Shown: positions 1 through 34,999 of the stretch, piece after piece
How the letters are laid out: every line of letters starts with the position of its first letter
Position numbering within the stretch: position 1 is the stretch's first letter
Origin: a bacterium
GTDB lineage: Bacteria; Gemmatimonadota; Glassbacteria; GWA2-58-10
Reading direction: 5' to 3'
NCBI GenBank assembly: GCA_021372515.1
Contig: JAJFUG010000015.1
Location: forward strand, 1 to 34,999
DNA: 34,999 nt
Made by a program: the position numbers and the translations under genes
Notes under the pieces: generated by a model
Databases searched by the model: none
The model's input: the letters and a program-made list of their open reading frames with translations, nothing else
What the model was told of the DNA's origin: nothing

Positions 1-189
1 CTGGCCCCAGAAATAGCCCATCCGCGTGCAGATACGCCGAGCGTGCTCCTGGCCCACCATGTTCACCAGGTCGCGCCGGAACTGGCCCATGGCGAACAGG
101 TCGTGGATCACCACCCGCCGGCCCAGCAGTGAGACCAGGCCACGCGAGAAACGGAAAAGATTCTGCAGGTCCAGGTCCTCGGCTTTCAT
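1..189 (-). CDS. XylR_N-domain sigma-54-type regulator, N-terminal fragment (cut by window edge)
   Basis: Only the first 63 codons are in the window; the gene runs off the left edge. The product begins MKAEDLDLQNLFRFSRG and contains GRRVVIHDLFAMGQFRRDL followed by ARRICTRMGYFWGQ. The latter matches the start of the XylR_N (activator of aromatic catabolism) sensor domain, whose hallmark is an LTRMGYxxG-like segment. Proteins with this start usually continue with a V4R domain, a sigma-54 AAA+ ATPase and a Fis-type HTH, and they act as ligand-responsive activators; that part cannot be seen here. The start at 189 is preferred over an in-frame ATG at 210 because a GGAGG lies about seven bases before it. 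A strong leftward sigma-70-type promoter (237-265) precedes the gene. The family is fairly sure; the ligand is unknown. Confidence 0.75.
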   Translation of the reverse strand, partial: MKAEDLDLQNLFRFSRGLVSLLGRRVVIHDLFAMGQFRRDLVNMVGQEHARRICTRMGYFWGQ

Positions 190-217
190 CTTTGCTGCCT
201 CCGCCGGCATATTAATT

Positions 218-234
218 TGATAGACAAACTATCA
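218..234. promoter_or_regulatory. Operator-like palindrome TGATAG-N5-CTATCA at the regulator promoter
   Basis: A perfect 6-base inverted repeat, TGATAGacaaaCTATCA, begins three bases downstream of the -10 element of the leftward promoter at 237-265. It therefore covers the expected transcription start of the XylR_N regulator gene. A third copy of the half-site (ACTATCA, 265-271) touches the -35 element. The geometry suits repression or autoregulation; the binding protein is unknown. Confidence 0.5.
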
Positions 235-236
235 TA

Positions 237-265
237 ATTATAGACCATCCTCTCCGAGATTGCAA
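237..265 (-). promoter_or_regulatory. Promoter of the XylR_N-type regulator gene
   Basis: On the minus strand TTGCAA (260-265) and a perfect TATAAT (237-242) are separated by 17 bases. The -10 lies about 48 bases before the start codon at 189. This is a near-consensus sigma-70 promoter. Confidence 0.7.
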
Positions 266-317
266 CTATCAATTCAAATTTCTTTTTGTTTATCAAAGGA
301 TTAAGGCGCGGCGGGAA

Positions 318-346
318 ATTGTGCACAATCTTTGCCTATATAAAAT
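318..346 (+). promoter_or_regulatory. Promoter with overlapping palindrome ATTGTGCACAAT
   Basis: TTGTGC (319-324), a 16-base spacer and TAAAAT (341-346) form a plausible rightward promoter about 50 bases before the small membrane-protein gene. The -35 hexamer lies wholly inside the perfect 12-base palindrome ATTGTGCACAAT (318-329), so a dimeric regulator bound there would block it. Confidence 0.45.
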
Positions 347-398
347 GGCAGAGCGAGTTCACGCTATCGGAATGATTCTGGAAAAACGGGGGGATCGT

Positions 399-581
399 AT
401 GCATCTGCCAAAAGCTCTACACGTAGAAACGTGTCTGATGTGTGCTTTCGCGATAGGCCTCAGCCTGTTCATCGGCTGGTTTATCTGGATCAGGACCGGC
501 AACGCTTTCACCGCCGGGCTGGCCGTGCTGATGATCCTGATCTTCTGCACCATCGCGCCGACAGTCAAGCGTATCCCCTGA
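399..581 (+). CDS. Small two-helix membrane protein (60 aa), function unknown
   Basis: The product starts MHLPKALHVETCLMCAF and consists almost entirely of two hydrophobic segments, at about residues 12-29 and 36-52, joined by a short WIRTGNAF turn. It ends with a basic tail, VKRIP. The start at 399 is chosen because a purine-rich GGGGGGA lies a few bases upstream and a promoter is found at 319-346. The reading frame is open upstream to 321, but that start would lie inside the promoter. The gene is divergent from the XylR_N-type regulator, so it may be one of its targets, but no sigma-54 -24/-12 promoter was recognised. No family was recognised. It could be a spurious ORF, although the hydrophobic pattern and upstream signals argue for a real gene. 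Confidence 0.5.
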   Translation: MHLPKALHVETCLMCAFAIGLSLFIGWFIWIRTGNAFTAGLAVLMILIFCTIAPTVKRIP

Positions 582-760
582 GCCGGGAAACGGCCCCAGG
601 CCAGTATCCCGCCGCTCGCTCCCCGCTATGCGCTCTTCCCTGCGAGTTATCTTAAGCACTTTCCTGATTAAGACACTTCGAAATTAATAAAGTATTTTAA
701 GGCTTGATCCGCCTTTGCATTATCGGGAAGCCGCTGTCAATTCATCCCGGTCATGGGAAA

Positions 761-792
761 TAAAAAGCCGCGGTGAGTTAACCCCGCGGCTT
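761..792 (-). terminator. Rho-independent terminator of the sulfatase gene
   Basis: A perfect 9-base stem, AAGCCGCGG (765-773) with CCGCGGCTT (784-792), is followed on the minus strand by TTTTTA. It lies about 28 bases after the sulfatase stop codon. The stretch 582-760 shows no convincing gene. Confidence 0.9.
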
Positions 793-819
793 CAAACGTC
801 CTTTGCGCCAAAAATTCAT

Positions 820-2268
820 TCAGGGGAGCCGTCCCGGCTCGCGCAGCCCCGCTCCGGCCCGTCCGGTGAGCTTGTCCCCCAGGTCGCGGCGGGCGGCCTC
901 GGCCAGGGCCTCCAGGCGCTTGACCTCCTCCGGGTGTTCCGCTGCCACGTCTTTGGTCTCGCCCACATCGCTCTCCAGGTCGAACAGGGACATCTGGATA
1001 TGGTCCTGGTCGTAGGGCACGGGCAGGCCGCCCTTGCCGCCCGGACGGCCGTGCAGGGTGCGGTAGTCATGCGGCACGTGCAATTTCCACTTGCCGCTGC
1101 GCACGCCGTGCAACTCGCCCATCCAGTAGCAGTAGTAGGCCCCGGTCGGGCTGAGCGCCCCGGGGCGGCCCTCGATCAGCGGCAGGATGTCGTGCCCATC
1201 GATGGGCAGCCTGGGCAGCGCCGCACCGGCCAGTCCGGCCAGGGTGGGCAGAATGTCCATCGTGGTGGCCAGTTCGCCGCAGACCCCGCCCGACGGGATA
1301 TGCCCCGGCCAGCGCATCACGCACGGCTCGCGCATGCCACCCTCGAACAGGGTTCCCTTGCCCTCGCGCAGCGGCCCGGCCGAACCTGCATGCTCGCCGT
1401 AGCTCAGCCAGGGGCCGTTGTCCGAGGTGAAAATCACTAATGTGTTATCATCCAGGCCGTTTCGCCGCAGCGCCTCCAGCACCTCGCCCACCGACCAGTC
1501 GATCTCCTCGATCACGTCCCCGAACAGCCCGCGCGCCGTGGCCCCGGCGAACTTGTCGGAGACATACAGCGGCACATGGGGCATGTTGTGCGCCAGGTAC
1601 AGGAAAAAGGGCCGCTCGCGGTTGCGCTCGATAAAGCTGACCGCGTGCTGGGTGTACCAGGTGGTCAGGTTGCGCTGGTCCGGGTTGTACTCGATCACTT
1701 TCTCGTTCTCGTACAGCGGCAGGGGCGGATAGTCCGCGCCGTTGGTCGGGTGCTGGGGCCACATGTCGTTGGAATAGGGCAGCCCGAACCACTCATCGAA
1801 GCCGTGGCGGGTGGGAAGGAACTGCGGCGAGTCGCCCAGGTGCCACTTGCCGTAGATAGCGGTGGCGTAGCCCGCGCCCCCCAGCAGCGAGGCGATCGTG
1901 GCCTCGCTGTCGCTGATCCCGATCCTGGAGGCCGGTCCCAGCGCGCCCAGGATACCCACCCGCTCCGGGTAGCAGCCGGTGAGCAGCGCGGCCCGCGAGG
2001 CCGAGCAGACCGCGGTGGCGGCGTGGAAATCGGTGAACCGCACACCCTGGGCCGCCATGCGGTCGATATTCGGAGTCTTGTAGCCCTGTGCTCCGAAACA
2101 GCCGATATCGCCGTAGCCCAGGTCGTCGCAGAACACGATCACGAAATTGGGACGGCTAGCAGCGGCGGACCCGGCCTGGCCGCACAGACGCCAGGGGCAG
2201 GCCGCACCCAGCAAAGCCGCCGCGGTGGCGCTGCGAAGAAAATCTCGACGGCTGACAGATTCGGGCAT
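820..2268 (-). CDS. Tat-exported type I sulfatase (arylsulfatase family)
   Basis: This 482-residue protein belongs to the formylglycine-dependent sulfatase family, which hydrolyses sulfate esters, often on sugars. It begins with a twin-arginine signal ([18 protein letters not shown], residues 6-23), so it should be exported folded. The metal-binding pair is D48-D49 ([12 protein letters not shown]). The maturation motif is C88-S-A-S-R92 ([11 protein letters not shown]), in which Cys88 would become formylglycine. A KWHLGD segment and a TSDNGPW segment supply the usual further active-site Lys/His and Asp/Asn residues. The length is normal for the family. The gene has its own promoter (2316-2343) and terminator (761-792). 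It lies just downstream of, and in the same direction as, a GH36-type alpha-galactosidase, which suggests a sulfated galactan or glycan substrate. The substrate itself cannot be read from the sequence. Confidence 0.93.
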
Positions 2269-2315
2269 GGCGAACCTCGCGCGCGTTTGGGGGTGAAAGT
2301 GAACCGTACATTCGC

Positions 2316-2343
2316 ATTATAGGAACAAATTCGTCAGAGACAA
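2316..2343 (-). promoter_or_regulatory. Promoter of the sulfatase gene
   Basis: On the minus strand TTGTCT (2338-2343), a 16-base spacer and a perfect TATAAT (2316-2321) lie about 50 bases before the sulfatase start. No terminator is seen between this site and the alpha-galactosidase stop, so readthrough from the upstream gene is also possible. Confidence 0.65.
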
Positions 2344-2394
2344 CCTTTTTCTGCGGCACGGACAGGATTCACCCGGCCACGGCGGCAAGACTCC

Positions 2395-4527
2395 CTACTG
2401 CACCCGCTGTATCTCGAACAGCACCGCCCCATAGGTGTCGGGCAGGCTCACCCGAAAACCCTTCGCCGCCAGATCGGCCCCGCTCATGCGTGTCAGTTCC
2501 TCGCCCGCGGGCCCCCGGCGGACCGAGTAGGTCGCCGCCGGGTCCAGGCCGCTCACCCCTACCATGCGCTCGCTGTCGAGGCCGGCCTGACGGAACACGC
2601 CCACTATCCCACCGGCGCGGGTGTCGGTGTTGATCCTCTGCCAGCCGTCCCACTGCCCCTCGGCCGGCTCGCCGAACCCGGGCAGGTCGCTACGGTAGAG
2701 GGTGTAGTTATACTTGTCCTGCATGGCCTGCAGCCAGTCGGCCCAGGCCTTGAGGCGCGCGCGCGACTCGGGCGGCACTTTGCGCGGGTCGCCCAGCATG
2801 ATCGGCAGCGTTCCGGCCAGGGAGAGCAGGTTTAGCTCGCGCTCGGGGTCATCCAGGGTGAGGTTGCCCACCACCAGGGCCGTGGCCGGCATGGACGGAG
2901 TGCGCCACCAGGCAAGGTTGCGCACCCTCAGGCTGCCCAGGGGCGATTTTTCATACACGTTGATGAGCCAGTCTCCCTCGGCGTGACGGACCAGGGCGTA
3001 GTCAACCTGCTGAAGCGGGCCCCAGGTCTCGAAAGTGCAGTCGATGAACAGGTCCGGCGCGGCCGCGTGAAGCTCATCGAAAAGCTGCATGCACCGCCTG
3101 TAGGCCACGAGGAACGACTCCTCCCGCCCATCGTGGAACGGGTGGTCCGTGGCATAGCAGCCGGTGCGGGTCTTGTCGTAGACATAGGCGCTGCGGGTGA
3201 GTGAAAGGTCGAGTTTCACATAGCCCAGGCCGTGATCGCGCACCAGGCCCAGGATAACATCACGGATATGCCCGTACCAATCGGTGCCCAGGCAGGCGGT
3301 GGCAGTGTTCGGGTCCGAGGAATGGATGTTGGCGACCCGTCCCGCCTTGTCGCGGCAGAACCATTCCGGGTGCGCGGCGTAGACCTTGCTCTTGGTCTCG
3401 GCCTCGGTCAGGCTGATCCAGAGGCCGGGTTTCATCCCCAGGCTGCGGATATGGTCGAACACTGGCTTGAGGCCGTGGGGGAATTTCTGGTAATCGATCT
3501 CCCAGTCGCCCTTGTTGGCCTGCCAGCCGTCGTCTATCACGAATTCCTGCGCCCCGCAGGCCGCGGCGGCCTCGGCCAGTTCGTTCACCAGGGCCTCGTT
3601 CACCTGCGTGCGGAACGGGTTCCAGGTGTTGTAGACAAACATCGGCTTGCGGTCGAGCTGGGCCAGGCGGATCCCCATGTGGCGGCGGACAAAATCGGCC
3701 ACCGGGCCGTTGACCACTGCCGCGGGGTCGCTCTGTCCGGCATAGGGCAGGCTGAACACCCAGGGACTCTCCCATTTCTCCCCCGGCTTGAGCCAGGCCA
3801 GGAACGGGTAATCCTGGTCCGGCCGGGTCAGGCCCACACTAAAGGTGGAACCGTCCTCGAACGCCCCGGTGCGCTTGGTGACCGAGGGCGCCTCGTTGCC
3901 CAGAGCCAGGCCCTGGCGGCGGCCGATCATGTGCACCACGGCCAGCGGGTCGTTCCAGTTGCCCACGAACGGGCCAAGCCATTTGTGGCGGGCGAAATCG
4001 GACATGATCCAGCAGTCGGTGTCCTCCCAGGCCGAGCGCAGCACCTCCACGTCCACTGCCTCCAGCCGCACTTTCTCCTGCCCGAGGTTGACCAGTGAAA
4101 GATGCTTGCGCACCACCGGCAGCTCGGGATACAGCAGGTAGGTCACCTCGAGATGAAGGCGGGCCTTGGCCGTGGAGGCGGATTTGTAGGTCAGACGGAC
4201 ACCATCGCCGCCCAGGGAATCGGCGGCCCGGTCCACGGAGGTGATCTTCCAGCCCCCCAAACCGTTCATAGCATGGCCATCGGCCAGGAACCCGAATTCC
4301 TGCCCGCCCGGGCGCACGAACTCGTCCTCCAGCCCTTTCAGGCCGTAGGAGAGCGTGGTCAGACGGTCGCCGTTCTCGCCCAGGTCGAGGCTGCGGTGGA
4401 CCACCCCGTTGTCCAGGGTTATCCGGCCCGGCCCCTGGCTGTAGTACTGGGCGGCCAGAGGGCGGAACGGGACGAGCGATAACCAGAGAAGAACCGGAAC
4501 AAGTCGGAACACGGATTGGAGTTTCAT
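2395..4527 (-). CDS. Secreted GH36-type alpha-galactosidase (clan GH-D)
   Basis: The 710-residue protein begins MKLQSVFRLVPVLLWL and has a Sec signal peptide ending near LAAQ (about residue 26). An N-terminal beta-sandwich region is followed by the GH-D (beta/alpha)8 barrel. FVIDDGWQANKGDW (Asp pair near residues 332-333) and GYVKLDLSL match the family. D440 in VKLDL fits the catalytic nucleophile. D509 in LQQVDYALVRH is the likely acid/base, because the roughly 70-residue spacing equals that of characterised GH36 enzymes. The usual CSGGGGR segment before the acid/base is replaced by FIDCTFETWG, so this is a divergent subgroup. The reading frame is open back to 4854, but the start at 4527 has a good AGGAG site and begins the signal peptide. 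It releases terminal alpha-galactose; exact specificity is unknown. Confidence 0.85.
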   Translation of the reverse strand: MKLQSVFRLVPVLLWLSLVPFRPLAAQYYSQGPGRITLDNGVVHRSLDLGENGDRLTTLSYGLKGLEDEFVRPGGQEFGFLADGHAMNGLGGWKITSVDRAADSLGGDGVRLTYKSASTAKARLHLEVTYLLYPELPVVRKHLSLVNLGQEKVRLEAVDVEVLRSAWEDTDCWIMSDFARHKWLGPFVGNWNDPLAVVHMIGRRQGLALGNEAPSVTKRTGAFEDGSTFSVGLTRPDQDYPFLAWLKPGEKWESPWVFSLPYAGQSDPAAVVNGPVADFVRRHMGIRLAQLDRKPMFVYNTWNPFRTQVNEALVNELAEAAAACGAQEFVIDDGWQANKGDWEIDYQKFPHGLKPVFDHIRSLGMKPGLWISLTEAETKSKVYAAHPEWFCRDKAGRVANIHSSDPNTATACLGTDWYGHIRDVILGLVRDHGLGYVKLDLSLTRSAYVYDKTRTGCYATDHPFHDGREESFLVAYRRCMQLFDELHAAAPDLFIDCTFETWGPLQQVDYALVRHAEGDWLINVYEKSPLGSLRVRNLAWWRTPSMPATALVVGNLTLDDPERELNLLSLAGTLPIMLGDPRKVPPESRARLKAWADWLQAMQDKYNYTLYRSDLPGFGEPAEGQWDGWQRINTDTRAGGIVGVFRQAGLDSERMVGVSGLDPAATYSVRRGPAGEELTRMSGADLAAKGFRVSLPDTYGAVLFEIQRVQ

Positions 4528-4784
4528 TGTCCTGATCTCCTGTGGTTGCAGGCTGCAGGGAAAAACTGCGCGGTTTCTGGCATTGATTGGAGGGATAACG
4601 CCGTTCACGCGCCGGGAGAGTCCGACACGGCCCGAGCCGGGGCCAGTGAGGAGGCGCCCGCCGCGTTCAACTAATTTCGCAGCGCCGCAGCCACTGCGCA
4701 AGCTAAAAACCTGATCGCGGGATATCCGTTCCGGTTTTTCCGTTGAACATGCGCCGATCCTATGCCGTTCTTTGGACTTAGCTC

Positions 4785-4813
4785 TTGTCTGGTGCGGCCT
4801 GTATACGTATAAT
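4785..4813 (+). promoter_or_regulatory. Rightward promoter of the lipoprotein gene
   Basis: TTGTCT (4785-4790), a 17-base spacer and a perfect TATAAT (4808-4813) form a near-consensus promoter. It implies a leader of about 185 bases before the lipoprotein start at 5004. Confidence 0.6.
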
Positions 4814-4828
4814 GAATCAAATGCACAA
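4800..4828 (-). promoter_or_regulatory. Possible leftward promoter of the alpha-galactosidase gene
   Basis: On the minus strand TTGTGC (4823-4828), 17 bases and TATACA (4800-4805) form a weaker promoter. It overlaps the rightward one at 4785-4813, so polymerase could occupy only one of them at a time. The implied leader is about 270 bases. Confidence 0.35.
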
Positions 4829-5003
4829 CAACTTTTGCTTTTATCTGCCGACACTCGGGTAAGTTCACCTCTTTACCCGGAGGCGCATCAAGGAACAATC
4901 TCCCCCAACCGACAGAAAAGTACGGAAACCATTGCGCCGAAGCATCGAGGCGCATGTTCAGAGTAACCCTCCCAGTACGCCTGACCCGCTCCAGGAGGCT
5001 GTC

Positions 5004-5462
5004 ATGAGAAGGGCGTGGATATTAGCCGCTTTGCTTTTGTCAGCAATTGTAGCCCTTACGGCTTGCCAGAAACACAAGCCCATTGAGGGGGTCTGGGAAT
5101 TTGTCAGCTCCACCTACACCACCCCCGACACCACGATCAACCGCGACCAGGACAACTGGAAAGCGATCAAGATCATCACACCCACCTTTTTCTCCACCGT
5201 GGGGCACGACCCCAACCGTCCGCTTTTCGGCCCGGTGGTTACCGACTCCGACATCGTGACCGCCTACAACACGTTCTCGGGCAACGGCGGCCGCTACAAG
5301 ATCAACGGCGACATCTACACCGAGTACCTGGCCCATTTCAACAACCCCAACCGGGTCAACACCTCGGCCGACCTGAAATTCAGCATCGTGGGCGACACGC
5401 TGTTCCTTTCAAACGTGACCGGGGATGTGACCTGGAAGGAAATCTGGCGCAGGCTGGAATGA
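5004..5462 (+). CDS. Small secreted lipoprotein, lipocalin/DUF4488-like
   Basis: The 152-residue product has a lipoprotein signal, MRRAWILAALLLSAIVALTAC, with the lipidated cysteine at position 21. The mature part opens with IEGVWEFVSS, continues through KIITPTFFSTVGHD and GGRYKINGDIYTEYL, and ends GDVTWKEIWRRLE. This order (GxWE start, a phrase about an ITPTFF strand, a GxYxxxGDxYTE strand) resembles small lipocalin-like beta-barrel domains such as DUF4488. The role is unknown; related domains often sit near sugar-use genes, as here. The start is fixed by an excellent CAGGAGG six bases upstream of 5004, although the frame is open to 4932. The gene has a promoter at 4785-4813 and a strong terminator at 5533-5560, so it is probably a single-gene transcript. 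Confidence 0.85.
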   Translation: MRRAWILAALLLSAIVALTACQKHKPIEGVWEFVSSTYTTPDTTINRDQDNWKAIKIITPTFFSTVGHDPNRPLFGPVVTDSDIVTAYNTFSGNGGRYKINGDIYTEYLAHFNNPNRVNTSADLKFSIVGDTLFLSNVTGDVTWKEIWRRLE

Positions 5463-5532
5463 GACAGGAACGTAGAATTGCTTAATGTGTAACTTTAATC
5501 CAGCGCGCATTAAATATTCTATATAAACAATT

Positions 5533-5560
5533 AAGGGGCGCAATACATTGCGCCCCTTTT
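5533..5560. terminator. Bidirectional terminator between lipoprotein and sugar transporter genes
   Basis: A perfect 11-base stem (AAGGGGCGCAA, 5533-5543, with its complement 5548-5558) closes a TACA loop and is followed by TTTT on the plus strand. The A/T-rich flanks would let it serve both converging genes, the lipoprotein and the leftward transporter ending at 5607. Confidence 0.88.
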
Positions 5561-5606
5561 GGTTTTCCACGCACTTGACTTTAAGCCGAAACTCTCGCCG
5601 CGAAGT

Positions 5607-6977
5607 TCAGCTCTTGCGCTTCTCGAAAATCGACTCCACCTCTTCGAGCTGCAGCCCCTTGGTCTCGCGCATCATGACCAGAGTGAACAGGAACGCGATG
5701 AAAGAGGCGGCCATGAACAGGTAAAACACGCTCCCCCCCATCGCCTCACTCAGCACCGGGAAAAACTGGGTCACCGCGAAATTGGCGCACCAGACCAGCA
5801 TTGTCGCCGCGCCCATCGCCGCGCCACGTATCTTGTTCGGGAACATCTCGGACAGATAGACCCAGATCACCACTCCCACGCCGGTGGAAAACGAGGCGAC
5901 ATAGGTCATCACTGGGATCACCATGTACAGCGGGTTGACATCTTTCATGTTGAACATCAGCCCCAGGGCGAGCATGGAGGCTGTCATCAGGAAATAGGCG
6001 ATCACGTGCAGTATCTTGCGGCCCGCCCGGTCGATCAGGGCCATGCCGACAAAGGTGAAGATCAAGTTGACCAGCCCGATGATCACCTGGGCCTTGAACG
6101 AGGAGGCGGTATCGACGAACCCGGCCATCCGGAAAATCTCGGTGCCGTAGTAGATGATGACGTTGATGCCGGTGAAATTCGAGAAAATGGCGATCAGGAA
6201 CCCGGTGAACAGAAGGCGGCGCAGCTTGGGATTGAGCAGTTCCTGCATGCCGCCGGCCTCCTTGTGGAGCATGCCGGTGACATAGGCCATTTCGCTGGTG
6301 GCGTACCTGGCGCCGCCGATCTTGTTGAACACCTCGCGCGCCTTGTCCTCCTGACCGTTCTTGGCCAGCCAGCGCGGGCTCTCAGGAATCTTGAACAGGG
6401 CGATGGTGAACAGGAACGCCGGCACGGCCTCCACCTCGAACATCCAGCGCCAGGGGTGCTCCCCCACTCCGACCAGCAGCCAGTTGCTGAAATAGGAGAA
6501 CAGGATGCCCACCACGATGGCGAGCTGGTTCACGGCCACGAGCCTGCCGCGAACGTGGGCCGGGCTCAGCTCGGCGATGTACACCGGCGAGAGCACCGAG
6601 GCGATCCCCACTCCGAACCCGCCGATGGCCCTGGCTACGATCAGCTCCCAGTAGTTGCGCGGCACCCCGGACAGCACGGCCGAGAGGGTGAACAGAAAAC
6701 CAGCCAGGATCAGCAGCTTTTTGCGGCCGTAGCGGTCGGCCAGGGGGCCGGTGATGATCGAGCCCAGGATACAGGCCACGATCAGGTTGCTCACCGCGAA
6801 CCCCTCCTGCCAGGCGTTGAGCTGAAAGTCCTGCACCACCCCGCCGATCGTGCCCGAAATGACCCCGGTGTCGAAACCGAACAGCAGCCCGCCTATCGCC
6901 GCCACGAAAGATACTATCCCGACATACCGCCAGTTGATTTGGCTCTCGTCGATTTTCACTTTCCCCTCAGTCGCCAT
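5607..6977 (-). CDS. Sugar porter family MFS transporter (XylE/GLUT type)
   Basis: The 456-residue inner-membrane protein has the twelve-helix pattern and signatures of the sugar porter family. GGLLFGFDTGVISGT lies in helix 1, DRYGRKK follows helix 2, AELSPAHVRGRLVAVNQL lies in helix 4-5, PESPRWLAKNG is before the central loop, GINVIIYYG is in helix 7, and DRAGRK, SEMFPNKIRG and ETKGLQLEEVE come in the C-half. These proteins usually take up hexoses or pentoses by proton symport. The start at 6977 has AGGG six bases upstream and gives a typical cytoplasmic N-terminus (MATEGKVKID). An open frame to 7136 is not protein-like. Its neighbours include a secreted alpha-galactosidase and a sulfatase, so a released monosaccharide is a reasonable but unproven substrate. 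Confidence 0.93.
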   Translation of the reverse strand: MATEGKVKIDESQINWRYVGIVSFVAAIGGLLFGFDTGVISGTIGGVVQDFQLNAWQEGFAVSNLIVACILGSIITGPLADRYGRKKLLILAGFLFTLSAVLSGVPRNYWELIVARAIGGFGVGIASVLSPVYIAELSPAHVRGRLVAVNQLAIVVGILFSYFSNWLLVGVGEHPWRWMFEVEAVPAFLFTIALFKIPESPRWLAKNGQEDKAREVFNKIGGARYATSEMAYVTGMLHKEAGGMQELLNPKLRRLLFTGFLIAIFSNFTGINVIIYYGTEIFRMAGFVDTASSFKAQVIIGLVNLIFTFVGMALIDRAGRKILHVIAYFLMTASMLALGLMFNMKDVNPLYMVIPVMTYVASFSTGVGVVIWVYLSEMFPNKIRGAAMGAATMLVWCANFAVTQFFPVLSEAMGGSVFYLFMAASFIAFLFTLVMMRETKGLQLEEVESIFEKRKS

Positions 6978-7247
6978 CTCTGACCCTTTTCGGTTGGACG
7001 TTGTAATTGCGGACCGGGCCCTTGGCTGCACCCGATTCAGGCAGGCTGTATTTATCAATGAAATTGTCTTCCGGTCTGACCAAATCGCGCGCACGCTGTC
7101 AGGCTGGGCCGGCGGCAGTCCGGCCGGGCGGGACACGGGGGAGCGGACGGACAGGGGATGGCGCTTCAGTCCGCCCGGCTTTCAGAGCACGCCGGGGAAG
7201 GGAAAAGCCGCACAATCATTTTGATATGGCGCTTTCCGCTCCGCAAG
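6978..7247. other. Intergenic region upstream of the sugar transporter
   Basis: This stretch is GC-rich with several short inverted GGCCGG/CCGGCC runs near 7105-7130. I see no gene and no promoter good enough to name; it must contain the start signals of the leftward transporter. Confidence 0.4.
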
Positions 7248-7277
7248 AAAAAACCCCGACAGATCACTCTGCCGGGG
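7248..7277 (-). terminator. Terminator of the tRNA-Ala transcript
   Basis: Arms 7254-7263 (CCCCGACAGA) and 7268-7277 pair over ten positions with one mismatch around a TCAC loop. On the minus strand they are followed by six T. It lies 91 bases beyond the tRNA 3' end, with no other gene in between. Confidence 0.85.
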
Positions 7278-7368
7278 CTGTATCGATCAGGAACCGACGA
7301 AACCGGCATCTTCAACGCCTGCGGTCGTCACCGACCTGCCGCCGTCCGGCCCGATTCCCTTGTATTCA

Positions 7369-7444
<76 letters not shown>

Positions 7445-7458
7445 CTTGTATTTGCGCA

Positions 7459-7487
7459 AAAATAGCGTCACCCTCACGGTTTGTCAA
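7459..7487 (-). promoter_or_regulatory. Promoter of tRNA-Ala
   Basis: On the minus strand a perfect TTGACA (7482-7487), a 17-base spacer and TATTTT (7459-7464) place transcription start about seven bases before the mature tRNA end at 7444. Confidence 0.85.
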
Positions 7488-7547
7488 CCAAAAACCTTCC
7501 TTCGCCCCGGACGCTTATCCGCTGCCGCCCGCCGGCCCCGAACTGAC

Positions 7548-7589
7548 AAAAAAAGCGCCCCCGGGAGCCGGTCTCGCTCCCGGGGGCGC
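7548..7589 (-). terminator. Terminator of the GWxTD protein gene
   Basis: A perfect 14-base GC-rich stem (7555-7568 with 7576-7589) with a seven-base loop is followed on the minus strand by seven T. It lies about 40 bases after the stop codon of the GWxTD gene. Confidence 0.95.
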
Positions 7590-7629
7590 GTCGATTCAAG
7601 TTACGGGACACATGACTGCGGTGGATCGA

Positions 7630-8196
7630 TCAATGACCGTAGATATAGGACTCTTCGATCATGTCCTGCGGGTTGAGCAGGTCGAAATCGCCCACCCCGG
7701 TGCGGTCCACGAAATACAGGTCCACCTCGTGCGCGGTGTTGATGTAGACCCAGATGTACACATCACGCCCACCGGAACGCATGGTGTAGCGCTCGATGTC
7801 GCTGGGCGGCCCCATGCGGACATAGGCCTCACCGCGGTCGGTCAGCCAGCCCGGCTGCAGGATCGAGCCGAAATTCTCGTTGGCGTAGCGGATACGCTTG
7901 AAATACTCGGTCTTGAACTCGTTATCCGGAGTTTTCTTGACCGGGTCGTACGGCGCCCAGAACTCGTCCCAGGCCTCCTGGCGCAGGTTCTCCGGCACTG
8001 CGAGCAGACGGTTCTGGACATCCTTCTTCGTGATGTACTTCAAGTAATCCACCGCCTCGCGGTAGTGGGACATCGCCCACTGGTCCGAGCCGAAATTCTC
8101 CGGCATCTCGACCGTTTTCACCGCCCAGGCCGGAGCCGCCAGCGCAAGCAGCAGGGCGATCAGCCCCAGCCCCAGGAAATACCGTTTCCTCAACAT
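7630..8196 (-). CDS. Secreted minimal GWxTD-domain protein
   Basis: The 188-residue product has a Sec signal peptide (MLRKRYFLGLGLIALLL, cleavage after AWA near residue 25). It is one short domain around FKRIRYANENFG and PGWLTDRGEAYVRMGPPSDI, with the naming GWLTD at residues 116-120. GWxTD proteins occur mostly in the FCB group and related phyla, and their function is unknown. They are often 400 residues or longer with extra regions; this one carries little beyond the domain. ATG codons lie at 8199 and 8196. The second has the better spacing from GGGAGG, so 8196 was chosen. A promoter (8264-8293) and a very strong terminator (7548-7589) show a single-gene unit. Confidence 0.88.
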   Translation of the reverse strand: MLRKRYFLGLGLIALLLALAAPAWAVKTVEMPENFGSDQWAMSHYREAVDYLKYITKKDVQNRLLAVPENLRQEAWDEFWAPYDPVKKTPDNEFKTEYFKRIRYANENFGSILQPGWLTDRGEAYVRMGPPSDIERYTMRSGGRDVYIWVYINTAHEVDLYFVDRTGVGDFDLLNPQDMIEESYIYGH

Positions 8197-8263
8197 CATC
8201 CCCTCCCAGTTGAATTATTCAACCCGGCGCCGCTCATCGATCACTGCCTCAGCGCCTTTTATA

Positions 8264-8293
8264 ATTATACACTCTGCACATAAGTGAGTTCAA
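8264..8293 (-). promoter_or_regulatory. Promoter of the GWxTD protein gene
   Basis: On the minus strand TTGAAC (8288-8293), 18 bases and a perfect TATAAT (8264-8269) lie about 60 bases before the start codon. Confidence 0.7.
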
Positions 8294-8429
8294 GTTTCTG
8301 AGGCGATTTTTTCTGTGTCCACTTGTCGATCCGGAACGGGAGTTTTACTTTGTGGAAGGTTCGTTTTCAGGTGTGAACATCTATGCTTCCAAGACAACTG
8401 ACAGAGGATATTCCAAGCGCGGAGAAACG

Positions 8430-9488
8430 ATGCCGGTCACCACGATTGAATGGCTCGGACATGCGCCGGACGGGCGCGTCCGGCTGATAGACCAGACCCT
8501 TCTTCCAGTCGAGGAGAAATACCTCGAACGAAGCGAATACACCGACCTGGCGGCCGACATCTACCGTCTGGCCGTACGCGGGGCGCCGGCCATCGGCGTG
8601 GCCGGGGCTTTCGGGGTCGTGTTGGGTGTGCAGGGCTGCGCCGGGCTGGCGCCAGACAGTTTCATGGCCCGGCTGAACGAGGTCTGCGACCGTCTGGCCG
8701 CCACCCGTCCCACCGCGGTCAACCTCTCCTGGGCCGTTGAACGCATGCGCCGCCTGGCCCTGTCTCTCGCGCCCAAGGCCTCCCCGGCCGGGACAATCGA
8801 GGCCTTGGAGCGCGAGGCCCTGGAGCTATTCGAGGAGGACCGCCGTCTGTGCCGCTCCATCGGCGAGCACGGGGCGGCTCTGCTGCCGGACGGGGCCCGG
8901 GTGCTGACCCACTGCAACGCCGGGGCCCTGGCCACGGCCGGGATCGGCACCGCCCTGGCCGCAATCTACGTGGCCGCCGAGCAGGGCCGCAGAGTGTCGG
9001 TCTATGCCGATGAGACCCGCCCGCTGCTGCAGGGGGCGCGCCTGACCGCCTGGGAGCTGCACCGCGCAGGGATCGAGGTTACTCTTATCTGCGACAACAT
9101 GGCCGCCAGCGTGATGGCGGCCGGCAAAGTGGACCTGGTGATCACCGGGGCCGACCGGATCGCGGCCAACGGGGACGCCGCCAACAAGATCGGCACCCAC
9201 GGCGTGGCGGTCCTGGCCGCGAGGTTCGGCATCCCGTTCTACGTGGCCGCACCGTTCAGCACGTTCGACCTGAGCCTGGCCGATGGCTCCGGCATCCCGA
9301 TCGAGGAGCGCGCGCGCGAGGAGGTGGCCGCCCCCCTGGGCCGCACCGCCGCACCCGAGGGCGTGCGGGTGTTCAACCCGGCGTTCGATGTCACACCGGC
9401 CGAGCTGATCGCCGGCCTGATCACCGACCGCGGCGTGATCCGTCCACCTTTCCGTGAAAACATCGCCCGCCTGCTCGGACCGGCGTGA
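8430..9488 (+). CDS. mtnA: Methylthioribose-1-phosphate isomerase
   Basis: This 352-residue cytoplasmic enzyme converts 5-methylthioribose 1-phosphate to the ribulose form in the methionine salvage pathway. Family motifs are all present: RGAPAIGVAGAFG, NLSWAVERM, LTHCNAGALATAGIGTAL, DETRPLLQGARLTAWEL, and ITGADRIAANGDAANKIGT. The catalytic cysteine is C162 and the catalytic aspartate D242, two residues off the Bacillus subtilis C160/D240 pair. IPIEERAREEV and VFNPAFDVTP complete the C-terminal half. The start at 8430 has GGAG five bases upstream; the frame is open to 8352 without a better site. A weak promoter candidate (TTGTCG-17-TACTTT, 8323-8351) precedes it. No other methionine-salvage gene is adjacent. 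A close relative is the eIF2B-like/ribose-1,5-bisphosphate isomerase group, but the motifs favour MtnA. Confidence 0.95.
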   Translation: MPVTTIEWLGHAPDGRVRLIDQTLLPVEEKYLERSEYTDLAADIYRLAVRGAPAIGVAGAFGVVLGVQGCAGLAPDSFMARLNEVCDRLAATRPTAVNLSWAVERMRRLALSLAPKASPAGTIEALEREALELFEEDRRLCRSIGEHGAALLPDGARVLTHCNAGALATAGIGTALAAIYVAAEQGRRVSVYADETRPLLQGARLTAWELHRAGIEVTLICDNMAASVMAAGKVDLVITGADRIAANGDAANKIGTHGVAVLAARFGIPFYVAAPFSTFDLSLADGSGIPIEERAREEVAAPLGRTAAPEGVRVFNPAFDVTPAELIAGLITDRGVIRPPFRENIARLLGPA

Positions 9489-9512
9489 TCCTTGATATCT
9501 TTCCGCTTTCTC

Positions 9513-9543
9513 CCGGCCCGGGGCGCCCGGAGCCCCGGGCCGG
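9513..9543 (+). terminator. GC-rich stem-loop after mtnA, lacking a T-tract
   Basis: A perfect 12-base stem (9513-9524 with 9532-9543) and a seven-base loop begin 24 bases after the mtnA stop. No T-run follows, so it is either a transcript-end stabiliser or a weak or Rho-assisted terminator. Confidence 0.45.
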
Positions 9544-9964
9544 CCACCCGGATTCCATCTTTCCCGAGGCTTTCAGATCGCCCCTGCCGCACGCAATTGG
9601 GAAAAAAATCGCAACCCGGCCCCGCAAACTCAGTTTAACATATCTGGCCCAGTTTCACAGCTTTCGGCAGACGATCATGTCAGCGCTAATAATTTTTCAG
9701 CTTTTGTTGCTTTTTCCTTGCATAGTCATAAAATAATAGTTAAGAACCCGACTGAGATATCACTTTCGAAATTGCGCGGTTGTGGGATTATTCTTGCATA
9801 AGAGCCAGGCCTGGATTACATTTCGGGCTTCTTTTTACCGGGAAATATATGCTCCTGGCGGAAGTTTCAGCAGTCGTGTTTTTCAATCCTGATGCAGAAG
9901 AGAACGAATGGACTTGAACAGTCTGTGACTGCCATAAGAATAATTTCTCAGGACGGAGGCCTAC
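9544..9964 (+). other. Intergenic region upstream of citrate synthase
   Basis: The middle of this gap (9640-9800) is AT-rich, unlike the coding DNA around it. The best promoter-like pair is TTGCTT (9707-9712), 16 bases and TAAAAT (9729-9734), which would give a leader of about 220 bases. No gene or riboswitch was recognised. Confidence 0.35.
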
Positions 9965-11245
9965 ATGACGAGACTCAAAGAAAAGCTGGCGGCTGTAATC
10001 CCCGGTTTGCGCGAGGAAATCCAGTCTCTTCTTAAAGAGTACGGGCAAAAGCAGGTTTCCGAGGTCACCCTGCAGCAGTTGTTCGGCGGGATGCGAGGGG
10101 TCAAGTCGATGATCTGCGACACCTCGCTGGTCGACCCTGTCCGCGGGCTGCTGATCCGGGGCCGCCCGATCCTCGACCTGGTGGACCGCGAGCCTGAGGA
10201 GATATTCCACCTCCTGCTGCTCGACGAGCTTCCGGACAAGGAAGACCTCGAGGAACTGCAGGCGGTGATGAACGGCCACGGCCCCCTGCCCGAGTTCGTC
10301 TGGAAAGTCCAGAAAGCCCTGGCCCCGGACACCCACCCGATGGTCCGGTTCAGCATCGGGATCATGATGCTCGAGCGCGAGAGCCGCTTCCGCCGTCTGT
10401 ACGACGAGGGAATGAAGAAGACCGACTACTGGGAATCAACCCTGGAAGATTCGCTGCACCTGCTCTCGATGCTGCCCGAGCTGGCCGCAGGCATCTACCG
10501 CATCCACACCGGCAAGGGCGACCCGATCCCGCCCAACCCGCGCCTTGGCTGGGCCGCCAACTACGCCTACATGCTGGGCATGGAGAACACCAACGGCGAG
10601 TTCTCGGACCTGATGCGCCTGTACCTGGTGCTGCACAGTGACCACGAGGGCGGCAATGTCAGCGCTTTCACCACGCACGTGGTCGGCTCGGCCCTGTCGG
10701 ACGCCTACTACGCGGTGAGCGCCGGCATGAACGGCCTGGCCGGCCCGCTGCACGGTCTGGCCAACCAGGAATGCCTGCATTTCGTGTTCGAGATACGCGA
10801 GAAATACAACGGCGTGCCCACGGATGAGCAGATCCAGGAATATTGCTGGGACACGCTCAACAACGGCAAGGTTATCCCCGGCTACGGGCATGCGGTGCTG
10901 CGCGAGACCGACCCGCGGTTCACCGCCCTGCACAATTTCGGCACGGCCCACTGCCCCAAGTCCGACCTGTTCCACATCGTGGACCGGCTGTTCAACCTGG
11001 TGCCGGACATCCTCAAGCAGCAGGGCAAGGCCAAGAACCCCTATCCGAACGTGGATGCGGTCTCGGGCAGCCTGCTATTCCATTACGGGCTGGAGGAGTA
11101 CGACTACTACACGGTCCTGTTCGGAGTGTCCCGCGCCATGGGCATGCTCAGCCAGCTAGTGCTTAACCGTGCCCTGGGCGCCCCGATCTTCCGTCCCAAG
11201 TCGGTGGGCACCGGATGGGTCAAGAGCAATTTGTTGGCCCAGTGA
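9965..11245 (+). CDS. gltA: Citrate synthase, eukaryotic (mitochondrial) type
   Basis: The 426-residue enzyme condenses oxaloacetate with acetyl-CoA at the entry of the TCA cycle. Catalytic residues are H263 (GPLHGLANQE), H309 (IPGYGHAVLRETDPRF) and D364 (YPNVDAVSG). Each is exactly eleven positions below pig H274, H320 and D375. Together with HSDHEGGNVSAFTTHVVGSA this places it with the mitochondrial-like form rather than the common E. coli GltA type, which matches TIGR01793-like bacterial members. The N-terminus (MTRLKEKLAAVIPGLREEI) carries the helical extension usual in this form. A GGAGG five bases upstream fixes the start. It is a single-gene unit that ends at a strong terminator (11271-11305). 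The family may be allosterically unregulated, in contrast to hexameric GltA. Confidence 0.96.
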   Translation: MTRLKEKLAAVIPGLREEIQSLLKEYGQKQVSEVTLQQLFGGMRGVKSMICDTSLVDPVRGLLIRGRPILDLVDREPEEIFHLLLLDELPDKEDLEELQAVMNGHGPLPEFVWKVQKALAPDTHPMVRFSIGIMMLERESRFRRLYDEGMKKTDYWESTLEDSLHLLSMLPELAAGIYRIHTGKGDPIPPNPRLGWAANYAYMLGMENTNGEFSDLMRLYLVLHSDHEGGNVSAFTTHVVGSALSDAYYAVSAGMNGLAGPLHGLANQECLHFVFEIREKYNGVPTDEQIQEYCWDTLNNGKVIPGYGHAVLRETDPRFTALHNFGTAHCPKSDLFHIVDRLFNLVPDILKQQGKAKNPYPNVDAVSGSLLFHYGLEEYDYYTVLFGVSRAMGMLSQLVLNRALGAPIFRPKSVGTGWVKSNLLAQ

Positions 11246-11270
11246 TCCGGGACTGGATGCTTGAAAAGAA

Positions 11271-11305
11271 AAGGCCGCTCCGGTCGAACCGAGCGGCCTT
11301 TCTTT
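11271..11305. terminator. Bidirectional terminator between citrate synthase and DHODH-like genes
   Basis: A ten-base stem (AAGGCCGCTC, 11271-11280, with 11291-11300), possibly extended by an inner GGT/ACC, is followed by TCTTT on plus and by TTCTTTTC on minus. It lies between the two converging genes. Confidence 0.88.
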
Positions 11306-11325
11306 ATATCCCGGCTTTTCTGGCC

Positions 11326-12375
11326 TCACTCCCCGGAGTGACTTTCGAACACCAGCCCGCCGCCGTCCGATGTATCCACCTCCATGTAGCGTCCGCGGCT
11401 GAGCTCCATGTATTCGAGCCGCTGCTGCTCGCGGCTGCCGATAGGAAGCTGCATTTTGGCCGAGCCACGCAGGGTGTCCACCCGGGCCACGCCCCGGCGG
11501 TCGAGGTAAGCCTCCAGCGCCCCCAGCAGAGCGCCGATCTTGCGCAGCCCCTCACGGTAGAACAGAGAGCAGACCTGCACCGTGTCTGCCCCGGCCAGGA
11601 TGTACTTGATGAAAGCGTCCCCGCTGTGCACCCCTCCGGAGGCGGAAATAGAGACCTCAGGCAGCACCTGGCGCAGGATCGAGACCCAGCGCAGCGGATA
11701 GTAGATGTAGTGCGGCGAGGAAAGCCCCTGGTCGCCCTTGGCGGCGAACGCCCGCCCGGTCTCGAGGTCGATGTCGAGGCCGGTCTGACGGTTGAACAGG
11801 ACGAGCCCATCCGCCCCGGCGCGGACCAGGTTCGCGGCCACGTTCTGTGGGCAGGTGAGCTGGCCGCTCATCTTGACCGCCAGGGGAATCCGCACCTGGG
11901 AACGCACGGCTGTGACTATGTCGTAGAACTGCTGCTCGCTCCGGGACGAGGACTGCTCCAGCCCGGCCGAGGGCACCGACAGGTTCAGCTCCAGGGCGCT
12001 GGCCCCGGCCGCTTCGATCTGGGCCGCGTAGCCGGTCCAGAAGCGCGGCTCGGCGCAGTTGACCGAGGCGATGACCGGGATCGAGACCGCCTTGCGCGCT
12101 TTCTCGATCTCGGAGCAGTACTCGTTCGGCCCGTAGATCAGCCCCACCTCGGCCGAGAAATAGTCCGCCGCCTCGGGGTGATCCATCAGGCTGTCTTGGA
12201 ACGTGTTGTCCTTGCGGCGGATATCCTCCTCGAAAATGCTTTTCAGCACCACCGCGCCGGCCCCCAGCTCCTCGCACTGCTTGACCATCTTGGCGTTACG
12301 GGTCAGGCCGCTGCTGGCTACCACCAGCGGGTTTTTCAGCTCCAGGTTCAGGTATCGAGTCTTCAGATCAGCCAT
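11326..12375 (-). CDS. Dihydroorotate dehydrogenase-like FMN protein lacking the catalytic cysteine
   Basis: The 349-residue protein has the FMN-binding TIM barrel of class 1 dihydroorotate dehydrogenases. NPLVVASSGLTRN is the flavin-binding start, and GADGLVLFNRQTGLDIDLE and SASGGVHSGDAFIKYILAGAD form the phosphate-binding end. In true class 1 enzymes the active loop is NxSCPN. Here it reads N131-L-S-V134-P-S136, so both the catalytic Cys and the following Asn are gone. It therefore resembles the uncharacterised 'dihydroorotate dehydrogenase-like' group (PRK07565 type) and probably does not make orotate. The start at 12375 has GGAG seven bases upstream. It lies 156 bases after an M48 protease gene on the same strand, possibly in one transcript. 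No pyrimidine gene is nearby. Confidence 0.85.
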   Translation of the reverse strand: MADLKTRYLNLELKNPLVVASSGLTRNAKMVKQCEELGAGAVVLKSIFEEDIRRKDNTFQDSLMDHPEAADYFSAEVGLIYGPNEYCSEIEKARKAVSIPVIASVNCAEPRFWTGYAAQIEAAGASALELNLSVPSAGLEQSSSRSEQQFYDIVTAVRSQVRIPLAVKMSGQLTCPQNVAANLVRAGADGLVLFNRQTGLDIDLETGRAFAAKGDQGLSSPHYIYYPLRWVSILRQVLPEVSISASGGVHSGDAFIKYILAGADTVQVCSLFYREGLRKIGALLGALEAYLDRRGVARVDTLRGSAKMQLPIGSREQQRLEYMELSRGRYMEVDTSDGGGLVFESHSGE

Positions 12376-12531
12376 CTTTTCGCTCCGCGAGTTCAGCACA
12401 CAGTGGCGACCAGTTCGGCCGGCGGTGGACAGGGTTCTGTATCATCCATGAAAGATAATCCGGAATGTTCCCGGCACAAGTCCCAAGACAGTCCCCGGCC
12501 CCGGGGAACAAACGAGCAGACCTACCTCGGG

Positions 12532-13362
12532 CTATTTTTTCTCCGCCTTGGGCGGCGGGGCCGGGTATTTCTCGTTAACGTACTTGCGGAACTCGGCCCA
12601 CTGCGGCGAGTTCTCGATCAGGCCCTCGCGCGGCGGCAGGGTTGCGATCAGAGCCTTGGCGTTCTGGATGCGCTCGTCGGTCATCGGGTGGGTGGAGAGC
12701 AGGTTCTGCCAGCCCTTGGTCTCGGGGCTTTGCTGCTTGGACTTGAGCATCTCGAACATCTTGACCATGCCGTTGGGGTCGTAGCCGGCCTTGTACATGA
12801 CCATCAGCCCGTCGTGGTCGGCCTGGCGCTCGTACTCGCGGCTGTAGCTGAGCATGCCCACGGTGGTGAACATGCCGGCCACGGTGTTGGCCAGGGTGCC
12901 GGAATTGCCCAGGGCGATCTGCTGCGCGGCGTCCAGGAGCTGCATCTGGCTCAGGCGCTTCACGCTGTGACGGTTGGTGACATGGCTCAGCTCGTGGGCC
13001 ACCACGCTGATCAGCTCGGCCTCGGTCTCGACATTGCGGATCAGGCCCAGGTTGATGTAGCAGTAGCCGCCGGGAATGGCGAACGCGTTTACCGCTTCAT
13101 CCTTGACCGCCACGAAATGGTATTTCAGATCAGTGCGGGAGGAGACCGCCACCAGCTTGTCGCCCCGCTCCTGCAGGAACGAGTCGAGCTTCTGGTCGTT
13201 AAGCACCGTGTACTGCTTGTGGATTTCCTTGTCCAGGGCCTGGCCGAGTTGGACCTCCTCCGAGGTGGAGTAAAAATTTATATTTCTGATAGCCGCACAA
13301 CCGCCTGCGGCAAGTGGTGCAGCCGCCAGCAGCCCGGCCAGGGCATATCCGCGCCAGCTCAT
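12532..13362 (-). CDS. M48-family zinc metalloprotease lipoprotein
   Basis: The 276-residue protein starts with a signal MSWRGYALAGLLAAAPLAAG and a candidate lipidated Cys22 in GGCAAI. The zinc-binding motif is VVAHELSHVTNRH (H123, H127), and the third ligand is E178 in EYERQADHDG. This is the arrangement of M48B/C periplasmic proteases such as LoiP/BepA, which help with outer-membrane protein quality control. AFAIPGGYCYINLGLI, where the family's substrate strand sits, and STHPMTDERI near the C-terminus are also typical. The start at 13362 follows a GGGGAGAG run. A near-consensus promoter lies at 13440-13468. The C-terminus ends in a basic, proline-rich tail (PAPPPKAEKK). The role in envelope maintenance is inferred from the family. 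Confidence 0.93.
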   Translation of the reverse strand: MSWRGYALAGLLAAAPLAAGGCAAIRNINFYSTSEEVQLGQALDKEIHKQYTVLNDQKLDSFLQERGDKLVAVSSRTDLKYHFVAVKDEAVNAFAIPGGYCYINLGLIRNVETEAELISVVAHELSHVTNRHSVKRLSQMQLLDAAQQIALGNSGTLANTVAGMFTTVGMLSYSREYERQADHDGLMVMYKAGYDPNGMVKMFEMLKSKQQSPETKGWQNLLSTHPMTDERIQNAKALIATLPPREGLIENSPQWAEFRKYVNEKYPAPPPKAEKK

Positions 13363-13439
13363 ATATATTTCTCTCCCCTTGCTGTGTCAGGACAATTCGT
13401 TTGAAAATGGTTAGGGCAGTTGCGTCGGAGTCCTAAAAA

Positions 13440-13468
13440 AATATAAAATGTTGTAAGTGGCGGGACAA
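13440..13468 (-). promoter_or_regulatory. Promoter of the M48 protease gene
   Basis: On the minus strand TTGTCC (13463-13468), 17 bases and TATATT (13440-13445) lie about 78 bases before the start codon at 13362. Confidence 0.65.
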
Positions 13469-13521
13469 GGCAAGCGAGGTGTCAGGCCGTGGCCTCAGGC
13501 CCGGGAAACGGAGAGAACGGG

Positions 13522-14295
13522 ATGCCGGATCGTTACCGTATGTTGGCCCCCTACTATGATATTTTCATCGACTGGGAGCGGCGCCTGCGCACCGAGATGC
13601 CTTTCCTGCTGGAGGCCTCGGGCGTGCGCTGGAAAAACGAAGCCCGCGTGCTTGATATCGGCTGCGGCACAGGCCGTCACCTGGCCGGGTTTGTCCAGGC
13701 CGGCTGCAGAGTCGAGGGCCTGGAGCCCTCGGTCCAGCTCCGCCGGATCGCAGAGCGCACCCTGCCCGGCGCGCCGATCCATTCCTGGGGCATGGGTGGC
13801 CTCGGGCGGCTGGCGCAAAAGCGCGGCCCCTGGGACCTGGTCCTCTGCCTGGGCAACACACTGGCCCACCTTCCCCCCTCCAGGCTGGACTCTTTCTGCC
13901 GGAACCTGCTCGTAGCCACCGGCCCGGGAGGGAAAGCCGTGCTTCACCTGTTGAATTACAGCCGGATCCTCCGCCTGCGCCCGGAACAGATGCCAGCCAA
14001 GACCCGGGAGCTGGAGGGGGCGCAATGGAGTTTCCTCCGCTCCTACGCCTACCGGGAAAGCAGCCTGGATTTCAAGCTGGAGGTTTACAGGGACGGCGCC
14101 AAGGTGGCCGTGGATGTGGAGAAACATTATCCTCTGGACGGAGAGCGTCTCAGGCAGGCGCTCCGGTCCGCCGGGTTCAGGAGCCTCCGCTTTCTCGGGG
14201 CGTTCGATAATAACATCCCTTTCACTCCCGATTCCGGCGACCTGGTGGCGCTCGTTTCATCCGGGGCAGCGGAGGCAAAGATGGATTCAGAGTAA
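13522..14295 (+). CDS. Class I SAM-dependent methyltransferase
   Basis: The 257-residue cytoplasmic protein begins MPDRYRMLAPYYDIFIDWER, the N-terminal YD segment common in small-molecule methyltransferases. It has motif I VLDIGCGTGRHL (residues 43-54), an acidic LEPS after strand 2 (VEGLEPSVQLRRIAE), and LVLCLGNTLAHLPP at strand 4. After GPGGKAVLHLLNYSRIL the C-terminal half carries a beta-rich substrate-side region (DFKLEVYRDGAKVAVDVEKHYPL in part). It resembles the Methyltransf_11/25 families; the substrate is unknown. The start at 13522 has GGAGAG upstream; the frame is open to 13489. It is divergent from the M48 protease gene, and no terminator was seen before the HDOD gene, 197 bases further on. 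Confidence 0.88.
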   Translation: MPDRYRMLAPYYDIFIDWERRLRTEMPFLLEASGVRWKNEARVLDIGCGTGRHLAGFVQAGCRVEGLEPSVQLRRIAERTLPGAPIHSWGMGGLGRLAQKRGPWDLVLCLGNTLAHLPPSRLDSFCRNLLVATGPGGKAVLHLLNYSRILRLRPEQMPAKTRELEGAQWSFLRSYAYRESSLDFKLEVYRDGAKVAVDVEKHYPLDGERLRQALRSAGFRSLRFLGAFDNNIPFTPDSGDLVALVSSGAAEAKMDSE

Positions 14296-14321
14296 TCACG
14301 GGGGCTTCCAGTAAAAATTTG

Positions 14322-14350
14322 TGGAAAAATAAGTGGAATAAGTGTATAAT
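14322..14350 (+). promoter_or_regulatory. Promoter of the HDOD gene with a tandem 9-base repeat
   Basis: TGGAAA (14322-14327), 17 bases and a perfect TATAAT (14345-14350) lie about 140 bases before the HDOD start. The spacer contains the direct repeat AATAAGTGG/AATAAGTGT, which could be a regulator site. Confidence 0.5.
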
Positions 14351-14492
14351 ATCTCATTCAAACCTTTGGATTCGTCCCATTCAAATAAAACGGCCTATAC
14401 TCTGTTTTTACCTTGCGGCTGTCTCCCCCATGCAAGCCTGCCGCGGGTAAAAGTCTAAGGAGTTATCCGCCGACAAACGCAGGGACCACAAG

Positions 14493-15392
14493 ATGCTGGA
14501 TTTGAACCAATTAATAGAGCAACTGCTGAAAGTCAGGAAGCTGCCGACCTTGTCCAGCGTGGCCCTGTTGCTCGAATCCTCGCTCAACGAGGAACAGCCG
14601 GATGTTCAGCGAATCAGTTCGATCATATCGGATGATCCGCCGGTGACCAGCATGATCCTCAAGCTCGCCAATTCGGTGGTGTTCGGTGCGCGACGGACAA
14701 TCGGCACGGTGCAGGAGGCGGTGGTCAGGCTGGGGTTCCAGGAAATCCGCAAGATGGTGATGAGCCTGGCCCTGATCCAGTTTCTTTCCAATCGCGTGAG
14801 CGGCAAGGTCGACCCGGTCAAGTTCTGGCAGCACTCGATCAGCGTTGGGGTCTGCACCGAGGTGATCAACGAGTTGACCGGAGTGATCCCGGAAAACGGC
14901 CCTCAGGCCCACGTGGTTGGGCTTCTGCACGACATCGGCCGCTGGGTCAGCGCCACCTACATGCCCGAGGTGCACCAGCACATTCCGGGTGACGCCGACA
15001 ACCCTCCGCGTCCCAACTACATCCTCACCCTGGAACGCAACCGGATCGGCCTGGACCACACCCAGATCGGCGCGGCCCTGCTCGAGCGCTGGGGCCTGCC
15101 GCTAAAGATAGTCCATTGCGTGCGGTTCCACCACGAGCCGGATGTCTCGCCGCGCCAGCAGCGCAAGATCACCCAGCTCGTCCACCTGGCAGACAGTATC
15201 TGCAACAACGCCCGGATCGGGGATGTCGGCGAGGGCCTGGGCTCCGAGATACGAGAAACCACCTGGAGCGGGTTGGGACTGACTGCGGACCTTTTGCCCG
15301 AGATACTGGAAGTCCTGATCGACAGGACCAAGCACAGCGATGTCCTGCTCTCGATCGGCGGGATGGACGGCAACGGCGGCGGACACGCTTAA
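14493..15392 (+). CDS. HDOD-domain signalling protein
   Basis: The 299-residue protein is a stand-alone HDOD domain, a relative of HD-GYP and HD hydrolases that usually lacks phosphodiesterase activity and acts in signal transduction or motility control. The fold's landmarks are LPTLSSVALLLESSLNEE at the start, ISSIISDDPPVTSMILKLAN, GTVQEAVVRLGFQEIRKMV, VGLLHDIGRWV (an HD pair is kept) and LDHTQIGAALLERWGLP, then HCVRFHHEP. A few HD residues remain, so loss of catalysis is not certain. The start at 14493 follows an AGGGA eight bases upstream. A promoter lies at 14322-14350 and a terminator at 15409-15448, so it is a single-gene unit. No cognate partner is adjacent. Confidence 0.93.
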   Translation: MLDLNQLIEQLLKVRKLPTLSSVALLLESSLNEEQPDVQRISSIISDDPPVTSMILKLANSVVFGARRTIGTVQEAVVRLGFQEIRKMVMSLALIQFLSNRVSGKVDPVKFWQHSISVGVCTEVINELTGVIPENGPQAHVVGLLHDIGRWVSATYMPEVHQHIPGDADNPPRPNYILTLERNRIGLDHTQIGAALLERWGLPLKIVHCVRFHHEPDVSPRQQRKITQLVHLADSICNNARIGDVGEGLGSEIRETTWSGLGLTADLLPEILEVLIDRTKHSDVLLSIGGMDGNGGGHA

Positions 15393-15408
15393 AATAAATT
15401 CACGGCCG

Positions 15409-15448
15409 AGGCCTCCCGAGCTTTAGCTCAGGAGGCCTTTGTTTTTTT
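15409..15448 (+). terminator. HDOD terminator overlapping the end of the converging trkA-type gene
   Basis: Arms from 15409 to 15421 and 15426 to 15438 pair over thirteen positions with one mismatch, followed by a run of seven T (15442-15448). The stop codon of the leftward TrkA-type gene (15428-15430) lies inside the right arm and its last codons lie in the T-tract, so the two converging genes share this DNA. Confidence 0.88.
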
Positions 15449-16093
15449 GTTCAGCTTGGCGATATCGTCGGTGCTGCCCAGAATGACCAGGGTGTCACTG
15501 TCCTTTATCCGGTATTCCGCCGGGGGCAGGACTGTCACCCGCTCCGGCACGGCCTCCTTGACCGCCACCACGAACAGATTGTACACCCGCCGCAGGTTGA
15601 CCTCCATCAGCGACTGGCCCACGAACTCCATCGGCGGCAGCAATTCGGTCAGCACGTACTCGCCGCCCAGTTCCAGGGTGTCGAGGATCGAGGGCGAGGT
15701 CAGGCGCTGGGCCAGCTTGATCGCCACCTCCTGCTCCGGGAAAATCACCCGGTCCGCCCCCACCTTGCGCAGCGCCTTGCCGTGCTCGGGATCGTTGGCT
15801 TTGGCGATCAGGTACTTAACCTGTAACTCCTTGAGCAGGAGCGTTGTGATGATGCTCTGGCTGATGTTGTCACCCATGCTCAGGATCACCGCATCCATCT
15901 CCTGCGCCCCCACCGATTGCAGGAAATCCTTGTTCTCTGCGTTGGCCACGATGCCGCGGGAGCAGTAGTCGCGTATCTCCTGGACCCGGTCGCGGCTGCT
16001 GTCGATTGCGATCACCTCATTTCCGTCCTCGAACAGCGAGCGGGCCACCTGGAAACCGAAATTGCCCAGACCGATAACCATGAATTTTTTCAA
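15428..16093 (-). CDS. TrkA/KtrA-type potassium channel regulatory subunit
   Basis: The 221-residue cytoplasmic protein has an RCK_N Rossmann domain (FMVIGLGNFGFQVARSL with the GxGxxG at G8-G10-G13, acidic D31 ending strand 2) and an RCK_C domain in the last 80 residues. It gates the TrkH/KtrB channel in response to adenine nucleotides. The single RCK_N-RCK_C pair and length match KtrA/KtrC rather than the doubled E. coli TrkA. The start is a TTG at 16093: it has GGAGGG six bases upstream, whereas the internal ATG at 16081 is too far from it. It follows the channel gene by 22 bases on the same strand and is surely co-transcribed. The stop codon lies inside the HDOD terminator. Confidence 0.94.
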   Translation of the reverse strand: MKKFMVIGLGNFGFQVARSLFEDGNEVIAIDSSRDRVQEIRDYCSRGIVANAENKDFLQSVGAQEMDAVILSMGDNISQSIITTLLLKELQVKYLIAKANDPEHGKALRKVGADRVIFPEQEVAIKLAQRLTSPSILDTLELGGEYVLTELLPPMEFVGQSLMEVNLRRVYNLFVVAVKEAVPERVTVLPPAEYRIKDSDTLVILGSTDDIAKLNKKTKAS

Positions 16094-16115
16094 GGTCCCT
16101 CCTGAAAGAGCATTG

Positions 16116-17486
16116 TCAGATCATCACGTCTTCGCTGCCGTACTCGATGCTGATCCGCTTGCCGGGACGCACCATGCCGTAGGCCAGGGTCACCAGTCCG
16201 ACCCGGCCGACAAACATCAGAGCCACGATCAGCAGCTTGCCCAGATGGTTCAGCGAGGAGGTCACTCCCATCGACAGTCCCACCGTGCCCAGCGCCGACA
16301 CGCATTCGAACAGATAGCCCAGGAACAGGTCGCGGTGGCGCGGGTAAAGGATCTGCTGGCCCTGGGTCAGAAGCAGCAGCAGGGTGATCCCAACGACGGC
16401 CAGCACACCCAGCAGGATCACCATCACCACCTTGCCGATCGTCTCCTCCGGCACCGTGCGGCCGAAAATGTTGGTCCGCAGGCTGCCCTTGACCCGGTTG
16501 ACAAAAAAGATGACCAGCAGGGCCAGGCTGGTGGTGCGCACCCCACCGCCGCAGGAGCCCGGCGAGGCCCCGATGAACATCAGCAGGATGATAATCAGAA
16601 GGGTGCCGTTACTGAGCGCGGAGATGCGGATGGTGTTGAAACCAGCGGTGCGGGCGGTTGTCGACTGGAACAGGCTGGCCATGAAACACTTGTCCGGCCC
16701 CATCCCGAGCAGAGTGTTGTCCACCTCCAGCACATAGAACCCCAGCGCCCCGACCGCCAGCAGAAACAGCGTGGTATAGAGCACCAGACGGGTATGCAGG
16801 GACAGGCGTCGACGGCAGCGCAGGATATAGCGGTCGAACAGCTCGTACAGGACCGAAAAGCCTATTCCGCCCGAGATAATCAGGCTGCAGGTGGAAAGGT
16901 TGATCCACCAGTCGCCGACATAATTTTCGAAGTTGTTCGGGAAGAAAGCGAAACCGGCGTTGCAGAACGCGCTCACGCTGTGGAAAACACCGTACCAGAG
17001 CGCCTTTGCCAGGGGCATCCCGCTGCGGAACCAGCCCACGAAAAGACCGACCGCCCCCAGGGCCTCGGCGATGAACGTGAAAGCGAAGATCGTGCGGACC
17101 AGGTTGAGGACCTGGATGCGGCCCTCCTGCGAGTACATGTTCTCCACCAGCCAGCGGTCGCGCAGGGCGGGCAGACGCCCCACGGTGAGGAACATCAGGA
17201 CCGAGAACGTCATGATCCCCAGGCCGCCCACCTGGATCAGCCCCAGCAGCACCAGCTTGCCGAACAGCGTGAACGTGGTCCCGGTGTCCACCGTGCTCAG
17301 GCCGGTCACGCAGACCGCGCTGGTGGCCGTGAACAGGGCGTCGATATAGTGGATGCCCTCGCCCTTGACCGACCAGGGCAGCCAGAGCAGGACCGAGCCG
17401 GCCGCGATGGTGAAGAAGAAGCTGAGCACCAGCAACTGGCCGCTCTGCAGTCGCTGATAGAAACGGGACCACTGCCTGTTTTTCAT
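16116..17486 (-). CDS. TrkH/KtrB-type potassium uptake channel
   Basis: The 456-residue inner-membrane protein contains the four pore-loop repeats of the Trk/Ktr/HKT family: TATSAVCVTGLST, SAFCNAGFAFF, STTARTAGFNT and SALGTVGLSMG. Each supplies one glycine of the selectivity filter. Ten or so transmembrane segments are evident. The start is taken at ATG 17486 (MKNRQWSRF); an in-frame GTG at 17510 is possible but has no clear ribosome site. It lies 22 bases upstream of the TrkA-type subunit, forming a KtrBA-like K+ uptake operon. Whether it is Na+ or H+ dependent cannot be read. Its leader includes one arm of the 17-base inverted repeat at 17584-17600 and the related short hairpin 17545-17595. 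Confidence 0.95.
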   Translation of the reverse strand: MKNRQWSRFYQRLQSGQLLVLSFFFTIAAGSVLLWLPWSVKGEGIHYIDALFTATSAVCVTGLSTVDTGTTFTLFGKLVLLGLIQVGGLGIMTFSVLMFLTVGRLPALRDRWLVENMYSQEGRIQVLNLVRTIFAFTFIAEALGAVGLFVGWFRSGMPLAKALWYGVFHSVSAFCNAGFAFFPNNFENYVGDWWINLSTCSLIISGGIGFSVLYELFDRYILRCRRRLSLHTRLVLYTTLFLLAVGALGFYVLEVDNTLLGMGPDKCFMASLFQSTTARTAGFNTIRISALSNGTLLIIILLMFIGASPGSCGGGVRTTSLALLVIFFVNRVKGSLRTNIFGRTVPEETIGKVVMVILLGVLAVVGITLLLLLTQGQQILYPRHRDLFLGYLFECVSALGTVGLSMGVTSSLNHLGKLLIVALMFVGRVGLVTLAYGMVRPGKRISIEYGSEDVMI

Positions 17487-17583
17487 CCAGAACGCCTTCG
17501 CCCTTTCCACCGGCCGTGAGGCTCAGCGCCTCCCTTGCCCGCAGCGGACATTTTGTATATCTTCGATGCCTTTCCAGGCAACC

Positions 17584-17983
17584 CAGCAATGTCCGGTTAG
17601 ATTTTTGCTATAGAATGTTATGGGCGAACACAGTGTTCGTATCGGAATAACTCGATCCCGGGTCTAAGCCAAACCCCGTGCGGCTGACAGGCCGCCTCTG
17701 TTGCCTTTGGGGGCCGCACCTGTCTGAGCCTCCCGCCAGGGTAGCGTTTAATTGAGCGAGAAACGGCCGGGGCTGTAATTGCCGCACTGTCCGGCGGCGA
17801 TTCGCGGCAGCGCCGCCGCTTCAACGAGGGAGCGGAATTAAGACTCCGTAAACACTTAAGATTGACGCAGAGTCTCGGTTTGGACGAGTTTGCGGCCCCC
17901 GCTGGCTTTGCGGCTTTGGCCGAAACCAAAGCAGAAATGAGACGGTCAGCTTCAAACGGCAAGTTCCTAACCGGACATTGCTG
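17584..17983. repeat. Perfect 17-base inverted repeat bounding a 400-base segment
   Basis: CAGCAATGTCCGGTTAG at 17584-17600 is repeated as its exact complement at 17967-17983. Part of the sequence (CGGACATT) recurs a third time at 17545-17552. No flanking target duplication was seen and no ORF of a transposase lies between, so a small non-autonomous element is possible but unproven. Confidence 0.75.
17625..17639. promoter_or_regulatory. Palindrome CGAACACaGTGTTCG
   Basis: A perfect 7-base inverted repeat around a single central base, in the region upstream of the K+ operon. It resembles a dimeric transcription-factor site; the factor is unknown. Confidence 0.4.
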
Positions 17984-18022
17984 ATTCTGACACAAAGACC
18001 TTTCGCCCGGATGAAAAATATA

Positions 18023-18051
18023 TTGACAAATGAATTTTGTCGGGATAACAT
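18023..18051 (+). promoter_or_regulatory. Promoter of the ROK gene with an internal palindrome
   Basis: A perfect TTGACA (18023-18028), 17 bases and TAACAT (18046-18051) form the promoter. The inverted repeat GACAAA-N5-TTTGTC (18025-18041) overlaps the -35 element and spacer. The leader to the ROK start at 18310 is about 250 bases. Confidence 0.65.
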
Positions 18052-18054
18052 TAC

Positions 18055-18071
18055 TTGCATGCAACGTGCAA
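18055..18071. promoter_or_regulatory. Operator 1: TTGCATGCAACGTGCAA at the ROK gene transcription start
   Basis: TTGCA-N7-TGCAA begins three bases after the -10 element and so covers the transcription start. A closely similar 17-base sequence (13 of 17 identical) lies at the same place before the TonB-receptor gene (19629-19645), which suggests one repressor for both. Confidence 0.6.
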
Positions 18072-18309
18072 TTAAATACGACAAAGCAACATCTATCTTG
18101 CGGACAGGCCCGTTTCCCCTCAAGTTGAATGCATAGCCTTACTACCAGAAAGCTTTTAAGTCTATACCCACAGCACCGTTCAAGACCCTTTACGCACGGA
18201 AGCCCTGCAGGGTGTCTTACCGGCCCGAACAAGGGACCCGTATCAATTCAGGCGGAACTGTGCACCGCCAAGGTCGATCGAGAGCTGCATCAGCTCGGAG
18301 AAAGTCACG

Positions 18310-19575
18310 ATGAAAGAATTGTTTGAAGAAGTGTTCCCAGACAGCAACATGCCGTGGAATATCAACCGGGCCACTGTCCTGAGCACGATCATCGAGAAAG
18401 GGCCTATCTCGCGGGTTGATATCGCCAGGCTTTCCGGACTCGACCAGAGCACGGTTTCGCGAATAATGACCAAGCTGATTGAAAGCGGCATAGTCCTGGA
18501 GGAAAACAAGGGCAAGAGCGCCCTGGGACGAAAGCCGATCAACGTTAAGCTCAACGCCCGCAGCCGCGTGGTGGGCGTAATCGTGGTCAACCCCTGGCAG
18601 ACCGAGATTGCGGTGATCGACCTGAACGGCAACCTCATCAAGACCAAGCGGCTGAGCACGATCGTCGAGGACCCGCAGAATTTCCTGGCCGCCTGCTCGA
18701 GCGCGCTGCAGGTGATGCTGGACACAATCGCGATCCCCCTGGCCGGGATGACTGTCACCCTCCCCGGTTGGGTCGACCAGTTGCGGGGCGTACTGATCGA
18801 ATCGCCCTACCTGGGCTGGAAAAATGTCGAGGTGGCCAAGATAGTTTCGAAGAAAATACAGAGCAAAATCTTCGTGGAGAACGATCAGCGCTCCTCGGCC
18901 CTGGCGCAGATCTGTTTCTCCCCTGAAGCCATGGGCCTGAAAAGCTTCTTCCTGGTTCAGATAGATGTCGGGGTCTGGGGCGCCCTGGGCTGCCACAACA
19001 CGGTCTATCACGGGGCGCAGGGCCGCGACTGCCAGATCGGCTCGCTGCTGGTGCCGCTGGCCGCCGATTTGCAGACCGCGGGCCTCCCGGCCGTGGGCGA
19101 GCTGGAAAACATGGCTTCCGAGCGGTTTATTGTCAACCGGTACTGCGAGCTTTCCGGCAAGCCTTTGCAGGAAAACACCGACTTCCAGATAAGAGGTATC
19201 ATCTGCGAAGCTTCCAAAGGCGATCGGTCGGCAGTGCAGGCGATCGAGGAAGCCGCCTTCCACCTCGGTTCGACCCTGCCGGAGGTGGACCGGATGTTCG
19301 ACACTGAAAAAATCATTATCGCCGGCAAGCTGACCCGGGTCTGGGACATCGTGCTGCCAGCCATGCTCAAGGGCAGCCGGCACAGTTCCGTGCACAAGGA
19401 ACGTCAACTGGAAAAACGCATCATCCCATCCTCACTCGTCTGGCCGCCCTACGAGGGGGCCGCGGCGATAGTCATCAAGGATTTCCTGGGCGGTTTCCAG
19501 GTAGTCCACCGTCAACCGACTGTTACAGACTGGCAGATGCAGATCTGGGAAGACTGGGAGAAATACGCTTCCTGA
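18310..19575 (+). CDS. ROK-family transcriptional repressor with degenerate kinase motifs
   Basis: The 421-residue protein has an N-terminal winged HTH (residues about 17-80, recognition helix DQSTVSRIMTKLIESG, followed by GRKPINVKLN) and a C-terminal ROK sugar-binding domain. Family phrases are visible: VTLPGWVD, GVLIESPYLGW, KIFVENDQRSSALAQ. Where active members read GTGIGAGI, it reads IDVGVWGALG. The Cys-rich zinc motif (CxCGxxGCxE) is absent, replaced by PLAADLQTAGLPAVGELEN. It should therefore sense a sugar without phosphorylating it, like NagC/XylR-type repressors. The start follows GGAG nine bases upstream. It lies directly upstream of the TonB-receptor operon and shares a 17-base operator-like site with it, so it is the likely local regulator; the inducer is unknown. 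Confidence 0.9.
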   Translation: MKELFEEVFPDSNMPWNINRATVLSTIIEKGPISRVDIARLSGLDQSTVSRIMTKLIESGIVLEENKGKSALGRKPINVKLNARSRVVGVIVVNPWQTEIAVIDLNGNLIKTKRLSTIVEDPQNFLAACSSALQVMLDTIAIPLAGMTVTLPGWVDQLRGVLIESPYLGWKNVEVAKIVSKKIQSKIFVENDQRSSALAQICFSPEAMGLKSFFLVQIDVGVWGALGCHNTVYHGAQGRDCQIGSLLVPLAADLQTAGLPAVGELENMASERFIVNRYCELSGKPLQENTDFQIRGIICEASKGDRSAVQAIEEAAFHLGSTLPEVDRMFDTEKIIIAGKLTRVWDIVLPAMLKGSRHSSVHKERQLEKRIIPSSLVWPPYEGAAAIVIKDFLGGFQVVHRQPTVTDWQMQIWEDWEKYAS

Positions 19576-19594
19576 GCTTTCAGGCAGACTGATT

Positions 19595-19645
19595 TTTCCT
19601 TTTGGGGTATTTTTTAATATACTATTTCTTGCATGCTCCACGCAA
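19595..19645 (+). promoter_or_regulatory. Promoter and operator 2 of the TonB-receptor operon
   Basis: A TATACT -10 (19618-19623) lies in a very AT-rich stretch with only a weak -35 (TTTCCT, 19595-19600). Five bases after the -10 is TTGCATGCTCCACGCAA (19629-19645), the counterpart of the site at 18055-18071. A weak -35 and an operator at the start point fit a repressed or activated promoter. Confidence 0.55.
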
Positions 19646-19722
19646 CAATTTGTGTTCAAACGCTCATCGGGCGCCTCAAATTCCAGCTGTCACCAACGGA
19701 GGCCGGCCCCGCGGTTCACCCA

Positions 19723-19769
19723 TTGCCGGAAAAATTCCCCTTCCCATTCCGGAATGGACCTTCCGGCAA
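19723..19769 (+). other. Nested inverted repeats in the TonB-receptor leader
   Basis: TTGCCGGAA (19723-19731) and TTCCGGCAA (19761-19769) enclose the perfect 14-base palindrome CCATTCCGGAATGG (19744-19757). In RNA this could form a long stem with an inner hairpin, about 120 bases before the start codon. No T-run follows, so it is not a terminator; a leader stabiliser or protein-binding site is likely. Confidence 0.5.
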
Positions 19770-19885
19770 CAATCCCCTGGAGGGCCTATGGCATAAAATT
19801 CCAAAGTCCGAGTCTCGAACCGTCTCCCGCAGGCTTTCGCTGAAGCATCCAGCGTAAAGCACGTACTTTCCATGGCGGAGGATCC

Positions 19886-22800
19886 ATGACTGGCGTCATG
19901 CATTTTCTCAAAACAACCGGACTCGCTCTGATCGCTGCGGCCCTTCTGTTCGGCCCGGCCTCCTCAGTGCGGGCTCAGCTCAACACGAGCAAGATCGAGG
20001 GGGTTGTCCGCGATAAAACCACCGGTCAACCGCTGGTGGGGGCCCAGGTGCAGATCGAGGGCACCCGGCTGGGCAATGTGACCAACGCGGACGGCTACTA
20101 TTTCATTTTGAACGCACCGCCGGGACGGCGCTCCATAGTTTTCTCCTACACCGGCTACCAGAAAGTCATAGTCGCAGAACAGCTCCTGCTGGCCGGCCAG
20201 ACCACCACGGTCAACGCCGACCTCAGCTCCACAGTGGTCGAGATCGAGGGCATCACGGTCCAGGGTGAGTCCGAGGTGCTCGTCCCGCGCGACAACACCG
20301 TCTCCAAGCAGCGTCTCACCTCCGACCGCATCTCCGAATCCCCCATCTCCAAGCTGGAGGACCTTCTGGTCCTGGAGCCCGGGGTCCAGATCGGCGGCGA
20401 GGGCGGCATGGCCCGCGGCCTGCGTATCCGCGGCGGCCGCCTGGGCGAGGAGTCGATGGTGGTGGACGGCGTGATCGTGCGCAACTACACGGCCAACCCG
20501 TTCCGTAGCGGCTACGGCTGGATTTACGAGCAGGAGGCCGGCTCCCTGGGCGAGGACACCACCCCGCTCGAGGTTTCCACCAACGCGGTCGAGCAGGTCG
20601 ACATCATCACCGGCGGGTTCCAGGCCGAGTACGGCAACGCCCAGTCCGGCATCATCAACATCGTCACCCGCGAGGGCGGCTACCAGTTAAAGGGCAGCGC
20701 CCGCCTGACCACCGACGAGCAGAACCCCCGCACCGCCGACTACGGCTACAACCAGCTCCAAATGGACCTGGGCGGCCCGGTTCCCGGCATCCCCAACCTG
20801 TTCTATCACGGGTCCGGGGAAATCCAGGGCATGGCCGACCGTTATCCGACCCACGCCGATGAGGGCTTCCGCGGGGTGAACCAGGAGTTCGTGGACCACC
20901 TGAACGATGCTGTGCACAACGACCCGGTGTTCCGCAAATTGATGCCGGTATACACGCTGGAGGAGCTGCAGAAAGGCCGTCAGTCCTACGCCGACCTGAC
21001 CGGCAAGAGCGCCTCGCTCTGGTCGCCGGCCAACCCGGTGCGCCTGCCCGGCAACTGGATGGACCGCACGTTGGCCTCCGGCAAGATCACCTACAGCCCG
21101 ATCAGCGCGCTGAAGCTGATCAGCAGCGTAAATTTCTCGCGCAACCAGAACTCCTACCCGCAGAGCTATTTCGACAACGGGATCGTGACCAAGAGCCAGT
21201 TCCCCTACCGCGACTGGTCAAAGGATGCCGACACCACGCTCTACATCCCGCAGAGCCTGGCCCGCCGCACCCGCACCAGCAACACGCTGCTGGGCTTCGA
21301 CTGGACGTTCCTGCAGGGGGTCAAACGCAACGCCTCGCTGCAGTTCCGCTACACCAACATGCGCAACCAGGATGTCAACAGCGCCTCGCAGAAAACCAAC
21401 TACACCCACGACACCTCGTTCCTGAGCTGGACCCCGCACGACGCCCAGTTCGAGGTGGAATCCTATCCCAACCGCGAGCTGCCGGTCGACCCGGCCGATT
21501 TCCACTACTATCCCGACGGGCAGAGTTTCAACCACCCGAACTGGAGAGTGGAGATGCCGTTCAGCCTCAGCGCCAGCAGCGGGCTTTACGGCCTGAGCTA
21601 TTTCTACATGCGGGAGCATCAGAACAACTACAAGGCCGACATCGACTTCCAGCTCAACCGGACCAACCGGGCCAAAATGGGCCTCATGGGCACGTTCTTC
21701 GAGAACGACATGTTCTCCGTCGATTTCATGAAACTGTCCCGCGACCTGTCCAACGAGTTCAACTACAAGCCGCGGATGTACGCCTTCTACCTGCAGAACC
21801 GCACCGACCTGGGTGATTTTGTCTTCGACTACGGGCTGCGCTACGACGGGTTCCAGCCACGCGCCAACTGGGGCGTGCGCTACGGCGACCAGTGGGGCCA
21901 GGACTATTTCCCCAAGAACCTGAGCAAGGTCTCGCCCCGCTTCGACGTGGCTTTCCCGGTGACCGAGAAAAGCCAGTTGCGCTTCTCCTACGGCGTGTTC
22001 ACCCAGTTGCCCAGCATGGCTTTCATCTACAGCGGCGAAAACACGGGCGACCTGGACTACAGCCGCACCGACGCCTTCGAGGCCGGCCTGAGCTATCTGA
22101 TCAGCGACAACTCGGTGCTGGACGTGGTGGCCTACTACCGCGACGTGCAGGGCAACCTGGCCCTCAAGGAATACTTCCGCGATTACAATGAGTATTACAG
22201 CCAACGCCGCATCCGCGAGTATTTCACCGGCTACACCAACCGTGACAACGGCAACATCAAGGGTATGGACATCACCCTGCGGCGCCGTTTCGCCGAGAGT
22301 TTCTCTTTCAACCTGATGTACACAATGCAGTTCTCCCGCACCACCGGCAGCCAGTACAACTCCACCTCCTCCTGGGGCATTTTCATCGATCCGGCCACCG
22401 GCGAGCAGTACCAGCCGCCGGATGAAATCCGCCCGATCGACGGGGACATCACCCACAAGCTGTCGGTGAATGTCAACCACATGTTCCCCGAGGATTTCCA
22501 TTCCGGCACCTGGATCAACACCGTGCTCGGCAATGTGCGCTCCTACGCCATGTTCAGCCTGTCCAGCGGCCAGCCCCTGGTCGACCGGATCGTGCACGGC
22601 GGCGATGCCACCGAGGTTTCCTGGCTCACCCGCAGCGGCGGCCAGATGGTCGGCGGCCTGAACTATTTCCGCGGTCCCTGGGACTACAACCTCGACCTGC
22701 GTTTCAGCAAGACTTTCAGCCTGGGCGGCAGCCGCCGTCTCAGCGTGTTCAGCGAGATATTCAACGCCCTGAACAAGAAGAACAACGCTGCCTACCCCCA

Positions 22801-23035
22801 GGGCTACACCTACGAGGGAGCGAGCACGATCACCGGCGGGCTGGACCTGCTCTGGAGCGATGATCTGCTGCCGGAGCAGAAAGTCAGGTTCAACGCGGAT
22901 TTCAACCAGGACGGTATCCTGAGCGTGATGGAGGCGGCCAAGGGAAGCATCGCCTCCAGCGCGATCAATTCCATGTCGAATCAAGCCTGGGGCATGGCGC
23001 GCCAGATCCGATGCGGTCTGGAATACAGCTTCTGA
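19886..23035 (+). CDS. SusC-like TonB-dependent outer-membrane receptor with EF-hand loop
   Basis: The 1049-residue protein has a Sec signal (TTGLALIAAALLFGPASS, cleavage near residue 32). A carboxypeptidase-regulatory-like domain follows (IEGVVRDKTTGQPLVGAQV to about residue 115), then a plug domain (LEDLLVLEPGVQIGG, GLRIRGGRLGEESMVVDGV, QAEYGNAQSGIINIVTREGG) and a long beta-barrel ending in aromatic CGLEYSF. It imports a ligand across the outer membrane using TonB. Near the C-terminus, DFNQDGILSVME (residues 1005-1016) is a canonical calcium EF-hand loop, which is unusual here. The start has GGAGG five bases upstream. It heads a four-gene rightward set (secreted protein, PorV-like barrel, then a symporter). 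No SusD partner is present. The ligand is unknown. Confidence 0.92.
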   Translation: MTGVMHFLKTTGLALIAAALLFGPASSVRAQLNTSKIEGVVRDKTTGQPLVGAQVQIEGTRLGNVTNADGYYFILNAPPGRRSIVFSYTGYQKVIVAEQLLLAGQTTTVNADLSSTVVEIEGITVQGESEVLVPRDNTVSKQRLTSDRISESPISKLEDLLVLEPGVQIGGEGGMARGLRIRGGRLGEESMVVDGVIVRNYTANPFRSGYGWIYEQEAGSLGEDTTPLEVSTNAVEQVDIITGGFQAEYGNAQSGIINIVTREGGYQLKGSARLTTDEQNPRTADYGYNQLQMDLGGPVPGIPNLFYHGSGEIQGMADRYPTHADEGFRGVNQEFVDHLNDAVHNDPVFRKLMPVYTLEELQKGRQSYADLTGKSASLWSPANPVRLPGNWMDRTLASGKITYSPISALKLISSVNFSRNQNSYPQSYFDNGIVTKSQFPYRDWSKDADTTLYIPQSLARRTRTSNTLLGFDWTFLQGVKRNASLQFRYTNMRNQDVNSASQKTNYTHDTSFLSWTPHDAQFEVESYPNRELPVDPADFHYYPDGQSFNHPNWRVEMPFSLSASSGLYGLSYFYMREHQNNYKADIDFQLNRTNRAKMGLMGTFFENDMFSVDFMKLSRDLSNEFNYKPRMYAFYLQNRTDLGDFVFDYGLRYDGFQPRANWGVRYGDQWGQDYFPKNLSKVSPRFDVAFPVTEKSQLRFSYGVFTQLPSMAFIYSGENTGDLDYSRTDAFEAGLSYLISDNSVLDVVAYYRDVQGNLALKEYFRDYNEYYSQRRIREYFTGYTNRDNGNIKGMDITLRRRFAESFSFNLMYTMQFSRTTGSQYNSTSSWGIFIDPATGEQYQPPDEIRPIDGDITHKLSVNVNHMFPEDFHSGTWINTVLGNVRSYAMFSLSSGQPLVDRIVHGGDATEVSWLTRSGGQMVGGLNYFRGPWDYNLDLRFSKTFSLGGSRRLSVFSEIFNALNKKNNAAYPQGYTYEGASTITGGLDLLWSDDLLPEQKVRFNADFNQDGILSVMEAAKGSIASSAINSMSNQAWGMARQIRCGLEYSF

Positions 23036-23106
23036 AAACCGTGCTGAGGACAACCGTGGCACTGGTTCGTCAACTGAGCAACCGGATCAACACTCGGAGA
23101 GTTCCA

Positions 23107-26100
23107 ATGAACAGGCATCTGCTTCTGATATTCGTCATTGCCGCTTTGCTGTCGGCTCTGGCAAGCGTGGCCCTCGGTGAGGTCAAGACCGAGTACACCG
23201 CCCAGGGCAACAACGTGGGGGCGATAATCGGCACCGGCTACGGCGGGCCTTTCTGGGGCCGGGCCCAGTTCCCGCGCGGCTCGGGTAATTTCTACGGCAC
23301 CCACGATGACTCCAAGTGGAACAAGGATTCCGATGACACCCGCATCAACTGGGGCGTCAGCATCGCCCGCGACCTGAACGGGGACGGCGTGTCGGACGAC
23401 ACGCTGTACAACAAGTACCGCGGGGCGCACATCTACGGCTGCAACAACAGCCTGGAGTCGTACGATCTGCTCTCCGGCCTTTACAACTCGGGCAACAATA
23501 TGTTCGAGGCGGCCTCCCGCGCCGAGGTCAACCGGGTCTATTCCTCGCTCGACCCCGAGGACCTGGCGGCCTGGCCGGCCGAGTTCCGCCAGGGCCGCAC
23601 CGCTGAGGGTGACCCGATCCTCATCGGCGCCGAAACGGTCTGCGTCCGCTTCGGGGACGCTTTCCACGAAGCCGGCGACGCCATGGGTGTGTCCATGGAA
23701 TACCGCTTCCACATGCTCAATTTCGGCGAGAGCAACAATATGGTTTACGGGCATGTGTTCATCCGCAACATGTCCGAGTACAACAAGTGGAACCCGCTCA
23801 AAAAGTACGCCGCCCAGATGCAGTCCACGCCGGACGGCCAGGTCTGGAAGGGCTGGCAGTACCATTTCGCCATGACCCGCATGCGCATCGGCGCCCGGGA
23901 TGAGGGCTGGATAATCAACTGCCCCTACAATATCCTGGGACAGGTGGACCGTGACAATGCCGAGGCCTCCTTCGCCGGCAACGTCCCGGCCATGATCGCG
24001 CAGATGGCGCTGCGCCTGCCCTCGTTCAGGGGCGAAACCATGGAGCTGACCAACGCCAACGCCATGGCCTGGAACTGCGAGTACGGTTACTGCGACGCCC
24101 CGGATGTGCTGGAGAACGGGCACGACGCCGGAGAGAGCTACCGCTACGGCCTGGGTGAGAAAGCCGGAGAGCTGTCGCACAAGAGCAACCTGGAAGGCCT
24201 GGTCAGCCCCTGGACCGGCCGTCAGGCCTGGGGCTACCCCGGAATAATGGACCCCGGCGACAGCCGCTACAACCAGTGGATGTGGGGTGACAGGCAGGCC
24301 GAGAACACCTACATGTTCTGGTCCGAGCTGCACGATTTCGCCCCGCGCGACAGCGCGAGCGCCGATTTCGTCCTCATGTTCGTCATGCCGCCGTCCGGCA
24401 CCTGGGCCATGCCCAGGGCCACGCTGGCCAATCTGGACGACCAGAACGTGCAGGCCCACTTCGCGCCCGTCCTGAGCAACGCCAACGTGGCCAGACTGGT
24501 CTACGACGGCGGCCTGATCGTGCCCGAGACCCCAGCCCCGCCCGCGCTGACCATCATCCCCGGAGACCGCCAGGTTGCAATCACCTGGAGCGACATCAAT
24601 TTCCAGACCCCGGACAAGTACTACTATTTCCTGCAGGCGCATCCCGAGCTGGACCCCAATCATCATTACAAAGAGTATGATATGGAGGGCTACCGGCTCT
24701 ACCGCAGCTTCGTCGGCCCGAGCGACACCCACTCCGAGCTGATATTCTCCTGCAGCAAGAGCAGCGACAACATCCAGTTCTACTACCTGGACAGCTACGA
24801 GAAAGACCAGCCGCTCTACCGCATGTGGAACGGCAAGAAGGTCTGGTACGCCCTGGTGCCGTTCGACAAGAACTACGACACTGTCACCGGCGCCGAGTTC
24901 AGCCTTCCCATTCCGACCAGCGGCAAGACCTGGAACCGTCCGGGCCAGAACCTCTACACCGTGATCCCGCGCAGTGATGCCAGCGATTTCAGGGCGGCCG
25001 AGGTCGATGGCCAGGTCCGGTTCATCGCCGCGGACGGCTCCACGCCCGAGAACGCGCGCAACGTAGTGCTCAGCGGCCCGGGCGACGGCAGTCTGACCGA
25101 CCCGCCGGTCGAGCTGGCCCCGCTGCCGTTCTACACGGTGGAATTCGTTCCGGTCAACAACGAGCGGCTCACCGCCGCCAAGACAGTTTACCTGACAGTC
25201 AAGGACCGCATTGTCTACGACCAGCAGTGTGATGGCAACATCATGGCCGTGGAGAACACGCTGTCCCTGATCGACGGCAGCTACGAGACCGCGTCCAAGA
25301 GCCTGTACGGCGGCGGAGCGGACCGCCCGGTGCTCAGCCTGGCCGGCCCGGTCGACAATGCCGGGATCAACTACAACTTCGATTTCACCTTCGACAGCAT
25401 GTCCAAGCGCGGTGTCTACACCGGCCTGTATTTCCACATCAACACGGGCGGCTACACGGGTGGCGCTGTACAGGTACTGACCGCCCGTGGTTGCGGCCCC
25501 GAGGCCCGTCCCGGCACCTCGCCCTCCAACTTGTACACCACCCGCGCCGGAAGATTCCAGGTGACCTGGAAAGACGCCGGCGGCGGCAACCTGACCGTGG
25601 AGGTCAAGGCCCTGTCCCGCGGTGCGGCCGCGGTGGACAAGGTGGATTACCCGGACGAGTGGGGCTGGGGTTTCCAGACCAAGGCCGGTTCCGGTGGTGA
25701 CCTGATCGGCAACCGTGGCACGTACTACGACGAGGCTTTCGGCAGCGGCGCTCTGCCCAAGAGCGAGCGCACGGTAAAGATGGCCTCCACTATCCCGGCG
25801 GACAACATCGAGCAGTTCGGCCTGTTCCTCAACGGCATCCTCTGGATCGCCAACAAGGATGGCGGCGACGGGATTACGATGCCGGCGGCCGGGACTGTCT
25901 GGATCATCGACAACGCCTACGGCTCCTGGGACGACGATATGAAAAAGTTCACCCAGGTCCCGGACATGGCGTTCCCGGGCGACAAGTGGGAGATCAAGAT
26001 CAAACCGTCCAGCCTGGACCCTACCAACGCAGACATGAGCCTGATCAGCGTGGTGCCGAACCCCTATCTGGCCTCCTCTATCCTCGACCTGTCGCCCGAC

Positions 26101-26412
26101 AGCCGCCGCATAGAGTTCGTCAACCTGCCCGACAAGTGCACGATCCGTATCTACACGTTGAACGGCAACCTGGTCAACATGCTCAACCACATCGGCGCCA
26201 ACCGTCAAGGCTGGGGCGACTACACCGACTGGGACCGTCTGAACGTCAACAACCAGCCTGCGGAGCTGACCGGCTACGACAACCACGGCGGGACCGAGGC
26301 CTGGAACCTGCGTAACCGTTTCGGCCAGACCGTGGCCAGCGGCCTGTATTTCTACGTTGTCACCGACTCGCGCGGAAAAAAGTTCACCGGGAAGTTCTAT
26401 GTGGTCATCTGA
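23107..26412 (+). CDS. Large secreted protein with FN3-like and C-terminal FlgD/Por-type domain
   Basis: The 1101-residue protein starts MNRHLLLIFVIAALLSAL and has a Sec signal to about residue 24. An N-terminal region of unknown fold includes a calcium-type DLNGDGVSDD loop (residues 89-98). A fibronectin-III-like segment begins near residue 478 (ALTIIPGDRQVAITWSD). The last 120 residues read VVPNPYLASS, IRIYTLNGNLVNML, and end with a GTEAWNLRNRFGQTVASG plus KKFTGKFYVV phrase. This is the FlgD-like/Por-type C-terminal domain used for type IX-style sorting in FCB bacteria. The start follows GGAG seven bases upstream. It lies 71 bases after the TonB receptor and 70 before a PorV-like barrel, so the three are likely one operon. 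It may be a surface-bound ligand-capture protein; no enzyme motif was seen. Confidence 0.8.
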   Translation: MNRHLLLIFVIAALLSALASVALGEVKTEYTAQGNNVGAIIGTGYGGPFWGRAQFPRGSGNFYGTHDDSKWNKDSDDTRINWGVSIARDLNGDGVSDDTLYNKYRGAHIYGCNNSLESYDLLSGLYNSGNNMFEAASRAEVNRVYSSLDPEDLAAWPAEFRQGRTAEGDPILIGAETVCVRFGDAFHEAGDAMGVSMEYRFHMLNFGESNNMVYGHVFIRNMSEYNKWNPLKKYAAQMQSTPDGQVWKGWQYHFAMTRMRIGARDEGWIINCPYNILGQVDRDNAEASFAGNVPAMIAQMALRLPSFRGETMELTNANAMAWNCEYGYCDAPDVLENGHDAGESYRYGLGEKAGELSHKSNLEGLVSPWTGRQAWGYPGIMDPGDSRYNQWMWGDRQAENTYMFWSELHDFAPRDSASADFVLMFVMPPSGTWAMPRATLANLDDQNVQAHFAPVLSNANVARLVYDGGLIVPETPAPPALTIIPGDRQVAITWSDINFQTPDKYYYFLQAHPELDPNHHYKEYDMEGYRLYRSFVGPSDTHSELIFSCSKSSDNIQFYYLDSYEKDQPLYRMWNGKKVWYALVPFDKNYDTVTGAEFSLPIPTSGKTWNRPGQNLYTVIPRSDASDFRAAEVDGQVRFIAADGSTPENARNVVLSGPGDGSLTDPPVELAPLPFYTVEFVPVNNERLTAAKTVYLTVKDRIVYDQQCDGNIMAVENTLSLIDGSYETASKSLYGGGADRPVLSLAGPVDNAGINYNFDFTFDSMSKRGVYTGLYFHINTGGYTGGAVQVLTARGCGPEARPGTSPSNLYTTRAGRFQVTWKDAGGGNLTVEVKALSRGAAAVDKVDYPDEWGWGFQTKAGSGGDLIGNRGTYYDEAFGSGALPKSERTVKMASTIPADNIEQFGLFLNGILWIANKDGGDGITMPAAGTVWIIDNAYGSWDDDMKKFTQVPDMAFPGDKWEIKIKPSSLDPTNADMSLISVVPNPYLASSILDLSPDSRRIEFVNLPDKCTIRIYTLNGNLVNMLNHIGANRQGWGDYTDWDRLNVNNQPAELTGYDNHGGTEAWNLRNRFGQTVASGLYFYVVTDSRGKKFTGKFYVVI

Positions 26413-26482
26413 CGGCGTCTCCCGACTCAGACAATCACATTCCCGGACGACTTTCTGGCTTGAAACACATTGGAGGCTCAAC

Positions 26483-27682
26483 ATGTTAAGGAAAGCGGTC
26501 TCATTCTCCTTAGCCACCGCTGCGAGTCTTCTGCTGCTAACGAGCGCGGCTCTGTTCGGCCAAGGGGTTATGCGGCAGGAATACAGCGGCCTGGACAAGT
26601 ATCCAGTCCAGGGACATCCCGAGTCGTCCTCGTTCGTGGGCGTGCGCGCCGCCGAGTTCCTGACTATCCCGGTCGGTTCGCGCGGGATTGCCATGGGCGG
26701 AGCGTACACGGCCATCTGCGAGGGCGTGTCGGCCATCTGGTGGAACCCGGCCGGCATCGGATTCCTGGAAAGCAAAGAGGTCATGGCCACGGTGGTGGAC
26801 TACACCCTCGACCTGACCTACACCTACGGCGCTATGGCCATGCCGGTGGCGGACGGCCGCGTGTCGGTGGGCGCCTTCTTCGGCTACCTGGATGTGCCGG
26901 AGATGAAGATCACCACGATCAACAGCCCGCTCGGCACAGGCCACACGTTCAACGCCTATGATTTCCAGATGGGCGGATCGCTGGCCTATCATTTCTCGGA
27001 CCGCTTTGTCGGCGGCCTGAGCCTGAAATACATCCACGAGGACGTGTTCAACAACATCGGCGGCAACGCTTTCGCCATCGATGCCGGCGGTATCTACCAC
27101 ACCGAGTTCATCGATCACGACATCAAGTTCGCCTTCGCCGTGCAGAACCTGGGCTCCAACATCACCATGCGCGGCTCCAACCTGATCGTGAGCCTGGCCC
27201 CGGAGGGCACCGGCGACGGATACAGCGATTTCTCCACCGACCGCAGCGCCATGAGCCGCCGGGCCTCGCGTGACGCCATGCGCATGACCCACACCTACCG
27301 GTTGCCCACCGCGGTGAAAATCGCCGCCGCCATGAACCTTTACACCAACGAGAAAGTCAACTGGCTGGTCTCGGGTGAGGTCTGGCGCAACAGCGACATC
27401 CCGATCAGCTATTCCACGGGCACCGAGATGAGCTACAATTTCAACCCGGTTATCTCGGCCGCCCTGCGTTTCGGCTGGCAGATACAGACCGATGAGTTCA
27501 CCGACAACACCGACCAGTACGGGTACGAGTACTACGGCGACGACCCGACGTTCCGCGGCCTGAGCATCGGCGGCGGCTTTGTCCGCAAAATCGGCGGGCG
27601 CACCCTGGCCTTCGATTACGCCTATCGCAACAAGGGTAACCTGTCGGCCGACAACTATTTCTCGCTGACTTTCGGGTTCTGA
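26483..27682 (+). CDS. PorV/PorQ-family outer-membrane beta-barrel protein
   Basis: The 399-residue protein has a Sec signal (MLRKAVSFSLATAASLLLLT, cleavage near FGQG) and is otherwise built of alternating strands of a FadL-like barrel. Landmarks are AAEFLTIPVGSRGIAMGGAY, SAIWWNPAGIGF, GSLAYHFSDRFVGGLSLKYI and an aromatic C-terminal strand ending FSLTFGF. The RGxAMGGAY...WNPAG signature is that of PorV/PorQ (UPF0164-like) proteins; PorV carries type IX cargo by its C-terminal signal. The start at 26483 has TTGGAGG upstream; the frame is open to 26357. It is preceded by a protein with a Por-type C-terminal domain and followed by a strong terminator at 27723. Cargo recognition is inferred from the pairing. 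Confidence 0.88.
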   Translation: MLRKAVSFSLATAASLLLLTSAALFGQGVMRQEYSGLDKYPVQGHPESSSFVGVRAAEFLTIPVGSRGIAMGGAYTAICEGVSAIWWNPAGIGFLESKEVMATVVDYTLDLTYTYGAMAMPVADGRVSVGAFFGYLDVPEMKITTINSPLGTGHTFNAYDFQMGGSLAYHFSDRFVGGLSLKYIHEDVFNNIGGNAFAIDAGGIYHTEFIDHDIKFAFAVQNLGSNITMRGSNLIVSLAPEGTGDGYSDFSTDRSAMSRRASRDAMRMTHTYRLPTAVKIAAAMNLYTNEKVNWLVSGEVWRNSDIPISYSTGTEMSYNFNPVISAALRFGWQIQTDEFTDNTDQYGYEYYGDDPTFRGLSIGGGFVRKIGGRTLAFDYAYRNKGNLSADNYFSLTFGF

Positions 27683-27722
27683 GCCGAAAACTTCTGCAAG
27701 CTATGTGCAGAACCTGCAACAC

Positions 27723-27765
27723 GCCCCTCCGGTCCGGATGCTCCGGTCCGGAGGGGCAATTTTTG
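27723..27765 (+). terminator. Terminator after the PorV-like gene
   Basis: Arms 27723-27738 and 27742-27757 pair over sixteen positions with one T/T mismatch around a three-base loop, followed by AATTTTTG. It closes the receptor operon 40 bases after the PorV-like stop. Confidence 0.9.
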
Positions 27766-27817
27766 ATTCGATTCCCGCCCTCCGGCATCCGACTCTGTTT
27801 CACTCCGCTGATACAGG

Positions 27818-27846
27818 TTGACACGGAAGCTGCATTGGAGGATAAT
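27818..27846 (+). promoter_or_regulatory. Promoter of the SSS symporter gene
   Basis: A perfect TTGACA (27818-27823), 17 bases and GATAAT (27841-27846) lie about 65 bases before the start codon. No TTGCATGC-type operator is seen here, so the symporter may escape the ROK-linked control. Confidence 0.75.
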
Positions 27847-27911
27847 ACTGCGTCTCCCGCTGTGGTGGACTGCGCCGGCCATAATCTCCGTTACGGACCT
27901 GGAAGGGTGAT

Positions 27912-29684
27912 ATGTCAGCTCTGGACTATCTGATAGTGATCGGGTATTTCGCTGTCATGCTCTTTATCGGCCTTAGGCACCAGAAAGTCGCATCTCTGGA
28001 TGTCCGGAGCTATTTCCTGGGGGGTAATAAAATACCCTGGTGGATCACGGCCATGAGCTCGAGCATGGCCTCGATCGACATCACCGGCACGATGGTCAAC
28101 GTGTCGCTGCTCTACTACATGGGGATACGCTCGTTCTGGTACAACATCTGGGTAGTGGGCGAGGTGGCCGCGATGCTCCACCTGGGACGCTGGATCAGAC
28201 GCTCGAAGGTGGTCACGGCGGCGGAATGGATGACCACGCGTTTCGGCTCCGGCTGGGCCGGCGAGTTGCCCCGGCTCACCATCGCCATCGTTTCGCTCGG
28301 CCTTCTGCTGGGCTACGTGGCCTACGCCTTTGTCGGGGTGGGCAAGTTCATCTCGGCCTTCGTCCCGGCCTTGAGCGCCGACCCCCTTACCAACGCCCGG
28401 CTCTGGGGAACGATAGTGATCTGCTTCACCGCGCTCTATGCGGTTCTGGGCGGACTTTTCAGCGTGGCCTACACCGACCTGATCCAGACTTTCATCCTCT
28501 TCCTCACCTCCATCTATATCGCCGTGACCGCTTTCCTCAAGGTCTCGCCCGATTTCATCGCCGCCCACACCCCCGCGGGCTGGAACATGGTGCGCCCCAC
28601 CACCCGGATCGACTATCTGCACGGGGTATCGCTGGCCGGGTACCCGGCCGGGGCTTTCGAGCTGTTCCTGCCCTGGCTGCTGATGTGGGGGTTCCAGACT
28701 CTGCTGGCGTTCTTTTCCGGCCCGGGCGTGGGACAGAGCATGCAGTTCATGCTCTCCACGGCCAGCGCCCGCGACACCTGCAAGCAAGGGGCGGGCTTCC
28801 ACCTGATGGCTTTCCCACGCTGGATTCTGGTGGCCGGGCTGGCCCTGCTGACCCTGACCCTGCAGGTGGACGTGACCGACACGGACATGCTGCTGCCCGA
28901 GATGATCAACCGTCTGCTGCCCTGGGGGGTCAAGGGGTTCGTGCTGGTGGGGTTCCTGGCGGCGTTCATGTCCACCTTTTCGATCAGCATCAACAACGGC
29001 ACCTCGTACATCATCCGCGACATCTACCTGCGCTACGTGCGGCCGGAGGCGGGACGGCGCGAGTTCCTGAACGTGACCTACCTCTCCTCCGTGGCTTTCG
29101 TCATCCTGGGAATCTGGCTGGGCGCCTCGATGCAGAGCGTGCTCGAGCTGGGGATCTGGGTCTATTCCGTGCTGGCGGGGAGCCTCCTGATACCGCTGAT
29201 CCTGCGCTGGTACTGGTGGCGTTTCAACGGCTGGGGCTTTTCGTTCGGTATGATCGCCGCGTTCGCCGTGGGAGTGGGGCAGAAAATCCTGCAGAACTGC
29301 ACCTCGGTCGCCTGGCCGGACTACGTGTTCTATTTCCTGATGATCGTCATCTCGGTGGTGGTCTCGGTGGCCGGCACCCTGCTTACCCCGGCCACGGACC
29401 GCGAAACCCTGCTCCAATTCTACCGCAGCATACAGCCCTGGGGCTTCTGGGGCCCGGTCCGCCGCGAGGTGGCGGCCAGGTGGCCCGGGTTCAGCGGCGA
29501 GAGGATGCTGGCTCTGGACCTGACCAACTGCCTGGTGGGCGCGGTGAGCCTTTTCTGTCTGAACCTGATGCCGTTCTATTTCATGCTCCACGACTGGAGC
29601 ATGTTCCTGCGGCTGCTGGCGGTGTTCCTCGTGACTGCGGCGGTGATGTACCGCACCTGGTACCGGACCCTGCCGCAGGATTGA
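27912..29684 (+). CDS. Sodium:solute symporter (SSS) family transporter
   Basis: The 590-residue inner-membrane protein has about thirteen hydrophobic segments of the SSS family. It begins LDYLIVIGYFAVMLFIGL, has the diagnostic YFLGGNKIPWW, then MSSSMASIDITGTMVNV in helix 2, AEWMTTRFG, YAVLGGLFSVAYTDLIQ, FFSGPGVGQSMQFMLS, and FLAAFMSTFSISINNGTSY. It should import a sugar or organic solute with sodium; the substrate is unknown. GGAAGGG five bases upstream fixes the start, and a near-consensus promoter lies at 27818-27846. It follows the TonB-receptor operon, so it is likely the inner-membrane partner of that outer-membrane uptake route. It converges with a leftward M50-like gene 27 bases later, with no terminator seen between. 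Confidence 0.94.
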   Translation: MSALDYLIVIGYFAVMLFIGLRHQKVASLDVRSYFLGGNKIPWWITAMSSSMASIDITGTMVNVSLLYYMGIRSFWYNIWVVGEVAAMLHLGRWIRRSKVVTAAEWMTTRFGSGWAGELPRLTIAIVSLGLLLGYVAYAFVGVGKFISAFVPALSADPLTNARLWGTIVICFTALYAVLGGLFSVAYTDLIQTFILFLTSIYIAVTAFLKVSPDFIAAHTPAGWNMVRPTTRIDYLHGVSLAGYPAGAFELFLPWLLMWGFQTLLAFFSGPGVGQSMQFMLSTASARDTCKQGAGFHLMAFPRWILVAGLALLTLTLQVDVTDTDMLLPEMINRLLPWGVKGFVLVGFLAAFMSTFSISINNGTSYIIRDIYLRYVRPEAGRREFLNVTYLSSVAFVILGIWLGASMQSVLELGIWVYSVLAGSLLIPLILRWYWWRFNGWGFSFGMIAAFAVGVGQKILQNCTSVAWPDYVFYFLMIVISVVVSVAGTLLTPATDRETLLQFYRSIQPWGFWGPVRREVAARWPGFSGERMLALDLTNCLVGAVSLFCLNLMPFYFMLHDWSMFLRLLAVFLVTAAVMYRTWYRTLPQD

Positions 29685-29711
29685 GACCTGATGCTCCCGA
29701 AGCCTGCGCCG

Positions 29712-30362
29712 TTACCGGCCTTCCCTACCCTGTTCCTCCCCGGGTTCCTCGAATCCCGCCGGCGCATTCACCGTGACAGGTGGAGCGGGGAAGAAACGGT
29801 CGAATAGCGCGTTGTTCAGGCTCTGCATGACAGCGGCCAGCGCCAGGCCGGCCAGCATCAGGCCGGCGGCCTTGATGACCGATGTCAGCCGCAGCGTGGA
29901 GCACCGGGCGTACAGCCAGGTGACTATGACCGCCAGGGTCAGGCCCAGCATAAACCAATCCATTGCATGGCCGTTCGGCGCCAGCCCCAGCGCGCTCTGC
30001 GCCTGTTGCCACTCCAGTCCGTCGTGCCCGCGCCCGGCCAGGAAGAATCGCACCGTGTAGAAAAACGGAGCGGCAGCAACGCCGGCCAGAACAGCGTCCG
30101 CCGCCACGACACTACGGTGGGCGCGCGCGTACCAGAGCAGCGTGCCGACCGTCGCCAGCACAGTGCAGGCCGGGCCGCCCAGGGCGATCCAGATCATCTG
30201 CTCCCACTCCACCTGTCCCTGCAGGATGTATTCTTTCAACGGCGTAGGAAAAACCGGGATACCCTGGACCCAGCCGGACACAGCGTGACCCAGCTCATGC
30301 AGATAGATGCTGCCGAGGAGGGCGACGGTATAAGCTGCGGCATTTGACACGACCGGCCTCAT
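29712..30362 (-). CDS. M50-like intramembrane metalloprotease-type protein
   Basis: The 216-residue membrane protein has H22-E23-L-G-H26 (IYLHELGHAVSGW) in its first hydrophobic segment, the HExxH zinc motif placed as in M50 proteases. Four to five further helices and a hydrophilic tail (GFEEPGEEQGREGR) follow. GGPACTVLATVG in the third segment resembles the small-residue second region of the family, but the canonical NPDG/xDG motif was not found. Activity is therefore uncertain. The start at 30362 is chosen because AAAGGA lies six bases before it; an upstream ATG at 30377 has no site. It is the last gene of a leftward permease operon, 49 bases after the preceding stop. It may be a membrane-protein factor for those transporters, or a dead relative. 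Confidence 0.75.
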   Translation of the reverse strand: MRPVVSNAAAYTVALLGSIYLHELGHAVSGWVQGIPVFPTPLKEYILQGQVEWEQMIWIALGGPACTVLATVGTLLWYARAHRSVVAADAVLAGVAAAPFFYTVRFFLAGRGHDGLEWQQAQSALGLAPNGHAMDWFMLGLTLAVIVTWLYARCSTLRLTSVIKAAGLMLAGLALAAVMQSLNNALFDRFFPAPPVTVNAPAGFEEPGEEQGREGR

Positions 30363-30411
30363 ACACCATCCTTTCATTCAAGTTATGCCCAAGCGTTTCA
30401 CGCAGCGGCCC

Positions 30412-31821
30412 TCACCTCACGTCACAGCGCAGGAACGCCACGTAGGCCCCGGCGAAAAACAGGGCCCCGAACAGGAACAGCAGGCCGGCCCAGGGTAGCA
30501 CCGCGCGCGCCAGGCCCAACAGGTCGCCGGGACTCTCCCGGAACTTGGGCAGACTGTTGAAATCGAGCGGGCCGGTCATTTTTCGTAATGCATCCTTATC
30601 ATTCCAGCCCCACCAGTCCAGCGGCTGGGGGTAGACATCCAGCAGGTAACGGCGCAGGCTCAGACGGTATTCCTGCATCTGATCCATGTATTTCTCGTAG
30701 TGCGCGATCCCGGAGCCGGCCAGGTTCTCCAGGCAGAGCGCGTAGCAGACATAGGGTGAAACCAGGGTCGCCTTGCGGGCCAGGACCACCTGACGGACCT
30801 GGCTGTTGTGATAGCCGGTCATCACCCCGTTCCAGGCGTCCCCCAGCGCCAGGGCCCGCCCCAGGGGCTCGCCCGGCGACCAGTGGCCGCTCATTCCGAC
30901 ATCTTTCAGCTCGGGGTGCTTTTCATGGTAAGAGTTGAGGGCCTGCTCCTCGGCCTCCCGGGCCTGCTGACTGGCCTGATCCGGCTGTTCCACATCGGTC
31001 AGACGGGTGGCGATATAGCCGCCGGAGCCGGGGATGACTATCACCAGCAGGGCCCAGCAGATAAGGCAGAGCACCAGGCTGGCCGCGGACTCCCGGGTGC
31101 GGGTCGAGATCAACAGCCCGAGCAGCAGGAATACCGCCACGTACACCAGGGACAGGGCCAGGGTCGCCCCGATCACCATCCAGTCGCGCAGGCTGAAAGC
31201 GAGCGCGCCGAACAGCCGGAGCAGGAGCAGGTGCACCAGCAGGCCCACGGCCAGGGCCCAGGCGATGGCGATGAAACCGCCCAGGAACTTGGCTGTCAGA
31301 AATGTTGTCCTCGACACGCTGTTCGACAGGCAGAGCCGCAGGGTGCCGCTTTCCCGCTCCCCGGATACGGAGTCGTAGACCATGACCAGGGCGAAAAAGC
31401 TCAGAACCAGTCCGATGATGAGCGACCAGTCGAGGGCCTGGCCGCTGGCCAGCAGGAAATTGGAGCGCACTTGTTTCGTGGGTCCGTAAACCCGGAACGC
31501 GGAGGGCCGGCAGGCGTTGGGCAGCTCCGGCTCTTTCCCGTCGGCGATGAAACCCAGATGGCCGGGCTGCATGAACACCCAGGCGCCCTGGAAATTGTAG
31601 CTGAAAACATGGAAAATGGCGCCATCCCAGGAAGCCTCTTCGGCGATCCTGGCCAGAGTCGCATTGTTGTTGCGCTCGAAATCGGCCGCCCGCTCACGGT
31701 ATTCCGGGATGTAAAACAAGGCGCTTACTGTCAGCAGCAGCGTGATCAGGGCGAACATCAGCATGAAGCGCAGGGTCTTCAGGTGATCGGTAAGCTCTTT
31801 CAGGACAAGATGGATCAGCAT
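30412..31821 (-). CDS. ABC-2 family permease paralogue C (DUF3526-like)
   Basis: The 469-residue inner-membrane protein has an N-terminal helix (LRFMLMFALITLLLTVSALF), an external domain, four helices from about residue 150, a second large external domain (residues 250-440) and a final helix ending FLRCDVR. The cytoplasmic phrase YDSVSGERESGTLRLCLSN after helix 2 is typical of ABC-2 permeases that contact their ATPase. The start at 31821 has AGAGG seven bases upstream. It follows paralogue B by 22 bases and precedes the M50-like gene. The ATPase is not in the window. Its substrate is unknown; relatives have been linked to export, lipoprotein or gliding machinery in FCB bacteria. Confidence 0.9.
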   Translation of the reverse strand: MLIHLVLKELTDHLKTLRFMLMFALITLLLTVSALFYIPEYRERAADFERNNNATLARIAEEASWDGAIFHVFSYNFQGAWVFMQPGHLGFIADGKEPELPNACRPSAFRVYGPTKQVRSNFLLASGQALDWSLIIGLVLSFFALVMVYDSVSGERESGTLRLCLSNSVSRTTFLTAKFLGGFIAIAWALAVGLLVHLLLLRLFGALAFSLRDWMVIGATLALSLVYVAVFLLLGLLISTRTRESAASLVLCLICWALLVIVIPGSGGYIATRLTDVEQPDQASQQAREAEEQALNSYHEKHPELKDVGMSGHWSPGEPLGRALALGDAWNGVMTGYHNSQVRQVVLARKATLVSPYVCYALCLENLAGSGIAHYEKYMDQMQEYRLSLRRYLLDVYPQPLDWWGWNDKDALRKMTGPLDFNSLPKFRESPGDLLGLARAVLPWAGLLFLFGALFFAGAYVAFLRCDVR

Positions 31822-31843
31822 GGCGACACCTCTATCAAAAGGC

Positions 31844-33439
31844 TCAGCGGACATCCACCCGCAGGAAAGCGGTCCAGGCGAGCGTGAAGAACAGAAGGTT
31901 GAAAAACACCAGGATACCGATTTCGGGCCAGGCTGCGAGCAGACTGGCCATAGGAGCGGGCCGCACGAATAAGAAGCGCGGTAAATCTTTCAGATCAAGC
32001 GGATGCACCTGATAGTTGACAATGTCCTTCATGCTTTCCTCGCCGTTTGCCGCCACCGCTGCCGCCACCTCTCGCGCGCTGAGAAAATCGCTCATCGGCT
32101 TCTGGGTGAACAGACGCCAGGAGTCCAGGCCGCCCCGGTCCTTGATGTAGGAGATCAACACGTTGCGGTACTGCGACGACTGATCGATGAACTCCAGGTA
32201 GCCGGCCTCCCCTGTTCCGGCCAGATACGATCCGGCGTTGTAGAACGCGCGCGAAGGCGAGGCCAGGCTGAGCAGACGGGCCAGGCGCGACTGACCGGAC
32301 AGATCGTGCAGATAGTTTCGGTAGATGTCCCAGGCTTGGTCTTCATACTGCATGCGCCGGTTGTGTCCGAAAATCGAGCCGGCCTCGAACCATTCCATCA
32401 CCTCGCGCACTGAATAGAAAACCCGCCAAGCGTAAGGCCAGTCGCCGGTCCAGACACTCCGTTCCCTTTCCATCTTGAGGTTCAGCTCCCTGGCTTCCCC
32501 CTCGGAGAGGTTGCGCCCCAGCCCCTCGTCGATCTGCCGCACTGGCCAGGGATGCTGCCGGGTGTATTGCTGCATGTCCTCCTGCCATTGCCCGTCCAGG
32601 GCCTGGACCTGGCTGTCCACTGTGGCCCTGTCCGGCACAGGCCTCAACTCGCGGGCCATGTATACCGCGCAGTTGGGCAGGATTAACACCGTGACCACCC
32701 AGAACGAAAGCAGCAGGATCAGTGCAGTGGAGGAGCGCATCACCCGGACCGAAATGAACATCCCCGCCAGATAGAACGCCCCCAGCAGCAGCACGGCCAG
32801 CAGGAACACGAGTCCCAGACTCAGGTAATCCGCGGGGGCGAGCGCTATCGACGGGTTGAGACGCAGGATCAGCAGGCTCACCAGGGCCCCAGCCATAAGC
32901 GGCAGCACCACCGTGGCCATTCCGCCCAGGTAGCTGCCCAGCAGGACCGACCAGCGCGGCACATTGCTGGCGATCATCAGCTTGAGCGTGCCCTGCTCGC
33001 GCTCGCCGGAAATTGAATTGTAGGCCACGAAAACCACCAGCAGGCTCAGGACTATCTCCACCACCGTGGCCAGGTCGAACACCGTGAACACCGCCAGCAG
33101 CGGGTTTTTCACCCCGGTCTCCTCGCCTATTTTCGGGGCCTGGTCGAAACCGACATCGAAATAATTGCCGGTGCGCTTGGCTATCCCCTCGCAGACCACC
33201 GAGAGCACCGAGGGTGGCCGGATGACTCCTGCCCGCAGCTCGGCGAAGGTCATGACCTCTTTCAGCCCTTCCTCGTTGCGCTGGACCAGATCGTGGTACT
33301 CGGCCAGGCGCTCGGAGTAGTCCTGGGACAGGATCAGCGTGCTGGCCGCCAGCAGCACCACGCTGAGGATAAAACTGGCGCTGAAGCGGAACGTGATGAT
33401 ATTGGCCAGGAACTTTTGCCTGGCAATGAGATAGACCAT
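31844..33439 (-). CDS. ABC-2 family permease paralogue B (DUF3526-like)
   Basis: The 531-residue inner-membrane protein shares the plan of paralogues A and C. It has an N-terminal KFLANIITFRF amphipathic segment and helix, an external loop, a YNSISGEREQGTLKLMIAS coupling phrase and three more helices. A long external domain (about residues 230-490) follows, and then a last helix ending in FLRVDVR. It is the longest of the three, the extra length being in the external domain. The start at 33439 is ATG (MVYLIARQKF), and the gap to the upstream paralogue stop is 51 bases. The gap to the next start is 22 bases, so all are co-transcribed. Which ATPase drives it cannot be seen. Confidence 0.9.
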   Translation of the reverse strand: MVYLIARQKFLANIITFRFSASFILSVVLLAASTLILSQDYSERLAEYHDLVQRNEEGLKEVMTFAELRAGVIRPPSVLSVVCEGIAKRTGNYFDVGFDQAPKIGEETGVKNPLLAVFTVFDLATVVEIVLSLLVVFVAYNSISGEREQGTLKLMIASNVPRWSVLLGSYLGGMATVVLPLMAGALVSLLILRLNPSIALAPADYLSLGLVFLLAVLLLGAFYLAGMFISVRVMRSSTALILLLSFWVVTVLILPNCAVYMARELRPVPDRATVDSQVQALDGQWQEDMQQYTRQHPWPVRQIDEGLGRNLSEGEARELNLKMERERSVWTGDWPYAWRVFYSVREVMEWFEAGSIFGHNRRMQYEDQAWDIYRNYLHDLSGQSRLARLLSLASPSRAFYNAGSYLAGTGEAGYLEFIDQSSQYRNVLISYIKDRGGLDSWRLFTQKPMSDFLSAREVAAAVAANGEESMKDIVNYQVHPLDLKDLPRFLFVRPAPMASLLAAWPEIGILVFFNLLFFTLAWTAFLRVDVR

Positions 33440-33490
33440 ATCATTCCGTCCTGATATGAAGGTTGAATAATAGAACTTCCCGCCGCTGCC

Positions 33491-34951
33491 CTACCGCACG
33501 TCATATCGCAGGAACCCGGCAAATGCGACGGTGAAAAACAGAATGTTGAACAGCACCAGCACCGTGGCCCAGGGCAGGGATGATTTCACCCTTTCGGCCA
33601 GGGGCTGGCTCTGGTACACATAGTGCGGACGGTCGCTCAGGTCGAGCGGGGAATTTTTCATGTTCCGCCAGTCGGAAATCCGCTTCCGATCTTTCTCCTC
33701 CGATTTCTTTTGACTGTATTCTTGTGTGGTTTGCATGTATTCCGAGATGTGCCGCCGCACGTATTCCGCGTTGCCGAAACCTGTGGCGGCCAGGTCGGAG
33801 GCCAGGTAGAGATAGTCGGCGTAGGGTGAGACCGCGGCGATGTTTTTCGCTATCTCGGTCTGGCGTTTCGATTCCAGTTCCAGTTTCTCCTGCAGCTTTT
33901 TATAGCCGTCAATTATCGGTTGGTAGATTTTGTCGCGGATCTCCCTCCACTCCCGTCTGTAAGTAAGCCCCATCTCTTTCAGGTCCGAGTCCGGAGCCTC
34001 CATGCCCGTGCGAAACAGCACCTGGTCGTCCGGAATGGCCTTGTACTGCCGGAACAGGTCGCCGTACTGCTTTTCGAAGCGGCGGTCCAGTTCCGCCCGC
34101 CTCTCGTCCAGTTGTTTCTGCACACTGCCCCCCTGGCCCAGGGCTTCGTTCAGCTCGTTGTTCTCCTTCTTGAGCCGGATCAGCGAGGGAATGGGGCAAA
34201 GCCGGGTGGAAACAAACGGCCCGAGGTTGGGCAGCACCAGGACAATCAGCACCCAGAGCAGGAGCGACTTTAGGATCGACACCGAGGAGGAATGCGAGAA
34301 AGCCGAGGCCGCCAGCCCCAGCAGGTAGAACATCGAGATGTAGAGCGTGGAGGCCGCCGCCAGGGCGGTGAAAGCGAGCCAGTCGGTGGCGTGCCAACTC
34401 ACTCCCGGGTGGCTCGTGATGTAGACCGCGCCCAGCAATATCGAGACCAGAAACGGGACAAGAAGGCTGGCCGTGCCGCCGATCCATTTGCCGAACAGGA
34501 TGGTCGCCCGTGGGAACGAATTCGAGCATACCAGTTTGAGTGTTCCGCTCTCGCGCTCGCCGCAGATCGAGTCGTAGGAAAACAGTATCCCCAGCAGGCT
34601 CATGATAATAGAGACGATGAACACCAGGTCGAGCGGGCGGAACAGCTCAGGAACAAAATTGGCGTCGAAGCCCTGGGTGTTATCCGTAAACAGGCCGAGC
34701 ACCACCGGGCTGAGCGCCTCGGGCGGGTTGAGCGGATATTCGGTGAAAAAAGGACTTGTCGGGCCGTATTGCTCGATGAAATCATTCTGCGACTGGACAT
34801 CAATACGGTGATCCTGGACCTGCCGGCTGTAGGAGTGCGACTGCAGCATCAGGCAGAGAACGGTGAGCAGTGCGGCGATCGCCAGCCCGGCCAGGAAACG
34901 CAGGTTCAGCAGGTTGTCGAGGAATTCCTTGAAAATCAGGGTCCGCAGCAT
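33491..34951 (-). CDS. ABC-2 family permease paralogue A (DUF3526-like), coiled-coil external domain
   Basis: The 486-residue inner-membrane protein starts MLRTLIFKEFLDNLLNLRF, with the first helix at about 20-38. An external loop is followed by helices at about 107-126, 158-178, 190-215 and 222-240. A second external domain (245-455) is rich in charged heptads around KKENNELNEALGQ and KKLQEKLELESKRQTE, suggesting a coiled coil. The last helix ends FLRYDVR. SYDSICGERESGTLKLVCSN is the cytoplasmic coupling phrase. The start has GGGGAG upstream and is 33 bases after the stop of another gene with the same C-terminal residues. It is the first complete member of the operon in the window. Confidence 0.9.
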   Translation of the reverse strand: MLRTLIFKEFLDNLLNLRFLAGLAIAALLTVLCLMLQSHSYSRQVQDHRIDVQSQNDFIEQYGPTSPFFTEYPLNPPEALSPVVLGLFTDNTQGFDANFVPELFRPLDLVFIVSIIMSLLGILFSYDSICGERESGTLKLVCSNSFPRATILFGKWIGGTASLLVPFLVSILLGAVYITSHPGVSWHATDWLAFTALAAASTLYISMFYLLGLAASAFSHSSSVSILKSLLLWVLIVLVLPNLGPFVSTRLCPIPSLIRLKKENNELNEALGQGGSVQKQLDERRAELDRRFEKQYGDLFRQYKAIPDDQVLFRTGMEAPDSDLKEMGLTYRREWREIRDKIYQPIIDGYKKLQEKLELESKRQTEIAKNIAAVSPYADYLYLASDLAATGFGNAEYVRRHISEYMQTTQEYSQKKSEEKDRKRISDWRNMKNSPLDLSDRPHYVYQSQPLAERVKSSLPWATVLVLFNILFFTVAFAGFLRYDVR

Positions 34952-34984
34952 GGCAGTTCTCCCCGGATTGTTAATAAGCTGCCC

Positions 34985-34999
34985 TCAGCGCACGTCGTA
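34985..34999 (-). CDS. Last four codons of a further permease paralogue (cut by window edge)
   Basis: The minus strand ends TAC GAC GTG CGC TGA, i.e. Y-D-V-R-stop, the same four-residue ending as paralogue A and nearly that of B and C. It lies 33 bases before the paralogue A start codon on the same strand. Four residues alone cannot prove homology, but the match and operon position make a fourth permease likely. Confidence 0.5.
   Translation of the reverse strand, partial: YDVR

Follow-up and report, generated by a model that had tools for sequence, protein, structure and literature searches.

The described systems that come closest to the locus reported here would be local ROK regulons, such as those of NanR in Bacteroides and of the ROK regulators of Thermotoga. 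NanR (BT0433) of Bacteroides thetaiotaomicron, which serves sialic acid and GlcNAc use, resembles our case as a ROK protein predicted for glycan use in a SusC-type host, and its regulon comprises mainly cytoplasmic monosaccharide genes, along with a few periplasmic or extracellular proteins (PMC3878776). The Thermotoga maritima regulators XylR, ManR, BglR, ChiR, TreR, GluR and IolR likewise have local regulons in which the operator occurs once or several times, and their operators, which were tested in vitro, precede transport and hydrolase operons (PMC3750489). In Bacillus, XylR is also a ROK repressor that acts at a promoter palindrome and controls its own gene together with the neighbouring operon (PMC9104551). 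Mlc and NagC of Escherichia coli and Lmo0178 of Listeria (PDB 5f7p/q/r) have the same domain order as the protein examined below. Among nine papers found on Glassbacteria, none was concerned with gene control as judged by title.

Here we analysed a stretch of 34,999 nt (the window), which is an entire contig (C15) of a 4.87-Mb Glassbacteria genome in 222 contigs, and in which a ROK-type gene stands before a TonB-receptor operon (Table 1). Unlike NanR, the ROK protein of the window lacks the zinc motif of the family, is predicted to control a receptor operon, in which we found no SusD-like partner; we do not claim orthology between the two. The Thermotoga regulators control ABC transporters, whereas TonB receptors take this place in the window, and the likeness drawn here is one of regulon layout.

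Table 1. Positions of the regulatory elements and genes of the window.
Feature	Position	Strand	Remarks
ROK gene promoter, sigma-70-type	18023..18051	+	TTGACA 18023-18028, 17 nt, TAACAT 18046-18051
Candidate operator 1	18055..18071	+	TTGCATGCAACGTGCAA; 3 nt past the -10, spans the expected transcription start
ROK-type regulator, 421 aa	18310..19575	+	N-terminal winged HTH and PF00480 domain; zinc motif lost
TonB-receptor operon -10 region	19618..19625	+	TATACT/TACTAT, without a good -35
Candidate operator 2	19629..19645	+	TTGCATGCTCCACGCAA; before the TonB-receptor operon
Receptor mRNA leader element	19778..19796	+	Second Shine-Dalgarno (TGGAGGG), two-codon ORF ATG GCA TAA
SusC-like TonB-dependent receptor	19886..23035	+	Carboxypeptidase-regulatory-like domain, plug, barrel; heads the operon
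Large exported protein	23011..26412	+	C-terminus weakly resembles that of PorZ (type IX secretion); translation probably begins ~100 nt into the ORF
PorV/PorQ-family outer-membrane protein	26483..27682	+	Last operon gene
Terminator of receptor operon	27723..27764	+	G+C-rich hairpin, then T5
Symporter promoter, near-consensus	27818..27846	+	TTGACA-17-GATAAT; gene 27912-29684

The ROK protein and the receptor operon

The PF00480 (ROK) domain of the regulator extends over residues 98-373 and scored 94 bits against a curated Pfam cut-off of 22.9, and a winged helix-turn-helix is present at the N-terminus (HTH_24, 31.1 bits versus 21.9; MarR, 29.6 versus 24.6). Its best match among solved structures was Lmo0178 (1.3e-27), with Mlc-type structures also matching. 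NagC was the best NCBIfam model (143.8 bits, cut-off 650), and Mlc scored 88.7 bits (cut-off 530); since both values fall far under the equivalog cut-offs, we rejected an assignment as a NagC or Mlc orthologue. The signature of the ROK family includes a zinc motif, GHx9-11CxCGx2G(C/H)xE, and five sugar-binding residues, N, D, E, H and E (PMC2742894). The window protein lacks the zinc motif, reading QIGS...AGLPAVGELE at this place with neither His nor Cys, and the motif was missing in 9/9 aligned Glassbacteria ROK proteins (alignment A1). The sugar-binding residues N191, D192 and E266 are retained and the E and H of the ExGH motif are replaced by Q and S (QIGS), so that, unlike Mlc and NagC, the window protein has neither the zinc finger nor ExGH. 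Judged by its residues, the protein is a ROK member by descent and an atypical one by signature. An earlier note on this DNA had proposed that a sugar ligand relieves repression; this ROK clade has lost both the zinc motif and a His that contributes to sugar binding, so that the ligand need not be a simple sugar, and this part of the proposal is unproven.

The receptor is weakly SusC-like (50.8 bits against 368 for the SusC model), and a search for a SusD lipoprotein partner found none, the gene after the receptor being without a Pfam match; a SusC/SusD polysaccharide utilisation locus was rejected because the receptor falls below the SusC cut-off and no SusD-like gene is next to it. As the earlier note had observed, no copy of the operator precedes the symporter gene. 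A palindrome-like stretch at 27694 was discarded, as it has six mismatches and precedes the terminator. The symporter gene is placed outside the regulon because a terminator, its own promoter and no operator precede it.

The leader of the receptor mRNA contains a start-stop element of a kind found repeatedly in this group. Tiny ORFs of 1-7 codons with their own Shine-Dalgarno sequence, often in the form GGAG-n-GCCTATG, lie ~50-190 nt upstream of TonB-receptor genes. Such ORFs were present in 12/22 Glassbacteria TonB-receptor leaders and in 2/74 control genes whose upstream space is free (Fisher p 7e-8, a value that overstates independence because the leaders are paralogous). Besides the window, the leaders concerned are L022, L023, L026, L028, L029, L037, L040, L042, L043, L083 and L089, and a mini-ORF occurs in all six leaders of the six ROK-headed loci. 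The string GGAG-n-GCCTAT itself was found in 12 of the 22 leaders against 0.04 expected, GCCTAT occurs without ATG in some receptor leaders, and the encoded peptides are not conserved across leaders. An Rfam search of the leader gave no match; the sole Rfam match in the window was a tRNA gene at 7372-7444 on the minus strand. A possible precedent, the upstream ORF of a copper-regulated operon, comes from a paper that also treats TonB-dependent proteins (PMC9426467). These mini-ORFs form a lead of their own, which may extend to many receptor operons.

Candidate operators in the window and on contig C115

Both 17-mers named in the earlier note were confirmed, a recount giving the same identity of 13/17, as was their start 3-5 bases past a -10 element. 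On the ROK side the trinucleotide TAC separates TAACAT from operator 1. On the TonB side, TATACT (19618-19623) ends 5 nt before operator 2 and the alternative TACTAT (19620-19625) 3 nt before it, and the -35 is poor (3/6). Each operator is an imperfect palindrome with 6/8 pairs, laid out as six-base arms and a five-base spacer (as in TTGCAT-GCAAC-GTGCAA), with half-sites TTGCRTGC flanking one central base. A protein bound across the start, past the -10, would block and not activate transcription, which makes it quite unlikely that the ROK protein is an activator, or that ligand strengthens its binding, with the receptor operon expressed by another route; the poor -35 of the TonB-side promoter would fit such a reading, as would the loss of the zinc motif and sugar-binding His, with which the usual sugar-induced release may not apply.

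The resemblance between the two sites was compared with chance using 1000 pairs of dinucleotide-preserving shuffles of both upstream regions. A 13/17 match arose somewhere in 83% of the shuffled pairs, and the identity alone is therefore no evidence; a 13/17 match in which both copies were also 6/8 palindromic arose in 0.4%. We then searched the 4.87-Mb genome with the pattern TTGCATGCNNCRYGCAA, the consensus of the two window sites only. There was no further exact match beyond the window sites, and a single mismatch was found in one place only, C115:1164-1180 (TTGCGTGCAGCAAGCAA), which is a better palindrome than the window sites (7/8 versus 6/8) with the core AATTGC...GCAATT. From base composition ~1.4 one-mismatch places are expected genome-wide, so that the sequence score of the C115 site proves nothing and the site rests on its position. 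On the minus strand of C115 the order is TTGACA-AGCCCGAAATGTTGTGC-GATTAATAA-TTGCGTGCAGCAAGCAA, with a perfect -35, and the site begins 32 nt after the start of TTGACA, exactly as at the ROK promoter. In this genome's DNA, TTGACA stands at that offset from a random place, in either orientation, with a frequency of 0.00026. The site is intergenic, 126 nt upstream of the start of a gene encoding an exported protein with a BNR_2 (sialidase-like beta-propeller) domain (322 bits). Sites with matching geometry are thus carried by three promoters, those of the ROK gene, the TonB-receptor operon and the BNR_2 gene. The genome scan that the earlier note had called for yielded one extra site, at the same promoter position and before a functionally fitting exported gene.

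At E<=1e-10 the genome has no other gene like this BNR_2 gene. In the relative G001 (an MFIX01 MAG), three BNR_2 homologues lie on the same strand directly behind genes for a TonB receptor, a large exported protein and a PorV-like protein; since these homologues sit inside the same type of operon as that of the window, membership of the BNR_2 gene in the window regulon is expected. Similarity to solved sialidases was weak (2e-07), and the name therefore stays BNR_2 rather than sialidase.

Coincidence between two AT-rich promoter regions, joined by a chance match on C115, could account for a 13/17 identity and for one single-mismatch site, given the frequencies above; the rarity of paired palindromes among the shuffles, the repetition at C115 of the 32-nt offset from a perfect -35 and the fitting target gene make this reading very improbable. 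Other places with three mismatches, most of them read singly, were set aside, nearly all lying within open frames or having no promoter in register. On C73, two three-mismatch relatives of the operator lie 40 bp apart outside long genes (44844 and 44884, within C73:44844-44900; L136); no matching promoter in register was seen, and the pair was left uncounted.

ROK loci in relatives and the identity of the binder

A contig search with the receptor alignment named Candidatus Glassbacteria and other Gemmatimonadota-group MAGs as relatives, and a contig search with the window ROK protein alone gave no match. The genome holds four ROK genes of this kind, three of them directly before a TonB receptor, and the same arrangement occurs in the relatives G001, G003 and G004. 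The ROK promoters of these three relatives have the form TTGACA-17-TAxxxT with a palindrome within a few bases, namely ATATTCTTGTAGAAAGAATAT (G001), ATATTCTTTCCGAAAGAAAAT (G003) and ACATTCTTTCCGAAAGAATAT (G004), all past the -10; these were the best matches to their consensus among the genomes listed. An autoregulatory palindrome at this position is therefore usual for this ROK group. The relatives' palindromes share a 6-5-6 core (arms-spacer-arms) with the window sites, and the recognition helix reads QSTVSR in the window, QSTVSK in the three relatives and KPTVSS in the paralogues on C78 and C209; on these sequences, the palindrome varies together with the recognition helix. The Bacillus XylR consensus, TTNGTTT-AAACNAA (PMC9104551), differs from the window half-sites; the site at the paralogue locus on C209, GTTAGTTAGTTTTGACAACAATTATTAG, is loosely similar to it, and an XylR-like consensus, with 3 mismatches allowed, matched nowhere in this genome.

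These comparisons bear on whether the three sites are a real operator of another DNA-binding protein, such as a LacI-type regulator encoded elsewhere, with the ROK gene as a target and not the master. A LacI-type regulator likewise binds a short palindrome over the start site, and the TTGC...GCAA of the window departs from the T-rich/A-rich edges that most ROK sites are reported to have (PMC4856308). One of the three sites, however, is in the promoter of the ROK gene itself, as is usual under autoregulation, other palindromes occupy the same position in the relatives' ROK promoters, which would be expected of sites that change along with the recognition helix, and the odd-length 6-5-6 core is common to the window sites and those of the relatives, so that we consider another binder unlikely and retain the ROK protein as the predicted one.

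No clear second palindrome was found before the receptor gene in the relatives or at the other ROK loci of the genome, G001 having a weak candidate (p 0.02). The two-promoter arrangement is hence not conserved, the second copy being clear in the window only, and in loci without it transcription from the ROK promoter probably continues into the receptor gene. In a tree of 29 receptors the ROK-paired receptors did not form one clade, and the window pair stood apart. Four further loci of this genome (L059, L064, L065 and L067) contain TonB-receptor paralogues headed by NtrC-type sigma-54 activator response regulators and not by ROK genes; a simple pattern found no sigma-54 promoters before these receptors. 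In L072 and L073 the gap between ROK and receptor genes contains a repeated hairpin-like element, CCCATGCCGTCAGTTCCGCCAAG...CCGGCATGGGCC, in two or three copies per region. A Sortilin/Vps10-type BNR-repeat gene adjoins the ROK gene in relatives (L070 7923-10469, L072 9235-11706, L073 9394-11784 and L071 46-1638) and is divergent from it in 3/4 of these loci; such neighbours are a second link between ROK and beta-propeller proteins.

The predicted regulon and its meaning

The earlier note had proposed that the ROK protein acts at one common operator to repress both itself and the uptake operon. For these two promoters the predicted binding is well supported by the genome scan and by the relatives' palindromes, and the regulon appears larger than proposed, since it includes the BNR_2 gene. 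The three sites suggest that the same repressor serves all three transcription units, and we consider it probable that one ROK-type repressor would govern an autoregulated local regulon of three promoters through a 17-bp imperfect palindrome past the -10. What can be read off directly is where the sites lie and that they occupy the same place in their promoters, together with the order of the genes, the terminator and the symporter's separate promoter; that ROK is the binder and repression the effect, and what kind of ligand acts, we infer. Without ligand, a ROK dimer would sit on the start sites and block RNA polymerase at its own gene, at the adjoining TonB-receptor/PorV operon and at the distant BNR_2 gene on C115. 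The dimer would be released by a ligand that arises when the imported compound is broken down and that stems from the material which the BNR_2 protein and the receptor provide. With release at all three promoters, enzyme, receptor and repressor would therefore increase together, and the repressor would cap its own level.

More broadly, and as a tentative idea that we hold to be rather doubtful, the Glassbacteria ROK clade, whose members no longer have the zinc finger or a complete sugar site, might provide swappable switches for SusC-like uptake operons, the operator changing with each pairing and the start-stop mini-ORF of the leader adding a second, mRNA-level layer of control. The loss of the zinc motif across a whole clade of working-looking ROK regulators raises the question of whether the motif is needed for regulation. 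The predicted regulon offers a testable set of three operators and one repressor in an uncultured lineage, and by linking one specific outer-membrane receptor to an exported BNR_2 gene that is otherwise an orphan, it would narrow what that receptor imports.
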